A stretch of 64,000 bases of DNA from Pseudomonadota bacterium (GTDB taxonomy: Bacteria > Pseudomonadota > Gammaproteobacteria > Burkholderiales > Thiobacillaceae): the NCBI GenBank assembly GCA_021811235.1, contig JAJZPG010000001.1, positions 62,001 to 126,000 of the forward strand, read 5' to 3'. The notes under the pieces are model-generated. The model was given only the letters and a program-made list of their open reading frames with translations. It did no database searches and had not been told where the DNA came from. Of this stretch, positions 1 to 64,000 are shown in pieces (position 1 is the stretch's first letter; every line of letters starts with the position of its first letter). The translations under genes were made by a program, and so were the position numbers.

Positions 1-2
1 CC

Positions 3-329
3 CTGCTGCTGCCGCTGTGCGGCGAACCGCGCGTCGCCTACGCCTACGTCCGCTGCGGCCGCGCGCAGGCCTTCGAGGACACCGTGCGCGCAGAGCTGGG
101 CGACCGCGTCGACCTCTACCGCAGCGCAAGCCTCCTGCAGCAGGGCTGGCTGGGGCTGGGCGCCGCGCATCCCGCGCTCGCCGACCGGATCGGCGACTAC
201 GTCCTCATCCCGCGCGGCAACGCCATCCTGCGCGACTGGCTCCAGGGCGAGCCGCGCCACGTCCACATCGGCGTGCACGGCGGAACGAGCGCGCCGGAAA
301 TGCGGGTGCCCCTGATCGTGGCCAGCTGA
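3..329 (+). CDS. Alkaline-phosphatase-superfamily protein, C-terminal part
   Basis: The reading frame is open from the first base of the window to a TGA and its start lies upstream. The C-terminus has the pattern [19 protein letters not shown], which resembles the closing metal-binding HGG and EMxVPLI segment of the alkaline phosphatase superfamily (phosphodiesterase, nucleotide pyrophosphatase and PglZ-like proteins). The exact substrate cannot be told from about 108 residues. A hairpin with a T-run follows the stop directly, so this gene probably ends a transcript. The family call is moderately sure; a specific function is not claimed. Confidence 0.55.
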
Positions 330-332
330 CCG

Positions 333-355
333 GCGGCGGGCAGCCGCGGATTTTT
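333..355 (+). terminator. Intrinsic terminator after the truncated first gene
   Basis: A GCGGC / GCCGC stem with a five-base loop is followed by GGA and five T. The same 5' arm can instead form a longer perfect 12-bp stem (331-342 with 362-373), so two alternative hairpins share one arm. This is seen directly. Whether the switch matters is unknown. Confidence 0.5.
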
Positions 356-621
356 GCCGCCTGCCCGCCGCCGCAGGCCGCCCCCACGGGAGACCCGCGC
401 ATCGCGCCTTGCCAAGGCGGAGCCTGCCCCCCATACTGGTCCGACGAATCGATCTGTTGGTCAGTCTCCTTCCGCTGCCCCTTGCGGGCTTCCTGTCGGC
501 TTTCCTCATCGGCATCCCGTCGCGTCTCCCGGCGCGGCCGCCGCAGTCTCCGCTGCGATCTTTCGCCCCCACCCCGGCGCACGCCCTGTCGCGCCATCGG
601 CCCACCATGAGGAATCACGCC

Positions 622-885
622 ATGTCGAAAGAAGAACTTGTAGAAATGGAAGGCGTCGTCAGCGAAGTGCTGCCGCAAACCCGCTTTCGCGTCACCCTGG
701 ACAACGGCTTCGAAATCACCGCCTACGCCTCCGGCAAGATGCGCAAGCACCGCATCCGCATCCTCGCCGGCGACAAGGTCACCATCGAAATGTCGCCCTA
801 CGACCTGACCAAGGGCCGCATCAACTTCCGCCACAAGGACGCCCACGCCCAGCCGCGGCCGGCCATGCCGAGAAAATACAATTGA
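622..885 (+). CDS. infA: Translation initiation factor IF-1, second-copy type
   Basis: IF-1 is a single OB-fold protein that binds the 30S A site during initiation. The sequence carries the family core, including [18 protein letters not shown] and [15 protein letters not shown]. It is 87 residues against the usual 72, and the excess is a basic, Pro/Arg-rich C-terminal tail. The ATG at 622 is preceded by GAGG at a proper distance; an in-frame ATG at 607 is possible but lacks a good ribosome site. The [13 protein letters not shown] start is typical of the extra infA of betaproteobacteria, distinct from the ribosomal-cluster copy (from memory). A zinc-ribbon gene follows 20 bases later, probably cotranscribed. 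The 292-base leader before it holds no other gene. Confidence 0.9.
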
Positions 886-905
886 TCCGGCAACGGGAGG
901 CTCGC

Positions 906-1193
906 GTGCGTGAAACCGATTCGCCCGCCACCGGCAAGCGCGACGCCATCAAGCCGCACCCCCTCGGCGTCTGCAAGGCCTGCGGCGCCATCACCTACCG
1001 CAGGGAAGCCGTCAACCAGCGCTGCGAGCGCATGCCGCGCGGCCACCGGTGCAGCGGCACCTTTGCCGTCGCCACGCGCGACGCCTGCTGGAAACAATGC
1101 ACGAGCTGCCGCGGCACCGGAAAACTGGGCGCCCTGCCCTGCACCTACTGCCGCGGCATCGGCTGGAACCTGGCCAAACCCTGGAGTCTCTGA
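906..1193 (+). CDS. Small zinc-ribbon protein cotranscribed with infA2
   Basis: This is a 95-residue cytosolic protein. It has a first CKAC knuckle, a second cysteine pair around CERMPRGHRC, and then two DnaJ-like CxxCxGxG knuckles (CTSCRGTG and CTYCRGIG), suggesting two zinc sites. The start is GTG at 906 because GGGAGG lies five bases upstream; no in-frame ATG exists nearby. The gene follows infA2 closely on the same strand, so a role in RNA or translation is a reasonable guess, but the sequence gives no catalytic motif. The protein itself was not recognised by name. Confidence 0.75.
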   Translation: MRETDSPATGKRDAIKPHPLGVCKACGAITYRREAVNQRCERMPRGHRCSGTFAVATRDACWKQCTSCRGTGKLGALPCTYCRGIGWNLAKPWSL

Positions 1194-1231
1194 GCACCGC
1201 GCCGCATCGGGCATAGGGGGCCGCTGCCGGA

Positions 1232-1480
1232 TTACGGTTTGCGGCCCGGCTCGGCGCAGCGGATGATCGCCGCGTTGCGCTTCAGGTCGAGACAATGGCG
1301 CATGTCGGCGCCCTGCCGCCGGACCGCCTTGCGCATCTTGGCCCGCTCCTCGACCCGCACCTGCTCCTGCACCGCAGCCGGCCCGGCCGCGCCGGTCGCC
1401 GCCGGTTGCGCGCCTTCCTGGGCCATCGCGCCGCCCGCCGCGTCCAGCAGCAGGATCATCCAGCCGATTGTCGTTTTCAT
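1232..1480 (-). CDS. Small exported protein of unknown function
   Basis: This is 82 residues with an N-terminal hydrophobic stretch ending in GGAMA-QEG, a fair signal peptidase I site. It is followed by an Ala/Pro/Gln-rich segment and a charged C-terminal half with two cysteines (RHC and IRC) that could form one disulfide in the periplasm. AGGAG lies six bases before the ATG, which supports the start. It sits just downstream of the MOSC gene on the same strand. No family was recognised. Confidence 0.6.
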   Translation of the reverse strand: MKTTIGWMILLLDAAGGAMAQEGAQPAATGAAGPAAVQEQVRVEERAKMRKAVRRQGADMRHCLDLKRNAAIIRCAEPGRKP

Positions 1481-1501
1481 GATGCGCTCCTGTGGACATG
1501 C

Positions 1502-2077
<576 letters not shown>

Positions 2078-2110
2078 GCCTGCGCGTGCTCCATCCTGTC
2101 GGTCACGGCC

Positions 2111-3619
2111 TCACCTGGACTGCGGCAACAGCGATTCCACGGTGACCTGATTCGCCTCCATCCAGCCGGACAAGCGCGTGTCCTTCCGGAGCAAACTGAC
2201 CAGATCCGGCCACACCCTCAATGCGACGCGGAGATCAGCCAGGATGCGTTCCTTCGTCTCGGCGTCCTTGCGCGCGGGGTCGGCCAGGCATTTGGCGCGT
2301 ACGTACTCGGCTAGCACATAACCATGGGCGTCCGCCGAGCCGCGCAACTCGGTGGCTTTGTTCAGTGCCGCGATGGCATCCTCGTACCTTGGTGGGTCGG
2401 ACTCGGCCAGGGCAAAGCCGAGCTGGGCGAAATTCTGGAAATAGGGCGCTTTCCCGGGTCTGTCGTCGGTGGCGACGAGGGCGCGAAAGACGGGGATGGT
2501 GCGCTCCATTTTCTTCTTATGTTCCGAGTCGCGCCAATTTTCTGAGCGTGCCCTTTTTGCCAGCTGGTAGATATGCGTCCGGTAGATATCGCTCGTCCCG
2601 CGCAACGCCTTGTCGAGCTCAGCCTGCGGCACGTCCCCGGATTCGAGCTGTTTCTCCGTCAATCGAAGCGCCTCGTAGTCGGTGGCCATCTGCGCCTGCG
2701 CCATGCTTTGCAAATCCGACACGATCTCGTTCTTGATCTCGGCGATGGCTTCCGCATCGGTCAACGCCCTGCCCAGATAAAGACGCGCCCATAGATAGCT
2801 CATGAGGAATCCGCACGTCGTGAAATAGATCAGCAGCGCGGTGGCGAATACCCCGCTGGTTTCGAACCCTCCCAGGCCGGGGATGGCAAAGTCTGCGAAC
2901 CGGGCCAGCGCCGAGGGCAGCGACGACAGCTGGGTGAGTCCCACCCCGACGAGGATCTTGGTCAACCAGTCGGAGATCTGCTCGAGGCTGGTATTGGGGC
3001 CATAAGCGATACGCGCAGGGGTGGCCTGTGCGTTACTCGCCGGTGCCGCACCGGTCGTCGCGGGAGCCCCCGGCGCGGGAGGGGGCGGACTGGCTGGAGC
3101 CGTCGGCTCCCCCATGCCTTGCTGCTGCAGCGAACGAGGAATCCCGAACAGAAAACCGATGAGCATACCGGCCAGCATTGCCGACCCCGAGAGGAGCAGG
3201 CCCGTCCCCATCACCGACAAGGCCCGGCCCAGGCGCGACGGCGAAGCAGTACCGACAGGCGGCGCTGCCGATTCGGACGCTTTGCCCGCAGAGACGGCGT
3301 CTGGCCTGGAAACGGTCGTTCCGACTTTGCTGCCTGCCGCACCCGGCGTGGCTGGGGCCTTCTGCGCCTGCTTGTCCGCTGCAGCCGGCTGGGCCGGCAA
3401 GGACGCGGAGCCTGGAGGTGGTGCGGCGGGTGCAGCGGTCGCCGGAGCCGGCGGCTTGACCGCAGCCTGAATGAAAAACGCCTGCGTCGAATAGATCACC
3501 ACCACCAGGATGCCCGCCAAGACACCGTAGGCCAGCATCCGGATCACGGCTTCGGGCAGAATGGGTGCAGGTTGTTTCTTATGCACGGGCTGAATGGGTT
3601 CAGGTTGCTTCTTTTGCAT
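2111..3619 (-). CDS. Membrane protein with TPR-like tail, third gene of a lipoprotein operon
   Basis: This is 502 residues from the ATG at 3619, which has GGGAGG upstream; a TTG 18 bases earlier is less likely. A first membrane helix lies near residues 27-50. A long Ala/Pro-rich linker follows, then a second helix near 135-160, another Pro/Ala linker, the block NTSLEQISDWLTKILVGVG, and a third helix near 250-275. The cytosolic C-terminal half is charged and helical and includes a TPR-like stretch (NFAQLGFALAES to AEYVRAKCL). The NTSLEQISDWLTKI block recurs in uncharacterised bacterial membrane proteins (from memory); no function is assigned. It forms an operon with the helical protein and lipoprotein upstream. 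Confidence 0.7.
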   Translation of the reverse strand: MQKKQPEPIQPVHKKQPAPILPEAVIRMLAYGVLAGILVVVIYSTQAFFIQAAVKPPAPATAAPAAPPPGSASLPAQPAAADKQAQKAPATPGAAGSKVGTTVSRPDAVSAGKASESAAPPVGTASPSRLGRALSVMGTGLLLSGSAMLAGMLIGFLFGIPRSLQQQGMGEPTAPASPPPPAPGAPATTGAAPASNAQATPARIAYGPNTSLEQISDWLTKILVGVGLTQLSSLPSALARFADFAIPGLGGFETSGVFATALLIYFTTCGFLMSYLWARLYLGRALTDAEAIAEIKNEIVSDLQSMAQAQMATDYEALRLTEKQLESGDVPQAELDKALRGTSDIYRTHIYQLAKRARSENWRDSEHKKKMERTIPVFRALVATDDRPGKAPYFQNFAQLGFALAESDPPRYEDAIAALNKATELRGSADAHGYVLAEYVRAKCLADPARKDAETKERILADLRVALRVWPDLVSLLRKDTRLSGWMEANQVTVESLLPQSR

Positions 3620-3651
3620 GTTTAGCCCTCCCGACAACGCGGCCGCCAGCT

Positions 3652-3945
3652 TTACACCCGAACCACGATGAAACTGATGAGCTTGCCGATCGCGATGAGC
3701 ATCTCCATCGTATGGGCCGCCTCGTCGACCAGCTTCTGCAGCCGCTTGATCTCCTTGAGATCGCTCTCGGTGGTGATGATCCCGATCATCAGCAGCTTGG
3801 CCTGGTAACGTGCGTATTCCTCCAGCAGTTGCTTCAGCGCCGGATAGACCGCCATCTGTTCGTTGAGCGGCAGCGCGCGGTACTTCACCTGCAAGTCCGT
3901 GATCTGATTGCCTATCCGTTTCAGCATTTCTGCATCGTTGTCCAT
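3652..3945 (-). CDS. Small helical protein, second gene of the lipoprotein operon
   Basis: This is 97 residues from the ATG at 3945, chosen because GAGGAG sits six bases before it; an in-frame start 30 bases earlier would overlap the upstream gene. It is almost entirely predicted helix with heptad-like spacing (MLKRIGNQITDLQVKYR, KQLLEEYARYQAKLL), and it ends in a hydrophobic stretch (MLIAIGKLISFIVVRV) that could touch the membrane. It lies between the lipoprotein and the three-helix membrane protein, so it may bridge them. No family was recognised. Confidence 0.65.
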   Translation of the reverse strand: MDNDAEMLKRIGNQITDLQVKYRALPLNEQMAVYPALKQLLEEYARYQAKLLMIGIITTESDLKEIKRLQKLVDEAAHTMEMLIAIGKLISFIVVRV

Positions 3946-3958
3946 CTTGATCTCCTCG

Positions 3959-4840
3959 TCATTCGTTGCGGGCAATGGGCTGGGCGAGCAGCGGCTTCAG
4001 GACGGGATCGTCCTCCCAGGCGCGGGTCGTGCCCTGCAGTCGTGCCAGGTTGCGCTTGATCGATTGCGAATCGGGGCTGATGCGCCCAGCCAGGACGAGC
4101 GCATCGTTCAATGAATGGAGCACATCCCGCAGCGAAAGCTGGCCGTAGTTCCTGGCCAGACCAATCACTGTGTTGCCGACCTCGGCGGCCTGCAGGAGGC
4201 TCGCGCCGGCTTCCGCCCGCCTCTGCTGCTCGCGGGTGGAAAGCTCCAGCATGGCCCCGGCCGCCTGGCGCAACGCCTTGTCCCGTTTGGCGCCGGGCGG
4301 CAGGTTCCGTGCCGCATTGGTGGCTTCGATGATTTCAATCCGGCGCGGGTTGTCGACGATGCGGAGCGTGCCCGCATCGATCTGCGCCACGAGGTTCAGC
4401 AGCGACTGGTTCATGCGGACGGCAATCGGAATCGCCTCTTTCACCGCGTCCTGCGCGAGATAGCTTCCTTGCGGCAGCCTGTCGAAGATGGCGGAAAAGG
4501 CGATGACGTTATCGCGCAACGGGTTCAGCGGTTGGGTTGCGATATCCGCGGTGCGTGCCAGCTCGGTTTCGCCGGTGAGCAAGTGATCCAGCGTGCCCGC
4601 ATCGAGCGGACGGGTCAGGGTGTCCAGGTCGTCGGCCAGCTGGTCGGAGGTGCGGGCCGGCATCGCCGTCGCTGCGCGCAGACCATCGGATGCGAGCCCC
4701 AGCGCCCGGACCGCCTGGTCGCGATATTGAAGCGCAGCGGACTGCAGCGCCAGCGCCTTGTCCTCCGTGCAGCCGGCAAGCGCAAACAAGAGCGCAAGAC
4801 AGAACAACCCAGACCAGGATCCTGGAATGCGATGACGCAT
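3959..4840 (-). CDS. Lipoprotein of unknown function
   Basis: This is 293 residues. A signal peptide ends in the lipobox LAGC, with the lipidated cysteine at residue 24, so the mature protein is anchored in the outer or inner membrane. The rest is helical and Ala/Leu-rich with many charged residues and no recognised domain. GGGGAGG precedes the ATG. It heads a three-gene run with 13 and 32 bases between genes, so the three products probably act together at the envelope. Confidence 0.75.
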   Translation of the reverse strand: MRHRIPGSWSGLFCLALLFALAGCTEDKALALQSAALQYRDQAVRALGLASDGLRAATAMPARTSDQLADDLDTLTRPLDAGTLDHLLTGETELARTADIATQPLNPLRDNVIAFSAIFDRLPQGSYLAQDAVKEAIPIAVRMNQSLLNLVAQIDAGTLRIVDNPRRIEIIEATNAARNLPPGAKRDKALRQAAGAMLELSTREQQRRAEAGASLLQAAEVGNTVIGLARNYGQLSLRDVLHSLNDALVLAGRISPDSQSIKRNLARLQGTTRAWEDDPVLKPLLAQPIARNE

Positions 4841-4987
4841 GACTGACCTCCCCTTCCCTATCAGTGATTGATTGGTATCGAGTCAGGAAGCCATCCGCTA
4901 ATTATGGTTTTTGTGTTTATAGCCCAAAACCACTACGTGAACCACCTTGGACGCTGCGCAGGAAACGCATCCTCTCCGCCCAAGGCG

Positions 4988-5083
4988 TCAGGCGCCATCC
5001 AGCCGCTGGATCAGCCAGACCACCCCGCCGGCAACGGCCAGGCAGATCAGGCAGGCGAGGAGGATCTTGGCGAACTTCGGCAT
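4988..5083 (-). CDS. Possible 31-residue single-pass membrane peptide
   Basis: A short open frame starts with ATG 21 bases after the stop of the nitroreductase-like gene. It reads MPKFAKILLACLICLAVAGG, then GVVWLIQRLDGA. That is a positively charged start, one strong membrane helix and a short polar end, the shape of many genuine small membrane proteins. No strong Shine-Dalgarno is seen, so translation may depend on coupling to the gene before it. It is too short to prove by composition alone. Confidence 0.4.
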   Translation of the reverse strand: MPKFAKILLACLICLAVAGGVVWLIQRLDGA

Positions 5084-5104
5084 CTGCCGGGATTATCCGG
5101 AGGC

Positions 5105-5752
5105 TTATCGGGTGGCGGCAGGATAGCCCACCGATTGCGACAGGATGATGCGCTGATGCTTGCCCAGCCCCAGCGCGGCGCCCAGCGCCTCGCGGTCGAC
5201 CAGGCCGCGCACCACCACGGCGAGGCCGGCCGACGCGCAATAGAGATAGACGTTCTGGGCGATGAAGCCGGTGTCGGTCGCGCTGTAGAACGCCTTGTCG
5301 GCGGCGCCGGCTTCGCCCATGCGGTCGAAGTCGGCCACGTACACCAGGTTCAGCGGCGCGGCGGCCACGAAGTCCTGCACCCCGGTCAGCGGGCGCAGAT
5401 CACCCGCCGCCACCTTGATCAGACTGTGCGTCGGCGGATCGTAGCGATACGCGCCGTCCGCCGTCACCGCGATCACATCGATCTCGCGCCAGTCGTGCGC
5501 CGAAGGCGCAGTGCGCTGGCCGGTGTCCGGCCGGTTCACCCCGCTGGCCGCCCACAAGAGATCGGCCAGCACCTGCGGCGGCAGCGGCTTGCCGGCGAAC
5601 TCGCGCGTCGAATGCCGCGCCTTCAGGGCCTGCATCAAGGGCATGCCGCCTGCCGTCCCGGGCGGCGGCAACTTGATCGCTCTGGTTTCCTGCGCCTGTC
5701 CCGTTCCCATCGCACCCATCATCAACACCCCCACGATCCGCCATCCTCTCAT
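5105..5752 (-). CDS. Exported nitroreductase / SagB-like oxidoreductase
   Basis: This is 215 residues with a cleavable signal (GTGQA-QET) followed by one FMN-dependent nitroreductase fold. The motifs ARHSTREF (phosphate and flavin contact), LLWAASGVNRPDTGQRTAPS and the C-terminal SQSVGYPA match the SagB/ThcOx branch. That branch oxidises azolines in peptide maturation or reduces small molecules. Export by a signal peptide is unusual for a flavin enzyme and may mean a periplasmic protein loaded through Tat or with covalent help; no twin-arginine motif is visible. No azoline-forming partner lies nearby, so the substrate is open. Confidence 0.8.
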   Translation of the reverse strand: MRGWRIVGVLMMGAMGTGQAQETRAIKLPPPGTAGGMPLMQALKARHSTREFAGKPLPPQVLADLLWAASGVNRPDTGQRTAPSAHDWREIDVIAVTADGAYRYDPPTHSLIKVAAGDLRPLTGVQDFVAAAPLNLVYVADFDRMGEAGAADKAFYSATDTGFIAQNVYLYCASAGLAVVVRGLVDREALGAALGLGKHQRIILSQSVGYPAATR

Positions 5753-5805
5753 CCCGGTCTCCCTTGCAGAGAACGCGCTGCCCTTCTCAATCTAGACCCT
5801 TCCGC

Positions 5806-5830
5806 GCCGTTCGGCCTGGGTCCTTCGACC
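5806..5830. repeat. Dispersed intergenic repeat, copy 1
   Basis: GCCGTTCGGCCTGGGTCCTTCGAC on this strand is the reverse complement of a sequence very like the one at 15447-15472 (GAAGGGCTCAGGCCGAACGGC). Both lie between genes. Such CCTTCGA / GAACGGC repeats are common between proteobacterial genes (from memory). Confidence 0.5.
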
Positions 5831-5966
5831 ATGTTCACGACAGGCCGGCGAAGACGCGCTCGCCATGCCTGTCTCGACGCACTCGACACGAACGGCTGGA
5901 TGAATCTCCGTCGATCCGCGCAAAACCTTCTACGTTTAAATCAAACCGGCTTCCGAGGAGAGTGAA

Positions 5967-6245
5967 ATGGCAGTTGTGAATATTGGTCACTACTACGCCG
6001 AGTGGATGCCCTCCGGCTCGCCCGACAAGCCCGGCCGCGGCCGCATCATCCTGCGCAGCGCAACCCGCCTCACCGAGCTGTTCCGCCTCACCAACCTGGG
6101 TTCCGAGGATTACCGCAACCTGCTCCACATGCTGCAGACCGAAAAGCCGGTGTTCTGGGACAGCGAGGCGGGCTGGCTGCGGACCGCGCATCCGCAGATG
6201 CACGATGCCGAGCCGGTGGGAGAGCAGGAAGGCAATCAGGCCTGA
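5967..6245 (+). CDS. Conserved-looking 92-residue protein of unknown function
   Basis: This is a soluble protein with no signal peptide. AGGAG lies seven bases before the ATG and the frame keeps coding character to the stop. It contains a compact alpha/beta-like core (GRGRIILRSATRLTELFRLT) and a tryptophan-rich patch (VFWDSEAGWLRTAHP). It stands alone between a divergent nitroreductase-like gene and a 282-base gap, with its promoter in the 214 bases upstream. It was not recognised. Confidence 0.65.
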   Translation: MAVVNIGHYYAEWMPSGSPDKPGRGRIILRSATRLTELFRLTNLGSEDYRNLLHMLQTEKPVFWDSEAGWLRTAHPQMHDAEPVGEQEGNQA

Positions 6246-6460
6246 GTGCGTCCTGCCCGGCCGCGTCGGGGGCCGACATGGTCCCTGGCCGAGCCTGCGT
6301 GGGTCCGTCCGCCGCGCGGCCAGCGATCTCCACGAAGGGGGCGCTGCTACCGCAGCGGGCGACGGCGCGCCTGCCCCCAAGGAAATCCGGAACACGTCCA
6401 CGCCGGAATCCAGTCCAGTCAAGCACCTGGACGCCGGTGTTCAGCCGCAAGGGTCAGGCC

Positions 6461-6510
6461 GCGGTTGTAAAACAGCTCAAGCTGTAACAACCGCGCACCG
6501 CCGGGGTGCG
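6461..6510. terminator. Two adjacent hairpins in the gap 6246-6527
   Basis: The first hairpin has arms GCGGTTGT and ACAACCGC, with a second inner pair ACAGCT / AGCTGT. The second hairpin is CGCACC-GCC-GGGGTGCG. There is no clear T-run. They sit between convergent genes and probably end transcripts from one or both sides. The rest of the gap shows nothing coding. Confidence 0.5.
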
Positions 6511-6527
6511 ATTTGTTCAGGGGCGCC

Positions 6528-7589
6528 CTAAGGCGTCACGGTCAGCTTGCGCAGGCTACGTGAGATCGCATTTGACAGCCCGGAGCCCTGTCTGGCGATG
6601 CTGCTTTCGTTCACCGCCTTGAGGACCGCCGCGGTTTCGTTCACCGTGATGCGACTGTCCTCGGTTTCGGGCCCGCTGGCCAGATTGGTTACGCAGCCCT
6701 CGAGCGCCTTGGTTGGAAACTCCACGGTCCTGTAATCCTTGTGGTCGTTCCAGCGCTCGACCAGGCCGGTGTCGAACTCCTCCAGCACCGTCGCCAGAAA
6801 TGCGCGATACCGCTCGCAGGCGGCATCCGAGTATTTCGGCTGCATGGCGGCGATCCCGTGCCACACCTGCCTGAGTTGTTCCGCTTCGACGAAATCGATG
6901 TCGTCGACAAGTGCCGTGACGTCCGCGACCCCTCGCGGAATCGCCTTCTTCAATACCCCTGCCCCTTCCTTCAACCCGGCCTGGGTCCGCAGAAAGTTCC
7001 TAACGCGCAGCACGTCGTCACTGGGCACCAGGTTCGCCTTCCTTCCGAGTTCACGTGCGATTTCCAGGTACTTGAACATCACCTGGGCGTCGTACACGAA
7101 GAATTTTCGGCCGCCCTCGATCGCATCGAGGCGGCGCTTCGCGATGTACCCGGCCTCCTGATAGAGCTGGAACAAGGCCTGGACACGCACTTCGCCGCCC
7201 TTGCCGATCTTCATCGAGAAGATTTCGCGAACGCGGCCGACCGTATCGCGAACCTGCACGGCATGCAGCGTCACCCTGACCGGGCTGGCACTGGCATAGG
7301 GAACGCGGACCTGGACCGGTTCGCAGTAATACGAAGCAGGGGTCGTATCCAGCGCCAGCTGGACGGCACCGAACACCCGCTGGTGATTGACCAGGGTGTA
7401 CGACCAGCGCCCTGCGTCGACTTCCTCGAGCTTGAGGTCCGACGACCTGACCCGGGCCACGGGCGACGCCAGTTCGCCGCGGGCAGGATAGACGGTCACC
7501 TGCGCCCGCAGCTCGTGCACTTCGGCGGCGCATCCCGAGGCGAACGCCAGCCCCGCGGCCAACCACACAAGCGATGAACCTGTTCTCAT
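6528..7589 (-). CDS. Exported protein of the patatin operon
   Basis: This is 353 residues. The N-terminus is a signal sequence ending AFASGC, a weak lipobox, so it is probably a lipoprotein. The first half looks beta-rich (VTVYPARGELASPVARVRSS, then YYCEPVQVRVPYASASPVRV); the second half is helical and charged. Its ATG overlaps the stop of the membrane protein upstream by four bases, so translation is coupled. It is the last gene of the three-gene patatin run. No family was recognised; a role sensing or shaping the envelope around the phospholipase is only inferred. Confidence 0.7.
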   Translation of the reverse strand: MRTGSSLVWLAAGLAFASGCAAEVHELRAQVTVYPARGELASPVARVRSSDLKLEEVDAGRWSYTLVNHQRVFGAVQLALDTTPASYYCEPVQVRVPYASASPVRVTLHAVQVRDTVGRVREIFSMKIGKGGEVRVQALFQLYQEAGYIAKRRLDAIEGGRKFFVYDAQVMFKYLEIARELGRKANLVPSDDVLRVRNFLRTQAGLKEGAGVLKKAIPRGVADVTALVDDIDFVEAEQLRQVWHGIAAMQPKYSDAACERYRAFLATVLEEFDTGLVERWNDHKDYRTVEFPTKALEGCVTNLASGPETEDSRITVNETAAVLKAVNESSIARQGSGLSNAISRSLRKLTVTP

Positions 7590-8086
7590 GTCGACACCTT
7601 CGTGGCGAGCAAGGCCGCCAGATAGAACACTGCAATCCTGATCGCGGCCTTCGCCCAGTCCTGCACATGTGTAAGGCCGTCGCTGCCCAGCGCGTGGCCG
7701 TCCTTCCAGGCGGCGGGGTCCAGGCCCAGGTATGCCGCGGTGGACACCAGCAGCACGAGCAGGAACGCCAAGGTGAGCCCCCTGCCGAAGGGATTCAGCC
7801 GGCGCGGCGCGCTGGTCTGGCTGAAGCATACCGGTGTCACCATGAGCGGGATCGCACTCGCCAGGATGGCCACGAGGTTCAGAAACTCGCTCAGCTTTTC
7901 CCCGGACAGCCGCGGCAGCCAGGTGGCGAGAAGAACCAGCGTATCCGCCCCCGGTCCGGTCTGGCCCTCCGCATACCAATCCACCACGATCGCCATCGCC
8001 AGCAGACTGACGAGGCCAAGCACGACGGTCAGCGTCGCCAGGACGACCTTGCTCAAACGGCGAACAAATGGATCATCGAAATTCAC
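7586..8086 (-). CDS. Small polytopic membrane protein of the patatin operon
   Basis: This is 166 residues with four hydrophobic segments (about residues 15-36, 65-85, 102-120 and 146-162), a short cytosolic N-terminus (MNFDDPFVRRLSK) and an acidic loop before the last helix. It lies 69 bases after the patatin gene, and its end overlaps the start of the exported-protein gene by four bases. The fused operon order suggests it links the patatin to the envelope. No known family was recognised. Confidence 0.7.
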   Translation of the reverse strand: MNFDDPFVRRLSKVVLATLTVVLGLVSLLAMAIVVDWYAEGQTGPGADTLVLLATWLPRLSGEKLSEFLNLVAILASAIPLMVTPVCFSQTSAPRRLNPFGRGLTLAFLLVLLVSTAAYLGLDPAAWKDGHALGSDGLTHVQDWAKAAIRIAVFYLAALLATKVST

Positions 8087-8155
8087 CCGCCCCCCCTGCT
8101 TATCGTCCTGTTGCGATTGAGAATAGCACTGGCCCCATGCCCGTCAATGACGGCC

Positions 8156-11152
8156 TCACCCCAGGCAGTTGCGGACGAAGGGCACCCCGAACCCGATCAG
8201 CAGCGCGAGCACGACCACGCCCAGCAGCAGCCTGAGATGGCGGTGCAGCAGGACCACCAGGCCCACCGCGAGGATCCCGCCGGCGGTCGTGGTCACGTTG
8301 CCGTTCCATTTGGCACCGGCCAGCGGGATGGCCAGCAGCACCGCCGCGCTCGCCGCCATGAGCATGGCGTACAGGGCGACGGTCGTCCGCCCCCTTTTCA
8401 GCAGGGCACGCACCAGAATGTCCAGGACCAGCAGCGGCGTGCGCACCATCGCAAAGACGCCGCGTAGCGAGCCGATGCCCGAACCTTTTCCGGACAGCGC
8501 GCACACCGCCACCGCCGCCGACCGCGTGGCCATCACGGTGAAGCGGTCGGTGCCCGCCTCTTCCAGGACCTTCTCCTCGCCGACCTTGGCGCCCCGGAAC
8601 AACTGCACCAGCTGTTCCGCAGGCAGATCGGGCGCCTTGGCGAGCTTGGGCCTGCGCCACGACAGCATCCCCGCATCCGGGAACAGCGCGCCCCGGAACC
8701 GCTTGAAGAACTTGGGGCCGTTGCCATAGGGATCCGCACCGTCGAGTTCGTCGTCGCCCACCGCGTCCGCCAGCGCGGGCAACTCGCGCCGGAGGATGTC
8801 GAGATGCAGGCGCTCGCGCACCATCGCACCGCATTCGGGCAAATGCTCGGGGAGGCCTTCGGCGGTTTCCAGGAACGACAGTTCGCGGGTCATCGCGTCG
8901 AGCCGCGCGTCCCAGAAATTCTGCAGCAGCGCACGGTCGTCCTCCCGCGCCAATCCGCCGAACACGGCCTCGTGCAGAAATCCCAGCACCGCTTCGATGC
9001 CGGTCCCGCTTCCATCGTCCCCGCCGGGCTCGCGGCCATAGAGACGCACGAGACGGCCCGGCTCCAGCAGGATGCGAATGATCCGGTCGGCCCCGTCCAT
9101 GCGCCCGAACATCCAGTCGTTGATGCGCCACGAACGCTTGTAGAACGCACCGAAGTGCGCCACCTGCACGCCGGCCAGTTTTTGCTCCAGCCGGTCCGGC
9201 CCGCCGAATGCGGTCGGCACGTTGGCGCTGAATTGAACCAGTTCCAGATACTGGTCGCGGGTCGTTTCGCCGCCGAAGGCGTAATGCACCACCTCCAGCG
9301 TCAGCAGGCGCTGCCACACCGGTTCGCCGGCGGCCGGTTGCAGGAAGTTCAGCAGGGTATTGAGGTCGGAAAATTTTTCGGCGCCGCGCAGCGGGATGCC
9401 CAGGGCGAGTACGGTGCGCAACAGGGGAATGCTGGCCAGGAAGAGCTCGCCGATTTTCCCGGCGATCTCGGCGAACGCCCGCGGCGGCCGCAGCCCGGCG
9501 GCGTCATCGACCTCCTTGTCGAACAGCCGCACCCATTCACGCATCTCGGCATGCAGAAGCGCCTTGATCGGAATTTCACTGCCTCCGTGTTCCTGGCCGG
9601 CCAGAATGGGAGCCAGGATCTTTCCGCGCGTCTCCCAATGCCCCTTGTCGAGGTGACGTAGGCGTGCGAGCTCGGCAACCAGGTCGAAGGCCTGGCGCCG
9701 CGCGTCCATCAAGGCCTGCCAGTGGATATCGGTAGACTCACTGCGCCGGGCCGGCACCAGCGCCACCCCCCGGCGCAACAGATCGAGCAGCACGGACATG
9801 AGGTTTTCCAGCGTCAGGAGTCCCCAGCGCCATTCCGTCCCGTCGCGGGCGTCGGCGAACTCCCGCGGCAACCAAGGCAGGTCCTCCAGCTGCGACACCG
9901 CTTCCGCGATCCGCTCGCGCGCCCTGCGCCCCAGCGCGACGCCATGATTCGTGGCGTCGCGATAACGCGCCGCTCCTTCCACCATCGCGGCCGCGATGTA
10001 GTCTGCGGCGCCCTGCACCCGGCGCAGGCGGTAGCTCGGGAAGACCGACTCGGCCACCTTCTGCGCCGTCTCGTGGTCGAGCGAGCGGGCGACCAGGAGA
10101 CGGGTATCGCGCTGCCGCGAGACGTTCTGGTTGTGCTTGGCGATGGCGCGCAATTGGTCGGACACCGACTCGACCCGGGGAATGCTCACCAGCGACGCCA
10201 GGGCCGTGCTGACCAGCGCCGGAGTCTTGTCCGGGTCCTGCGACGGCGCGTCGGAAATATGGCCGGGGTCGGGCACCACGTAGGCCAGCACCCGCCGCAC
10301 CTCGCCCTCGGCGCGCTGCCGGAACACCGCATCGACGGCCGATTCCAGAGGGTTGTTGTCCAGCACGCCGCCGTCCACCACGAAGCGGCCCTGCTCCCAT
10401 GTCTTGTTGAAGTCGGTGTGCCCGATCAGGCAGGGCACCTTCTCGCCGCCCGGCTTCACCGTCTCGTCGACAGCCGGCAGGTAGAAAGGCTCGAACGCCG
10501 CGGGAAACGAAGCGGTGGCGCGCGCCGCCGCGCCCAGCTTGGATACGATGTCAGACGTCGCGAAGGGATCCTGCGGCAGGTCGGGGCCGCGGTTGAACTG
10601 GATCAGCCCGCGGTGGGTGACGTCCTTGATCACCGTGCCGACGTCGTCCGGAAAATCCCGGATTTCGCCGCACAGGATGGTCGTGGTCAGCGTCAGTTCG
10701 ATCGGCACGTCCGCCGGCGGCCGCAATCCCCCACCCGTCTGGTCGCGAATCTTGCCGAAGCCTTCCACCATGGCCTTGTAGAAATAGCCGCCATCCAGCA
10801 GCGAAGGCGGGTCCGTCTCGGTCGGCCGCCGCATCAGGGTGAGAAGGTCGCCCTTCTCCAGCCAGATGTCGCGCAGCGGATCGAGCGGCTTGCCCTGGCT
10901 CAGCGCCAACGCCAGCAGCGCGCCGTTGATGCCGCCCGCACTGGTCCCGCTGATGATGTCGACCCGCGGACTCAGCCACAGCCCCTTGCACAGCCGCCCG
11001 TAGACCGATTCGCCGCGCACCAGCCGGTTGATCTCCTGGGTGACCCCGCCGATCCAGATCGCCAGGCTCACGCCGCCGTTCATCACCAGCGCGATGCGCA
11101 ATTCCTGCTCGTGGAAAGCATTCGCATTGCCCTGGGCTTGGGTCTGATCCAT
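8156..11152 (-). CDS. Patatin-like phospholipase with C-terminal membrane helices
   Basis: This is 998 residues from the ATG at 11152, which has CAGGAGG five bases upstream; 39 further in-frame codons before it have no support. The patatin domain occupies roughly residues 18-280. It has an oxyanion-hole segment NGGVSLAIWIGGV (25-37), the nucleophile elbow GTSAGG with Ser71, and the catalytic DGG with Asp260. All catalytic residues are present, so it should hydrolyse lipid acyl esters. A long helical middle region resembles the patatin-related family with DUF3376 (from memory). The last 110 or so residues hold three to four membrane helices. It heads the patatin / membrane protein / exported protein run. 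No nucleotide cyclase lies nearby, which argues against a CBASS effector. Confidence 0.85.
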   Translation of the reverse strand: MDQTQAQGNANAFHEQELRIALVMNGGVSLAIWIGGVTQEINRLVRGESVYGRLCKGLWLSPRVDIISGTSAGGINGALLALALSQGKPLDPLRDIWLEKGDLLTLMRRPTETDPPSLLDGGYFYKAMVEGFGKIRDQTGGGLRPPADVPIELTLTTTILCGEIRDFPDDVGTVIKDVTHRGLIQFNRGPDLPQDPFATSDIVSKLGAAARATASFPAAFEPFYLPAVDETVKPGGEKVPCLIGHTDFNKTWEQGRFVVDGGVLDNNPLESAVDAVFRQRAEGEVRRVLAYVVPDPGHISDAPSQDPDKTPALVSTALASLVSIPRVESVSDQLRAIAKHNQNVSRQRDTRLLVARSLDHETAQKVAESVFPSYRLRRVQGAADYIAAAMVEGAARYRDATNHGVALGRRARERIAEAVSQLEDLPWLPREFADARDGTEWRWGLLTLENLMSVLLDLLRRGVALVPARRSESTDIHWQALMDARRQAFDLVAELARLRHLDKGHWETRGKILAPILAGQEHGGSEIPIKALLHAEMREWVRLFDKEVDDAAGLRPPRAFAEIAGKIGELFLASIPLLRTVLALGIPLRGAEKFSDLNTLLNFLQPAAGEPVWQRLLTLEVVHYAFGGETTRDQYLELVQFSANVPTAFGGPDRLEQKLAGVQVAHFGAFYKRSWRINDWMFGRMDGADRIIRILLEPGRLVRLYGREPGGDDGSGTGIEAVLGFLHEAVFGGLAREDDRALLQNFWDARLDAMTRELSFLETAEGLPEHLPECGAMVRERLHLDILRRELPALADAVGDDELDGADPYGNGPKFFKRFRGALFPDAGMLSWRRPKLAKAPDLPAEQLVQLFRGAKVGEEKVLEEAGTDRFTVMATRSAAVAVCALSGKGSGIGSLRGVFAMVRTPLLVLDILVRALLKRGRTTVALYAMLMAASAAVLLAIPLAGAKWNGNVTTTAGGILAVGLVVLLHRHLRLLLGVVVLALLIGFGVPFVRNCLG

Positions 11153-11196
11153 CTCGGCCTCCTGATTGCGGTTGGGTGTGTCGTCCTCGGCGCGCC

Positions 11197-12366
11197 TTAT
11201 CCCAGCAGGCGGATCAGCGCATTGCGGTAAGTCAGAAAGGTCGGCTCCAGGGTCGCGAGCAGCACGCACTCGTCGGGCGCATGGATGTTGCGGTAGGTCA
11301 CGCCCAGGCCCGCGGTGGCGGGGATGCCCAGGGTGGCCAGGAAGTTGGCGATGCTCGACGGCCCCACGACCGCCGTCGGCACCGCGTGGCCGAAGGCCTC
11401 GGCGGCCGCATCGGAAAGCGCCTGCACCATCGGCATGTGTGGGTCAAGCCGGTAGGCCGGCCAGCCCGGCAGCCATTCGACAGCGGTGGCGGGTGCCGCG
11501 CCGTCGGCGTCCAGCCGCGCCAGCGCGGCCTCCACGTGTCGGCGCGCCGCCGCGTCGTCGAACGCCGGGGTGAGACGGATGTCGAGTTCCAGCGTGCAGG
11601 CATCGGGCACCAGCGAGAAACTGCCGCCGCCGTAGATGGCGGTCGGCGTGAGCTGGGGAGGCAGGGGAAACGTCTCGTCCGGCGCTGGCAACGGCAGCGC
11701 CGCCAGCTGCTCCAGCAGCAGGCGCGCCCGCTCGATGGCATTGACGCCGCGCTTGCCGGACGAACCCGAATGCGCGCCCATGCCGCGGACGGCGAGACGC
11801 GCCCGCAGGAATCCGCGCGCGCCCGTCACCAGCCGGTCGTTGCCCGGATAGCCGATCATTACGCCCGCCGGCGGCTCGCTGCCGCGGATCGCCATGAAGC
11901 GCCGAATGCCGGCGAAGCTGCCGGTGTGTTCCTCCGCGTCGAACACGAAGCCCAGCCTGCCGGCGCGTTGCGGCATGCCGGGCAGGAGGTCGGCCAGGAC
12001 ATGGCAGAATACCGCGATGCCGGCCTTGCTGTCCGCGCAGCCCCGCCCGGTCATCCAGCCGTCCTCGACCGTGGGGCGGTCGGGCGGATGGCGCCAGGCA
12101 TTCAGGTCGCCGAAGGGTGCGGTGTCCGCCGTGGCGTCCAGCAGGTAGGTGGGGCCCGGGCGGCCGCCTTCGATTTCGCCCCACAGCCCCAGCGGCGCCC
12201 CCGCCTCGTCGCGCAGCCACGCATGGGCAATGCCGTGAGCAGTGAGCCAGACCGATATGGCCTGCAGCACCGGCTCGGGGGAATCCTCCCCCGCGCGGCT
12301 GGGGCAGGCGACCAGCGTCCCCAGCAGATCGATCATGGAATCCAGCTGACCCGCCATCACCGGCAT
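11197..12366 (-). CDS. M20-family metallopeptidase, ArgE/DapE-like
   Basis: This is 389 residues from the ATG at 12366, preceded by GGGAGAAGGG. A GTG seven codons earlier is an alternative. The di-zinc hydrolase pattern is visible: an aspartate in YLLDATADTAPFG (a serine, tyrosine or histidine normally precedes it), MTGRGCADSKAG, then FDAEEHTGS with the catalytic Glu pair. The dimerisation domain follows (ARGFLRARLAVRGMGAHSG), and the C-terminal metal ligand lies near NIHAPDE. Substrates in this family are N-acyl amino acids or small peptides; which one is not clear. The 44-base gap to the patatin gene could allow cotranscription. Confidence 0.85.
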   Translation of the reverse strand: MPVMAGQLDSMIDLLGTLVACPSRAGEDSPEPVLQAISVWLTAHGIAHAWLRDEAGAPLGLWGEIEGGRPGPTYLLDATADTAPFGDLNAWRHPPDRPTVEDGWMTGRGCADSKAGIAVFCHVLADLLPGMPQRAGRLGFVFDAEEHTGSFAGIRRFMAIRGSEPPAGVMIGYPGNDRLVTGARGFLRARLAVRGMGAHSGSSGKRGVNAIERARLLLEQLAALPLPAPDETFPLPPQLTPTAIYGGGSFSLVPDACTLELDIRLTPAFDDAAARRHVEAALARLDADGAAPATAVEWLPGWPAYRLDPHMPMVQALSDAAAEAFGHAVPTAVVGPSSIANFLATLGIPATAGLGVTYRNIHAPDECVLLATLEPTFLTYRNALIRLLG

Positions 12367-12413
12367 CGAGTGTCCCTTCTCCCTCACGTGGGTCTGGCGC
12401 CGCGCTCAGCCCG

Positions 12414-13262
12414 TCATTCCGGCCGCGTGCCCGTGCAATCGGGGTAACGCGTGCAGCCCCAGAACGTCTTGCCCGCATTCGGCCCGCGCTTGGCCTGGCG
12501 CTTCACCATGCGGCTTTGGCATTCCGGGCAGAACGGCGCGCCCGTCGTCATCACGCTGAGCGGATCCCGCAACGGGTCCCGGAAAATCCTGCCGGGCACG
12601 TTCACCCCGCGGATCAGCGCATGCAGCGCCTTGCCATCCATCAGCTCGATGTTCCTGCCCTTGGCAAACGCCCTGGCCTCCTCCGTGAACACGCCGGACG
12701 TCACCACGAACCCGCCGGTAGCCCCCCGTGCCGCCATCACCCCATAGAGTTCGCGCACCGTGTTCACGCCCACCTTGAGCGCCCGCCACTGCTTGCATTG
12801 CACCAGGAAACGCTCGCTTTTCCGGGTGAGCACCAGATCGACCCCGCCGTCGGCGCCGCCGCCCCCCGTCTCGGCCACCGCGTAGCCCTTGCGGCGGAAA
12901 GCTTCGCCCACCAGGGTCTCGAATTGCTGCCAGCTCATCGCGTTGAGCGCGCCCCGATCGGGGCTGCCCGCCACCTGTCCGTGCAATGAGCGGCGCCTGT
13001 GGCGTCCCCAGGCCGACATCGCCGCCCCCACCAGGAAAGCGAAGGGCACCAGATACTGCCCCACCTCGGCCAGCGTCTTGATCATCGTCTGACCGGCGAA
13101 TTCGCCCAGTTTTCCGGGCCGGGCGACCGCCGCCACCTCGTGGATCGCCACGCCGTGCAGCAGAAAATACGCCGCCAGCGCGAACACCACGCCCACCCAC
13201 CAGGGGAGCGTGCTGATGAGTTCGATCCAATCCTCGAAGAAGCTTTGCTTGCGTCGGGCCAT
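12414..13262 (-). CDS. Mrr-type restriction endonuclease with membrane anchor and zinc finger
   Basis: This is 282 residues. Two N-terminal membrane helices (about 17-37 and 66-85) tether the protein. The middle is a PD-(D/E)xK nuclease of the Mrr_cat type: ADGGVDLVL supplies the Asp and FLVQCKQW the QxK pair. The end is a topoisomerase-type zinc finger with CPEC and a closing CTRYPDC. Such proteins act on modified or foreign DNA as type IV restriction enzymes, although membrane-bound versions may have other jobs. It is four bases from an hsdR remnant and belongs to the decayed defence island. Confidence 0.85.
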   Translation of the reverse strand: MARRKQSFFEDWIELISTLPWWVGVVFALAAYFLLHGVAIHEVAAVARPGKLGEFAGQTMIKTLAEVGQYLVPFAFLVGAAMSAWGRHRRRSLHGQVAGSPDRGALNAMSWQQFETLVGEAFRRKGYAVAETGGGGADGGVDLVLTRKSERFLVQCKQWRALKVGVNTVRELYGVMAARGATGGFVVTSGVFTEEARAFAKGRNIELMDGKALHALIRGVNVPGRIFRDPLRDPLSVMTTGAPFCPECQSRMVKRQAKRGPNAGKTFWGCTRYPDCTGTRPE

Positions 13263-13265
13263 GAT

Positions 13266-13571
13266 TTATCTCACATCCGCAAGAATCTCTCGAAACTGCT
13301 CCAGGAACGTGTTCTGCGACTTGGGGAAGATCAGGCCGAGCGGGCCCTTCTGCTTGCCCAGTTTCTCCAGCGTGTGGCGATAGTGGTCGAACAGCGCGTC
13401 GCCGTCCTTCTTCATCAGGCTCAAGCTCTCGTTCAATTGCTCAATAAGCGCGTTCAGTTCATTGCCGAAGAGCTGATACACCTTGCCCAATCTGCCTTCC
13501 TCGGCGAAAGGCGCGTATTCGAAGTCGGCCGGCTCGATGCCGAGGTGGGCGGCGATGTGGTCGCGGATCAT
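13266..13571 (-). pseudogene. hsdR C-terminal remnant, copy 1
   Basis: The frame from MIRDHIAAHLGIEPADFEY through FAEEGRLGKVYQLFG matches the extreme C-terminus of type I restriction HsdR subunits, where the helicase and nuclease domains should come before it. None of those domains is present. About 50 extra residues (from MKKDGDALFDHYRH on) follow the normal HsdR end and are not recognised. It may still be translated as a 101-residue protein from the ATG. It lies 17 bases after hepT. Confidence 0.65.
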
Positions 13572-13587
13572 TGCGCCTGGGCACGGC

Positions 13588-13935
13588 TCATGGCCGGCCG
13601 AGCAAGCTGACGAGGGCGTCGCGAAGCGGGCCCAGGCTGGTTTCGATGACGCCCCAGACCAAGCGGTTGTCGACCGTGGCGTAGCCATGGATCAGGACGT
13701 TGCGGAAAGCGACGATGCGGGGCAAGTCGGCGATCTGGCCGGCAAGCTGGGGATCGACTCGGGCGAGATGGTTGAGGGCTTCGCCGATCACTTCGAACTG
13801 GCGTTCGACCGCGGATCGCAGGAACTCATCTGCTTCGTAGTCGGCGAACCCCTTGCCGGCGGTGAAGCGCGCAATGCGCTCGGCGGCCTGCTGCGCGTCC
13901 CAAAGCAGCTTGCTGGCGTCAGCGTGCATAGACAT
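13588..13935 (-). CDS. hepT: HepT-like HEPN toxin (DUF86)
   Basis: This is 115 residues, all helical. It carries the HEPN ribonuclease signature R-x4-H followed by Y: FRNVLIHGYATVD. The ATG lies inside the end of mntA (17-base overlap; a second ATG two codons on is possible), the standard order of the MNT-HEPN module. HepT is an RNase toxin that the partner nucleotidyltransferase silences by AMPylating the tyrosine next to the HEPN motif. All active residues are intact, so the toxin is likely functional. Confidence 0.88.
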   Translation of the reverse strand: MSMHADASKLLWDAQQAAERIARFTAGKGFADYEADEFLRSAVERQFEVIGEALNHLARVDPQLAGQIADLPRIVAFRNVLIHGYATVDNRLVWGVIETSLGPLRDALVSLLGRP

Positions 13936-14227
13936 TGCGGCTTTCGCTGGCGATGCGCTCACGAAAGTAGGGGTTGGCGAGGCTGCTGCCGGTGACGAGA
14001 TCGACGGGTCGCCCGAACAGCTTTTCCAGCCCTTCCTTGAGGGTGAAATAGGCTTGGGCATAGCGGGCAGGTGGCACGTCGTCGAACTCGACCAGGAAAT
14101 CGAGGTCGCTGCGGGCCGGGTCGAAATCGCCGCGGATGGCCGAGCCGAAGACATCCAGCCGCCGGGCGCCGGAATGCCGACACAGTTGGGCGACTTCTTC
14201 GCGGTGCAGGTCGATGGGATTCGTCAT
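13919..14227 (-). CDS. mntA: MntA-like minimal nucleotidyltransferase antitoxin
   Basis: This is 102 residues. The nucleotidyltransferase core is clear: FGSAIRGDFDPARSDLDFLV gives the GS motif and the two metal-binding aspartates (DxD). A GGAGG site precedes the ATG. It overlaps hepT and is expected to AMPylate the toxin. The pair is bracketed by two unrelated-length hsdR tail remnants, which suggests the module entered a type I restriction locus. Confidence 0.88.
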   Translation of the reverse strand: MTNPIDLHREEVAQLCRHSGARRLDVFGSAIRGDFDPARSDLDFLVEFDDVPPARYAQAYFTLKEGLEKLFGRPVDLVTGSSLANPYFRERIASESRNVYAR

Positions 14228-14244
14228 GGTTCCTCCGGTAGCGA

Positions 14245-14633
14245 TTATGCCGCGAGGGCATCGTTCAACGAAGCCCGCAACGCCGTGAGCTTGTCGCCGA
14301 AGAGCTGGTGGACCTCGCCAAGGCCACCATGCTGGGCGAAGGGGGCGTACTCGAAATCATCGGGTTCGATGCCGAGGTGGGCGGCGATGTGTCGCGGATC
14401 ATTTCCAGCCATTTCATTTGTTCGGAGGAAACCCTCCCCTCTCCCGCGGCCCTCCCCCGGGAGGGAGGGGGTGAATTCAGCCACGTCTTGAAGTTGGCGT
14501 AGCCCCGTTCAGGGAACGGCACGCGTTCGTTGTCCTGCTGGATGACGCCTTCCTTCTTGGCCTCGATCCCCCCTGCCGTCTCCAGCAGCCGATCGATATT
14601 CCCCCTCGCTTGTTGTTCCGGCTGTGGAGTCAA
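14245..14633 (-). pseudogene. hsdR remnant with fused N- and C-termini and a frameshift, copy 2
   Basis: In one frame the sequence begins PEQQARGNIDRLLETAGG (HsdR N-terminus), passes at once to IEAKKEG, then to NERVPFPERGYANFKTWL (near the HsdR C-terminus). It continues through SSEQMKWLEMIRD, after which the frame is lost. It resumes one frame over as RHIAAHLGIEPDDFEYAPF and QHGGLGEVHQLFG. Compared with copy 1, one G is missing in GATGTG(G)TCGCGG near 14390. So most of the gene is deleted, a GC-rich repeat has entered it, and one base is lost. It is a dead type I restriction gene. Confidence 0.75.
14431..14473. repeat. GC-rich palindromic repeat inside the hsdR remnant
   Basis: CCTCCCCTCTCCCGCGGCCC is followed by a CTCCCCCGGGAGGGAGGGGG arm, forming a strong hairpin. 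The same class of repeat (CCCTC..GAGGG) lies before murI at 53161-53200. It interrupts the hsdR pseudogene between TWL and SSEQ. Confidence 0.55.
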
Positions 14634-14728
14634 GACGTCCCCCTGATCGTTATCTGCCGAATCTTCGCATACGCAGCGTGTTTTTTATGTGTCGCTTCAA
14701 ACGACACGTTCGATCCCGGCCCCCGCCC

Positions 14729-15409
14729 TCACAACACCTGATTCACCTCGAACACCGCATCGATCGCCCGCCCGTTCCAGTGGTATTCCAGGTAGGCGGC
14801 GTGCAGGCAGTTCCGCACGATCCCGGTGCGCAGGGCGGCCAGGCATTCGCCCCCGGCATGCCGCACCGAGGGATAGAGGATGCCTTGCGCGCCGGCGGCC
14901 CTGAGCGTGCGCCCGACGCCCTGGGCATAGCCGTAGTCGTCGGGGTCGACGATGCGGGGCTCGGCGCGGCTGGCTGCGCGCAGGTCGACCGCCTGACCCT
15001 TGGCGTCCACGGTGTAGAGCCGCATCTGCAGCCGCATGGGCGGCTCGCGGGTGGCTTCCATGAAGAGGGCCGAGTGATGGCGGGTTTCGGCGATGGCGGT
15101 GTCGCGCGTGCGGGCGCAGTAGAAGACGCCGTAGCTGCCGTCGCTGAAGCGGCTGCCCTGCGGGTTGAGATGGGTGAAGGCGGCCATGATGCAGGTGCTG
15201 CCGGGGCCGAACAGGCGCTCCTCCGCAGGGACGAGGCTGATGTCGCCGACTTCGTCGCGGATGCGGTCGTTGGTCATCGCCTCCAGTGCGTAGAGGGCGT
15301 CGAAATCCTCGGGGCGGGCGACGCGCTCGAACAGGCCGATCGCGGGGAAGCGGCTGGGGATGACCCGCCAGGCCGGGCTCCACTTCAGGCGCGCGGTCGG
15401 ATAGGTCAT
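14729..15409 (-). CDS. RES-domain toxin
   Basis: This is 226 residues with a RES fold (named for conserved Arg, Glu and Ser). The segment YGVFYCARTRDTAIAETRHH is the hallmark glutamate-bearing region, and later blocks (GVGRTLRAAGAQGILYPSVR) also fit. RES toxins break down NAD+ in the cytosol. The gene lies downstream of an Xre/ParS-type antitoxin on the same strand, the normal order for this toxin-antitoxin class, with 84 bases between them. A dispersed repeat occupies that gap. An 8-bp stem-loop (14687-14709) follows the gene without a T-run. Confidence 0.85.
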   Translation of the reverse strand: MTYPTARLKWSPAWRVIPSRFPAIGLFERVARPEDFDALYALEAMTNDRIRDEVGDISLVPAEERLFGPGSTCIMAAFTHLNPQGSRFSDGSYGVFYCARTRDTAIAETRHHSALFMEATREPPMRLQMRLYTVDAKGQAVDLRAASRAEPRIVDPDDYGYAQGVGRTLRAAGAQGILYPSVRHAGGECLAALRTGIVRNCLHAAYLEYHWNGRAIDAVFEVNQVL

Positions 15410-15416
15410 CGTTGAA

Positions 15417-15474
15417 CTAGTCCTTCGACAGGCCTGTCCAGAGCGAAGACGAAGGGCTCAGGCCGAACGGCACG
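15417..15474. repeat. Dispersed intergenic repeat, copy 2, between antitoxin and toxin
   Basis: The segment contains the perfect 12-base palindrome GACAGGCCTGTC and, 17 bases later, GAAGGGCTCAGGCCGAACGGC, which is shared in reverse complement with 5806-5830. It separates the RES toxin from its antitoxin and may change their relative expression. Confidence 0.5.
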
Positions 15475-15493
15475 CTGTTCAGTGTCTCCATAC

Positions 15494-15910
15494 TCAAGCC
15501 CAGCCGCCCCGCCGGGCATCCAGGTACTGGCGCACCGCGACCAGGTCGGCGACGTTGCCGCCGAGCATGCGGTCGAGTGCGCTCTGGCCGCCGAAGAGCG
15601 GCGCGCTGTTGGGCTTCTTCACCCAGGCGTCGGCCGCGGAGGCGGCGGGCAACAGGATCTGCAGCGCCTTGTAGATGCCCAGGAGATAGGACAGGCGTTC
15701 GAGGGTGTCGCGCTTGAGGTCGGCGGTATCGGGGGCGGATTTCCACTTGAAGAAGGTGGAGCGGCCGGGCGTGCCCAGCAGCACCATCTGCTCGTCGGTG
15801 CTGAGCCCCCAGTCGCGCGCGATGTTGAAGAAGGCGCGCAGGCCGGCGGCGGACAGGTCGCGGCTGCTCGGTTTGCCTTGCGCCCTGATGGCGCGTGCCG
15901 TGTTTTGCAT
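15494..15910 (-). CDS. Xre/MbcA/ParS-type antitoxin
   Basis: This is 138 residues. A helix-turn-helix-like N-terminal half (RAFFNIARDWGLSTDEQMVL, LGTPGRSTFFKWKS) is followed by the antitoxin MbcA/ParS toxin-binding half ending APLFGGQSALDRML and a final basic tail. GGAGG precedes the ATG. It neutralises the RES toxin and should repress its own operon; a long palindrome lies 34 bases upstream of its start. Confidence 0.85.
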   Translation of the reverse strand: MQNTARAIRAQGKPSSRDLSAAGLRAFFNIARDWGLSTDEQMVLLGTPGRSTFFKWKSAPDTADLKRDTLERLSYLLGIYKALQILLPAASAADAWVKKPNSAPLFGGQSALDRMLGGNVADLVAVRQYLDARRGGWA

Positions 15911-15943
15911 CTCACCTCCGCCAGTATCGATTTAAACCAGTAA

Positions 15944-15975
15944 TGCAAAGTTAGTCCATTTATGGACTCATTGCA
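15944..15975. promoter_or_regulatory. Probable operator of the Xre-RES operon
   Basis: The core AGTCCAT-TT-ATGGACT is a 7-bp inverted repeat with a two-base centre, flanked by TGCAA and TTGCA as an outer pair. It lies between the divergent antitoxin and dsrA genes, so repressor binding could affect both. Confidence 0.6.
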
Positions 15976-16031
15976 ATGCCGCGCCGCACTGTCGCCCCGG
16001 CAGGCAGCTTCGCCTCGAATCGGCCGGGACC

Positions 16032-16045
16032 TACCCAGATGGGTA
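16032..16045. promoter_or_regulatory. Inverted repeat upstream of dsrA
   Basis: TACCCA-GA-TGGGTA is a perfect 6-bp inverted repeat 67 bases before the dsrA start. The heptamer ATGGGTA equals the reverse of a NarL-type TACCCAT box, though spacing is not the usual 7-2-7. It is a candidate activator or repressor site; the binding protein is unknown. Confidence 0.45.
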
Positions 16046-16111
16046 ATCCCGATGAAAACACTCAGGTATTGTCTAGACTGGAATCGTCTTCGTTTTCGAC
16101 GGGAGACATCC

Positions 16112-17416
16112 ATGTCTACGCATCCCCCTCACGACACCCCCCTGCTCGACCAGCTCGAGAGCGGCCCGTGGCCCAGCTTCGTGACCGGCCTCAAGCGCCT
16201 GGCGAAGGACAACGCCATGATGGCCGGCCTGATGGGGCACCTCGAAACCTCCTACGCAACCCGCACGGGCTACTGGAAAGGCGGCACGGTCGGCGTGTTC
16301 GGCTACGGCGGCGGCATCATTCCGCGCTTCACCGAACTGAAGGACGAAAACGGCAAGCCGCGGTTTCCCGAGGCGGCCGAATTCCACACCCTGCGGGTGC
16401 AGCCGCCGGCCGGCATGCACTACACCTCCGACCTCCTGCGCAAGCTGTGCGACGTCTGGGTCGGCAACGGCGGCTCGGGCCTGATCGCCTTCCACGGCCA
16501 GTCGGGCGACATCATGTTCCAGGGCGTCAGCACGGAAAACGTGCAGGCGGTGTTCAACGGTCTCAACGAAATGGGCTTCGACCTCGGCGGCGCCGGCCCC
16601 GCGCTGCGCACCTCGATGTCGTGCGTGGGCGCCGCGCGCTGCGAAATGTCGTGCTACGACGAGGCGCGCGCGCTGCGCACCGTCATCAACAACAATCTCG
16701 ACGACATGCACCGCCCGTCCCTGCCCTACAAGTTCAAGTTCAAGTTTTCCGGCTGCCCGAACGACTGCGTCAACGCGATCCAGCGTTCGGACATGGCGAC
16801 CATCGGCACCTGGCGCGACAACATCCGCGTCGACGAGGCGCTGGTGCAGGACTACTACCGGGTGCACGGCATGCACGACCTCTACAACGACGTGGTCGGC
16901 CGCTGCCCCACCAAGGCCATCAACGTGGTTCCGGATGACACGGTCCAGGCCGGGCCGCACACCTCGGTCGCCCACCTCGGCGACGGCAACGCCCTGTGCA
17001 TCGACAACAAGAACTGCGTGCGCTGCATGCACTGCCTGAACGTCATCCCCGGCGGCCTCTTGCCCGGCAAGGACAAGGGCGTGAGCATCCTGGTCGGCGG
17101 CAAGGGCGTGCTGAAGATCGGCGCCACCATGGGCAGCGTGATCATTCCGTTCATGAAGCTGGAGACCGACGAGGACTTCGAGAAGCTGAACGAGCTGGCG
17201 CGCAACGTGCTCGACTTCTTCGCCGAGAACGCGCTCGACCACGAGCGCACCGGCGAGATGATCGAGCGCATCGGGCTCGCCAACTTCCTCGAAGGCATGG
17301 ATATTCCGGTCGATCCCAACATGATCAAGGAGCCGCGTTCCAACCCCTACTTCCGTGGCGACGATTGGGACGAGCAGGTCGCCAAGTGGGTGGAATACAA
17401 GCAGAAAGCCGCCTGA
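16112..17416 (+). CDS. dsrA: Dissimilatory-type sulfite reductase alpha subunit, solitary
   Basis: This is 434 residues, a normal DsrA length, starting at the ATG with GGGAG seven bases upstream. It carries the siroheme / [4Fe-4S] cysteines in the two usual groups (SCVGAARCEMSC and FSGCPNDCVNAI), then a ferredoxin insert with CVRCMHCLNVIPGGLLPG. DsrAB reversibly converts sulfite and sulfide; in sulfur oxidisers it runs in the oxidative direction in the cytosol. No dsrB follows: the next gene is convergent rarA. DsrA needs DsrB to form the active heterotetramer, so this is either a second dsrA copy using a DsrB encoded elsewhere or a divergent paralogue. Confidence 0.9.
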   Translation: MSTHPPHDTPLLDQLESGPWPSFVTGLKRLAKDNAMMAGLMGHLETSYATRTGYWKGGTVGVFGYGGGIIPRFTELKDENGKPRFPEAAEFHTLRVQPPAGMHYTSDLLRKLCDVWVGNGGSGLIAFHGQSGDIMFQGVSTENVQAVFNGLNEMGFDLGGAGPALRTSMSCVGAARCEMSCYDEARALRTVINNNLDDMHRPSLPYKFKFKFSGCPNDCVNAIQRSDMATIGTWRDNIRVDEALVQDYYRVHGMHDLYNDVVGRCPTKAINVVPDDTVQAGPHTSVAHLGDGNALCIDNKNCVRCMHCLNVIPGGLLPGKDKGVSILVGGKGVLKIGATMGSVIIPFMKLETDEDFEKLNELARNVLDFFAENALDHERTGEMIERIGLANFLEGMDIPVDPNMIKEPRSNPYFRGDDWDEQVAKWVEYKQKAA

Positions 17417-17452
17417 GTGGCCGCCTGCCTGGCGGGTAGCCGGGCGAAGGCC

Positions 17453-18784
17453 TCAGTCGTCCTTGGCGGCTTCGTCGAGCTGTCGCAGGTGCGCCAGCTT
17501 GTCGGCGATCTTGCCTTCGAGTCCGCGCGGGGTGGGCGCGTAGAACTGCTGTTCCTGGATGTCGTCGGGGAAGTAGCGTTCGCCGGCGGCGTAGGCTTCG
17601 GGCTCGTCGTGCGCGTAGCGATAGGCGCGACCATAGCCGAGTTCCTTCATCAGCTTGGTCGGCGCGTTGCGCAGATGGATGGGCACGTCGTTGGAGGGGT
17701 TGGACTGCACGAAGGCGCGCGCGGCGTTGTAGGCGACGTAGACGGCGTTGCTCTTGGGCGCGCAGGCGAGATAAATGCAGGCTTCGGCGAGCGCGAGTTC
17801 GCCCTCGGGGGAGCCCAGTCTTTCGTAGGTTTCGACGGCGTCGAGCGCGAGGCGCAGCGCGCGTGGGTCGGCCAGGCCGATGTCCTCGCTCGCCATGCGG
17901 ATGAGGCGGCGGCCGAGATAGCGCGGGTCGGTGCCGCCGTCGAGCATGCGCACCAGCCAGTAGAGCGAGGCGTCGGGGTCCGAGCCGCGCACGCTCTTGT
18001 GCAGCGCCGAAATCTGGTCGTAGAAATTCTCGCCGCCCTTGTCGAATCGGCGCAGCGATTGCGCGAGTGCGTTTTCAACAAAAGCGGCGTCGACTTCCTT
18101 CACCTGGGCGGTGCGCGCGGCGGTGTCGAGCTGCTCCAGCAGGTTGAGGAGCTTCCTGGCGTCGCCGTCGGCGTAGGCGGCCAGCAGCCTGTCGACGCCC
18201 TCGCGCAGCTTCAGGTCGGGCAGTTCCTGCAACGCGCGCTGCATCAGCTGGCCGAGCTCGTCGGGCGTGAGCGACTTCAGCACGTAGACCTGCGCGCGCG
18301 ACAAAAGCGCGCCGACGACTTCGAACGAGGGGTTCTCGGTGGTGGCGCCGATGAAGGTGAAGAGCCCGGATTCGACGTGCGGCAGGAAGGCGTCCTGCTG
18401 CGACTTGTTGAAGCGGTGCACTTCGTCGACGAACAGGATGGTGGCGCGACCGAGGGTCTGGTTCATGCGCGCGCGCTCGACCGCCTCGCGGATGTCCTTG
18501 ACGCCGCTCAGCACGGCGGAGATCGCGATGAAGTCGGCGCCGAAGGCTTGCGCGGTGAGCCTGGCGAGCGTCGTCTTCCCCACCCCCGGCGGCCCCCACA
18601 GGATCATCGAATGCAGCTTGCCGGAATCGAAGGCGAGTCGCAGCGGTTTGCCGGGGCCGAGCAGGTGCGTCTGCCCGACGACGTCGGCCAGCGTGTGCGG
18701 GCGCAGGCGCTCGGCCAGCGGGGCGTGGGGATCACGCGCGGGCGCGGGAGCGGGGTCGGTCTGGAAAAAGTCCGCGGGGCTCAT
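17453..18784 (-). CDS. rarA: Replication-associated recombination protein A (AAA ATPase)
   Basis: This is 443 residues. Walker A is GPPGVGKTT (64-72) and Walker B is LFVDEVHRF; a sensor segment FIGATTENPSFEV and the C-terminal MgsA tetramerisation region (YLGRRLIRMASEDIGLADP) are clear. RarA acts with clamp loader and SSB at stalled forks. In many proteobacteria it lies directly after lolA on the same strand. Here lolA is 12.9 kb away with an island between them. Confidence 0.95.
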   Translation of the reverse strand: MSPADFFQTDPAPAPARDPHAPLAERLRPHTLADVVGQTHLLGPGKPLRLAFDSGKLHSMILWGPPGVGKTTLARLTAQAFGADFIAISAVLSGVKDIREAVERARMNQTLGRATILFVDEVHRFNKSQQDAFLPHVESGLFTFIGATTENPSFEVVGALLSRAQVYVLKSLTPDELGQLMQRALQELPDLKLREGVDRLLAAYADGDARKLLNLLEQLDTAARTAQVKEVDAAFVENALAQSLRRFDKGGENFYDQISALHKSVRGSDPDASLYWLVRMLDGGTDPRYLGRRLIRMASEDIGLADPRALRLALDAVETYERLGSPEGELALAEACIYLACAPKSNAVYVAYNAARAFVQSNPSNDVPIHLRNAPTKLMKELGYGRAYRYAHDEPEAYAAGERYFPDDIQEQQFYAPTPRGLEGKIADKLAHLRQLDEAAKDD

Positions 18785-18920
18785 GTGCCCGGGATTATTG
18801 CATTGGTGAGCGGCGAGTGGGTGGATGGACTGGCCCAAAGACCGATTGCTTCGATGGCTGGCCGAATCGCAATCCGAGAACCTGTCTGGCCGCGTTGAAG
18901 CGATTGCCGCGGCCTGTTTT

Positions 18921-18935
18921 GTTTCAATTGTTTCA
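18921..18935 (-). promoter_or_regulatory. GAAAC box, site 1, before the response regulator
   Basis: On the minus strand this reads TGAAACAATTGAAAC, two GAAAC half-sites nine bases apart. It lies about 70 bases before the response regulator, inverted relative to it. A second partial copy (AATCGAAACC) sits at 18987-18996. Confidence 0.55.
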
Positions 18936-19003
18936 GGGTGCTTTTGCATCGTCAGGATGAAGCGGCATACTGCCCCGGCTGGCAATAATCGAAACCTTCG
19001 ACC

Positions 19004-19726
19004 ATGGGACAGAAAGACAGCTTGCTGGTGGTGGACGACGAACCGGAAATCGTGGAGATACTGGTGGAGTATTTCTCCGGCCAGGGCTTCGACGTGCGCG
19101 GCGCCGGCAATGCCGCCCAGGCGCGGGACGTGCTGGCGGATGCGGCGCCCAGGCTGGCCATCCTGGACATCCGCATGCCCGGCGAGGACGGCCTGTCCCT
19201 GGCCCGCTGGATTCGGGAACACCGCCGGGAAATGGGCATCATCATGCTCACCACCGCCGCCGACGTGGTGGATCGCATCATCGGCCTGGAAATGGGGGCC
19301 GATGACTATGTGCCCAAGCCTTTCGAACCCCGTGAACTGCTGGCCCGGGTGAAAAGCATTCTGCGGCGCCTGGGCGAAGAGAACGCCGCACCGCCCATCG
19401 TGGCCGGACAACGGCCGGGGCGGGTGCGCTTCGGCCTCTGCGAACTGGATACCGACGCCCACAAGCTGTTCGACGCGGCCGGCAAGGAACTCCCTCTGAC
19501 GGCCATGGAATTCGACCTCTTGAAGGTGTTTTCCGAAAACGCCGGCCGCGTCCTGAGCCGGGACCAACTCATGGAACTGGCCCACCACCGGGGCTGGGAA
19601 GTGTTCGACCGCTCCATCGACCTGCGCATCATGCGCCTGCGCCGCAAGATCGAGCCGGACCCGGAAAAGCCTGAAGTCATCAAGACCGTGCGGGGCGTGG
19701 GCTACATGTATCTGGCGGACGCATGA
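19004..19726 (+). CDS. OmpR-family response regulator
   Basis: This is 240 residues. A receiver domain (1-120) has the acidic pair DDE at 11-13, the phospho-acceptor Asp55 in LDIRMPGEDG and the switch Lys in PKPFEP. A winged helix-turn-helix domain follows (about 140-238), with ending KTVRGVGYMYLADA typical of OmpR/PhoB. It overlaps the kinase gene by four bases (ATGA), so the two are made together. It is the only DNA-binding regulator in the island and the natural candidate to bind the repeated GAAAC boxes. Confidence 0.92.
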   Translation: MGQKDSLLVVDDEPEIVEILVEYFSGQGFDVRGAGNAAQARDVLADAAPRLAILDIRMPGEDGLSLARWIREHRREMGIIMLTTAADVVDRIIGLEMGADDYVPKPFEPRELLARVKSILRRLGEENAAPPIVAGQRPGRVRFGLCELDTDAHKLFDAAGKELPLTAMEFDLLKVFSENAGRVLSRDQLMELAHHRGWEVFDRSIDLRIMRLRRKIEPDPEKPEVIKTVRGVGYMYLADA

Positions 19727-22581
19727 CGGACGCCCTCCAAGCCAGCGCACCGCCCCCTGCGGACACGCCGCCGGGCGAACGCAGGGGCCTGCCGGACCTG
19801 AGCCTCTCCAAACGCTACCGCTGGCTGTTGCTGGCCCTCACCCTGCCCCTGTTCATCGTCGTACTGGTGCTGGCCGCCAGCCAGTACCGCAGTCAACGCC
19901 AGCAGGTCCTGTCCGACCTGGCCCGGGCCAGCGCCAGCCATGTCATCACCCTGGAAGCCATCGCCAAGTCGGCCCGGGACCACGTGTTGCGCATGCGTGC
20001 CTGGTCCGGCGGCTATCTGCTGAATCCGGCCAGCACCCCAAGCGGCCTGCGCCAGTACCTGTCCCCGCGCATCGAGGACGGCGCGCCGGCGGGCTACACC
20101 CTGGACGGCATCCCGCCCGCCCAGCGCGCCTATGTCGGCCAGCTCCTGTGGCTGGGGGAGAACCCGGCCAACGCCGGGCGCGCCTTGCGCATGCTGGACC
20201 AGGCCCTGGAGTTTTTCAGTCTGGTGCGGCTCACCCACGACATCGACGCCAGCTTCCAGTGGTCCTATTTCCTGCCGGCCAGCCGGGAGTTCGCCAACAT
20301 CTATCCCTGGTCGCCCACCGGGAAGCTGCTGCGCAACATGGGCCATACCCGGCTGCGTCCTGGGCTGGAAAGCCTGTATGGGCATGAGTTCTTTCTGGCC
20401 GGCTCGCCGGAACGCAACCCCGGACGAACGCCTTACTGGACCGAGCCCTACGTGGATCCGGCCGGCGCCGGGGCCATGGTGTCCCACTGCGCCCCGGTCT
20501 ACCAGGACCGCCATTTCCTCGGCGTGGTCGGCACCGATATCCGGCTGGTCACCCTGGCCAAGGTGCTGGAGCAACTGCCGATCACCGTGGGCCGGCTGTT
20601 GATCGTCGATGCCGAAGGCATGCTGCTGGCCGATTCCAGGGGAACGCGCGCCGATGCGGTGCTGCCCGCCACGGCGGCACTGCCCGCCGGCATGACCGCC
20701 GGCGATCTGGCCGAGGCCCGCCGGGCGGCCGGCGCGCCGGTGGAACGGGGAGGCCATGTGCTGGTGGCAGGATTCACCCAGCATGCCCCCTGGACCCTGG
20801 TCCATCTCATCGCCGACCGGGAGATCACCGCCCTGTTGCTGCCCCGATTCGTGCCCTACGGCATCATTCTGGCCCTGCTGGCAGGCACCTTCCTGATGGC
20901 CCTGTACATGCTGCGGCGGGAGTTCATCAACCCCGCCTTCGAACTGGTGTGCTACATCCAGCGGGTGTCCCGCGATCCGGCCGCCACCGAGCCGGTCCTG
21001 CCGCGTTTGTGGCAGACCTGGGTCACCGTCGTCTCCCGCACCTTCGCCGCCAACCGGGAAGCCAGCCGACAGATCAAGGAGAGCGAGGCCTTCAAGTCGG
21101 CCATCGTGGACAACGCCCTGCTGGCGGTCATCACCATGGACGCCGACGGCCGGGTGGTGGAGTTCAATCCGGCCGCCGAGGCCCTGTTCGGCCACCGGCG
21201 CCGGGACGTCCTGGGCCGGGACATGGCCGAGCTCATCATCCCCGAGCGCCACCGCGCCGCCCACCGGGCCGGCCTGGCCCGCTACCTGGCCAGCGGCGTG
21301 TCGCAGATGCTGGGCAGCCGCCTGGAACTCACGGCCCTGGCGGCGGACGGCAGCGAGATTCCCGTGGAACTCAGCGTCTCCGCCAACCGGGTGGGCGGCG
21401 CCCACTTCTTCACCGCCTTCGTCATGGACCTGCGGGACAAGAAGCGGGCCGAGGAGGAACTGGCGCGGCAGCGGGATGTTTTGCGCCAGAGCGAGAAACT
21501 CTCCGCCATGGGGTCCCTGCTGGCCGGGGTGGCCCACGAACTGAACAATCCTCTGGCCATCCTCATGGGGCGGGCCGCCCTGCTGGAAGGCAAGGCCACC
21601 GACCCGGCCATCAAGGCCGACGCGCTGAAGATCCACGCTGCCGCCGACCGCTGCGGCCGCATCGTCCAGACCTTCCTGGCCATGGCCCGGCAGCGGCCCT
21701 CGCCGCGCCGTGCCGCCCACCTCAACGAACTGGCCGCCGGCGCCCTGGATCTCCTGGGCTACAGCCTGCGCAGCAGCGGCATCCAGGTGCGCACCCGCTT
21801 GATGGCCGGCCTGCCGGCCCTGGACATGGCCGCCGACGCCGTGGGCCAGGCCGTGGTCAACCTGCTGGTCAACGCCCAGCAGGCCCTGGCGGAGCAACCC
21901 GAACCCCGCCTCATCGAGGTGGAAACGGGCCTGGCCGACGGCGGGGTGTTCCTGCGGGTGACGGACAATGGCCCCGGCATCCCGCCCGAGTTGCGGGAAC
22001 GCATCTTCGACCCCTTCTTCACGACCAAGCCCGAAGGCGCCGGCCTGGGGGTGGGCCTGTCCGTGAGCCGGGCGGCGGTGCGGGAGCAGGGGGGCGAGCT
22101 GGTTCTGGAACCGGCCTCCGGAGGCACGACCTTCCGCCTCTGGCTGCCCCTGGATCCAGCCGCGCCCGCTGCCGGCAAGGCCGTCCCGGCACGGACTCTC
22201 CTGGACGCCGGCGGCGAGGTCATGGTCGTGGACGACGAGCCGGAGGTGGCGGCGTTGCTGCGGGACATCCTGGCCTCGGTGGGCTACACCGCCACCCTGG
22301 CGGCCAGCGGGCGCGAGGCCCTGGACTGGCTGGCGGCGGGCCACGACTGCACCCTGATCCTGACCGACATGCGCATGCCGGACACCGACGGCCCCGCCCT
22401 CTGGCGCGCCATCCGCGAACGGCACCCCCACCTGGCGGCGCGCACCGCCTTCATCACCGGCGACAGCATGTCTCCCAGCGTCGCCCCCTTCCTGCGGGAA
22501 ACCGGCCAGCCCTGGCTGGAAAAACCCTTCACGCCGGAGGACGTGCTGGCCCTGCTGGCGCGGCTGTTGCCGGAGGACTGA
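19723..22581 (+). CDS. Hybrid sensor histidine kinase partner of the regulator
   Basis: This is 952 residues. Membrane helix 1 is near 34-53; a large periplasmic dCACHE-like sensor (54-375) contains [19 protein letters not shown] and GVVGTDIRLVTLAKVL; helix 2 is near 377-397. Then come a linker, a PAS domain (about 453-565), HisKA with His605 in GVAHELNNPLAI, an HATPase domain with DNGPGIPP and FFTTKPEGAGLGVGLS, and a C-terminal receiver with Asp882 (LTDMRMPDTDG). It senses a periplasmic signal and phosphorylates the cotranslated regulator, perhaps through a second phosphotransfer step. It is paralogous to the kinase at the other end of the island. Confidence 0.92.
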   Translation: MTDALQASAPPPADTPPGERRGLPDLSLSKRYRWLLLALTLPLFIVVLVLAASQYRSQRQQVLSDLARASASHVITLEAIAKSARDHVLRMRAWSGGYLLNPASTPSGLRQYLSPRIEDGAPAGYTLDGIPPAQRAYVGQLLWLGENPANAGRALRMLDQALEFFSLVRLTHDIDASFQWSYFLPASREFANIYPWSPTGKLLRNMGHTRLRPGLESLYGHEFFLAGSPERNPGRTPYWTEPYVDPAGAGAMVSHCAPVYQDRHFLGVVGTDIRLVTLAKVLEQLPITVGRLLIVDAEGMLLADSRGTRADAVLPATAALPAGMTAGDLAEARRAAGAPVERGGHVLVAGFTQHAPWTLVHLIADREITALLLPRFVPYGIILALLAGTFLMALYMLRREFINPAFELVCYIQRVSRDPAATEPVLPRLWQTWVTVVSRTFAANREASRQIKESEAFKSAIVDNALLAVITMDADGRVVEFNPAAEALFGHRRRDVLGRDMAELIIPERHRAAHRAGLARYLASGVSQMLGSRLELTALAADGSEIPVELSVSANRVGGAHFFTAFVMDLRDKKRAEEELARQRDVLRQSEKLSAMGSLLAGVAHELNNPLAILMGRAALLEGKATDPAIKADALKIHAAADRCGRIVQTFLAMARQRPSPRRAAHLNELAAGALDLLGYSLRSSGIQVRTRLMAGLPALDMAADAVGQAVVNLLVNAQQALAEQPEPRLIEVETGLADGGVFLRVTDNGPGIPPELRERIFDPFFTTKPEGAGLGVGLSVSRAAVREQGGELVLEPASGGTTFRLWLPLDPAAPAAGKAVPARTLLDAGGEVMVVDDEPEVAALLRDILASVGYTATLAASGREALDWLAAGHDCTLILTDMRMPDTDGPALWRAIRERHPHLAARTAFITGDSMSPSVAPFLRETGQPWLEKPFTPEDVLALLARLLPED

Positions 22582-22612
22582 GGGGCCCGCTTCCGGACCG
22601 CCCGTGGTGGCC

Positions 22613-22660
22613 GGAAACAATCGAAACCAAAGTGTGCGTCCCATGAAAAGGGATTGATAC
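22613..22660 (+). promoter_or_regulatory. GAAAC-box promoter, site 2
   Basis: GGAAACAATCGAAACC (22613-22628) is followed, after 23 bases, by GATTGATAC (22652-22660). The same two elements with exactly the same spacing recur at 22934-22982. The second element probably contains the -10 region. It would drive the small membrane protein gene that starts at 22706. Confidence 0.6.
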
Positions 22661-22705
22661 ATCCCGCGCCCAAGCTGGCGGCTCCCCCTCCTTCCACGAG
22701 CCGCC

Positions 22706-22930
22706 ATGACCGCCCCCCTGGATATCGCCGCCGGTGCCTTGCTGTTGTTCCTGATGCTGGTGCTGGCCTCCCTCGCCTCCAGCCTGGTGCTGCGCCTGCT
22801 GGGCGAGCGTTTGCGGCACCCGGCCTGGGCCGGGTGGCTGGCGGACAACGAAACCGCCCTGCTGGCCGCGGTCTGGGCCGGCCTGGCCCTGGCGGCCTAC
22901 TACCTGGGCCCCCGGCTGATGCCGGGATGA
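22706..22930 (+). CDS. Small two-helix membrane protein
   Basis: This is 74 residues with two membrane helices (about 8-32 and 48-70) joined by a charged turn (RLLGERLRHPAWAGWLADNE). It follows a GAAAC-box promoter, so it should be under control of the two-component system next to it. No strong ribosome site is seen. The protein is not recognised; small two-helix proteins beside sensor kinases sometimes modulate them, which is only a suggestion here. Confidence 0.55.
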   Translation: MTAPLDIAAGALLLFLMLVLASLASSLVLRLLGERLRHPAWAGWLADNETALLAAVWAGLALAAYYLGPRLMPG

Positions 22931-22933
22931 GGC

Positions 22934-22982
22934 GTGAAACAAATGAAACCGTTCCATGCCCGGCGCGAAGCACGATTGATAC
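22934..22982 (+). promoter_or_regulatory. GAAAC-box promoter, site 3
   Basis: GTGAAACAAATGAAACC (22934-22950), then 23 bases, then GATTGATAC (22974-22982). The layout and spacing match site 2. It would drive the run of genes from 23036 to the last beta-helix gene at 28625, all on one strand with short gaps. Confidence 0.6.
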
Positions 22983-23035
22983 GGACGGCCCCCAAAGTGA
23001 GCCCATCGCCACTTCACTCATCGGAGGATCCGTCC

Positions 23036-23141
23036 ATGGCCGCCCTCGCCTGGCATTCCGAATGCCCTGCACGACCTGACGCAAGCACAGCAGGCACGCC
23101 TGGAGTTGTTCAAGCGCCGGCCGGTGGAGGCGGCGCCATGA
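23036..23141 (+). pseudogene. Short ORF apparently broken by one extra base
   Basis: CGGAGG lies eight bases before an ATG that reads MAALAWHSE, then runs on in a frame without protein character. One base over, from 23061, the frame reads NALHDLTQAQQARLELFKRR, then PVEAAP and a TGA that overlaps the next start (ATGA). Removing one base near 23058-23060 would give a continuous 34-residue protein. It could be a real frameshift, a sequencing error, or chance. Confidence 0.4.
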
Positions 23142-23356
23142 AACGCCTGCTCGAACGCTTCCTGGGCCTGCCCCGTCGCCCCGCCGCCGCCGCCGGCTAC
23201 CTGGCGGAGAGCGTGGCCTATTCGGCCCTGCTGGCCGGCACCGGAGAAGACGCCCCGGTGCCGGATTTCGCTTCCTTCGTGACCGGCCCGCTGGCTCGCG
23301 GCGCGGCCCGGCCACGCCCTTTCCCCACCGTTTCCATCCCTGGAGCCCGCTCATGA
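23138..23356 (+). CDS. 72-residue protein before the first PEP-CTERM gene
   Basis: GTGGAGG lies seven bases before the ATG, and the stop overlaps the start of the PEP-CTERM gene (ATGA), so it is likely translated and coupled. The protein begins MKRLLERFLGLPRRP, an amphipathic basic start, then an Ala-rich helix (YLAESVAYSALLAG) and a Pro/Arg-rich tail. No signal peptide or known domain was recognised. The in-frame ATG at 23036 would add 34 residues of poor character. Confidence 0.5.
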   Translation: MKRLLERFLGLPRRPAAAAGYLAESVAYSALLAGTGEDAPVPDFASFVTGPLARGAARPRPFPTVSIPGARS

Positions 23357-24066
23357 CACTCAAACCCCTCCTCCTCGCCACCCTGCTGGCGGCCCCCCTT
23401 GTGCTCGTCCTGCCGACGGCCCGGGCCGTCCCCATCACCATCGGCTTTTCCGGCACCGTGGACAACGATCCCTACGGCACCGGCTGGACCGACTTCACCG
23501 GCCAGTTCACCTATGACACGACCTGGAGCGACCTCGCCCCCGGCGACGCCAGCGTGGGCATCTACCAGGGCAGCGGGCCGGCCTACGGCATGCTGGTGAG
23601 CGTGGACGGCGGCGCGGCCAGTTGGGACGGGTACGGCCAGTTCGCCATGCTGGCCATCCAGGACGACTATCCGGGCGTGGGCGATCAGTACCTGGGCTAC
23701 GGCAGCGACGGCAACTTCCTCACCATGGAACTGGTCCTGACGGACAGCACCGCTTCCCTCTTCGGCAGCGACGGCATCCTCACCGACCTGCCCGCGCTGA
23801 GCAGCTTCGACTGGCCCCGCTTCACCCTGTTCGACACCGACGCCGAGTTCGGCGGCATGGTGACCAGCCTGATCTGTCTGGACGGCTGCGTGGCGGGCAA
23901 CCCCAACGACCCGGGCGATCCCGGTGATCCTGGCGACCCCAACGATCCCGGCGATCCGGGGAACCCCGGCGGCAATCCCAACCCGGTTCCCGAACCCGGC
24001 TCGCTGGCCCTGCTGGGCCTGGGCCTGGCCGCACTGACGCGGGTGCGCCGGACGCATCGAGCCTGA
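23353..24066 (+). CDS. PEP-CTERM protein with an Asn-Asp-Pro-Gly linker
   Basis: This is 237 residues. A signal peptide (to ARA-VPIT) and a beta-rich body are followed by a low-complexity linker of NDPGDPG units. The C-terminal sorting signal is VPEPGSLALLGLGLAALTR plus a basic tail. PEP-CTERM proteins are exported by Sec, cut by an exosortase and placed on the surface or in exopolysaccharide. The linker probably spaces the domain from the membrane or matrix. The gene is coupled to the 72-residue gene before it. Confidence 0.88.
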   Translation: MTLKPLLLATLLAAPLVLVLPTARAVPITIGFSGTVDNDPYGTGWTDFTGQFTYDTTWSDLAPGDASVGIYQGSGPAYGMLVSVDGGAASWDGYGQFAMLAIQDDYPGVGDQYLGYGSDGNFLTMELVLTDSTASLFGSDGILTDLPALSSFDWPRFTLFDTDAEFGGMVTSLICLDGCVAGNPNDPGDPGDPGDPNDPGDPGNPGGNPNPVPEPGSLALLGLGLAALTRVRRTHRA

Positions 24067-24095
24067 ACCGGCAGCGATCACGCAGGGACCCCACG

Positions 24096-24758
24096 ATGAG
24101 CTCCGAACGCCTCCTCCTCCGCGCCCTCCCGGCGCTGGCCACGGCTCTGATCGGGCTGGCGGCCGTGCCCGGCCAGGCCGCCGTCATGTTCCATGCCGAC
24201 CCCGCCGGTTTCGCCGCCGCGGTGTCGCCGCAAGGCTTCGACGACTTCGAGGCCGCGCCCTGGGCGGCCGACACCAACTACGCCGGCCCGGTCGCCAGCC
24301 AGGGCATCACGTGGTCGGCCGCCAATACCCTGCGCGCCTCCACCTTCATGCCGCACAGCGGCCGCGTCGCCCTGTCCGACGTCGACGGCAGCCCCGACCT
24401 GCTCGACACGCTGACCGCCCAACTCGCGGACGAGGCGGACGGCTTCGGCCTGTGGCTGCGCAGCACGCTGCTGCGCGCGAATGTCGAGTTTGCGCTGCTC
24501 GACGCCAACGGCATGGTGCTGGACAGCTTCACCCAGACCTTCTTCGACCAGTGGACCTTCCTCGGCTTCAGCAGCGACACACCGTTCGCCAGCGTGCGCC
24601 TGCATGCCACCGGCAGCGGCGGGGGATTCGTGGACGACTTCCTCGTCGACGACGTGGCCTATGGCACGGCCCGCCCGGCCCAGGTGCCCGAACCCGGCTC
24701 GCTGGCCCTGCTGGGCCTGGGCCTGGCGGCCCTCACCCGCGCCCGCAAGCAGCATTGA
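24096..24758 (+). CDS. PEP-CTERM protein 2
   Basis: This is 220 residues with a signal peptide (PGQA-AVMF) and a beta-sandwich-like body (FDDFEAAPWAADTNYAGPVA, then VDDFLVDDVAYG). The PEP-CTERM signal VPEPGSLALLGLGLAALTR is identical over its core to that of the preceding protein. The body resembles secreted PEP-CTERM proteins of unknown ligand. AGGGA precedes the ATG. The two genes share the same sorting signal but not the same body, so one end was probably copied. Confidence 0.88.
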   Translation: MSSERLLLRALPALATALIGLAAVPGQAAVMFHADPAGFAAAVSPQGFDDFEAAPWAADTNYAGPVASQGITWSAANTLRASTFMPHSGRVALSDVDGSPDLLDTLTAQLADEADGFGLWLRSTLLRANVEFALLDANGMVLDSFTQTFFDQWTFLGFSSDTPFASVRLHATGSGGGFVDDFLVDDVAYGTARPAQVPEPGSLALLGLGLAALTRARKQH

Positions 24759-24785
24759 AACCCATCGATCAAGAAAGGCCCCGTC

Positions 24786-25505
24786 ATGAAACCCACCCTG
24801 TTGTTCCTCTCCCTGCTGGCCGCCAGCTTTGCCGCCCACGCCGTCGACGGCGTGATCCTCATCGACCATAACAAGGCACTCGCCGGCAACGTCACACCCG
24901 GCGACGCACCCGGTTATCCGGTGAGCATCAGCCGTTCCGGCAGCTACCGCCTGAGCGGCAACCTGACGGTGGCGGATGCCGACACCGGGGGCATCCTGAT
25001 CACCGCGCCCAACGTCACGCTGGATCTGAACGGCTTCAGCGTGCTCGGTCCGGTGCACTGCATCTACAACGGCGCCGAAGTGGCCTGCGACGACACCGGC
25101 AACGGCGTCGGCATCCAGTCCAGCGTGCCGGGCTTGAACGAGTACGAGGGCAACGCCATCAGCAACGGCGTGGTGCGCGGTTTCGGCCACCACGGCGTCT
25201 CGGTCGGCTACGGCACCCTGATCGACCGCCTGCGGGTGATCGGCAACGGCGGCGACGGCATCCGCGGCTACGGTGCCGTGGCGATCACCCGCAGCCTGGC
25301 GGTCTACAACCGCCTCCACGGCATCAGCGGCAACAACCTGAACGTCCAGTCCAGCCACGCGGTCACCAATGGCCAGCATGGCATCAACGCCAACGCCAAC
25401 ACCGGGTACGGCAACAACGTCTTCAGCGGCAACCTGGACGGAGATACCACCAGCAGCCCGGCGCAATTGGGCAGCAACCTGTGTGGCACGGGCCTTTGCC
25501 CCTGA
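24786..25505 (+). CDS. Secreted beta-helix protein, paralogue A
   Basis: This is 239 residues. A signal peptide ends AAHA-VDG. Then comes the family block ALAGNVTPGDAPGYPVSIS, the core TLDLNGFSVLGP, and parallel beta-helix turns (ISNGVVRGFG, VIGNGGDGIRGYG). The end is GSNLCGTGLCP with a Cys pair, likely a disulfide cap. Right-handed beta-helices often bind or cut polysaccharide; no catalytic residues are evident here. It has no PEP-CTERM tail, so it is secreted or held by other means. Confidence 0.82.
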   Translation: MKPTLLFLSLLAASFAAHAVDGVILIDHNKALAGNVTPGDAPGYPVSISRSGSYRLSGNLTVADADTGGILITAPNVTLDLNGFSVLGPVHCIYNGAEVACDDTGNGVGIQSSVPGLNEYEGNAISNGVVRGFGHHGVSVGYGTLIDRLRVIGNGGDGIRGYGAVAITRSLAVYNRLHGISGNNLNVQSSHAVTNGQHGINANANTGYGNNVFSGNLDGDTTSSPAQLGSNLCGTGLCP

Positions 25506-25539
25506 TGCCTTTCCCGCATTCGCATACGAAGGATATTCC

Positions 25540-26283
25540 ATGACACGCACATCCCTCCTCGCGGCCCTTGTCTCAACCCTGGCCGTCCTCCCCACCGCCT
25601 ACGCCGTCGATGGCGTGACCCTCATCGACCAGAGCAAGGCCCTGGCCGGCAACGTCACCCCCGGCGACGCCCCGGGCTTCCCGGTCACCCTCAGCCGGGC
25701 CGGCAGCTACCGCCTGAGCGGCAACCTGACCGTGTCGACCGCGGACGCCACCGCCGTACTCGTCACCGCCGCCAACGTGAGCCTGGACCTGAACGGCTTC
25801 ACCATCGCCGGGCCGGTCACCTGCACCCTGACCATCGGCCCCACCTGCTCCGGCCAGAGCGCCAGCGAGGACACCGGCATCGGCATCGACATCGCCGCCG
25901 GCCTGGGCTGGGCCGGCATCGCCGTGCGCAACGGCCAGATCCGGGGCCTGGGCGGGCTGGGCCTGCGGGCCGGGGACGAGACCTGGGGCATGCGCATGGA
26001 CGACCTCAGCCTGATCAACAATGGCCGGGGCGGGATGGTGGTCAACGGCGCGGTAGTCTCCCGCTCCCTGGTGATGGCCAACGACGGCCCGGGGGTAGAG
26101 GGTCATTCCGTGCTCCTCACGGAAAGCCAGGCCAGCAACAACAACGGCCACGGCATCAGCGCCATGGGCGCCCGGGGCGGCAACTTCTTCCAGTCCAACC
26201 ACGGCAGTGGCGCCAACGCCAACGTCACCCAGGGCACCGTGGATACCTCGCCCAACGTGTGCGGCAGCACCCTCTGTCCCTGA
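25540..26283 (+). CDS. Secreted beta-helix protein, paralogue B
   Basis: This is 247 residues from the ATG preceded by GAAGGA. The signal peptide ends TAYA-VDG; the block ALAGNVTPGDAPGFPVTLS and SLDLNGFTIAGPVTC follow. Beta-helix turns are rich in Gly and Asn (VRNGQIRGLGGLGLRAG, NNGRGGMVVNGAVVSRSLV). The C-terminus is NVCGSTLCP. It is closest to paralogue A in its N-terminal block (SGSYRLSGNLT and AGSYRLSGNLT). It is part of one five-gene array on the same strand. Confidence 0.82.
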   Translation: MTRTSLLAALVSTLAVLPTAYAVDGVTLIDQSKALAGNVTPGDAPGFPVTLSRAGSYRLSGNLTVSTADATAVLVTAANVSLDLNGFTIAGPVTCTLTIGPTCSGQSASEDTGIGIDIAAGLGWAGIAVRNGQIRGLGGLGLRAGDETWGMRMDDLSLINNGRGGMVVNGAVVSRSLVMANDGPGVEGHSVLLTESQASNNNGHGISAMGARGGNFFQSNHGSGANANVTQGTVDTSPNVCGSTLCP

Positions 26284-26315
26284 TCCCCGATGAACCCCAT
26301 CTTTAGGAAATCGCC

Positions 26316-27101
26316 ATGAAATACCACATCCGTCTGGCCGCCCTTGCCTCGGCACTGCTTGCAGCCACTCCCGCCGCCCACGCCGTGGACGGCGAAACCC
26401 TCATCACCCAGGCCAAGGCCCTGGCCGGCAACGTCACCCCGGGCGACGCGCCGGGCTTTCCCGTAACGCTCAGCCTGCCGGGCAAGTACAAGCTGGCGGG
26501 CAATTTGACGGTGCCCGATGGCGCCGATGGCATCCTGATCGACAACGATCTTGTGACCCTGGATCTCAACGGCTTCACTCTCCAGGGGCCGGTGACCTGC
26601 ACTGGCTTTGCTTCGAATCTGGCCTGTCTTCCAGCCAGTAATTACTACGCGATCAAGGCTTATAACCGGGTGGGTCTGCAGGTGCGTAACGGCGCCATCC
26701 GGGGGTTTCCCCAAGGTATTTCTTCACTGGGCAACTCCGGTCTGGCAGAAGACTTGTTCATCTCGGAGATCGGCGGTACCGCCCTTGGTGCGGGACACGG
26801 CAGCATCATCCGCGGCAACCGTCTGTACAAGGTCGGCATTGGCATCTACAGCGGAGGCTTGGTGCTCAACAACACCATTTACGGCGCCAATCTGAACGGA
26901 ATCTATTCCAGCTATGGGGGCCTGGTCATCGGCAACCAGACCCATTACACCGGCAGTGCCGGCATCGTCGGGGCCTACCAGGGAAACGCCGCGCTGGTGC
27001 ATAACGCAGCATCCACATCTGGTGGTTCCGGCAATGGCATTTCCGGCGGCGAGTCGCTGGGTGGTGGCACCGACAACTTCTGCGAAAACAACCTCTGCTG
27101 A
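26316..27101 (+). CDS. Secreted beta-helix protein, paralogue C
   Basis: This is 261 residues. The signal ends AAHA-VDG; the shared blocks are ALAGNVTPGDAPGFPVTLS, LPGKYKLAGNLTV and TLDLNGFTLQGPVTC. Beta-helix turns continue through IIRGNRLYKVGIGIYSGG and VIGNQTHYTGSAGIVG, ending NFCENNLC. AGGA precedes the ATG. Paralogues C, D and E share LPGKYKLAG, unlike A and B, so the array has at least two subgroups. Confidence 0.82.
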   Translation: MKYHIRLAALASALLAATPAAHAVDGETLITQAKALAGNVTPGDAPGFPVTLSLPGKYKLAGNLTVPDGADGILIDNDLVTLDLNGFTLQGPVTCTGFASNLACLPASNYYAIKAYNRVGLQVRNGAIRGFPQGISSLGNSGLAEDLFISEIGGTALGAGHGSIIRGNRLYKVGIGIYSGGLVLNNTIYGANLNGIYSSYGGLVIGNQTHYTGSAGIVGAYQGNAALVHNAASTSGGSGNGISGGESLGGGTDNFCENNLC

Positions 27102-27128
27102 TCGCGCATCCCATTCAAGGAAACCATC

Positions 27129-27902
27129 ATGAACAAGACCCTTCTGTTCGCCGCCCTGTGCACGGCCACCCTGCCCGCCCACGCCGTGGACGGCGAAATC
27201 CTCATCACCCAGGCCAAGGCCCTTGCGGGCAACGTCACGCCGGGCGATGCGCCAGGATTTCCGGTGACCTTGAGTCTGCCGGGCAAGTACAAGCTGGCCG
27301 GTTCGCTGACCCTGCAACAGGACCAGAGCGCCATCGAGTTCACCGCGCCAGACGTGGCCTTGGACCTCAACGGCTTCAAGATCCAGGGTCCCATCACCTG
27401 TACCGGCTTCGGTGCCAGCCTGGCCTGCGGGTCCGGCAACGTGGATACGGTGGCCGTCAACGGCCATAGCATCACCAGCGCCACGGTGCGCAACGGCACC
27501 ATCCAGGGTTTCAACTGGGGCGTATATGGGGTCGGCTATTCTTCCCTGGTGGAAGACCTGAATCTGCGGGATATCGGCGCGACCGGGATCATCGCCAGCA
27601 CGGGTTCCATCGTGCGTGCCAACCGCCTGTATGCGGTGGGTTCTGGCATCATCAGCGGCGGACTGATTTCCGGCAACACCGTGCTGAATGCCAGAACGAC
27701 CGGCATTTCCGCCAACTATGGCGATCTGGTCATGGGCAACCAGGTCTATTACACCGGCCATGCCGGCATCAATGCGGAGGGCCAGGGTTCCGCAGCGATC
27801 GTTCACAACGCAGCTTCCATCTCGGGCAATGGCATCCCCATCAATGGTGGCGACTCCCTGGGCGGTGGAACCCACAATTCCTGCGGTGGCAATCTTTGCT
27901 GA
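27129..27902 (+). CDS. Secreted beta-helix protein, paralogue D
   Basis: This is 257 residues with signal peptide, ALAGNVTPGDAPGFPVTLS, LPGKYKLAGSLTL, LDLNGFKIQGPITC and the terminal NSCGGNLC. The last third (VMGNQVYYTGHAGINAEGQG, HNAASISG) closely follows paralogue C, so C and D look like the most recent duplicates. A ribosome site AAGGA lies before the ATG. The expected fold is a right-handed parallel beta-helix capped by a disulfide. Confidence 0.82.
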   Translation: MNKTLLFAALCTATLPAHAVDGEILITQAKALAGNVTPGDAPGFPVTLSLPGKYKLAGSLTLQQDQSAIEFTAPDVALDLNGFKIQGPITCTGFGASLACGSGNVDTVAVNGHSITSATVRNGTIQGFNWGVYGVGYSSLVEDLNLRDIGATGIIASTGSIVRANRLYAVGSGIISGGLISGNTVLNARTTGISANYGDLVMGNQVYYTGHAGINAEGQGSAAIVHNAASISGNGIPINGGDSLGGGTHNSCGGNLC

Positions 27903-27923
27903 CCGTGTCCTCAGGAGAACACC

Positions 27924-28625
27924 ATGAATAAAGTCTTGCTGTTTAGCGCCCTGTGCGCGGCCACCCTGCCGGCCCACGCCGTGGATGGCGACATCCTGAT
28001 CACCCAGGCCAAGGCCCTGGCGGGCAATGTCACGCCGGGCGACGCGCCGGGTTTTCCGGTAACGATCAGCCTGCCGGGCAAGTACAAGCTGGCGGGGAAT
28101 CTGACCATTGCGGACGCGGACACCACCGGCGTCGAGATCACCAGTCCCCGCGTGACGCTGGACCTGAACGGCTTCGCCATCCAGGGGCCGGCGACCACCA
28201 ACGGGGAAACAGGCGCCAACCTGGACTGCAGCAATACCAGCTCCCACTGGAATCTGGGCGTGGGCGTCTTCGTCAAGTTGCCATCTCATACCCCCGCGGC
28301 CGTGTTCATCGGCAATGGCACCATCGCGGGCATGGGCGGCATCGGCGTGTCTTCCACGGCTGGCGGCAACGTCTCCAATAATACGTATACCGCGCAAGAC
28401 CTTCGGGTGGCGGGCAATGGTCGGGGGGGCATCTACTACGCGGTCGCAGTGCGGGATGTGATCGCGGAATACAACTGCGGCATGGGCATTTATTTCGGGC
28501 ACGCCGTGATGCATAGCGTCTCCCTCTACAACTCCGGCGCCGGCATCCACTCTTCTCAAGTGCTTCACAACAGCGTATTTGGCAACGGTAACGGCAATCA
28601 GGTGGGCACGACACCGCTGAATTGA
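27924..28625 (+). CDS. Secreted beta-helix protein, paralogue E
   Basis: This is 233 residues. The N-terminal 70 residues are nearly those of D (signal peptide, GDAPGFPVTIS, LPGKYKLAGNLTI), followed by TLDLNGFAIQGP. The C-terminal half is different, and the closing Cys-x3-Leu-Cys motif is missing: it ends GNGNQVGTTPLN. AGGAG precedes the ATG. It is the last gene of the array and faces the second kinase gene across a hairpin. Confidence 0.8.
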   Translation: MNKVLLFSALCAATLPAHAVDGDILITQAKALAGNVTPGDAPGFPVTISLPGKYKLAGNLTIADADTTGVEITSPRVTLDLNGFAIQGPATTNGETGANLDCSNTSSHWNLGVGVFVKLPSHTPAAVFIGNGTIAGMGGIGVSSTAGGNVSNNTYTAQDLRVAGNGRGGIYYAVAVRDVIAEYNCGMGIYFGHAVMHSVSLYNSGAGIHSSQVLHNSVFGNGNGNQVGTTPLN

Positions 28626-28634
28626 GGGACAGGT

Positions 28635-28658
28635 GTGGCCCGGGGCCACGTCTTGTTT
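28635..28658 (+). terminator. Terminator after the beta-helix array
   Basis: GTGGCC-CGG-GGCCAC stem followed by GTCTTGTTT, between the convergent array and kinase genes. Confidence 0.55.
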
Positions 28659-31477
28659 CACATCCCGCGCTTGAACCGCCCCGCCATCTCCAGAATGGCG
28701 GCGGGCGTGAAGGGTTTGTCCACCACCGGCAGGCCGGTGTCGTCCAGGAAGCGGCGGGCCGCGCCCCCCAGGGTGTCGCCGGTGACGATGACCACCCGAC
28801 CGGCCAGGCGGGGGTGGCGGGCGGCGATCTCCCGGTACAGGGCGGGGCCGTCCATGTCCGGCATCTTCAGATCGCTGAACACCAGGTCGTAGTCGTCCCG
28901 TTCCAGCCGCGCCAAGGCCTCGCTGCCATCGTGGGCCAGGCTCACGGCATGGCCCGCCGGGGCGAGGATGTCCCGCAGGATTTCGGCGACCTCCACCTCG
29001 TCGTCCACCACCAGGATGCGCAGGCCGCCGGGGGCAGGAACAGGCGCGTCCGTTTCGGCCGGTGTGGTGGCGATTTCCGCCGCCACCGGCAGGTTGAGGA
29101 CGAAGCAGGCTCCCTGGGCCGTGTCCGCCAGCACCAGTTCGCCGCCGTGGGACTGGGCGATGCCCAGGCTCACCGCCAAGCCCACTCCGGTGCCTTCCCC
29201 CACGTCCTTGGTGGTGAAGAAGGGTTCGAAAATGCGGGAACGGAGATCCCGGGGAATGCCCGGCCCGTTGTCTTCCACCCGCACCTGCACCCGGCTAGCC
29301 CCGGCGTCCCAGGCGGATGTCACCGTCAGGCGGCGGGGGCCGTCCACCTCCGCCAAGGCGTGCTGGGCGTTGCTGAACAGGTTGAGGAAGACCTGGCCCA
29401 ACTGGTCGGCGTCCGCCTGCACCGGCGGCAGGCGCCCGTCCAGCCGGGTTTCCACCGCCACGCCGCCGGCGCGCAAGCCGTAGTCGAGCATGTCCAGGGC
29501 GCCGAGGATCACGCCGTTGAGATCGGTGGCCTGGCGCCGGGGGGACTGCTGGCGGGCCATCGCCAGGAAGGTCTTGACGATGCGCGCGCAGCGTTCCGCC
29601 GCAGCCCGGATGCGGCTGGCGGTCTCCCGCTGGACGGGGTCCGGCAAGGCGCTTTCCAGTTGGCTGGAACGGCCCACCACCACCGCCAGGGGGTTGTTCA
29701 GTTCGTGCGCCACGCCGGCCAGCAACCCACCCAGGGCGGAGAGCTTCTCGCCCTGGTGCAGGGCCTCGCGCTGCCGGGCGATCTCCTGCTCTGCGCGCAC
29801 CGTCTCGGTGATGTCGCGGATGTTGAGCACCAGGCCGGCCACCGCCGGATGATTGCGCAGGTCGCTGGCGATGGCCTCCAGCTCGCGCCATGCGCCGCTG
29901 GCATCGCATGCGCGGAAACGCACCGGCTGGCCGCTGGGATGCGCGATCAGCGGTGCCAGACGGGGGCGGTCGTCAGGGTGCGCAAGTTCGAGCGCTGAAC
30001 GGCCCGCGAGCGCCCCCGTCTCGACGCCGAGCATCTTGCCGACGGCGGGACTGGTGTAAGCGATGTGGCCCTCCGGGGTCAGCACGACGATGAAATCGGA
30101 GGCGTTCTCGGTCATGGCGCGCCAGCGTTCTTCGGTGCGGCGCACTTCGCTTAGGGCGGCTTCGATTTCCGCCTTGTCCCGGCGCAGGGCCGCGTCCCGC
30201 TCTGCAACCTTGGCGGCCATGTCGTTGAAGGCATGGGCCAGACGGCCCAACTCGTCCGGACGGTCATCAGGCAGGCGTATGGCGGTCTCGCCGCCGGCCA
30301 CACGCTCGGCGGCGCGGGTGAGGTCGCCCAGCGGCGAAGCGATCTGCCGCCGCAGCACGGCGGCGAACACGCCCAGCAGCAGCACCAGCGCGACGATACC
30401 GGTCCACAGCGCCCACTGGGCTTCGCCCAGTGCCTCGGCACGCACGACCTTGCCAGGCAGCACCGTAGCCATAAGCCAACCCGGCCCCTCCACACGGGCG
30501 ATGGCGAAGTAGCTGTCTTCTCCATCGTTGAAGCCGGTGATCGGAAAATGCGCCGCGCCACGGGTGGTGTCATGGATGGCCCGGTACAAGGCCGTGGCAG
30601 TCGACGAAGCCTTGCTCCCCCCGGACGGGTCGGCTGGCGATTGGGTGTCGTGGATGAGCGTGCCGTTGGCGCGAAGGAGAATGTAACGGCCGCTGGTTTC
30701 CTCGGCGTTGCTGAGCAGCACGCGCTTCACCATGCCGCTCACGGTATTGGACGAGCAAACCGTGGCGAGATGGCGGTTCTGGTAGAGGATCGGGGTCAGC
30801 GTCGAATACACCAGGCCGGCATCGCCGCCACTGTCGTCGACTTCCGGCCCGGCCCAGCGCGCACCTTCCCCGGGCTGGGCCGGCGCGTACGCAAGCCGGC
30901 CCCATTCGTAGATCTTCTGGTCGAAATCGGCGGGGATGAGGTTGGCCCAATCCGGGTACAGGATCGGGTCGTATCCCATGTTGGCCTGCTCGGGCAGACT
31001 GGTGAAGAACAGGTTGTCTTCGCGAATCACCATGCCCGGGCCGTACTGTTGCGATAGATCGAAGAACAGCACGTAGCGGCGGCGCAGATCGTCGCTGATC
31101 TTCTCGCCCTTGCGGATCCAGCCGGTGGACCATTTATGCCCGTCGCTGATGTCGGAACGGTTGCGGATGCTGCCATCGGGATACCGCACGAACAACTGAT
31201 CGAAGCGGCGCAGGGTATCCGGCCCCTGGTAGGCCGGCCATTTCTCGACGAAGGCGCGCCGCACGGTTTCGTGCGACTCGACGGTTTGCACCAGCACCCG
31301 CTCGGCGATGCGCGCCCGTTCCAGCGCGCGCAGGGCCAGGCGCTCGCTGGCGTGGTCCTCCACCTGGCGATACAGCACCCAGGTGCTCACAGCACTGGTC
31401 AACAGCAGGATGAGCCCGCCCCCAAAGGCCAGGCGCAGCAACGTGCGGCCGGTGAGGGTGGCGGCAATGGCGGTCAT
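28658..31477 (-). CDS. Second hybrid sensor histidine kinase
   Basis: This is 939 residues from the ATG at 31477, preceded by AAGGGAG. Helix 1 is near 12-33; a periplasmic dCACHE sensor extends to about 350; helix 2 is near 353-373, followed by HAMP. A PAS domain, HisKA with His591 in GVAHELNNPLAVVVG, an HATPase domain (DNGPGIPRDL, FFTTKDVGEGTGVGL) and a C-terminal receiver (FSDLKMPDMDG) follow. The core closely resembles the first kinase (KTFLAMARQ and QTFLAMARQ), so they are paralogues. It has no cognate regulator next to it and may feed the one at 19004. Confidence 0.92.
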   Translation of the reverse strand: MTAIAATLTGRTLLRLAFGGGLILLLTSAVSTWVLYRQVEDHASERLALRALERARIAERVLVQTVESHETVRRAFVEKWPAYQGPDTLRRFDQLFVRYPDGSIRNRSDISDGHKWSTGWIRKGEKISDDLRRRYVLFFDLSQQYGPGMVIREDNLFFTSLPEQANMGYDPILYPDWANLIPADFDQKIYEWGRLAYAPAQPGEGARWAGPEVDDSGGDAGLVYSTLTPILYQNRHLATVCSSNTVSGMVKRVLLSNAEETSGRYILLRANGTLIHDTQSPADPSGGSKASSTATALYRAIHDTTRGAAHFPITGFNDGEDSYFAIARVEGPGWLMATVLPGKVVRAEALGEAQWALWTGIVALVLLLGVFAAVLRRQIASPLGDLTRAAERVAGGETAIRLPDDRPDELGRLAHAFNDMAAKVAERDAALRRDKAEIEAALSEVRRTEERWRAMTENASDFIVVLTPEGHIAYTSPAVGKMLGVETGALAGRSALELAHPDDRPRLAPLIAHPSGQPVRFRACDASGAWRELEAIASDLRNHPAVAGLVLNIRDITETVRAEQEIARQREALHQGEKLSALGGLLAGVAHELNNPLAVVVGRSSQLESALPDPVQRETASRIRAAAERCARIVKTFLAMARQQSPRRQATDLNGVILGALDMLDYGLRAGGVAVETRLDGRLPPVQADADQLGQVFLNLFSNAQHALAEVDGPRRLTVTSAWDAGASRVQVRVEDNGPGIPRDLRSRIFEPFFTTKDVGEGTGVGLAVSLGIAQSHGGELVLADTAQGACFVLNLPVAAEIATTPAETDAPVPAPGGLRILVVDDEVEVAEILRDILAPAGHAVSLAHDGSEALARLERDDYDLVFSDLKMPDMDGPALYREIAARHPRLAGRVVIVTGDTLGGAARRFLDDTGLPVVDKPFTPAAILEMAGRFKRGM

Positions 31478-31513
31478 GGATTCTCCCTTGGAGGTGTGCG
31501 GGATTCTATGCCC

Positions 31514-31529
31514 TGAAACACAGGAACCC
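31514..31529 (+). promoter_or_regulatory. GAAAC box, site 4, degenerate, before the second kinase
   Basis: TGAAACACAGGAACCC: GAAAC, four bases, then GAACC (one mismatch to GAAAC). It lies 38 bases before the kinase start and, as with site 1, is inverted relative to the gene it would control. Confidence 0.4.
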
Positions 31530-31746
31530 AAAGCCCCGGCCCATGAACCCGGGCCGATTCGAGCAAACGCGGCGCGAGTGTTTACTGATCGGGAGGGAGG
31601 CCGTCGTTCCATGGACGCGTCTACCGGCAGTCAGCGAACCCATCCCTCCCAAGGCAGGCAATGGCCGCTCTCCCTACGAACTGCCCGTCGTGCTGCTTAT
31701 CCGCTCCACTCAACCGGTCTTCAGGCACAGCGACGACGCCCGTCTT

Positions 31747-32358
31747 TCACTCCCCCCCGATCACGTCCGCTCCCTTGGGCGGCGTGAAGCTGAAGCGTCC
31801 CGGCGCAATACGCGGGTTGCGCACCAGGCCGGACAACTTGAGCGTGGTGCGCTGGCCGAAATGATCGAAGAGTTCCATCTGCACCAGTGCGTCGCCCTTG
31901 AAGCCCATACGGATGCGATCGAAGGTGGTGTCGCGGGTCTTGGGGGTGGCTTCGAGCCATTCCAGGCCACCGCCCTCGCCCGCATTCTTCAGGCTGAAGT
32001 ATTTCTCGATGGCGTTGTCGCCCGCCAGCAGCGCGGCGGGGGTGCCGGCGACGACGTCGCCGAGCGGCTTGACGGTGACCTGCTCGAGGTCGACGTCGTA
32101 CAGCCATAGCTTCGCGCCGTCGCCGACGATGATCTGTTCGTAGGGCTTGACGTAGTCCCAGCGGAACCTGCCGGGGCGGGCGAAGGCCATCTTGCCGCTG
32201 GCCTGCTGGGTGACGCGGCCGTTCTTGTCGGCGACGGTCTGGGTGAAGTCGGCTTCGGCGGTGCGGGCGCCGGCGATGAAGGCTTTCAGGCGCTCGACGC
32301 CGCCGGCGTGGGCGGCACCCGCAAAGACCAGGGCAAGGAACAAGGACAATACACGCAT
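31747..32358 (-). CDS. lolA: Outer-membrane lipoprotein carrier protein
   Basis: This is 203 residues. A signal peptide ends AAHA-GGVE. The LolA fold is supported by [40 protein letters not shown] and the C-terminal [17 protein letters not shown]. LolA shuttles lipoproteins across the periplasm to LolB. In many proteobacteria rarA follows directly; here the neighbouring island starts 269 bases downstream, and that stretch (31478-31746) shows no gene. Confidence 0.93.
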
Positions 32359-32367
32359 GGAAATCCC

Positions 32368-32395
32368 CAAAAAAAGTGCGCCCGGGGGCGCACTT
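32368..32395 (-). terminator. Intrinsic terminator before lolA
   Basis: AAGTGCGCCC / GGGCGCACTT stem with a GG loop and, on the minus strand, a following run of seven T. It ends the DUF2892 transcript. Confidence 0.85.
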
Positions 32396-32422
32396 GGGCT
32401 GACCCTGCAAGAGGGCGAAAGT

Positions 32423-32629
32423 TTATTTCGTCTTGCAGGTTTTGATGCCGAACGGCAGGTAGGCCGGGCAGAAGCCGAAGATGGCGGTGAGCAGGACGAT
32501 GAAGCCAACCACGCCTGCCGGAACCATCCAGTCCTGGGCGCCCGGCAAATTCGACATCGCGTAACCAATCAATGCGATACCGGCCACTGCACGAATCACG
32601 CGGTCGATGCCGCCAACATTTTTTGCCAT
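32423..32629 (-). CDS. DUF2892 membrane protein
   Basis: This is 68 residues: [20 protein letters not shown] leads into one helix, a short loop, then a second helix ending [18 protein letters not shown]. This is the small YgaP-like inner membrane domain with a C-terminal CPxY motif, often found in sulfur-related proteins. Here it is free-standing, without a rhodanese domain. AGAGGAAAG precedes the ATG. Confidence 0.85.
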
Positions 32630-32719
32630 TGCTCTTTCCTCTCTTGGTAGACGATCCTGTTTTTATGTACCGGGGCGGGTGCCCCGGTGCAAGCTTAGCG
32701 CATTCGGAACACGCCAGGG

Positions 32720-34756
32720 TCAGACGATCAACGGCACGATCAGGAGCGCGACGATGTTGATGATCTTGATCAGCGGGTTGACCGCCGGGCCGGCGGTGTC
32801 CTTGTAGGGGTCGCCCACGGTGTCGCCGGTGACGGCGGCCTTGTGCGCGTCCGAGCCCTTGCCGCCGTGGTGGCCCTCCTCGATGTACTTCTTGGCGTTG
32901 TCCCACGCGCCGCCGCCGGTGGTCATCGAGATGGCGACGAAGATGCCGGTGACGATGGTACCGAGCAGCACGCCGCCGAGCGCCTTGGGACCGAGAATGA
33001 GGCCGACCAGCACCGGAACCAGCACCGGCAGCAGCGAGGGCACGATCATTTCCTTGATCGCCGCCTTGGTCAGCATGTCGACCGCCTTGGAGTAATCCGG
33101 CTTCGCCTTGCCTTCCATGATGCCGGGGATTTCCTTGAACTGGCGGCGCACTTCCACCACCACCGAACCCGCGGCGCGACCGACCGCCTCCATGCCCATG
33201 GCGCCGAAGAGATACGGCACCATGCCGCCGATGAAGAGGCCGATGATGACCATGTGATCGGACAGGTCGAACAGCGTGACACCGCCGACCCTGGCCTCGA
33301 GCGCGTGGGTGTAGTCGGCGAACAGCACCAGTGCGGCCAGGCCGGCCGAGCCGATGGCGTAGCCCTTGGTGACGGCCTTGGTGGTGTTGCCGACGGCGTC
33401 GAGCGGATCGGTGATGTCGCGGATCGCGCCCGGCAGCTCGGCCATCTCGGCGATGCCGCCGGCGTTGTCGGTGATCGGGCCGTAGGCGTCGAGCGCGACG
33501 ATGATGCCGGTCATCGACAGCATGGCGGTGGCGGCGATGGCGATGCCGTAGAGGCCGGCCAGCGCATACGCGCCCCAGATCGCCAGACACACGGCCAGCA
33601 CCGGCGCCGCGGTGGACTTCATCGACACGCCGAGGCCGGCGATGATGTTGGTGCCGTGGCCGGTGGTCGAGGCCTGCGCGATGTGGCGCACCGGCGCGTA
33701 TTCGGTGGCGGTGTAGTACTCGGTGATGACGACCATGGCGGCGGTGAGCGCGAGGCCGATCAGCGCGGCGTAATACAGGCTCATCGCCGCGATCGTGCTG
33801 CCGTCGCTCATCGTCAGGCCGTCGCCGACCAGCATCGTGGTCACCGGATAGAAGGCGATCAGCGAGAGGCCGCCCGCCACCGCGAGGCCGCGGTAGAGCG
33901 CGTTCATGATCTTGCCGCCTTCGCGCGCCTTGACGAAGAAGGAGCCGATGATGGAGGCGACGATGGAGACCGCGCCGAGCGCCAGCGGATAGATCACCGC
34001 GTCGTCGCCACTGAACATCAGCGCGCCGAGCAGCATGGTGGCGATCAGGGTCACCGCGTAGGTCTCGAACAGGTCGGCCGCCATGCCTGCACAGTCGCCG
34101 ACGTTGTCACCCACGTTGTCGGCGATCACCGCCGGGTTGCGCGGGTCGTCCTCGGGGATGCCGGCTTCGACCTTGCCCACCAGATCGGCGCCGACGTCGG
34201 CGCCTTTGGTGAAGATGCCGCCGCCGAGACGCGCGAAGATGGAGATCAGCGAACCGCCGAAGCCGAGCCCGACCAGCGCGTGGATCGCATCCTTGGGCGC
34301 GTCGCCCATCATGGTCAGCACGGCGTAGTAGCCGGCCACGCCGAGGAGGCCCAGCCCCACCACCAGCATGCCGGTGATGGCACCACCCTTGAAGGCGACG
34401 TTGAGCGCGGCGTTGAGACCGTGCGAGGCAGCCTCGGCGGTGCGCACGTTGGCGCGCACCGAGACGTTCATGCCGATGTAGCCAGCCGCGCCCGAGAGCA
34501 CCGCACCGATCAGGAAGCCGATCGCAGTGTGGCTGCCGAGCGCCATCCACAGCGCGACGAACAGCACCACGCCGACCATGGCGATGGTGGTGTACTGGCG
34601 GTTGAGATACGCCTGCGCGCCCTGCTGCACCGCCAGCGCGATTTCCTGCATGCGCGCATTGCCGGCCGGCTTCTTCAGGATCCAGCCGATCGATACCACG
34701 CCGTACACGAGGGCCAGCACTGCGCTGGCCAGGACCCACATCAACTGCGTCTCCAT
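32720..34756 (-). CDS. hppA: Proton-translocating pyrophosphatase, K+-independent type
   Basis: This is 678 residues with about 16 membrane helices. It hydrolyses PPi and pumps protons. Catalytic acidic motifs are present: [20 protein letters not shown], then [20 protein letters not shown] and the C-terminal [14 protein letters not shown]. The K+-sensitivity site reads GNTTKA, where K+-dependent enzymes have Ala in place of Lys, so this one should be K+-independent. Start at the ATG with AAGGAGG before it; a GTG one codon earlier is less likely. It lies just after the PPi-dependent phosphofructokinase. Confidence 0.95.
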
Positions 34757-34783
34757 CACTCCTCCTTATCGTTCTTGCTGCAC

Positions 34784-34813
34784 AAAAAACAAAACGGCAG
34801 CTTGCGCTGCCGT
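34784..34813 (-). terminator. Intrinsic terminator between the 71-residue gene and hppA
   Basis: ACGGCAGC-TTGC-GCTGCCGT stem with a T-rich tract (TTTTGTTTTTTG) following on the minus strand. hppA therefore has its own promoter in the gap. Confidence 0.8.
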
Positions 34814-34817
34814 CCCC

Positions 34818-35033
34818 TTACTGCCTGCCTAGCGCCAGCCCGCCCTCGAACCGCGTGCCCGGCTCGAATCCGAAGATCCGGTCGAGCCCGAGTTCCCGGA
34901 TGAGCTGATCGACCGCCGCCTGCCCATGCTCGCGCTGCACTTCGGACAGGATCAGCTTCGCCGAATTGCCGTTGTAGAAGCCGCCAAAGTCCGCCTGCAC
35001 CTTGAGCAGTTGCCGCGCGCGGTCAAGTGTCAT
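34818..35033 (-). CDS. 71-residue protein following PPi-pfk
   Basis: This is a small soluble protein, MTLDRARQLLKVQADFGGFY, with an internal LILSEVQREHGQAAVDQLIR and a compact end (GFEPGTRFEGG). It follows the phosphofructokinase gene by 39 bases and precedes a terminator, so the two form one transcript. Its close location suggests a link to PPi-based sugar metabolism, but no function is recognised. Confidence 0.65.
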   Translation of the reverse strand: MTLDRARQLLKVQADFGGFYNGNSAKLILSEVQREHGQAAVDQLIRELGLDRIFGFEPGTRFEGGLALGRQ

Positions 35034-35072
35034 GGCTCGTTATGTCTCCCTGTTGCCTATCCCCTGTTTCCT

Positions 35073-36329
35073 TTACAGCTTGAACTCGGGCAGTTTCTTC
35101 GCCACCGCCACGTTCTTCAGCGTGACGTACACCGGCAGGCCGTCCTTGTACTTCGGATAGTCCTCGCCCTGGATCAGCGGCGTGAGATACCGCTTGCACT
35201 TGTCGGTGATGCCGAAGCCGTCCTTGCTGATGAAGTCGCGCGGCATGAACTTCTCGACGTTGGCCACTTTCGAGAGCGGCGCCATGCCGATCTTGTACCT
35301 GTAGGGCTTGTCGGACAGGCGGTCGACCGTCGGCATCACCGAATTGTGGCCCTTGATCGCCAGTTCGACGGCCTTCTTGCCGAGTTCGTAGGCCTGCTTG
35401 ACGTCGGTCTTCGAGGCGATGTGGCGCGCGGCGCGCTGCAGGTAGTCGGCGACGGCCCAGTGGAACTTGTGGCCGAGCGCGTCCTTGATCATGTTGGCGA
35501 CCACCGGGGCGGCGCCGCCGAGTTGGGCGTGGCCGAAGGCGTCGCGCGTGCCCTGCTCGGCAAGGAAGGTGCCGTCGGGGTAGTGGCAGCCTTCGGAAAC
35601 GACGACCGTGCAAAAGCCGAATTCCTTGACCTTCTTGTCGACCAGGGCGAGGAACTTCTTCTGGTCGAATTCGATTTCGGGGAACAGGATCACGACCGGA
35701 ATGCCCTGGTCTTCCACCAGGCCGCCGGCGGCGGCGATCCAGCCGGCGTGGCGACCCATCACCTCGATGACGAACACCTTGGTCGAAGTCTTGGCCATCG
35801 AGCGCACGTCGTAGCTCGCTTCCAGCGTCGACACGGCGATGTACTTGGCGACCGAGCCGAAGCCCGGGCAGCAGTCGGTGATCGGCAGGTCGTTGTCGAC
35901 CGTCTTCGGCACGTGGATCGCCTGGATCGGATAGCCCATCTGCTCGGACAGCTGGCTGACCTTGAAGCAGGTGTCGGCCGAATCGCCGCCGCCGTTGTAG
36001 AAGAAGTAGCCGATGTTGTGCGCCTTGAAGACCTCGATCAGGCGCTCGTATTCGCGCTTGTTGGCTTCCAGCGACTTCAGCTTGAAGCGGCACGAGCCGA
36101 ATGCGCCCGACGGCGTGGAGCGCAGCGCGGCGATGGCGGCGGCGGATTCCTTGCTGGTGTCGATCAGGTCTTCGGTGAGCGCGCCGATGATGCCGTTGCG
36201 GCCGGCGTAGACCTTGCCGATGGTGTCCTTGTGCTTGCGCGCGGTTTCGATCACGCCGCAGGCCGACGCGTTGATGACCGCGGTCACGCCGCCGGACTGC
36301 GCGTAGAAGGCGTTCATTTTTTTCGCCAT
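35073..36329 (-). CDS. pfp: Pyrophosphate-dependent 6-phosphofructokinase
   Basis: This is 418 residues, longer than ATP-type enzymes. It has YNGGGDSADTCF at the phosphoryl-donor loop, PKTVDNDLPITD with the catalytic Asp pair, and EVMGRHAGWIAA for sugar-phosphate binding. The donor-loop Asp and the overall length favour the PPi-dependent class. The reaction is reversible and spares ATP. hppA and adk are neighbours, which fits a cell that recycles PPi from biosynthesis. Confidence 0.92.
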   Translation of the reverse strand: MAKKMNAFYAQSGGVTAVINASACGVIETARKHKDTIGKVYAGRNGIIGALTEDLIDTSKESAAAIAALRSTPSGAFGSCRFKLKSLEANKREYERLIEVFKAHNIGYFFYNGGGDSADTCFKVSQLSEQMGYPIQAIHVPKTVDNDLPITDCCPGFGSVAKYIAVSTLEASYDVRSMAKTSTKVFVIEVMGRHAGWIAAAGGLVEDQGIPVVILFPEIEFDQKKFLALVDKKVKEFGFCTVVVSEGCHYPDGTFLAEQGTRDAFGHAQLGGAAPVVANMIKDALGHKFHWAVADYLQRAARHIASKTDVKQAYELGKKAVELAIKGHNSVMPTVDRLSDKPYRYKIGMAPLSKVANVEKFMPRDFISKDGFGITDKCKRYLTPLIQGEDYPKYKDGLPVYVTLKNVAVAKKLPEFKL

Positions 36330-36363
36330 GGTGCTATCTCCTCTTTATTTCTTCGGGTCGTTT

Positions 36364-36395
36364 GCAAAAACAAAAGCCAGCGATGAAGCTGGCTT
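36364..36395 (-). terminator. Terminator after the adk-linked gene
   Basis: AAGCCAGC-GATGAA-GCTGGCTT stem with TTTTGTTTTTGC after it on the minus strand. It separates adk and the 121-residue gene from pfp. Confidence 0.85.
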
Positions 36396-36401
36396 GGAAA
36401 T

Positions 36402-36767
36402 TCAACTGCTGCCGGACGTCTCCCCCTCGGCGAGGCGCTTGGCTTCCTCGTCGGCCTGCATTTTCAGCAAGGTGGTGACGCAGTCGCCGATGTCGTCGTA
36501 TTCCTCGCGCCCGGTGCTGAAACGGTCGCGGATGCGGTAGAAGAACATGCTGCGATAGCGCGAATCGCCGGTCTTCGACAGCACGAAATGACAGCCGTGC
36601 TCGGTCCAGTAGAAGCCCGGGCACAGCGTCAGTTCGCGGTCGTCGATGTGCAGGCGGATTTCGGTTTCGACGTCCTGGATCTCGACTTCCCTGCCGTAGC
36701 GCTCCTTCACCGCGCCGGAGACGATCCAGCGTTCGGTGTCGGTCATCGGAGCGATCTTCGCCGGCAT
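36402..36767 (-). CDS. 121-residue protein cotranscribed with adk
   Basis: This is a soluble protein with beta-rich character (EIQDVETEIRLHIDDRELTL, CPGFYWTEHGCHFVL) and a helical acidic tail. GAGG lies five bases before the ATG. It starts 7 bases after the adk stop, so they share a message, and a terminator follows it. No family was recognised. Confidence 0.65.
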   Translation of the reverse strand: MPAKIAPMTDTERWIVSGAVKERYGREVEIQDVETEIRLHIDDRELTLCPGFYWTEHGCHFVLSKTGDSRYRSMFFYRIRDRFSTGREEYDDIGDCVTTLLKMQADEEAKRLAEGETSGSS

Positions 36768-36774
36768 CGTGTCC

Positions 36775-37440
<666 letters not shown>

Positions 37441-37534
37441 CTAAATTGATATGAATGTCCCAAACCGCGCTAGCCTAAGGCATGCGCCGTTCAAGCAGAA
37501 CTTAAAAAATTTTATTGGCGGATTTAAGAGGCTA

Positions 37535-38344
37535 CTAAGACGCGCCGAACAGGCTGCGAACCCGCGCCAGATCGTCCGGGGTATCCACTCCGGGCGCGGG
37601 TGCCGTGGGGGTGATGCCGAGGCTGATGCGGTAGCCGTGCCACAGGACGCGCAACTGTTCGAGCATTTCGTGGCGTTCCAGCGGCGAAGCGGGAAGACTC
37701 GCGTAGGTGCGCAGGAAGCCCGCACGGTAGGCGTACAGGCCGATGTGCCGCAGCGCGCCGAGCTCGTGCGGCATCGCCTGCTGTGCCCTAAAGGACTCCG
37801 ATCCACTATGGGCTAAAGCCCATGTGGAATCGTATGCGGCGAACGCATCGCGCGGCCACGGGATCGGCGCGCGGCTGAAATACAGCGCGTAGCCGGCCTC
37901 GTCGGCGACGACCTTGACGACGTTGGGATTGACGAAGTCGGCGTGGTCGTGGATCGGGTGCGCCAGCGTCGCCATCACCGCATCCTCATGCAACACCAGC
38001 TGGCGCGCGGCTTCGCGGATCAGCGCGGGATCGATCAGCGGTTCGTCGCCCTGCACGTTGACCACCAGGGCGTCGTCCGGCCAGCCCAGGGTTTCGGCGA
38101 CCTCGACCAGGCGCTCGGTGCCGGACTGGTGCGCCGGCGAGGTCATCAGCGCCTGGTGGCCGGCCGCCTCGACCGCCTGCTGCACGCGGGCATCGTCGGT
38201 GGCGACCACCACCGTGTCGGCACCGGCCTGCAGGGCGCGCTCGAGCACGCGCAGCACCATCGGCTTGCCGCCGATGTCGGCCAGCGGCTTGCCCGGCAGG
38301 CGGCTCGATGCATAGCGCGCGGGGATCACGACGCGAAAATGCAT
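37535..38344 (-). CDS. kdsB: 3-deoxy-manno-octulosonate cytidylyltransferase, with in-frame insertion
   Basis: This is 269 residues. Signature [20 protein letters not shown] and [12 protein letters not shown] are intact, and the C-terminal [12 protein letters not shown] is normal. KdsB activates KDO for LPS core. Between DAFAAYD and [15 protein letters not shown], where E. coli KdsB has about 15 residues, this protein has [20 protein letters not shown]. That stretch is encoded by a palindromic DNA element. The frame is kept, so the enzyme is probably still active. Confidence 0.94.
37785..37835. repeat. Palindromic element inserted in kdsB
   Basis: The core is CGATCCAC-TATGGGCT-AA-AGCCCAT-GTGGAATCG, a near-perfect inverted repeat with GGGCTAAAGCCC at its centre. 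It lies inside the coding sequence and adds residues without breaking the frame. Confidence 0.7.
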
Positions 38345-38350
38345 GGCGAC

Positions 38351-38539
38351 TCAGCTCTTGCCGTGGATTTCGTCGGGGCTCAGCGTGCGCGCCTCTTCCG
38401 GCAGCATCACCGGGATGTCGTCGCGGATGGGATAGGCGATGCGGCAGGCTTTGCACACCAGTTCGTGCGCGGGTTTCTTCCACTCGAGCGGTCCCTTGCA
38501 GACGGGACAGACGAGGATTTCAAGTAGCTTCGGGTTCAT
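38351..38539 (-). CDS. Trm112-family zinc protein
   Basis: This is 62 residues. [20 protein letters not shown] has the first CPxC, and [19 protein letters not shown] the second Cys pair and the family ending. Bacterial homologues (YcaR) lie between lpxK and kdsB. The start overlaps the end of the GGDEF gene by 20 bases. The function in bacteria is not settled. Confidence 0.9.
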
Positions 38540-39635
38540 TGACGAGGGTCCTGTAATGCAGCGGCGCATCGGCCGATTCCGGCTGCTGCGACTTGCTCTG
38601 GTAAAGGTGGATGTCGGCGACCGACAGCAGCGTCATCAGGTCGTGGCCGTCGCGCGGCGCCTGGGCCACGCCGAGGCTCACCGCCATCGGCAGGCCGTTG
38701 CTGTTGCTCCACGCCTGGGTGCGCGACTCGATGCGCTCGTATATCTGGCGCATGGACGCGTCGTCGCGCTGCGGCAGGATGGCGACGAATTCGTCGCCGC
38801 CCCAGCGGCCGCACACGCCCATCTCGGCCGAATCGTTGAAGATCTGCGCGAACTCGGCCAGCACGCGGTCGCCCACGCCATGGCCGTATTGATCGTTGAC
38901 CGCCTTGAACTGGTTGAGGTCGGCAAACAGGACGGTGGCCGGGTTGCCCTCGTTCGCCTTGTCGAACAGGTTCTCCGCGGCAGCCAGCAGGCCGTGGCGG
39001 TTGAGCAGGCCGGTCAGTGCGTCGAAGCGGCTGCGGTAGTCGAGCTGGCTGCGCTGTTCCTCGATGCGCCCCATCAGGATGTAGGCGTAGAGCGCGAGGG
39101 TGATCCAGAACACGCCGAAGAAGACGTCGCCGGCGCTGACCACGAACCCGCCCAGGCGATAGCGGAAGGCGAAGGCGATCGCCATGCCGAGGAAGGCGCC
39201 GCCGAGCACTTCGGCGAACAGGCGCATGCCGTAGCGCATGCCGTTGCCGAGCAGCACCATGAGGAAGGCCAGCGCCGACGGCGGGATCGGGTTGGGGTCG
39301 TGGATCACGCACAGGGTGACGAGCATGAGGTCGGCGCTCATGGCGCTGCGGATTTTCAGCAGGGTGACGTTCTGCAGGGCCAGCCGGAAGAACCAGCTGT
39401 TGAGGAAGAAATAGAAGCCCAGGACGATCAGCAGCTGCTCGATGCTGAGCAGCCCCGGAAGCACGTTTTCCAGGGTGGAGAAATAGATGACCGCCAGCGA
39501 AAAGAACAGGTAGCGGGTGAAGAACTGGGTGACGATCTCGGAACGGTCGGGCATCCAGAATCCGGTTTCCTCGCCTTCGGCTTTCCAGCGGCAGGGGTGA
39601 CGGCGCTCGCCCCAGTCAGAATAATGCATTCCCAT
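38520..39635 (-). CDS. Membrane-bound diguanylate cyclase
   Basis: This is 371 residues. About six N-terminal membrane helices (roughly residues 40-205) lead to a GGDEF domain with intact [14 protein letters not shown], preceded by [13 protein letters not shown] and [20 protein letters not shown]. It should make cyclic di-GMP. The C-terminal end continues into the start of trm112. The sensory input is unknown. The gene lies inside an otherwise conserved LPS operon. Confidence 0.92.
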
Positions 39636-39673
39636 CTGTCTCTCCCTCGGTGCGCACGCGCGGCGTGTTGTCG

Positions 39674-40663
39674 TTATGCCTTGAGGCGTGCATCCAGCCA
39701 GTCGGTGAATCCTGCTTCGGGGGCGACGTCCAGTTCGACCGCCCACCATCCCTCTCCTGCGAAGGGAAGGCATTTTACCGCGTCTTTCTCGGTCATCAGC
39801 ACGGCACCGTCGACGGGCAGGTCCTGCGGCAAAAAGACGTGGTGGTCGGGAAAGGCGCGCGGCGCGAAGCGCAGGCCGTGCGCGGCCAGCATGTCGAAGA
39901 ACCCCTGCGGGCGGCCGATGCCGGTGGCGGCCAGCCAGTCGCGCGGCGGCAGGTCTGCGAGCGGGATTCTGTCCTGCGGCGCGCGCAGGCGGTAGGCGCG
40001 CCCCGCAGCATAATCGACGCGCCAGCTCGTGCCCGGCAGATCGCGGCGCGGCGGCGTGCTGCCGCGCACCACCTGGACGACCGCATCGACGCCGGCGAGG
40101 CGGCTGCGCGGTTCGCGCAGCGGCCCGGCCGGCAACGGCCAGCCGTTGCCGAGACCGCCCGCCGCATCGACCACTGCGATCTCGATGTCGCGCCGCAGGC
40201 GGTAATGCTGCATCCCGTCGTCGGCGACGATGACGTCGACGGCGGGATGCAGCGCCCTGAGGGTGCGTGCCGCCGCCACCCGGTCGCGCCCGACCACCAC
40301 CGGTGCGCCGGTCTTGTGGCGGATCAGCGCGGGCTCGTCGCCTGCCACCGCCGCAGGCGTGTCGGGCTGCACGTCGACGCAGCCTCGCGCGCTGCCGCCG
40401 TAACCGCGGCTGACTACGCCCGGATTCAAGCCCCGTGCGCGCAGGTGGTCCACCAGCCAGATCACCAGCGGTGTCTTGCCGCTGCCGCCGGCGGTGAGAT
40501 TGCCGACCACGATCACCGGCACGTCGACCGCGAACGAGCGCAGCCAGCCGCGCCGGTAGGCCAGGCGGCGCAGGCCGGACACGGCGGCGAACAGCAGGGA
40601 GAAAGGCAGGAGCAACACCGTGAGCACGCCGGTGCGCGCCCACAGATGCTGGATGGAAAACAT
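39674..40663 (-). CDS. lpxK: Tetraacyldisaccharide 4'-kinase
   Basis: This is 329 residues from the ATG at 40663; a GTG three codons earlier is an alternative. A membrane-near N-terminal helix is followed by VGNLTAGGSGKTPLVIWLVD (P-loop), VVSRGYGGSARG, IVADDGMQHYRLRRD and MTEKDAVKC. It phosphorylates lipid A precursor in the inner membrane. It follows exbD by 12 bases. Confidence 0.95.
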   Translation of the reverse strand: MFSIQHLWARTGVLTVLLLPFSLLFAAVSGLRRLAYRRGWLRSFAVDVPVIVVGNLTAGGSGKTPLVIWLVDHLRARGLNPGVVSRGYGGSARGCVDVQPDTPAAVAGDEPALIRHKTGAPVVVGRDRVAAARTLRALHPAVDVIVADDGMQHYRLRRDIEIAVVDAAGGLGNGWPLPAGPLREPRSRLAGVDAVVQVVRGSTPPRRDLPGTSWRVDYAAGRAYRLRAPQDRIPLADLPPRDWLAATGIGRPQGFFDMLAAHGLRFAPRAFPDHHVFLPQDLPVDGAVLMTEKDAVKCLPFAGEGWWAVELDVAPEAGFTDWLDARLKA

Positions 40664-40675
40664 GGAGGCCACCCC

Positions 40676-41092
40676 TTACGGGGCGGTTTGCGTGGCGAAG
40701 GTAATGCGCGACAGGCCGACCCGGCGCGCCGCTTCCATCACGTTCACCACCGACTGGTGCGCAGCACGCGCATCGGCATTGATGACCACGACCGGGTCGG
40801 TCTGGTTGGCGGCGGCCTTCTGCAGCACGGCGGCCAGTTCATCGACCGACACCTCGCCGACCGCCGTGTTGTCGATCTGGTAGCGGCCGTTCTCGGCCAC
40901 CGCCACCTCGATCTGCTTGGGCTGGGTCGGCGTCTGTTCGGCGCTGCTGGTGGGCAGGTTGATCTTGAGTTCGGCGAAGCGCGCGTAGGTGGTCGTCACC
41001 GCGAGGAAGATCACGATGACGAGCAGGATGTCGATGAACGGAATCAGGTTGATTTCCGGATAGTCTTCGCGGCGACCGCGTCGAAAATTCAT
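40676..41092 (-). CDS. exbD: ExbD/TolR-family proton-channel protein
   Basis: This is 138 residues. One membrane helix (FIDILLVIVIFLAVTTTYA) carries the proton-binding Asp in INLIPFIDILL. A periplasmic domain follows (KINLPTSSAEQTP to RITFATQTAP). With the MotA/TolQ/ExbB partner upstream it forms the motor for TonB or Tol. Confidence 0.93.
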   Translation of the reverse strand: MNFRRGRREDYPEINLIPFIDILLVIVIFLAVTTTYARFAELKINLPTSSAEQTPTQPKQIEVAVAENGRYQIDNTAVGEVSVDELAAVLQKAAANQTDPVVVINADARAAHQSVVNVMEAARRVGLSRITFATQTAP

Positions 41093-41105
41093 GGAGTGGG
41101 GCCTC

Positions 41106-41711
41106 TCACTTGCGGTCGCCGTGGACGATCTCCACCAGCTTGATCGCCTGCTGCTCCATGTCGACCACCAGCGATTCCACCTTGGCGCGGAAATAGCGGT
41201 AGAAGATCATCGCCGGGATCGCCACGATCAGGCCGAACGCGGTGTTGTAGAGCGCGATCGAGATGCCGTGCGCCAGCTGGCCGGGATTGGTGCCGCCGCC
41301 GGTCTGCGCGCCGAAGATCTCGATCATGCCGATGACCGTGCCCAAAAGACCGAGCAGCGGCGCCATGCTGGCGATGGTGCCGAGCGAGGTGAGGAAGCGG
41401 TCGAGGTCGTGGGTGACGGCGCGGCCGGACTCCTCGATCGACTCCTTCATCACTTCGCGCGAATTGTGGGCGTTTCTCAGCGCGGTCGCGAACACCCGTC
41501 CCAGCGGCGAGTTGTCGGCGAGATGCGCGACGAATTCCTGCGTCACGCCGCGTTCCTGATAGACCTTGATCGTCTCCAGCAGCAGGCCGGCGGGCGCCAC
41601 TTCCTGGGTACGCAAACTGTAGGCACGCTCGATGATGATGGCCACGGCGACAACCGACGCCAGAATCAGCGGCCAGACCGGCCAACCGGCCGCCTCGATG
41701 ATGGCAAGCAC
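41106..41711 (-). CDS. exbB: ExbB/TolQ-family motor protein
   Basis: This is 201 residues, taking the GTG at 41711, which has GGAG eight bases before and opens MLAIIEAAGWPVWPLILASV; a TTG 21 codons earlier is possible. Three membrane helices and the family block LGTIASMAPLLGLLGTVIG are clear. It pairs with exbD just downstream. A 340-base gap on the far side separates it from divergent xseA. Confidence 0.92.
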   Translation of the reverse strand: MLAIIEAAGWPVWPLILASVVAVAIIIERAYSLRTQEVAPAGLLLETIKVYQERGVTQEFVAHLADNSPLGRVFATALRNAHNSREVMKESIEESGRAVTHDLDRFLTSLGTIASMAPLLGLLGTVIGMIEIFGAQTGGGTNPGQLAHGISIALYNTAFGLIVAIPAMIFYRYFRAKVESLVVDMEQQAIKLVEIVHGDRK

Positions 41712-42051
41712 TGGATACGACTCCACGATGAAAACACCAGGCGAAATGTAGCGCCCGCGTGCGGGTTTCGGCAAGCACTCATTGTTGCGACGGCCATTCT
41801 GGCGGGGGCGGACGAGTTCTCCACAATTGGTGTGGATAAGTCTGTGAGAAACGTCGTGCTGGAGTCCCTAACTGCCCGCCCGCAAAGGAAAATAGCTCAC
41901 GGCACAAAAAGTAACCAACAGGCTTAATCGTTTATTTTCAATAAGTTATAAAAACACTTTGAGCGTCAATAGATTTTGGGAATTTATTTTATGAAGATTT
42001 GAAGACTGTGCATGAAGCGTGCCGGGTGCGAACCCGCTATGCTCCGCCTCC
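41712..42051. other. AT-rich divergent intergenic region with a DnaA-type box
   Basis: It contains TTATCCACA in reverse (41831-41839) inside TCCACA-ATTGG-TGTGGA, then an AT-rich stretch (41930-42000) unusual for this GC-rich DNA. Next to xseA a TATGCT hexamer (42038-42043) lies eight bases before the ATG with no ribosome site, so the xseA message may be leaderless. No gene is seen in this region. Confidence 0.5.
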
Positions 42052-43404
42052 ATGGACTGGATCGACGACGCCCCCGCCCCGCCCGAACTGCCCGTGCTCA
42101 CCGTCAGCGAACTCAATCGCATGGCGCGCCGTGCGCTGGAAGCGCAGCTGCCGCTGCTGTGGGTGGAAGGCGAAATCTCCAATTTCACCCGCGCCGCATC
42201 GGGCCATTGGTATTTTTCTCTCAAGGACGCGAACGCGCAGGTACGCTGCGTGATGTTCCGAGGCCGCAACCAGTACGCCGACTTCACCCCGGCCAACGGC
42301 GACCATGTCGAGATCCGCGCCCTGCCCTCGCTGTACGAAGCGCGCGGCGAATTCCAGCTGGGCGCCGAGCAGATCCGTCGCGCCGGCTCCGGGCGCCTGT
42401 ACGAGGCCTTCCTCAGGCTGAAGGCCAAGCTGGAAGCCGACGGCCTGTTCGACCCGGCGAGGAAGCGCGCGCTGCCGCGTTTCCCGCGCTGCCTTGGCGT
42501 CGTCACCTCGCCCCAGGCCGCCGCGCTGCACGACGTGCTGACCGCGCTGGCGCGCCGCATGCCGGGCCTGCCGGTGATCGTCTATCCCACCCCGGTGCAG
42601 GGCACCGGCGCCGGCGCACAGATCGCCGCTGCGATCCGCATCGCCGGCGTGCGCGCCGAGTGCGACGTGCTGCTGGTGTGCCGCGGCGGCGGTTCGCTGG
42701 AAGACCTGTGGGCGTTCAACGACGAGGCGGTGGCACGCGCGATCGCGGCCAGCCCCATCCCGGTGGTGAGCGGCGTCGGTCACGAAACCGATTTCACCCT
42801 GGCCGACTTCGCCGCCGACCTGCGCGCACCGACGCCGACGGCGGCGGCCGAACTCGCCAGTCCGCTGGGACAGGAACTGCTGCTGCAACTCGAGCGCCAC
42901 GCGCGCCAGCTGCAGCACCACCTGATGCGCAAGCAGCAGACCGAGATGCAGCGGCTGGATTATCTGGCGCGGCGGCTGGTGCACCCGGCCGAGCAGCTGC
43001 GCCGCCAGCAGCTCGGCCTGGACCAGCTGTCGCAGCGCCTCGGCAGCGCCGTCCGCGGCCGCCTGACGCGCGAGCAGTTGCACGTCGCCCGGCTGAGCCA
43101 GCGGCTGGTGACGCCGCGCCACCTCATCCAGCGCGAACAGCAGCGCCTGGCGGCACTGGACAGCCGTTCCCGGCGTGCCGTGCAGGGCGGCTTCGCACAG
43201 CGCCAGCTGACGCTGGCGCGCCTTGCCAGCAGCCTCGCCCATCTCAATCCGGAAGGCGTGCTGGCGCGCGGCTACAGCATCGTGCAACTGGACAACGGCA
43301 CGGTGGTGCAGGACGCCGCATCGCTCAATGCGGGCGACCCGATCGGCATCCGCTTCCACCGCGGGCGCGCGCGCGCCAAGGTCGAGTCGACGAGCGAGGA
43401 GTAG
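42052..43404 (+). CDS. xseA: Exodeoxyribonuclease VII large subunit
   Basis: This is 450 residues. An N-terminal OB fold ([38 protein letters not shown]) is followed by the nuclease core with [32 protein letters not shown] and [14 protein letters not shown] long coiled-coil region then leads to the C-terminal [10 protein letters not shown]. XseA with XseB degrades single-stranded DNA. Confidence 0.96.
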
Positions 43405-43443
43405 GGCTTGAATTCGTCATTCCGGCGAATGGATCAGTGTGCC

Positions 43444-44385
43444 TCAAGCCTGCAAATGACGTTCCACCCAAGCCGACGCCTGCGCCTCCAGGTCGTCCGC
43501 CAGGCAATCCAGCGCCACCGCGTCGGGCCATGAGCGCAGCCAGGTGAGCTGGCGCTTGGCGAGCTGGCGGGTGGCGGCGATGCCCTGCTCGCGCAGCGTC
43601 TTCAGATCGATGTCGCCGTCGAGATAGGCCCACGCCTGGCGGTAGCCGACTGCGCGCATAGCCGGCAGGTCGGGGGTGAGCGCAGGATTGCGGCGCAGGG
43701 TCTCCACTTCGTCGAGCAGGCCCTCGGCGAGCATGGCGTCGAAGCGCGCCGCGATGCGCTGGTGCAGCACGGCGCGGTCGGACGGGATCAGGGCGAGCTG
43801 CAGCACGCGGTACGGCAGCGGGGTCTGCACGCGATCGAGCAGCGCGGACATCGGTGTGCCGGTCAGGCGGAAGATTTCCAGCGCGCGGCCGATGCGCTGG
43901 GAATCGTTCGGCGCCAGCCGCGCCGCGGTCTGCGGGTCGGACTGCGCCAGTTCGGCGTGCAGCGCCGGCCAGCCGCGCGCGGCCGCTTCGGCTTCCAGCG
44001 CCTTCCTCACCGCCGCGTCGGCGCGCGGCAGGTCATCCAGTCCCTGCAGCAGCGCCCGGAAATACAGCATGGTGCCGCCGACCAGGAAGGGCACCCTGCC
44101 GCGCGCGGTGATGTCGGCCATCAGCTTGAGCGCATCGTCGCGGAAGGCTGCGGCGGAATAGGCGTCGGCAGGATCGCGGATGTCGAGCAGGTGGTGCGGC
44201 GCGCGCGCCAGCGTGGCGGCGTCGGGCTTGGCGGTGCCGATGTCCATGCCGCGATACACCAGCGCCGAATCGACGCTGATGATCTCGAGCGGAAAGCGCT
44301 CGACCAGGCTGACCGCGAGCGCCGTCTTGCCCGAGGCGGTCGGGCCCATGAGGAAGATGGCGGGGGGGGGGCTCAGCGCAGACAT
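43444..44385 (-). CDS. miaA: tRNA dimethylallyltransferase
   Basis: This is 313 residues. P-loop [32 protein letters not shown], and [20 protein letters not shown] are family hallmarks, with the C-terminal [12 protein letters not shown] for tRNA contact. It adds dimethylallyl to A37. In many proteobacteria it follows mutL; here 2.9 kb of other genes separate the two, both on the minus strand. Confidence 0.96.
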
Positions 44386-44549
44386 GGTGGGCGATTATCC
44401 CCCAGCTCGCGGGCCGCCGTTCCCCGAGCGCATGCGACGAGGGCAGGACTGCGTAACAAACCCTGTCTACAGTGAACAGACGGGTGCGTTCCGGGGTCTG
44501 GACCGCGGCAGCGCCCAATCCGACGTTTACCCTTCCGGAGAGTCAGGCC

Positions 44550-45572
44550 ATGAACATCGAAGAACTCAAGTCCATCGCGAACGCCATCGTCGCCCCGCAA
44601 AAAGGCGTGCTGGCCGCCGACGAAAGCAATCCCACGATCAAGAAACGCTTCGACTCGATCCAGCTGGAGTCCACCGAGGAAAACCGGCGGCGCTACCGCG
44701 AAATCCTGTTCACGACAGACGGCATCGAGCGCTTCGTCGGCGGCGTCATCCTGTATGACGAAACCCTGCGCCAGCGCACGCGCGAGGGCGTCCCCTTCCC
44801 CACGCTGCTGGCGGGCCGCGGCATCGCGCCCGGCATCAAGGTCGACCAGGGCGCCAAGGCACTGGCGCTGCATCCCGGCGACAAGGTGACCGAGGGCCTG
44901 GACGGCCTGCGCGAGCGGCTCGCCGAATACAGGCAACTGGGCGCGCAGTTCGCCAAGTGGCGCGCCGTGATCGAAATCGACGAGCGCGATCTGCCGTCGG
45001 CGTTCGGCATCCGCGCCAACGCCCACGCGCTGGCGCGCTATGCCGCCCTGTGCCAGGAGGCCGGGCTGGTGCCGATCGTGGAGCCGGAGGTGCTGATGGA
45101 CGGTGCCCACGGCATCGAACGCTGCGAGGCGGTGACGGCGCAGGTCCTGCAGAAGGTGTTTGCCGAACTCGACGCCCACGGGGTGATTTTCGAGGGCATG
45201 TTGCTGAAGCCGAACATGGTCATTGCCGGCAAGAAGTGCCCGCGCCAGGCCGGCGTGCAGGAAGTGGCCGAGGCCACGCTGCGCTGCCTCAGGCGCCACG
45301 TGCCGGCTGCGGTCCCGGGGATCGTGTTCCTGTCGGGCGGGCAGAGCGCGGAGGAGGCGACCGACCACCTCAACGCCATGAACGCGATGGGACCCCAGCC
45401 GTGGCAGGTCAGCTTCTCGTACGGACGCGCGCTGCAGGCGCCAGTGCTGGCAGCCTGGCGGGGGCAGGAGCACAACGTGGCCGCCGCGCAGCAGGCGCTG
45501 CTGACGCGTTGCCATCTGAATGGACTTGCGCGCGACGGCCAATACGAACGCGCCATGGAAGCCGCTGCATGA
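44550..45572 (+). CDS. Class I fructose-bisphosphate aldolase
   Basis: This is 340 residues from the ATG with GGAG nine bases before. KGVLAADESNPTIKKRF and the Schiff-base segment MLLKPNMVIAGKKCPRQ are typical of the eukaryote-type class I aldolase. It cleaves or makes fructose-1,6-bisphosphate, fitting the PPi-dependent phosphofructokinase elsewhere in the window. Its stop overlaps the pagL-like start by four bases. Confidence 0.94.
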   Translation: MNIEELKSIANAIVAPQKGVLAADESNPTIKKRFDSIQLESTEENRRRYREILFTTDGIERFVGGVILYDETLRQRTREGVPFPTLLAGRGIAPGIKVDQGAKALALHPGDKVTEGLDGLRERLAEYRQLGAQFAKWRAVIEIDERDLPSAFGIRANAHALARYAALCQEAGLVPIVEPEVLMDGAHGIERCEAVTAQVLQKVFAELDAHGVIFEGMLLKPNMVIAGKKCPRQAGVQEVAEATLRCLRRHVPAAVPGIVFLSGGQSAEEATDHLNAMNAMGPQPWQVSFSYGRALQAPVLAAWRGQEHNVAAAQQALLTRCHLNGLARDGQYERAMEAAA

Positions 45573-46195
45573 CGCGATTCGCGCCCCTGGAGCAGGACGC
45601 GGCGCGCGGCCGCCGTCCCGACGGGACACGCAGGGACTGGCCGGCCATCGTCGTCTGCCTGGGTCTGGCGGCACTGGCGATCGGCTTCCCGCAACCGGTG
45701 CTGGCGACCGAGCAGACAGGACGGAGCGACCGGATGCTGGCGATTGGTGTGATCGCGCACGACCGCGGGCCTGCCAGCGACCACCATGAAAACGGCGTCG
45801 ACCTCAACCTGGAGATTCAGTTCGGACCGCTGGATTTCCCGGGCACGCCGCGCCCGCATCTGGGCATCACGGCCAATTTCTCGGGCGACACCAGCGTCGC
45901 TTATGCCGGTTTGGGCTTTCGGCTGCACGAATCCTCCCGCTGGTTCGCCGACGCCCTGCTTGGCGTGGCCGTGCACGATGGTCCGCTGCACAAGGATCCG
46001 ACCGGCTGCCGGCTGTACAGCGATTGCGGCTTCGGGACCCGCTTCCTGCCACGCTTCGGAGCGGAAGCCGGCTACCGGCTGTCGCCTGCTGCGTCGATTT
46101 CACTGTTTTACGACCACATGTCGCACAAGTGGATCGTGAGCGGCGAAAACGAGGGCTTGGACCACATCGGCGTGCGCTATCTGCGGCAGTACTGA
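45569..46195 (+). CDS. pagL: PagL-like lipid A 3-O-deacylase
   Basis: This is 208 residues. An N-terminal hydrophobic stretch ends near VLA-TEQTG (signal peptide, preceded by a longer basic start). An eight-stranded beta-barrel follows, closing with SLFYDHMSHKWIVSGENEG and LDHIGVRYLRQY. PagL uses a His-x-Ser pair and a Glu; here H, S and E of DHMSHK and GENEG fit. It removes an acyl chain from lipid A in the outer membrane. Confidence 0.82.
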   Translation: MTRFAPLEQDAARGRRPDGTRRDWPAIVVCLGLAALAIGFPQPVLATEQTGRSDRMLAIGVIAHDRGPASDHHENGVDLNLEIQFGPLDFPGTPRPHLGITANFSGDTSVAYAGLGFRLHESSRWFADALLGVAVHDGPLHKDPTGCRLYSDCGFGTRFLPRFGAEAGYRLSPAASISLFYDHMSHKWIVSGENEGLDHIGVRYLRQY

Positions 46196-46230
46196 GGCTT
46201 GCGCGGCATGCCCCCATCCCGATGGGGCGT

Positions 46231-46262
46231 AAAAAAAGCGGCGGGTTTCCCCGCCGCTTTTC
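46231..46262. terminator. Bidirectional terminator
   Basis: AAGCGGCGGG-TTT-C-CCCGCCGCTT with T-runs on both strands, between convergent pagL and the 150-residue gene. Confidence 0.85.
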
Positions 46263-46279
46263 GTTCACGCCCAGCGCTA

Positions 46280-46732
46280 TCAGGCGGTGGCGTACTGCGC
46301 CTTGGCCTTGCGTGCGGCTTCGATTTCCTCCGGACCGTAGGCCTTGCCGGACCACAGCATCTCGTAGGCGATTTCCTCGTTGCCGTTTTCGCACAGGTCG
46401 AGCACCTTCTGGAACAGCGGCTGGAAGGTCTCGGAACGGTGCGACTTCTCGTGGTTCTCGAAGGTGGTCCAGAAGGTCACGATCAGGGCCTCCTTACCCT
46501 TCATCGGGCTTTCGACGGCCTGGCCGATGGTCGAGCCTTCGTTCGACACCTGGCCGGAGTTCAGGGCGACGAAGCCGCCGATGAAACCGGTGTCGGAATG
46601 GTAGGTCTTGACGTTCTCGCACAGGAACGCGACCCGTTCCTGCAGGTCGTCCACCGTGTATTCGGGCTTGAGAATCACCCGGTTGATGGTCACGATGCCG
46701 TCATTGGGAAAATTAGCGATCAATCCACTCAT
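46280..46732 (-). CDS. 150-residue protein, possibly dimeric alpha/beta-barrel (ABM-like)
   Basis: This is a soluble protein with no signal. The order of strands and helices (VTINRVILKPEYTVDDLQER, GFIGGFVALNSGQ, GKEALIVTFWTTFENHEKS) resembles the antibiotic-biosynthesis monooxygenase / dimeric ferredoxin-like fold, where W and H near NHEKSHRSE often face a small ligand or haem. The family assignment is tentative. CAGGAGAG precedes the ATG. It may be coregulated with the S24-like gene upstream, since related boxes precede both. Confidence 0.6.
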   Translation of the reverse strand: MSGLIANFPNDGIVTINRVILKPEYTVDDLQERVAFLCENVKTYHSDTGFIGGFVALNSGQVSNEGSTIGQAVESPMKGKEALIVTFWTTFENHEKSHRSETFQPLFQKVLDLCENGNEEIAYEMLWSGKAYGPEEIEAARKAKAQYATA

Positions 46733-46780
46733 GGTTCTCTCCTGTCAGGAAAAGGTTGAACAGGATTCCCAGTCTAATTA

Positions 46781-46804
46781 CTTGAGTGAATTAGTCAACT
46801 AATT
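46781..46804. promoter_or_regulatory. Palindrome upstream of the 150-residue gene
   Basis: AATTAGT-CA-ACTAATT is a perfect 7-bp inverted repeat (46789-46804), preceded by CTTGAGTG. A related CTTGAGTTGATTAGT box lies before the S24-like gene on the minus strand (about 47280-47294). This suggests one regulator for both. Confidence 0.45.
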
Positions 46805-46898
46805 TATTCAGCAAACTTATTGCCGCATTCGTGCAATTAATTAATCACGCGCTAATATTGTTTAATATCAATCACTTAATTTATCATCTTTGCGTTGT

Positions 46899-47261
46899 TT
46901 ATATATAACGCTTCTGCTCGCTGCGCCTGCCGGGGCGCTTTTTCATGATCACCACCCCCTTGGCCACGTCGATGTCGGCAACGGGGATGTTCTCGTACAG
47001 CGGGTTGAGCGGCTTCAGCATCCAGCCGTCGTCACGCTTCACGATCTGGCGGAAGATGTACTCGTCGTTGACGTAGGCGACCACGAAGGAACCGTCCTTC
47101 ACCAGCCCGGACGGCTCGACGACGATGATCTCGCCTTCCTCGAATTCCGGCATCATCGAGTCGCCCAGCACCATCAGCGCGTAGGGCTCTGAGCCGGCGC
47201 AGTTGCTGGCTTCGTTGATCTCCTGGATGGGAATGGTCTTGCGTGGGGTGGGTTCGCTCAT
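46899..47261 (-). CDS. S24/LexA-type protease domain, catalytic Lys apparently replaced
   Basis: This is 120 residues, equivalent to only the C-terminal peptidase domain of LexA or UmuD. The Ser motif VLGDSMMPEFEEGEIIVVEP is present. At the place of the catalytic Lys (pattern GExxvKrl) it reads DEYIFRQIV, so Arg appears in its place; a Lys occurs three residues later. The final part (KPLNPLYENIPV) matches the family end. No DNA-binding domain is present. It may bind or sense rather than cleave. Confidence 0.8.
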   Translation of the reverse strand: MSEPTPRKTIPIQEINEASNCAGSEPYALMVLGDSMMPEFEEGEIIVVEPSGLVKDGSFVVAYVNDEYIFRQIVKRDDGWMLKPLNPLYENIPVADIDVAKGVVIMKKRPGRRSEQKRYI

Positions 47262-47324
47262 GATGGCCTCGCCAATACCTGACTAATCAACTCAAGTTTA
47301 TATACAAAAACGCCGGCCGCAAAA

Positions 47325-49106
47325 TCAGCGGCCGCGCATGAACATGGCGTCGAGCTCGCCGAGACCGATCTGGAACCAGGTCGGCCGGCCGTGGTTGCAC
47401 TGCCCGGCCCGCTCGGTCGCCTCCATCTCGCGCAACAGTGCGTTCATTTCGGGCAGCGTGAGCCTGCGGTTGGCGCGTACGGCACCGTGACAGGCCAGCG
47501 TCGCCAACAGTTCGTTGCGACGCTCGGCCAGCAGGCGCGCGACGCCGAATTCGGCGACTTCGGCGAGCACCGCGCGGGTCAGCTCGACCGGATCGGCGTC
47601 CTTCAGGAGCCACGGCACCGAGCGCACCGCCACCGAGGTCGGCGAAGTGACCGACAGCTCGAAACCGATGCCGGCGAGCGCATCCAGATGCGGACTGATT
47701 TCAGCGACGTCGCGCGCGTCGACCGTTAGCGCAACCGGGATCAGCAGCGTCTGCGCCGGTACCGTGCGGGCGTCGAGCGCGGTCTTGAGCTTTTCGTACA
47801 CCACGCGTTCGTGCGCGGCATGCATGTCGACCAGCACCAGCCCCTGCGCGTTCTGCGCCAGCACGTAGATGCCGTGCAGCTGTCCCAGCGCGTAGCCGAG
47901 CGGCGGCGCGTCGCCCTGCCCGGCTTCGGGCAAAGGCTGCGCCCCAGGCGCACCCAGGTCCCCTGAATCCTGGCCCCTGACCCCTGACCCCTGAAGAGGC
48001 GCATAAAACGCCATCGCCTCGCTCACCTGCAACGGCATCGCCGTCTGCTGCGGCGGCGTCCAGGCGGGCCTCGACGGCCCAGAGGCAGGCACGCCGGGCG
48101 CGACCGGAACGCTGTCTGCCGTCACCGGTGCCGCCAGCATGCGCTCGACGGCGCGGAACAGGAATTGATGCACCCCGCGGCTGTCTCGGAAACGGATCTC
48201 GGTCTTGGCCGGATGCACGTTGACGTCGACCGTCTCCGGCGGCAATTCGATGAACAGGCAGTAGGCCGGATTCAACTGATGGTGCAGCACGTCGCGGTAG
48301 GCTTCCTTCAACGCGTGGACGATCAGCTTGTCGCGCACGTAGCGGCCGTTGACGAACACGTGCTGGCCGTCGCGACTGGCGGTCGCCGCACTTGGGCGCA
48401 CCACCCAGCCGCTGAGCCGCAACGGCCCGGCGGCCGCGTCCACAGCGATCGTATTCTCCTCGAACGCGTCGCCCAGCACGTGTCGCACCCGCGCGGCGGC
48501 GGATTCGGCATTCAGCCGCAGCTGCACGCGCCCGTTGTGGCTCAAGCCAAACGCCACCTGCGGGTGCGCCAGCGCCAGCCGCCGCACCGTCTCGGCGCAA
48601 TGCGCGTATTCGGTGGCCTCGGTCTTCAGGAACTTGCGCCGTGCCGGCGTGTTGAAGAACAGGTCCTGGATGTCGATCGTCGTGCCCTGGCCGCGTGCCG
48701 CCGGCGCGGGGGCGTCGAGGCGGCCGCCTTCCGCCTGGATGGACCAGGCGTGCTCGGCGCCGGCGCTGCGGCTCAGCAGGTGCACCCGCGCGATGGCGGC
48801 GATCGAGGCCAGCGCCTCGCCACGGAAGCCCAGGCTCGCCACCTGCTCGAGGTCGGCGAGGCTGGCGATCTTGCTGGTGGCATGCCGCGTCAGCGCGAGC
48901 GCGAGCTCGTCGCGGGGAATGCCGCTGCCGTTGTCGGCGACGCGGATGCGCTTCACCCCGCCCTGCTCCAGTTCGACCTGGATCTCGGTGGCACCGGCGT
49001 CGAGGCTGTTTTCCAGAATCTCCTTCAACGCGGATGCCGGGCGCTCGACCACCTCGCCGGCGGCGATCTGCGAAATCAGGACATCGGGGAGCACGCGGAT
49101 CGTCAT
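47325..49106 (-). CDS. mutL: DNA mismatch repair protein MutL
   Basis: This is 593 residues. N-terminal GHKL ATPase: IAAGEVVERPASALKEILEN, SLDAGATEI, ADNGSGIPRDELA, SLGFRGEALASI. The C-terminal dimerisation domain contains LVLVDMHAAHERVVYEKLK and the zinc-linked end HGRPTWFQIGL. The linker includes an extra GSGVRGQDSGDLG encoded by a short direct-repeat tract. The start is the ATG that overlaps the hemerythrin stop by four bases. Confidence 0.95.
   Translation of the reverse strand: MTIRVLPDVLISQIAAGEVVERPASALKEILENSLDAGATEIQVELEQGGVKRIRVADNGSGIPRDELALALTRHATSKIASLADLEQVASLGFRGEALASIAAIARVHLLSRSAGAEHAWSIQAEGGRLDAPAPAARGQGTTIDIQDLFFNTPARRKFLKTEATEYAHCAETVRRLALAHPQVAFGLSHNGRVQLRLNAESAAARVRHVLGDAFEENTIAVDAAAGPLRLSGWVVRPSAATASRDGQHVFVNGRYVRDKLIVHALKEAYRDVLHHQLNPAYCLFIELPPETVDVNVHPAKTEIRFRDSRGVHQFLFRAVERMLAAPVTADSVPVAPGVPASGPSRPAWTPPQQTAMPLQVSEAMAFYAPLQGSGVRGQDSGDLGAPGAQPLPEAGQGDAPPLGYALGQLHGIYVLAQNAQGLVLVDMHAAHERVVYEKLKTALDARTVPAQTLLIPVALTVDARDVAEISPHLDALAGIGFELSVTSPTSVAVRSVPWLLKDADPVELTRAVLAEVAEFGVARLLAERRNELLATLACHGAVRANRRLTLPEMNALLREMEATERAGQCNHGRPTWFQIGLGELDAMFMRGR
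47960..47994. repeat. Short direct-repeat tract in the mutL linker
   Basis: CCCCTGA is repeated three times at seven-base spacing after CCCTGAATCCTGG. The length keeps the mutL frame. The core GGGGTCAGG (minus strand) also forms the arms of the large inverted repeat at 58862-58914. Confidence 0.5.
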
Positions 49107-49642
49107 GCCTGGTCCACGAAGGGCACATTGCGCCGCGCGGCCATGGCACGCCCCAGGCGCGCGAGGTCGTCCGCCCGCAGGACCTGGCGCGCCAGCGGCA
49201 GCACATGGGCGTTTTCGAATTCGAGATGGCTGCGGTTGAGTGCGGCGAAACGCTGCGTCAAGGCGGCGTCGAGCGCGGCCGCCCGCCCCTCGGCGATCTG
49301 CGCGAGCTGGATGCGCAGGTGTCGCCACAGCAGCGCCAGTTCCTCGTGTTCGTGGGTCAGCAGTTCGACCAGATCGCAGGCGCCGGCGGCCCCCGCCTGC
49401 TCCAGCAGCGGGAACAGGTTGCGCTCCTCGTCGTCGTGATGATGCACGCCGGCCGTGTCGAAGTAGGTCAGCACCGCGTGTGCCGCCTGTTGCGCCTGCA
49501 GATCGGCGCCATGCACGGGCAGATGCGCGAGCAGCTTGTCCAGGGTGTCGCACTGCTTGGCGATGCGGCCGTGGCAGGCTTCCAGCACGTCGAGCGGCCG
49601 GTCGAACCCCGGCGCCGCCGCACCCAGCAGGCTGACGGTCAT
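49103..49642 (-). CDS. Hemerythrin-like di-iron protein
   Basis: This is 179 residues, all helical. Iron ligands of the HHE fold are visible in order: His of EACHGRI, HHDDEE, THEHEE and HLEFENAHVLPLA. Such proteins bind O2 or NO or sense iron and oxygen in the cytosol. It overlaps both neighbours by four bases (amidase before, mutL after), so it is fully built into this operon. Confidence 0.88.
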   Translation of the reverse strand: MTVSLLGAAAPGFDRPLDVLEACHGRIAKQCDTLDKLLAHLPVHGADLQAQQAAHAVLTYFDTAGVHHHDDEERNLFPLLEQAGAAGACDLVELLTHEHEELALLWRHLRIQLAQIAEGRAAALDAALTQRFAALNRSHLEFENAHVLPLARQVLRADDLARLGRAMAARRNVPFVDQA

Positions 49643-50853
49643 GGATTGCGCGTCAGACGCGACGGCGCCGTGATCGGATGCGTCTCGAAGTAGCGCTTCA
49701 CGCCGTCCACGATGGCGTCCACCAGTTTGTCCTGGTAGTCGGGATCGTTGAGGCGTTTTTCCTCTTCGGGATTGGAAATGAACGCGGTCTCGATCAGGAT
49801 CGAGGGGATGTCCGGCGCCTTCAGCACCGCGAACCCGGCCTGCTCGACGTGCGGCTTGTGCAGGGTGTTGACGCCGCCGATCTCCTTCAGCACGGCGTGG
49901 CCCAGCTTCAGGCTGTCGTTGATGGTGGCGGTCTGCGACAGGTCGATCAGCGTGCGCTTGAGGAAGGGATCCTTGACGTCGATGTTGATGCCGCCGACCA
50001 GATCGGCCTCGTTCTCGCGCTTGGCCAGCCAGCGCGCGGCCACCGAGGTGGCGCCGTTCTCCGACAGGGCGAACACCGACGAGCCGCGCGCGTGCGGCTT
50101 GATGAAGGCGTCGGCGTGGATCGACATGAACATGTCGGCCTTCAGCGCGCGCGCCTTGACGACCCGCTGGCCGAGAGGAACGAAATAATCGCCGTCGCGG
50201 ATCAGCACCGCACGCATGTTTTCCTGGGCGTCTATCTTCTGCTTGAGTTTCTTCGCCAGCGCGAGCGTGATGTTCTTTTCGCGCGAGCCGTTGGCGCCGA
50301 GCGCGCCGGGATCTTCGCCGCCATGGCCGGCGTCGATCGCGACGGTGATCAGCCGCGCGTATTGCGGCACCCCCGGCTTGACTGCCTGTGGCGGGCTGTC
50401 GTCCTGCGCCTTCAGCGGGTCGGGCGCCGCGGCCGTGGCCGGCGCCGGTTGCGTCGGGTAGAGGTCGATCACCAGCCGATGGCCGTATTCCCCGAGCGGC
50501 TGCAGCGGGAACACCGAGGGCTTGACCGGGGTTTTCAGGTCGAGCACCAGGCGCATCACGCCGGGGCGGTTCTTGCCCACGCGGATCGCGCCGATATAGG
50601 GATCTTCCGCGGTCAGCTGGCCGGCCAGCGCGTCGAGCGCAGCGCCCGCCTCCACGCCTTCGAGGTCGATCACCAGGCGTTCGGGGTTCGACAGCGTGAA
50701 GTATTTGTGCACGACCGGCTGGGCGGCTTCCAGCGTGATCCGCGTGTAATCCGGCGACGGCCACAGGCGGGTCGCAGACAGCTGCAGCGCCTGGGCCCAG
50801 CCCGACGCCAGCACACCACACAGCAGGAGAAATTTCAGCAGGACGTGCAACAT
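49639..50853 (-). CDS. amiC: N-acetylmuramoyl-L-alanine amidase
   Basis: This is 404 residues. A signal peptide (GWAQA-LQLS), an AMIN domain (about 25-150), a Pro/Ala linker and Amidase_3 follow. The zinc ligands sit in VAIDAGHGGEDPGA, GSREKNIT and MFMSIHADAF, with the catalytic Glu in LIETAFISNPEEE. It cuts the amide between MurNAc and the stem peptide at the septum. It overlaps hemerythrin by four bases and tsaE by 19. It could equally be named AmiB. Confidence 0.93.
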   Translation of the reverse strand: MLHVLLKFLLLCGVLASGWAQALQLSATRLWPSPDYTRITLEAAQPVVHKYFTLSNPERLVIDLEGVEAGAALDALAGQLTAEDPYIGAIRVGKNRPGVMRLVLDLKTPVKPSVFPLQPLGEYGHRLVIDLYPTQPAPATAAAPDPLKAQDDSPPQAVKPGVPQYARLITVAIDAGHGGEDPGALGANGSREKNITLALAKKLKQKIDAQENMRAVLIRDGDYFVPLGQRVVKARALKADMFMSIHADAFIKPHARGSSVFALSENGATSVAARWLAKRENEADLVGGINIDVKDPFLKRTLIDLSQTATINDSLKLGHAVLKEIGGVNTLHKPHVEQAGFAVLKAPDIPSILIETAFISNPEEEKRLNDPDYQDKLVDAIVDGVKRYFETHPITAPSRLTRNP

Positions 50854-51380
50854 GCCTCCAGGTATTCGGCTCCACGCAGGCTCGCGGCCTCGCATTCGAT
50901 TTCGCGCGCGTCGTCCGCGATGGCCAGCCGGATGATCACGTCCGGCGCCGGCAGCCAGCCGGCGGCCTTTTCCGGCCATTCGATCAGGCTCACCACCCGA
51001 TCGCCGCTGACGTCGCGAAACCCGGCGTCCAGCCATTCGCGCGGGTCATGCATACGATATAGGTCAAAATGATACAACTCAAACGCCGGCAGGCTATAGC
51101 TTTCTGCCAGCGTGTAGGTCGGGCTCTTCACGCGACCGTTGTATCCGAGTGCGCGCAGCACGCCGCGCACCAGGGTGGTCTTGCCGGCGCCGAGATCGCC
51201 TTCGAGGTAGAACGTCATACCCGTCGGCCTGTCGGCCTGGGCACAAGTATCCGTCGGCCTGTCGGCCTGGGCATACGGTCCCGACATCAACCCCTGCGCC
51301 AGCTGCGCGCCGAACGCCAGCGTCGCGGCCTCGTCGGCCAGATGGCAGCGGCAGCGCACGGTATCATCGGTCTTATGCAT
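50835..51380 (-). CDS. tsaE: tRNA threonylcarbamoyladenosine ATPase TsaE, with repeat insert
   Basis: This is 181 residues. Walker A GDLGAGKTTLVRGVL, then KSPTYTLAESY and YHFDLYRMHDPREW. Before the Walker region there is an insertion with two copies of AQADRPT, encoded by tandem DNA repeats and absent from the E. coli protein. The start overlaps the queG start on the other strand. A GTG seven codons on (51359) is an alternative. Confidence 0.92.
   Translation of the reverse strand: MHKTDDTVRCRCHLADEAATLAFGAQLAQGLMSGPYAQADRPTDTCAQADRPTGMTFYLEGDLGAGKTTLVRGVLRALGYNGRVKSPTYTLAESYSLPAFELYHFDLYRMHDPREWLDAGFRDVSGDRVVSLIEWPEKAAGWLPAPDVIIRLAIADDAREIECEAASLRGAEYLEACCTSC
51221..51273. repeat. Tandem 30-base repeat in tsaE
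   Basis: CCGTCGGCCTGTCGGCCTGG plus GCA occurs twice exactly, 30 bases apart, and each copy has an inner repeat of GTCGGCCT. The period is ten codons, so the frame is kept and AQADRPT is doubled. Confidence 0.75.
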
Positions 51381-52448
51381 GAGCAGGCCTTAAATAAAAC
51401 TGAGCTCAGCCGTCTGGCGGAACAGATCAAGCACTGGGGGCGCGAGCTCGGCTTTGCCGCGGTGGGCATCGCCGACGGCGACCTCTCCGCGGCCGAGGCG
51501 GGCTTGATGACGTGGCTGGATCAAGGATTTCATGGCGAGATGGATTATATGGCTGCGCACGGCACCAAGCGCAGCCGGCCCGCCGAGCTGGTGCCCGGCA
51601 CCGTGCGCGTCATCAGCGCGCGGCTGGATTATTTCCCGCCCGCCGCCGCCGACCCGCATGCCGTGCTGGATGACGCCGAAGCCGCCTACGTCTCGCGCTA
51701 CGCGCTGGGACGCGACTACCACAAGGTCCTGCGCAACCGCCTGCAATCCCTGGCCGACAGGATCGGCGCGGCGGCCGGCGAACACCACTACCGCGTCTTC
51801 ACCGACAGCGCGCCGGTGCTGGAAGTCGAGCTCGCGACGAAATCCGGCCTCGGCTGGCGCGGCAAGCACACGCTGCTGCTGAACCGCCAGCACGGCTCAT
51901 GGTTCTTCCTCGGCGAGATCTACACCGACCTGCCGCTGCCGCTCGATGCCCCCGAAGCCGGCCACTGCGGCACCTGCCAGGCCTGTATCGACGTCTGCCC
52001 GACGCAGGCGATCGTCGCGCCCTACTCGCTCGATGCACGGCGCTGCATCTCCTACCTCACCATCGAACTCAAGGGCAGCATTCCGGTCGAGCTCCGACCG
52101 CTGATGGGCAACCGCATCTACGGCTGCGACGACTGCCAGCTGGTGTGCCCGTGGAACCGCTTCGCGCAGACCGCGGCGCTGCCGGATTTCGCGGTGCGCA
52201 ACGGACTCGACAGCGCCCGGCTGGTCGAGCTGTTCGCGTGGAGCGAGGCGGATTTCAGTGAGCGGCTGGCGGGCTCGCCGATCCGCCGCATCGGGCACGA
52301 ACGCTGGCTGCGCAATATCGCGGTGGCGCTGGGCAATGCGCCGGCATCGCCGGGAATGCAAGCCGCGCTCGGCACGCGCCTCGACCATCCCTCCGCGCTC
52401 GTGCGCGAGCATGTGGCATGGGCGCTGGCGCGGCAGCAGGGCGATTAG
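51375..52448 (+). CDS. queG: Epoxyqueuosine reductase
   Basis: This is 357 residues. The cobalamin domain is followed by two [4Fe-4S] motifs, CGTCQACIDVCPTQAI and YGCDDCQLVCPWNR, then a HEAT-like tail. It completes queuosine in tRNA. The start (MHEQALNK) aligns with the E. coli protein. It begins six bases inside tsaE on the opposite strand, in the palindrome ATGCAT, and a TATCAT hexamer lies eight bases before it. The stop overlaps the next convergent gene. Confidence 0.95.
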   Translation: MHEQALNKTELSRLAEQIKHWGRELGFAAVGIADGDLSAAEAGLMTWLDQGFHGEMDYMAAHGTKRSRPAELVPGTVRVISARLDYFPPAAADPHAVLDDAEAAYVSRYALGRDYHKVLRNRLQSLADRIGAAAGEHHYRVFTDSAPVLEVELATKSGLGWRGKHTLLLNRQHGSWFFLGEIYTDLPLPLDAPEAGHCGTCQACIDVCPTQAIVAPYSLDARRCISYLTIELKGSIPVELRPLMGNRIYGCDDCQLVCPWNRFAQTAALPDFAVRNGLDSARLVELFAWSEADFSERLAGSPIRRIGHERWLRNIAVALGNAPASPGMQAALGTRLDHPSALVREHVAWALARQQGD

Positions 52449-53059
52449 CCGCCCCTCAGTTCGTCCTTCGCGTGGCGTATCACCGACGCGCCCGAGCTCA
52501 GCGCCAATCCGGCGAGCACCAGCGCCACCGCAATGTCCGGCCAGCCGTGCGCCGTCGCCCAGACGCCGCCCGCCGCGCCCATCACCGCGATATTGCCGAG
52601 CGCATCGTTGCGCGAGCACAGCCACACCGAACGCGCCTGCGCGTCGCCCTGCCGGTGCGCGTACAGCAGCGCCGCCACGCCGACGTTGACCGCCAGCGCC
52701 AGCAAGCTCACCCAGCCCATGATGACCGGCTCGGGCACGATGTCGGCCGACCACTGCCAGGCCGACTTGGCGAGCACGAACACGCCGTAGCCGACCATCA
52801 GCCACCCCTTCCACAGCGCGGTGCGCGAGCGCCACACCGGCGCCAGCCCCAGCACGAACAGCGCGACGGCGTAGTTGCCGGCATCGCCCAGGAAATCGAC
52901 CGCGTCGGCCAGCAGCGACACCGACTGCGCGGAAAAGCTAGCAACGATCTCCACGCCGAACATCAGCGTGTTGAGCACCAGCGCAATCCACAGCGCGCGC
53001 CGGTAGCGCGGGTCGGGAGGCGCCGCGTTGCAGACCGAACCGCAGCCGCACTCGCTCAT
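52445..53059 (-). CDS. Cation diffusion facilitator-like transporter
   Basis: This is 204 residues, shorter than usual, with about six helices. The first metal site is visible as LLADAVDFLGDAGNY. The second is SRNDALGNIAVM, where the common form is HxxxD, so Asn and Arg stand in. It begins with MSECGCGSVCNAAPP, a Cys-rich start that may bind metal. It likely moves divalent metal or has lost that role. It has no cytosolic C-terminal domain. Confidence 0.75.
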   Translation of the reverse strand: MSECGCGSVCNAAPPDPRYRRALWIALVLNTLMFGVEIVASFSAQSVSLLADAVDFLGDAGNYAVALFVLGLAPVWRSRTALWKGWLMVGYGVFVLAKSAWQWSADIVPEPVIMGWVSLLALAVNVGVAALLYAHRQGDAQARSVWLCSRNDALGNIAVMGAAGGVWATAHGWPDIAVALVLAGLALSSGASVIRHAKDELRGG

Positions 53060-53160
53060 GATGGATGCCGCGCCGAAGAATTCAATGCGGCGCGGCCCTG
53101 CAGGTAAAATGGCGTTTTTCTCATCCCGCCATCCTGCCACCCATGTCCACGAATGCAAAT

Positions 53161-53200
53161 TCCCCCTCTTCCCAACCCTCACCCAGAGGGAGAGGGGGCA
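53161..53200. repeat. GC-rich repeat before murI
   Basis: CCCCTCTTCCC and CCCTCACCCAGAGGGAGAGG form an imperfect hairpin of the CCCTC..GAGGG class also seen at 14431-14473. The last part (GGGAGAGGGGG) also serves as the murI ribosome site. Confidence 0.5.
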
Positions 53201-53201
53201 A

Positions 53202-53996
53202 ATGCTAAGCCCCAATCAGCCAATTGGCGTATTCGATTCCGGCATCGGCGGGCTGACGGTCGTGCGCGCGCTGATGGAGCGCCTGCCCTACGAGAACATC
53301 GTCTATTTCGGCGACACCGCGCGCGTGCCCTACGGCGTGAAATCGGTCGAGACCATCGCCCACTTCACCACCCAGATCGCGCAGTTCCTGCTGGAAAAGG
53401 ACGTCAAGCTGCTGGTCATCGCGTGCAACACCATGGCGGCGGTGGCGGCGCAGGTGGTCAAGGACCTGTCGCCGGTACCGGTGCTCGACGTGATCGATGC
53501 CGGCGCAGTGTCGGCACGCGGCGGCAGGAAGATCGGCGTCATCGGCACCCCCACGACCATCAACAGCAACGCCTACGCGCGCGCCATCCACGACTACGCG
53601 CCCGACTCGCGCATCCATTCGCAGGCCTGCGCGCTGTTCGTGCCGCTGGTTGAGGAAGGCTGGCTCGACCACGAAGTCACCCGGCTCACCGCGCAGGATT
53701 ACCTGAAGCCGCTGCTGGCCGAGCACATCGACACCCTGGTGCTGGGCTGCACCCATTACCCCCTGCTGAAGCCGCTGTTGCGCCAGGTCGTCGGCGACGA
53801 CGTCGCGCTGGTCGATTCCGCCGAAGCCATGGCCGAGCAGGTTGCCGCAGTGCTGGCCGACAAGAAGCTGGCCAACCCCGGCCCTGCGCAGCCGCGCTAC
53901 GACTTCTACGTCACCGACGTGCCGCTGCGCTTCCAGACCATCGGCGAGCGCTTCCTGGGACGCACGCTCAACAACGTGCACGTGGTGAAGTGGTGA
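53202..53996 (+). CDS. murI: Glutamate racemase
   Basis: This is 264 residues. FDSGIGGLTVVRALM, the two catalytic Cys regions (VIACNTMAAV and LVLGCTHYPLL) and GVIGTPTTINSNAY are all intact. It makes D-glutamate for peptidoglycan. The ribosome site lies in a dispersed repeat. Confidence 0.96.
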   Translation: MLSPNQPIGVFDSGIGGLTVVRALMERLPYENIVYFGDTARVPYGVKSVETIAHFTTQIAQFLLEKDVKLLVIACNTMAAVAAQVVKDLSPVPVLDVIDAGAVSARGGRKIGVIGTPTTINSNAYARAIHDYAPDSRIHSQACALFVPLVEEGWLDHEVTRLTAQDYLKPLLAEHIDTLVLGCTHYPLLKPLLRQVVGDDVALVDSAEAMAEQVAAVLADKKLANPGPAQPRYDFYVTDVPLRFQTIGERFLGRTLNNVHVVKW

Positions 53997-54012
53997 TTGC
54001 CAAACCGTTGAC

Positions 54013-54438
54013 ATGATCCGGGTCAACGCCTGGATCGAGCTCGACGAACGCGAAATCCAGGAGGATTTCGTGCGCGCCTCGGGCCCCGGCGGGCAGAACG
54101 TCAACAAGGTGTCGACCGCCGTGCAACTGCGCTTCGACGTCGCCCGTTCGCCTTCGCTGCCCGACCCGGTGCGCGCCCGCCTGATCGCCCTGGCCGGCCG
54201 CCGCCTCACCCAGGACGGCGTGTTGATACTCTCATCCGAGCGCTACCGCAGCCAGCGGCGCAACCGCGACGACGCGCTGGAACGGCTGGTCGAACTGATC
54301 CGTGAAGCCTGCGAAGTCGACAAGCCGCGCCGACCGACCCGCCCTACCCTGGCATCGAAGAAACGCCGGCTGGACAGCAAGCAGCGACGGGGCGAAACCA
54401 AGAAGCTGCGTACCCTGAAGCCGGGGACGGACAGCTGA
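54013..54438 (+). CDS. arfB: Alternative ribosome-rescue factor ArfB
   Basis: This is 141 residues. GGQ motif in RASGPGGQNVNKVSTAVQLR, and a basic C-terminal tail (KKRRLDSKQRRGETKKLR) that enters the mRNA channel. It hydrolyses peptidyl-tRNA on stalled ribosomes. It follows murI by 16 bases. Confidence 0.95.
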   Translation: MIRVNAWIELDEREIQEDFVRASGPGGQNVNKVSTAVQLRFDVARSPSLPDPVRARLIALAGRRLTQDGVLILSSERYRSQRRNRDDALERLVELIREACEVDKPRRPTRPTLASKKRRLDSKQRRGETKKLRTLKPGTDS

Positions 54439-54447
54439 CCGTCTGAT

Positions 54448-55152
54448 TCATTCCCCGCAGACCGCGTCACAGAATCGCCTGACCTCGGCCTGGCCCACTT
54501 CGCCGTCCAGTGTGAAATCGGCGAGCGGCCGCTGGAAGGCCTTGCGGCTGATGTAGCGGAACAGGCGTTCCATCTCGCCGAAGAAGAAATACGGGTGGTA
54601 GTTGCTGGAGACCGCCAGACGGTCGACGACCGTCGAACCAAGCGCGCGCAGGCGCGACTCCAGCGGATCGAACAGCATCTCCAGTTCGAAGACCTGGAGC
54701 GGCGGGCCGCAGAAGGTCGCGAAAGGCGCGATGCGCCTGCCTTCCAGACCCCGGACCGTATTCAGCCAGCGGACCACCGGAAACGAGAGGTAGAGCCATT
54801 TCGGCGTGCCGAGCAGCACCAGGTCGTAGGCGGCCACGTCCGGGATGGCCAGCGGCCGGATCGCCTGTTGCGGCTGGTAATAGATCCGGTGCCAGGCACG
54901 GCGGAAGCGCGCGCTCAGCAGGTAGGCCGGCAAAAAAGGCAGCAGCGGCAGCAAGGGGACCGGCAGCAGCCATTTGTTCCAGTCGCGTTCGACCTGGATG
55001 GCCTCGGCGTCGACGTCGCAGCCGCGCCGGCGCAGTTCGGCCGCCAGGACCGCGGCCAGCCTCGCGGTGTGTCCCGTGCGCGAATAGTGGACGACGAGGA
55101 CACGCGGCGCGCCAGAACGCCGGACAACGGCGGCTTCAGTGCCTGTCTGCAT
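54448..55152 (-). CDS. Flavodoxin-like NAD(P)H dehydrogenase family protein
   Basis: This is 234 residues. LVVHYSRTGHTARLAAVLA is the FMN phosphate loop. LVLLGTPKWLYLSFPVVRWL and FATFCGPP are further flavodoxin contacts. A proline-rich hydrophobic insert (LLPVPLLPLLPFLPAYLL) may attach it to the membrane. The ATG lies 17 bases inside the MFS gene, so the two are coupled. The electron partner is not known. Confidence 0.8.
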   Translation of the reverse strand: MQTGTEAAVVRRSGAPRVLVVHYSRTGHTARLAAVLAAELRRRGCDVDAEAIQVERDWNKWLLPVPLLPLLPFLPAYLLSARFRRAWHRIYYQPQQAIRPLAIPDVAAYDLVLLGTPKWLYLSFPVVRWLNTVRGLEGRRIAPFATFCGPPLQVFELEMLFDPLESRLRALGSTVVDRLAVSSNYHPYFFFGEMERLFRYISRKAFQRPLADFTLDGEVGQAEVRRFCDAVCGE

Positions 55153-56428
55153 CGAAGCGCAAGCGGCAATGGGTTTCGCGCGCCAGTGCCACGCTCGCCA
55201 CACCGCCGAGGGCGCTGATCGCCAGCCAGACGAAGGCGGCATGATAGGCGGCGGCATCGTAGATGCGCGCGCCGTCGACCATCTCACCCTGCCAGTTGCG
55301 GTCGAGGATCCAGCCCATGGCGCTCTGCTGGATGGCGGCAAAGCCCAGCACCGACATGTTGACCACTCCGCCGACCGTGCCGGCGGCGCCCGGGTGGTTG
55401 ACCTCGCGCGAGAACGCGAAGCCGATGATGAGCCCGCCGGCCGAAAAACCGATGAGGGCGAACAGCAGATAGCGGGCCGCGGACGATAGGTCGGGCCCCC
55501 ACAGGAAGCCTACCCAACCCAGGGCATGCACGAGCGCCGCGCCCAAATAGGGCAGCTTGCGTCGGCCCATGCGGTCCGACAAGGCCCCCAGCAGCGGGCC
55601 GCCGACGGCGAAGCCGAGCAGCATCGCGGTGGTGAAGCCGGCCGCCTCGCTGCGCGCCAGGCCGTGTACCTGGACCAGATAGGGCACGCCCCACAGGCCG
55701 GCGAAGGTCAGCACCGGCGCGGCGATCAGGCCGCCGGCAAAGAACAGCGGCCAGGTATCGCGCTCGGAAAAGACCAGTTTGAGACTACGCCGCGGCGACA
55801 TCGCGCCGTTGGCGAGCGCCTCGGGATGGGCGTGGCTGGCGTAGCCGCGCTCGCTCGGGTCGTCGCGCACCCACCCCCACACCGCGACGGCGAGCAGCAA
55901 GGTGACACCCGCGCTGATCAGCATCGCCATGCGCCAGCCGATGTCCGCCACCGCCTCGGACAGCGGTACCCCGGCCAGCACGCCCCCGAGATTGCCGATC
56001 AGCAGCGAGATGCCGGTCACCGTGGCGAAGCGGTTGGCGGGAAACCAGTGGCCGGCGAGTTTCATGCAGGCGACGAAGGCCACCGCGACCGACGCGCCGA
56101 TCAGGCCGCGACCGAGCGTCGCCAGCCACAGGCTGTCGGCCTGCGCAAACAGCACGATGCCGAGCGCGGCGGCGACCGCCGCCGCAGCGCCCACCCGGCG
56201 CGGCCCCACGGCATCGGCGAGCAACCCGCTGGGGATCTGCATCGCAGCGTAGGTGTAGAAATAGACGGCGGAAAGATTGCCGAGCAAGGTAGCGGCGATC
56301 GCGAAATCGCGCATCAGCTCGTCGACCATCACCGCCGGCGCGACGCGCTGGAAATAGCCGACGAAGTAGAGGCTGGCGAGCAGTCCCCAGGTCAGCCAGG
56401 CGAGTGGGATGGGTGGCAGGCGGGTCAT
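55136..56428 (-). CDS. MFS transporter
   Basis: This is 430 residues with 12 predicted helices. ADAVGPRRVGAAAAV between helices 2 and 3 and GALSDRMGRRKLPYLG between 8 and 9 are the usual cytosolic loops. Substrate not predicted. The flavodoxin-like protein is made from the same message, so a redox-linked substrate is possible. Confidence 0.88.
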   Translation of the reverse strand: MTRLPPIPLAWLTWGLLASLYFVGYFQRVAPAVMVDELMRDFAIAATLLGNLSAVYFYTYAAMQIPSGLLADAVGPRRVGAAAAVAAALGIVLFAQADSLWLATLGRGLIGASVAVAFVACMKLAGHWFPANRFATVTGISLLIGNLGGVLAGVPLSEAVADIGWRMAMLISAGVTLLLAVAVWGWVRDDPSERGYASHAHPEALANGAMSPRRSLKLVFSERDTWPLFFAGGLIAAPVLTFAGLWGVPYLVQVHGLARSEAAGFTTAMLLGFAVGGPLLGALSDRMGRRKLPYLGAALVHALGWVGFLWGPDLSSAARYLLFALIGFSAGGLIIGFAFSREVNHPGAAGTVGGVVNMSVLGFAAIQQSAMGWILDRNWQGEMVDGARIYDAAAYHAAFVWLAISALGGVASVALARETHCRLRFDADRH

Positions 56429-56539
56429 GGGCGGAATTTACACCAAGGCGGTCTGGCCCGTTGAGGTGCACGTGTACCCCCTCAATCAGTGCCACCCATT
56501 GCTAGAGGTTTCGGGGGGGGTGAAGCACGCGATACTCGA

Positions 56540-56577
56540 CGTGGGCATACAGCCGGACCGGACACTGTCTGCCCACG
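56540..56577. repeat. Large hairpin after the REP-associated transposase
   Basis: CGTGGGCA-T-ACAG / CTGT-C-TGCCCACG arms enclose CCGGACCGGACA. It starts 18 bases beyond the transposase stop. It could be the structured end that the enzyme recognises, or only a terminator. Confidence 0.6.
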
Positions 56578-56594
56578 GTGCAATCTAGGCAGGT

Positions 56595-57302
56595 TCAGCT
56601 GCTCCCAGCTTCCTTCCGCGGCCTGCCCACCCCCTTCGAAACCGTGCGCCGCTGCGTCAGGCGCTCGATCTCCTCCTTGAAGCGCTCGCTCCCCAGCGCC
56701 CAGCCCTTGTGCGTGCATTCGCGGATCGCTCTCAGATCGTCGTTCGATACCGCCGCGCGGAACAGCAGCCGATAGGCCGCCTGCCGGTCGGCCGCGTTGC
56801 GGGCCAGGCGCAGGTATTCCCGGTGCGGCGTCAGCCAGTCCGAGTTCGGGCCGGATTCGCCTTGCGCGTTGAAGGCGTGGCTCGACCACGGATAGTCGCG
56901 CGGATGCGCCACCATCCCGGCGCGTACCGGGTTGAGCTCGATGTAGCGCATCAAGGTCAGCAGATAGCGCTCGCTGTCCACCACGGTAGCACGGTAACGC
57001 CCTTCCCACAGCGTGCCGCTGCGTTGGTAGGTGTAGTTGAAGTACTGCACGTATCTCCGCCCCACCGACTGGAAGACCTTGCTGATGCTGTCGTCGAATT
57101 CAGGCGTGGCCAGCAGGTGGAGGTGGTTGGTCATCCACACATAGGCGTGGATGGCGAGGCCGTGCTTGAGCGAGGCCTCGACCAGGGCGTCGCGGAAGAA
57201 CTGGTAGTCCGCCTCGGCGGCAAAGATGGTTTGGCGGTTATTGCCGCGCTGGATGATGTGCTGCGGCTGGCCGGGGATGACGTAGCGGGGAAGACGGGCC
57301 AT
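56595..57302 (-). CDS. REP-associated tyrosine transposase (Y1-type)
   Basis: This is 235 residues from the ATG at 57302. MARLPRYVIPGQPQHIIQRG, the HUH pair in WMTNHLHLLATP, and the catalytic Tyr likely in VGRRYVQYFNYTYQR mark the Y1_Tnp family. C-terminal region is basic. These single-copy genes are tied to palindromic REP repeats that they cut as hairpins. Several hairpin repeats surround it. Confidence 0.9.
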   Translation of the reverse strand: MARLPRYVIPGQPQHIIQRGNNRQTIFAAEADYQFFRDALVEASLKHGLAIHAYVWMTNHLHLLATPEFDDSISKVFQSVGRRYVQYFNYTYQRSGTLWEGRYRATVVDSERYLLTLMRYIELNPVRAGMVAHPRDYPWSSHAFNAQGESGPNSDWLTPHREYLRLARNAADRQAAYRLLFRAAVSNDDLRAIRECTHKGWALGSERFKEEIERLTQRRTVSKGVGRPRKEAGSS

Positions 57303-57437
57303 GGGGGCATGCGAAACTGGGATAATGCTTACAGCGGTGGATTCATTTCCCTGCCCTGCACGCGCTGGGCGTGAAGTTATCGGCAAGCCGGCTCAGGGCG
57401 GTAGCCTTGGGTCTACACGCATAAGCGGCCTGTCAAT

Positions 57438-57455
57438 TTGAAGGTGCGCCTTCAA
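57438..57455. repeat. Hairpin before the methyltransferase gene
   Basis: TTGAAGG-TGCG-CCTTCAA, perfect. It lies 13 bases before the start codon, just upstream of the ribosome site, so it could affect translation. Confidence 0.5.
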
Positions 57456-57468
57456 GAAAGGGGTGGGG

Positions 57469-58170
57469 ATGGAGAACATCATGAAGGACGTCCAGCTCGA
57501 GGAAGTGGACGAAGGGATCTTTTCCTGCCTTGGCGAGGCCGAGCGTCGAAGCGACTACGACAAGAAAGTGGACGCCTATGATTTCATTGTTGGCAACCGC
57601 TTCTACAACAGGATCGTTTGGGGGAACTGGCCTTCCGAGTATCGCGAGTTCTGCAAGCAAGCCCTTGCCAGTACCCCGGGTGGAACGTATCTCGACGCTG
57701 GCTGCGGATCGCTGGTGTTTACGGCCAGCGTCTATTCGGAAGCCCGCAACAAGTTGATTGTGCTCCTGGATCGCTCCCTAGGGATGCTGACCAAGGGGCG
57801 CGACCGGATCAGGCAGCTCAAGGGACGTGTTCCGGACAACATCAAATTCCTGCAGGGCGACATATTTGATCTGCCATTTCGTGAACAGGTCTTCGATACC
57901 GTGGCTTCCTACGGCGTGCTGCATATTTTCGACGACAAAACGGGCATGCTTGCCGAGATGGAGCGCGTGAAGCGACCCGGCGGTCACATATTTTTTTCCA
58001 GCCTGGCTGGCAACAACACGCTCGGCAGGCACTATCTGGAAATGCTCAGGAAAGCCGGTGAAGTCGCCGAGTGTCATTCGAGCGAATCGTTGGCTCGCGC
58101 GCTCTCAGCGATGCCCTTCCAGTACGAGATCAACACCATCGGCAACATGGCGTATGGCCGGAGTGCATAA
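57469..58170 (+). CDS. Class I SAM-dependent methyltransferase
   Basis: This is 233 residues from the ATG preceded by AAAGGGGTGGGG. SAM motif I is YLDAGCGSLVFTAS; IKFLQGDIFDLPF and DTVASYGVLHIFDD follow, and the late block RVKRPGGHIFFSSLAG is typical. The substrate cannot be told. Lower GC and a different codon feel than its neighbours suggest transfer. The 268 bases after it show no gene. Confidence 0.85.
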   Translation: MENIMKDVQLEEVDEGIFSCLGEAERRSDYDKKVDAYDFIVGNRFYNRIVWGNWPSEYREFCKQALASTPGGTYLDAGCGSLVFTASVYSEARNKLIVLLDRSLGMLTKGRDRIRQLKGRVPDNIKFLQGDIFDLPFREQVFDTVASYGVLHIFDDKTGMLAEMERVKRPGGHIFFSSLAGNNTLGRHYLEMLRKAGEVAECHSSESLARALSAMPFQYEINTIGNMAYGRSA

Positions 58171-58438
58171 CCGAGCCTTCAGCGGAAACGGCGATTAGCC
58201 ACGCCTCTTCGCCTCGCCACTTTTTTTGCTGTCGGTTGTGGCAGACTCCTGGGAAAGAAAATGATGGGTCGCGCCATGGATGGACTGAGCCAACCCGGTT
58301 TTTTCCGGAGAGGTCAATCAAGCACCTTGCCACTCCAGAGAAGAAATGGCGCTCAGACAACGCTTTCTCAGCCCCGCTTTGGCTCACACCCCAGGCTGTC
58401 GGCCCATAATCACGGAGCGCCCAAAAAACAGTAGCAGC

Positions 58439-58819
58439 ATGCAAACCCTTTTCTCCCTGATCGAATCCCCCTTCCACCCCGATTTCAGCGCCTTGTATCG
58501 GAAGCTGGGCATTGCCGCGCAACGCTTCGACTCGGCCCGCAATCTTCATCGGGCCTTGCAGAAACAGCCGCCGGATTTTTTCGTGGGGGAATTCATTTAC
58601 GGCTGGGGCAACAATTACGCCGGCGCGAACGTCTCCAATCTGGATGTCACGCTGCGGTCCCTGCAACGCTTTGCGCCGCGGGCGAAGATGATCGTGTTCA
58701 TGCATCCGCGTGAAGAGGACCACATCGGGAAACTGCTGGAGTTGTTTCCCATCCATGCGGTGTTGACCTACCCAGTGACGGAACAGGCGATGCAGGCCGC
58801 GTTGCAGCCCGCGGCGTAA
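58439..58819 (+). CDS. 126-residue protein, possibly a degenerate receiver
   Basis: This protein has the strand-helix order of a CheY-like domain (PPDFFVGEFIYGWGNN, then RAKMIVFMHPREEDHIGKLL, then AVLTYPVTEQAMQAAL). The usual acceptor Asp appears to be missing, and the switch Lys-Pro is replaced by Tyr-Pro. No output domain. The ribosome site is weak. This assignment is tentative. Confidence 0.55.
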   Translation: MQTLFSLIESPFHPDFSALYRKLGIAAQRFDSARNLHRALQKQPPDFFVGEFIYGWGNNYAGANVSNLDVTLRSLQRFAPRAKMIVFMHPREEDHIGKLLELFPIHAVLTYPVTEQAMQAALQPAA

Positions 58820-58861
58820 ACCCCGGGTCGATGGGCAAACACCCATGCCAGGCGCTCATGG

Positions 58862-58914
58862 CAACGGGGTCAGGCCTTGCATCCAGTACGTCGATGCACG
58901 ACCTGACCCCGTTG
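58862..58914. repeat. REP-like inverted repeat with GGGGTCAGG arms
   Basis: Outer arms CAACGGGGTCAGG and CCTGACCCCGTTG (13 bp, perfect) and inner arms TGCATC / GATGCA enclose a nine-base loop. GGGGTCAGG repeats are linked with REP-associated transposases (from memory). It lies 1.6 kb from such a gene. Confidence 0.75.
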
Positions 58915-58926
58915 TCGATTGCGGCA

Positions 58927-58957
58927 CGGCATGGGGCGTTGATCCTGCCCCATGCCG
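58927..58957. terminator. Perfect 11-bp hairpin after the PEP-CTERM gene
   Basis: CGGCATGGGGC / GCCCCATGCCG with a nine-base loop. There is no long T-run on the minus side. It probably ends the PEP-CTERM message. Confidence 0.6.
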
Positions 58958-58977
58958 ATTTGTGAGATCGGCGGGAT

Positions 58978-59720
58978 TCAGCCCTTCTTCACAAACTTGC
59001 GCGAAATCCCCATGCCCAGCAGACCGCCGCCGAGCAGAAGCAATGTCGCGGGTTCAGGAACGCCGTTGCTTTCGGTGGGGACGCCCTCATTAATCGTGTA
59101 CCAGCGCGGGTTGCTGTTCGAAAGCCTGCTAGCCGGTGCGTCGCTAAAGAATGAGACCTCGCCGGGGTTGACCGCCGCCAAGCCGTCGCCGAATCCTGCA
59201 GAAGCGATGTTGTAATCCGTGATGGAATCGTAGAAGAAGCCGATCTGGCCTTCACCGGCAGGCGTAGCAAACTGATCGGAACGCACTACGAGCTGAAACG
59301 TGCTTCGAACACGTAGTCCTGGATGTAATGACCCATGCCCAGCCAGGTGATGATCAGTTGTCCGGCGGTACTGTTGTTGATGTACACATTGGATGCTGCG
59401 TCGGCCCGGGCATCCAGATCGGTATACAAACCGGCGATCATGGGGCTGATGGCTTGGGTATTGAGTGGTGTCGAAGTGTAGTTGCTTGCGCCGCCGCCGA
59501 AGGTTACATAGCCGTTGGAGCCGGTGTACAGGCCGGCATAGGTGGTACCAAAGAAATTGATGTCATGACCGGCACCAAAGGCGTGTTGACCGCTGTAGCA
59601 GTCGTCGCAGTTGCTCTCGTTCGCCAGGAGGGTGCCGTAGGAAGTGGTGAACAGGGTCGCATGTGCAGCAGTAACGCTTGTCGCCAGGAACAATCCCATG
59701 GCCAAAGTTTTGAGTTTCAT
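58978..59720 (-). pseudogene. PEP-CTERM protein with NIDO-like domain, frameshifted
   Basis: The first part (MKLKTLAMGLFLATSVTAAH, then beta-rich NCDDCYSGQHAFG and YTGSNGYVTFGGG) stops after DYVFEARFSS. The next frame continues RSTFQLVVRSDQFATPAGEG and ends with the sorting signal VPEPATLLLLGGGLLGMG plus KFVKKG. Removing one base near 59310-59312 (GACTACGTGTTCG to GACTACGTTCG) joins them as DYVRSTFQLVV. So the gene is broken by one inserted base, or the base is a sequencing error. The whole protein would be a surface protein of about 246 residues. Confidence 0.8.
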
Positions 59721-60099
59721 ATTTTTCTTTCCGCTAGGTGTAATTAATTAATCAAGCCTGAAAAAATAGTGCGGAGCCGCCCACACCATCGCGCGGGTCT
59801 AAAGTACAAGTCATGCCAACACAAATAAATACAAAAAACCCCCTTTTGTTACATGGCATTAAACCGGTCCTTCGAAGCTCGTAGATCCTTTCCAATAAAC
59901 GCCCCGGCAAATTTGTAAAATTTTTCGACAACGCGCGCCGCGTAGCGCGAGCTGCGCACTCATCGCCCGGATTGGCCAGTACGTCCACAAGGCAGGTGCG
60001 AACTAGCGGGGACCATCTGGGCCACCCTGCTCCACTGGACAGGCGACACTACGCCGCTATCCTTGCGTGATCCGTCCGCCAACCGGGGAGGAACGAAAC
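59721..60099. other. Divergent intergenic region
   Basis: This is AT-richer than the surroundings with runs of A and T (for example AATAAATACAAAAAACCCCC) but no recognised repeat. It should contain the promoters of the PEP-CTERM gene (left) and of the oxidoreductase (right). No gene was seen; the open frame at 59752-59988 has no ribosome site or coding character. Confidence 0.5.
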
Positions 60100-61098
60100 A
60101 TGAAAGCGATCGTGATGCACGCCCCAGGCGCGCCGCAGGTTCTCAACCTCGCCGAGGTGCCGCCCCCCGAGATCGTCCATGGCACCGACCTGCTGGTGCG
60201 CCTGAAGGCGGCCGGGGTCAATCCCATCGACACCAAGCTGCGCGCCAAGGGCACCTACTTTCCCGAGCGCATGCCCGCCATCCTCGGCTGCGACGGCGCG
60301 GGCGTGGTCGAGGCTGCCGGCGCCGGCACGAGCCGCTTCAAACCGGGCGATGCGGTCTACTTCTGCAACGGCGGCATCGGCGGCCATCCCGGCACCTACG
60401 CAGAGTACGCGGTGGTGGACGCGCGTTTCGCGGCGCGCAAACCGGCAAGCCTGGACTTCAATCAGGCCGCCGCCGCGCCGCTGGTGCTCATCACCGCCTG
60501 GGAAGCCCTCTACGACCGCGCCCGCATGACGGCCGGCCAGACCGTGCTGATCCATGCCGGCGCGGGCGGCGTGGGCCACGTCGCCATTCAGCTGGCCAAG
60601 GCGGCAGGGTGCCGCGTGCTCACCACCGTCGGCTCCGCCCGCAAGGCCACGTTCGCCAGAGAGCTGGGCGCCGATGAGGTCATCCCTTACCGCGAAACCG
60701 ACTTCGTCCAGGCGGTGCTGGACCTGACCGCGGGCCTGGGCGCCGACATCGTGTTCGATACCGTAGGCGGCGCCACCTTCAGAGACAGCTTTGCGGCCGC
60801 CCGCCCCTACGGCGATCTCGTCACCCTGCTGCAGCCCGGAGCGGACACCGACTGGAAGACCGCCCGCCTGCGCAACCTGCGCGTCAGCCAGGAACTGATG
60901 CTCTCGCCCATGTACTACGGCTGGACCGAGGCCCAGCAACACCAGGCGTGGATACTCGAGCAGTGCGCAGGTCTGTTCGAGGCAGGGAGGCTGCGCATCC
61001 ACGTCGACAGGGTCCTGCCGCTGAGTGAGGCCGCCGAGGCACATCGATTGATCGAAGCCGGCGAGATCGCGGGAAAGGGGGTCCTCGCCATCGACTGA
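60100..61098 (+). CDS. Zinc-independent quinone oxidoreductase-like protein (MDR family)
   Basis: This is 332 residues from the ATG with GGGGAGG upstream. VNPIDTKLRAKGTYFPERMP is the substrate-side loop. IHAGAGGVGHVAIQLAKAAG is the NADPH-binding AGGVG motif, and FDTVGGATFRDSFA is typical. No structural zinc Cys cluster, so it is of the QOR type. It probably reduces a quinone or enone. Confidence 0.9.
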   Translation: MKAIVMHAPGAPQVLNLAEVPPPEIVHGTDLLVRLKAAGVNPIDTKLRAKGTYFPERMPAILGCDGAGVVEAAGAGTSRFKPGDAVYFCNGGIGGHPGTYAEYAVVDARFAARKPASLDFNQAAAAPLVLITAWEALYDRARMTAGQTVLIHAGAGGVGHVAIQLAKAAGCRVLTTVGSARKATFARELGADEVIPYRETDFVQAVLDLTAGLGADIVFDTVGGATFRDSFAAARPYGDLVTLLQPGADTDWKTARLRNLRVSQELMLSPMYYGWTEAQQHQAWILEQCAGLFEAGRLRIHVDRVLPLSEAAEAHRLIEAGEIAGKGVLAID

Positions 61099-61167
61099 AC
61101 AACGAAAAACCCATGTTCTATCCTGTCGTGTGAAGGTTTGGTTCAACCCAAGGGAAGGAGAACGAAC

Positions 61168-61896
61168 GTGGCCGTCACCAACACGCAGTCGGGGACCAAT
61201 GTCCATGAAATTGCGGAGGGGATTTACCGCATCAATACGCCGGTCGCCATTCCGGGCGCGGGCGGGTTTTCATTCAACCAGTACCTCATCGCGGGCGACG
61301 AACCGCTGATCTTCCATACCGGGCCGCGCGGCATGTTTCCTCTGGTGCGCGAGGCGGTGGCGAGCGTGATGCCGGTGGAGAAGCTGCGCTACGTCGCCTT
61401 TTCGCACGTCGAAGCGGACGAATGCGGATCGCTCAACGAATGGCTCGCTGCGGCCCCGCAGGCCTCGCCCCTGTGCGGCACGGTGGCGGCGATGGTTTCG
61501 ATCGCCGATCTGGCCGACCGACCGCCGCGCGCGCTCGCCGACGGCGAGACGCTCTCGCTGGGAAAGCATACGGTGCGATGGCTCGATGCACCGCACCTGC
61601 CCCACGGCTGGGAATGCGGTTACCTGGTGGAAGAGCGCACCCGGACGCTGCTGTGCGGCGACCTCTTCACGCAGGGCGGCGCCGATCTTCCGGCCGTCAC
61701 CGAGTCGGACATTCTGGGTCCGAGCGAGGCGTTCCGTCAGGCGATGGACTATTTCTCGCACACGAACCATACCGGCCTCCTGCTGGAGAAACTGGCCGCG
61801 ACGGAGCCGGCGACGCTCGCGTGCATGCACGGCAGCGCATGGCGGGGCGACGGCGCCGTGCTGTTGCGTGCGCTTGCCGGTGAGTGGGTTCGATAA
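61168..61896 (+). CDS. Metallo-beta-lactamase-fold protein, FprA-like domain
   Basis: This is 242 residues from the GTG at 61168, which has AAGGAG seven bases before. The metal motif is SHVEADECGSLNEW, where di-iron oxidoreductases have HxExDH; the last His is replaced by Glu-Cys. HLPHGWECGYL, LLCGDLF and MHGSAW provide other ligands. It may bind iron or a different metal. It follows the oxidoreductase on the same strand. Confidence 0.8.
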   Translation: MAVTNTQSGTNVHEIAEGIYRINTPVAIPGAGGFSFNQYLIAGDEPLIFHTGPRGMFPLVREAVASVMPVEKLRYVAFSHVEADECGSLNEWLAAAPQASPLCGTVAAMVSIADLADRPPRALADGETLSLGKHTVRWLDAPHLPHGWECGYLVEERTRTLLCGDLFTQGGADLPAVTESDILGPSEAFRQAMDYFSHTNHTGLLLEKLAATEPATLACMHGSAWRGDGAVLLRALAGEWVR

Positions 61897-61970
61897 GCTG
61901 TCATTAAGGGGGCAGAGTCGCTGCCTCCCGGAACACGTGTCCAACCCGCCCCCGTCAGTTTCACCTCTCC

Positions 61971-62972
61971 TTACCCGCCGGCCTGCGCCTTTTTCCAGGC
62001 CGCCGGCGGCATGCCAACCATGCGCTTGAAGGCGCGCGAGAACGCGGCTTCGGATTCATAGCCCACTTCCAGCGCAACGGTCGCCACGGTGCGGTTCGAT
62101 TCCCGCAGCAGCCGGCTGCCCAGCTGGATGCGCCAGTTGGCCAGGTAGTGCATCGGCGGATCGCCCAGATATTGCACGAAGCGTTCATGTAGCGCGGAAC
62201 GCGACAGGCCGACCTCGCGGGCAAGATCGTCGACCGTCCAGTCGCGATCCGGATGCTCGTGCATGAGTTCGAGCGCCTTGCCGACGAAGCGGTCGCGCAG
62301 GCCGGCGAGCCAGCCCGTCGCATCCTCGGGCAGGTTGTCGAGATAGCGGCGGGCGGCGTCGACGAACATCATCTCGGCGAGCCGTTCAAGCACGGCGTCG
62401 CCGCCGGGCCGCGGGGTGTTGGACTCGACGACCGCCTGCTCGATCACGCGGCCGGCCCAGCCGCTGGCGCGTTCTGCCGGCAGATGCAGGATGCGCGGCA
62501 GCGCCGCGATCAGGGGATTGAACGGCCGCAGGTCGCAGCCGAGGAAGCCGCACACGGCAATCGTGTCGGCCGCTTCGACAGGCAGCGGTGAGCCGGGCTC
62601 GACCACGCCGTGATGAAAAGCGATCGGCATGGGCTTGGGGACGTTGCGGGTGGAAAACACCCACTCGGCCGTCCGCCGCAGCGGCTCGATGCCCGGTGCG
62701 CTCGACAGGACGTGGCGATCGCCCTGCGGGAACATCACGATGTCCCCGGCGGCCAGTTTCACCGGAGGCTGGCCCGCGACCGCAGCCCAGCCATTGCCCT
62801 TGGCGATCATGTGGTACTCGATGACGTGCTCGCAGCCCGGCATCACCGCCTCGGCGATCTCACGGGCCGGCGGCGCCTCGGTGGACCACGGGTCGCTGCA
62901 ACTCACGTAATAGAACACCGCGCCGCGCACGCGCACGGCGCGCAGCAGATCGGAAAGTGTGTCTCGGCTCAT
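61971..62972 (-). CDS. AraC-family regulator with cupin-like sensor
   Basis: This is 333 residues. A cupin-like N-terminal domain (YYVSCSDPWSTEAPPAREIA, MFPQGDRHVLSS) is followed by a double helix-turn-helix: TVDDLAREVGLSRSALHERF and TVATVALEVGYESEAAFSRAF. The ATG at 62972 has AAAGGG at a good distance; one two codons earlier is possible. It faces a divergent gene pair across 278 bases. Confidence 0.9.
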   Translation of the reverse strand: MSRDTLSDLLRAVRVRGAVFYYVSCSDPWSTEAPPAREIAEAVMPGCEHVIEYHMIAKGNGWAAVAGQPPVKLAAGDIVMFPQGDRHVLSSAPGIEPLRRTAEWVFSTRNVPKPMPIAFHHGVVEPGSPLPVEAADTIAVCGFLGCDLRPFNPLIAALPRILHLPAERASGWAGRVIEQAVVESNTPRPGGDAVLERLAEMMFVDAARRYLDNLPEDATGWLAGLRDRFVGKALELMHEHPDRDWTVDDLAREVGLSRSALHERFVQYLGDPPMHYLANWRIQLGSRLLRESNRTVATVALEVGYESEAAFSRAFKRMVGMPPAAWKKAQAGG

Positions 62973-63250
62973 GAGCATGGCCCTTTCGACGGAGGTTCGA
63001 TCAAGCAGCGTGGACGCGCAATCAAGTGGCCCGCGAATCCAGGACGATCGAGCATATTTGCGCGACGCGGAGTGAAGTGTCAATCCGGCATCTTCATGAC
63101 AATGGGGGCGCTGACTGAACGGCGACGATGCAAGGCTGCACATTCACTGTGAAGCCCTCACCGGGAAGGTCCAGACGGCACGCAATCCAGCCGCCCGACA
63201 GCGAACGACCGGCCCGGCCGGCCCCAACCATCCGAATGAGGAGAGTCATC

Positions 63251-63484
63251 ATGAACACAACCCAGGTCAACATCGTGGTCGACGTCAGGCAGGCGCTCAG
63301 CCCGCAATCCGGCGACGAACTGGTCAGCGAGCTCGGCGGCCTGCCGGGCGTCAGCCGGGCATGGGTGAGCCCGCGTACGTCGCGTCTGCTGCTCGTGGAT
63401 TTCGACGCCCATCAGACCGACACGCAGCACATCCTCCGCACCGTCGTGCGCCGCGGATTCGATGCGCGTCTGGTCGGCATGTGA
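63251..63484 (+). CDS. 77-residue protein with ferredoxin-like fold, HMA-like without CxxC
   Basis: GAGGAGAG lies before the ATG. The protein shows a beta-alpha-beta-beta-alpha-beta order (NIVVDVRQAL, SELGGLPGVSRAWVS, RLLLVDFDAHQTDTQHILRT, RGFDARLVGM) like heavy-metal-associated domains but lacks the metal-binding Cys pair. It may be a decayed or regulatory domain. It is close to the methyltransferase after it. Confidence 0.7.
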   Translation: MNTTQVNIVVDVRQALSPQSGDELVSELGGLPGVSRAWVSPRTSRLLLVDFDAHQTDTQHILRTVVRRGFDARLVGM

Positions 63485-63538
63485 GCGCGCCCCCCCTCGC
63501 AAGTAGGTTTTTTTCCATTCCCCACCAGGAGAGTCAAA

Positions 63539-64000
63539 ATGAACATGGAACGCAATGTGTGCACCCCGGCCGCATCCGGCCACGCCCCTTCCCCCGGCCA
63601 GGCGGGGGTCGATTTCGGCGCGATCAAGCAGCGCCAGCATGCCACTTGGGCCAGCGGCAACTACGCCATCGTCGGGACGACGCTGCAGATCGTCGGCGAA
63701 CACCTGGCGGAAGCGGTCGACCTGCGCGCCGGCGAGCAGGTGCTCGACGTGGCCGCCGGCAACGGCAACGCCACGCTGGCGGCGGCGCGCCGCTTCGCGC
63801 ACGTGACCTCGACCGACTATGTTCCCGAGCTGCTCGAAAAAGGCGCCGAGCGCGCCCGCGCCAACGGGCTGGATGTCCGCTTCCAGGAGGCCGACGCGGA
63901 AGACCTGCCGTTTGCCGACGGCGCGTTCGACGTCGCGCTGTCGACCTTCGGCGTGATGTTCGCGCCTGACCAGGCCAGGGCGGCGCGGGAGTTGACGCGC
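63539..64000 (+). CDS. SAM-dependent methyltransferase, N-terminal part
   Basis: The frame is open to the end of the window, with 154 residues visible. CAGGAGAG precedes the ATG. SAM motif I is VLDVAAGNGNATLAAAR, followed by TSTDYVPELLEKG and FQEADAEDLPFADG, then DVALSTFGVMFAP. It belongs to the class I UbiE/COQ5-like group. The substrate is not known. It lies 54 bases after the small HMA-like gene. Confidence 0.88.
   Translation, partial: MNMERNVCTPAASGHAPSPGQAGVDFGAIKQRQHATWASGNYAIVGTTLQIVGEHLAEAVDLRAGEQVLDVAAGNGNATLAAARRFAHVTSTDYVPELLEKGAERARANGLDVRFQEADAEDLPFADGAFDVALSTFGVMFAPDQARAARELTR

Follow-up and report, generated by a model that had tools for sequence, protein, structure and literature searches.

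An island within the window (the whole 64-kb stretch of DNA analysed here) is best read as a self-contained two-component regulon, in which an OmpR-type response regulator (RR) would bind repeated GAAAC boxes and drive two target operons; we put the probability of this reading at roughly 0.87. The box is very probably the binding site of the neighbouring RR. Judged from sequence, each target promoter is made of two operators, box 1 and box 2, plus a -10-like hexamer, and not of one box plus GATTGATAC (Table 1). The same predicted regulator-signal pair recurs in other proteobacteria, often before genes for predicted exported proteins or globins.

Table 1. Island features, in window coordinates (R1, site profile; E values for the host's own genome).
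Feature	Position	Strand	Basis
Box 1, alone	18921-18934	-	exact GAAAC-N4-GAAAC; R1 E=0.004
Putative -10 (CATACT) of RR gene	18966-18971	+	31 bp past box; sequence reading, also in relative
RR, OmpR/PhoB family, predicted box-binding protein	19004-19726	+	Pfam
HK1, hybrid histidine kinase (PDC/Cache-like sensor, PAS, HisKA, HATPase, receiver)	19723-22581	+	Pfam
Box 1, first target promoter	22614-22627	+	exact; R1 E=6e-10
Box 2, first target promoter	22645-22660	+	GAAAA-N6-GATAC; aligned with 24 other sites
-10-like hexamer CAAGCT, first target promoter	22671-22676	+	10 bp past box 2
74-aa predicted membrane protein, first target	22706-22930	+	ORF; 54% identical homologue, same place in relative
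Box 1, second target promoter	22936-22949	+	exact; R1 E=9e-10
Box 2, second target promoter	22967-22982	+	GAAGC-N6-GATAC; site alignment
-10-like hexamer CAAAGT, second target promoter	22993-22998	+	site alignment
72-aa protein, first gene of long operon	23138-23356	+	ORF, inferred start; small ORF similarly placed in relative
PEP-CTERM secreted protein	23353-24066	+	PF07589 above cut-off
PEP-CTERM secreted protein	24096-24758	+	PF07589 above cut-off
Five paralogous predicted secreted proteins	24786-25505, 25540-26283, 26316-27101, 27129-27902, 27924-28625	+	
HK2, hybrid histidine kinase with HAMP	28658-31477	-	Pfam; 72-79% identical in relative
Putative -10 TAGAAT of HK2	31503-31508	-	box ends 6 bp upstream; sequence reading
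Degenerate box 1 before HK2	31515-31528	+	one mismatch, GAAACACAGGAACC; inverted relative to HK2

Results

The initial annotation had placed a repeated GAAAC-N4-GAAAC box at four control points of the island. All four are present, three exact and that at 31515 with one mismatch, and the box is indeed inverted before both signalling genes (RR and HK2). The window has three exact boxes; 200 dinucleotide-shuffled versions of the 64 kb averaged 0.045, and none had more than 1. Allowing at most one mismatch gave eight matches (2.00 expected; eight reached by 0/100 shuffles), half of them (4/8) absent from the annotation's list. Box plus N24 plus GATTGATAC occurred twice, versus 0 in 200 dinucleotide shuffles, and the full composite regular expression with correct spacing also matched twice. 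The annotation had named many random hits in coding DNA as what would speak against its motif. For the bare box, the 2.85-Mb genome holds 8 exact matches (1 with the reversed control), and the five outside the island each lie within a mechanical stop-to-stop frame of at least 150 aa. The bare box is therefore unspecific and was discarded as a marker. The composite, in contrast, matched the genome only twice at up to two mismatches, both times in the island (reversed control 0).

Sites from 14 loci gave the consensus GAAAC-N4-GAAAC, N16-18, GAA[AG]C-N6-GATAC, N10, nAnnnT, the last being -10-like. The two boxes begin 30-32 bp apart, box 1 (period 9) lying upstream and box 2 (period 11) ending exactly 10 bp before nAnnnT; a recognisable -35 is absent. 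The annotation had described GATTGATAC as a separate element 23 bases after both structural boxes. The equal distance stands, with 23 counted from the C after the box and 24 from GAAAC; the separate element does not, being the downstream half of the second, 11-bp-period box (GAARC-N6-GATAC). GATTGATAC was also rejected as a -10 or -35, because the A-N3-T hexamer sits 10 bp further downstream. This hexamer, which played no part in the scan, stood at a constant offset in 24 of the 29 hits; those lacking it (window 9041 and 35057, L054 6383, L085 4939 and L089 194) are the five that were dropped, at a time when the hexamer had already been noticed. Four of them are spaced 38-39 and the fifth is an overlapping register of a triple repeat. 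The aligned set comprises the 24 retained hits and L056, added by eye (fitting offset, about 41-42); among these 25 sites, A-N3-T occurs at most twice at any other of 33 offsets. The direct repeats keep a fixed distance to the -10-like hexamer and are linked to the RR, a putative binder of direct repeats near promoters like other OmpR/PhoB-family regulators.

The RR combines a receiver (PF00072, Response_reg) with a winged-helix domain (PF00486, Trans_reg_C), both above cut-offs. Its best NCBIfam model is OmpR, at 233 bits and thus below the 331-bit cut-off of the EnvZ/OmpR equivalog (NF007005); it also falls short of the PhoB equivalog TIGR02154 (175.7 versus 296.2 bits) and of the PrsR model TIGR02915, which it matches over the receiver only (21.9 versus 502.6 bits). 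The segment FDRSIDLR[IV]MRLRRK[IV]E is found in the RR of 14/14 aligned loci; in the Novosphingobium RR (L020) it differs, reading FDRSIDIRISRIRKK. The HK1 sensor matches MCP-like_PDC_1 (30.0, cut-off 27), with dCache_1 below its threshold (29.4, cut-off 45).

Profile R1 was trained on sites all from outside this bacterial family. Its best places in the 2.85-Mb genome were 22612 (6e-10), 22934 (9e-10) and 18907 (0.004), followed by 0.11; the three with E<0.01 all lie in the island (150 of 3009 first-look candidates scored). Recovery of 22614 and 22936 is partly by construction, because the motif of the window itself guided the initial choice of training sites; the specificity of R1, the hexamer, GAARC and the results in untrained genomes are not. 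The exact composite occurs in 3/117 genomes of the host's family, exactly those with the island, and a fourth (G007, its locus read as an ORF list) has a match with two mismatches; at up to two mismatches the reversed control gave one match over all 117 (G115).

Across 200 genomes of another family, the promoter was found in 23/24 with a close RR homologue versus 6/176 without (p=1.3e-23, Fisher), and in 12/13 versus 6/176 once the 11 training genomes were removed (p=7.7e-14, Fisher), in tests that ignore shared descent and use a close-RR cut chosen after the gap was seen. The first-look filter scored 25 candidates per genome in one part of this survey and at most 14 in the other. G640 is the exception, with a close RR and no composite; two of the six carriers without a close RR (G677 and G755) hold an RR of 55-56% identity. 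Matching the exact DNA pattern against 84,980 genomes returned 15 stretches, six of which adjoin RR, HK1 or HK2 homologues, two of these being copies of the relative's island. The nAnnnT hexamer is present in 6/6 RR- or kinase-adjacent stretches versus 2/9 others; six of the 15 (L014, L019, L021, L023, L024 and L025) look like chance matches, and three more (L017, L018 and L027) may be either chance or genuine. A strict regular expression overlooks true sites in several loci (e.g. L087-L091); zero counts from it therefore say little. The proposal of one regulator over itself and its targets draws support from the composite's tracking of close RR homologues, from the RR- or kinase-adjacent stretches found by DNA alone, and from the restriction of R1 sites with E<0.01 to the island among the candidates scored in the own genome.

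The relative's island (RR 75%, HK1 78%, HK2 72-79% identical) carries boxes before the RR, after HK1 in the small-gene position, and before HK2. Its RR upstream region has the same GTTTCAATTGTTTCA...GCATACT, and its HK2 site consists of an exact box followed by the same GCATAGAATCC as in the window. Because the relative keeps this box, the weak fourth site at 31515, which has no R1 match at E<=5, gains an exact counterpart. In the relative, the second-target box has a degenerate counterpart before a PEP-CTERM gene (L038:15339, minus strand). In two other families, the composite adjoins RR homologues of 60-63% identity. R1 gave no match at E<=5 at more distant homologues of the secreted paralogue (L057-L059) or at HK1-like loci that lack a close RR (L055, L060, L092 and L093). 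Nine genomes of the order besides the host's have an HK1 match; four of these were included with wide flanks (L054, L055, L056 and L060).

Discussion

We propose that HK1, and probably HK2 too, phosphorylates the RR, which would then bind the tandem GAAAC half-sites of boxes 1 and 2. The bound RR may take the place of a -35, like class II OmpR/PhoB activators, since box 2 ends 10 bp before the -10 and no -35 is recognisable; it would thereby activate both the gene for the small membrane protein and the operon encoding the PEP-CTERM and other secreted proteins. The RR is also predicted to act on its own gene and on HK2. Autoregulation is suggested by the inverted box 1 located 31 bp ahead of the RR -10, and repression or feedback by the inverted box that covers the -35 region of HK2.

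Alternatively, the neighbouring RR could be a bystander and the boxes be bound by another protein, such as a housekeeping OmpR that recognises similar half-sites. E. coli does have TGAAACATC half-sites upstream of ompC, and NCBIfam places the RR closest to OmpR; we nevertheless regard this as unlikely, as the exact composite is limited to the three island-bearing genomes of the host's family and, in the 200-genome survey, reached only 6/176 genomes without a close RR, though all listed genomes had RR-like first-look candidates. Slightly less probable again is that the elements are promoter hexamers of an alternative sigma factor, either of the ECF type or the sigma-54/PrsR combination of other PEP-CTERM genes, and not an activator operator. 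Their letters and spacing are strict, and the own genome encodes PrsR above cut-off (771.9 bits, contig C58). Yet the 27-29 bp from the second GAAAC to GATAC is too far for a -35/-10 pair, nAnnnT lies 10 bp beyond GATAC, and before the RR box 1 stands alone and inverted. For sigma-54, loose GG-N10-GC occurs at 22786, 22801 and 22880, all within the small gene, but the -24/-12 patterns TGGCA-N7-GC and TGGCNC-N5-TTGC have no match in 22600-23060. Chance, or functionless copying of promoters within one island, is scarcely credible despite the five further bare boxes in the genome: composites appeared in 0/200 shuffles, and between families the spacers change while the motifs persist.

The proposed control by the neighbouring RR has partial parallels. 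The ompC upstream region of E. coli MG1655 contains TTTTGAAACATC and AAATGAAACATC, TGAAACA repeats that we take to be OmpR sites. OmpR shares the winged-helix RR and the repeated half-site core TGAAACA (read from MG1655); the island differs in an RR below the equivalog cut-off, hybrid kinases and exoprotein targets. The OmpR box has period 10, versus 9 and 11 for the island boxes. At PhoB-type class II promoters the operator ends about 10 bp before the -10 and replaces the -35; this distance and an 11-bp direct repeat like box 2 are shared. The PhoB half-site CTGTCAT, with a 4-bp spacer (PMC3333781), differs in letters from GAAAC, and the island operator has an extra upstream 9-bp box. Actinomycete GlnR has a GAAAC b-site, half-sites 6 bp apart as in box 2, and an OmpR-like binding model, but regulates nitrogen and has the a-site gTnAc (PMC3087709). 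CenR of Rhodobacter sphaeroides likewise uses an OmpR-family direct repeat with position-dependent sign (activation upstream of -35, repression between -35 and start), differing in its TGA-N8-TGA sites and essential envelope role (PMC9275681).

In PrsK/PrsR with sigma-54, a two-component system likewise governs PEP-CTERM genes by way of a conserved motif upstream of them, with an NtrC-like PrsR in place of an OmpR-like RR with a -10; Haft et al. (2006) left regulators and motifs still to be found for PEP-CTERM genes without a sigma-54 box (PMC1569441). The own genome also has, besides PrsR, an exosortase. The island offers a concrete candidate for that missing control: its regulator, kinases, operator and -10-like element all have base-level positions. 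R1 provides a first regulon map for other genomes and makes the signal of the RR system testable via reporters. More broadly, it seems likely that Proteobacteria have a second, sigma-54-independent way of controlling PEP-CTERM proteins and further exported proteins. It would combine an undescribed OmpR-subfamily RR, hybrid kinases and an operator with two periods (a 9-bp box, then an 11-bp box and the -10), and its cargo would vary between PEP-CTERM proteins, S8-like proteases, secretion systems and adhesins, globins, and hydrolases.

The difference between the box periods (9 and 11) counts against the preferred reading, a 9-bp box not being known from OmpR-family operators; so do G640, the six carriers without a close RR and the different segment of the L020 RR. 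Among the targets, the 74-aa membrane protein has no Pfam or NCBIfam match, nor do the two secreted paralogues scanned; a secreted paralogue was without a match among 72,556 plasmid records. The five paralogues, with 41-58% identity to 26316-27101, may form a parallel beta-helix.

Results and Discussion

The initial annotation had placed three exact GAAAC-N4-GAAAC boxes (box 1) and one with a single mismatch in the island (~18900-31600), and all four positions were confirmed in the sequence. Exact boxes in the window number 3 against a mean of 0.045 in shuffles, and the composite of box 1 and GATTGATAC was absent from all 200 shuffles. As a genomic marker of the island only the composite held up: box 1, 24 bases and GATTGATAC occur twice in the 2.85-Mb genome, both times in the island, while five of eight bare boxes lie outside it, each within a mechanical open frame of at least 150 aa.

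The secreted paralogue family and the exact composite were each found in the same 3 of 117 genomes of the bacterial family (G000, G002 and G020), with a two-mismatch composite in G007. The islands in G002 and G020 nearly duplicate each other (metagenome records, Thiobacillus and Hydrogenophilus) and were tallied as a single relative. This patchiness suggests horizontal transfer; island GC (0.677) is close to that of the window (0.664). In the relative's island (L038), as in the window, an inverted exact box lies upstream of the response regulator gene (RR) and another directly follows the hybrid kinase HK1, ahead of the small gene. A third exact box, before the second kinase, HK2, has the same GCATAGAATCC downstream and on its other side faces a short PEP-CTERM-like gene. 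The counterpart of the 22936 box, located before a PEP-CTERM gene, has lost its first half-site (TCAAC) and kept the second with AATTGATAC. All four control points, the weak one included, thus have counterparts.

An HK1 sensor search of 399 genomes of the order gave matches in 10, own genome included. Searches of single families matched 13/200 genomes in that of G373 and 1/74 in that of G173. Among four loci fetched with flanks, those of G173 and G373 carry a close RR adjoining the kinase, as do ten of 12 further loci (all except L092 and L093). Scanning 14 RR-bearing sources (window, L038, L054, L056, L082-L091) for box 1 plus TGATAC gave 29 matches, 24 with a -10-like hexamer, nAnnnT, 10 bp after TGATAC. 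The other five, odd-spaced or overlapping, were left out, and one L056 site was added by eye. The consensus of these 25 sites was GAAAC-N4-GAAAC, N16-18, GAA[AG]C-N6-GATAC (box 2), N10, nAnnnT, with 40 (9 sites), 41 (14) or 42 (2) bases from box 1 start to TGATAC. A-N3-T stood at the hexamer offset in 25/25 sites and in at most 2/25 at any of 33 other offsets. A triple GAAAC array of 9-bp period was also seen at L054:6374-6396 (-), before a divergent frame of ~2,086 aa.

A profile of 24 composite sites (R1), none from the own bacterial family, recovered positions 22612 (E=6e-10), 22934 (9e-10) and 18907 (0.004) in the own genome, the next scoring 0.11 (150 of 3009 first-look candidates scored). 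In the G373 family, R1 matched 29/200 genomes at E<=0.001, and 24/200 hold a close RR (at least 64% identity to the RR of L086, E<=1e-95, a cut chosen after seeing the gap to 56%). Composites occur in 23/24 genomes with the RR (all except G640) vs 6/176 without it (G600, G613, G641, G659, G677 and G755; Fisher p=1.3e-23), or 12/13 vs 6/176 without the 11 training-site genomes (p=7.7e-14); both tests ignore shared descent. An exact DNA pattern scan of 84,980 species yielded 15 stretches, six adjoining RR or kinase homologues. All six have nAnnnT vs 2/9 others (L024 and L027). L027 comes from the same MAG as L016, L018 lies upstream of an RTX-like frame (by eye), and six of the 15 look like chance matches. 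The segment FDRSIDLR[IV]MRLRRK[IV]E is present in the RR of 14/14 aligned loci and differs in that of L020. The best explanation, predicted binding of the boxes by RR, has a probability of about 0.87, with L020 counted against it; a novel, sigma-54-independent control system for exported proteins is likely, L020 again counting against it. In a paralogous RR group (L160-L162, L165; 54-56% identity) this segment is replaced by SIDIRIGRLRRK, and these regulators may recognise a different box.

Features of the island, and genes next to composite sites or pattern matches in fetched stretches (L-numbers)
Feature	Location	Strand	Description or basis
RR	19004-19726		OmpR/PhoB-type
HK1, hybrid kinase	19723-22581		PDC/Cache-like sensor + PAS
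Small membrane protein	22706-22930
PEP-CTERM proteins	23353-24066, 24096-24758
Five secreted paralogues	downstream of PEP-CTERM genes
HK2, second hybrid kinase	28658-31477	-
HK2 homologue	L015, L022		relative's island
HK1 homologue	L016		Moraxellaceae
RR and kinase homologues	L020		Novosphingobium
RR and kinase homologues	L026		Protistobacter
RR and kinase homologues	L028		Burkholderiaceae
Globin	L016:5374-5934	-	read from sequence
Globin	L017:3389-3874	-	Pfam
Globin	L176:289-720	+	Pfam
Globin	L089 after 13329	-	read from sequence
Alpha/beta hydrolases	L177, L181		Pfam
ABC transporter beside Ig/cadherin-like protein	L172		Pfam
PEP-CTERM	L170, L184		Pfam (L170 barely above cut-off)
Two S8-like proteases	L183		by eye
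Relative of secreted paralogues	L179		by eye; no Pfam match
Another hydrolase	L175		by eye
Another PEP-CTERM-like protein	L167		by eye

The half-site core is TGAAACA, as upstream of ompC, where we take it to mark OmpR sites. GAAAC is also the GlnR b-site in the excerpt of PMC3087709. RR passed no cut-off among the 25 of 95 NCBIfam models listed. PEP-CTERM genes have been tied to PrsK/PrsR and sigma-54 (excerpt of PMC1569441), pepA is described as RpoN-dependent (excerpt of PMC9850573), and the own genome also has PrsR (771.9 bits) and an exosortase (276.3 bits). That the island elements are promoter hexamers of an alternative sigma factor is nevertheless highly improbable, with loose GG-N10-GC matches counting slightly in its favour; fuller -24/-12 motifs were not found in the island promoters. 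Box and operator spellings retrieved only human-gene papers (by title) from the open-access literature, and no open-access title listed described such a PEP-CTERM system with response-regulator, two-component, OmpR or direct-repeat control.

Since 10 bp separate the end of box 2 from the -10 and a -35 is not visible, RR would probably act as a class II activator that contacts polymerase. RR may load first on box 1, which starts 30-32 bp (about three turns) upstream of box 2. The RR gene has a lone inverted box 31 bp before CATACT. At HK2 the box covers the -35 region, which by analogy with CenR (excerpt of PMC9275681) suggests repression; we infer the signs of regulation at both these boxes.

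Away from RR, 22 hand-chosen, non-random R1 sites (20 stretches, 8 genomes) out of the 106 site rows of the G373-family scan were inspected, with Pfam run on 8 of their proteins. L169 had no frame of at least 50 aa. Together these sites would outline a regulon of exported proteins that also includes some cytoplasmic ones. In several lineages a globin gene directly follows the composite or the exact core of it. Short proteins (~60-110 aa) encoded by the first frame after the promoter share an RSE[A/C]FxEDL motif in L056, L084-L089 and L091.
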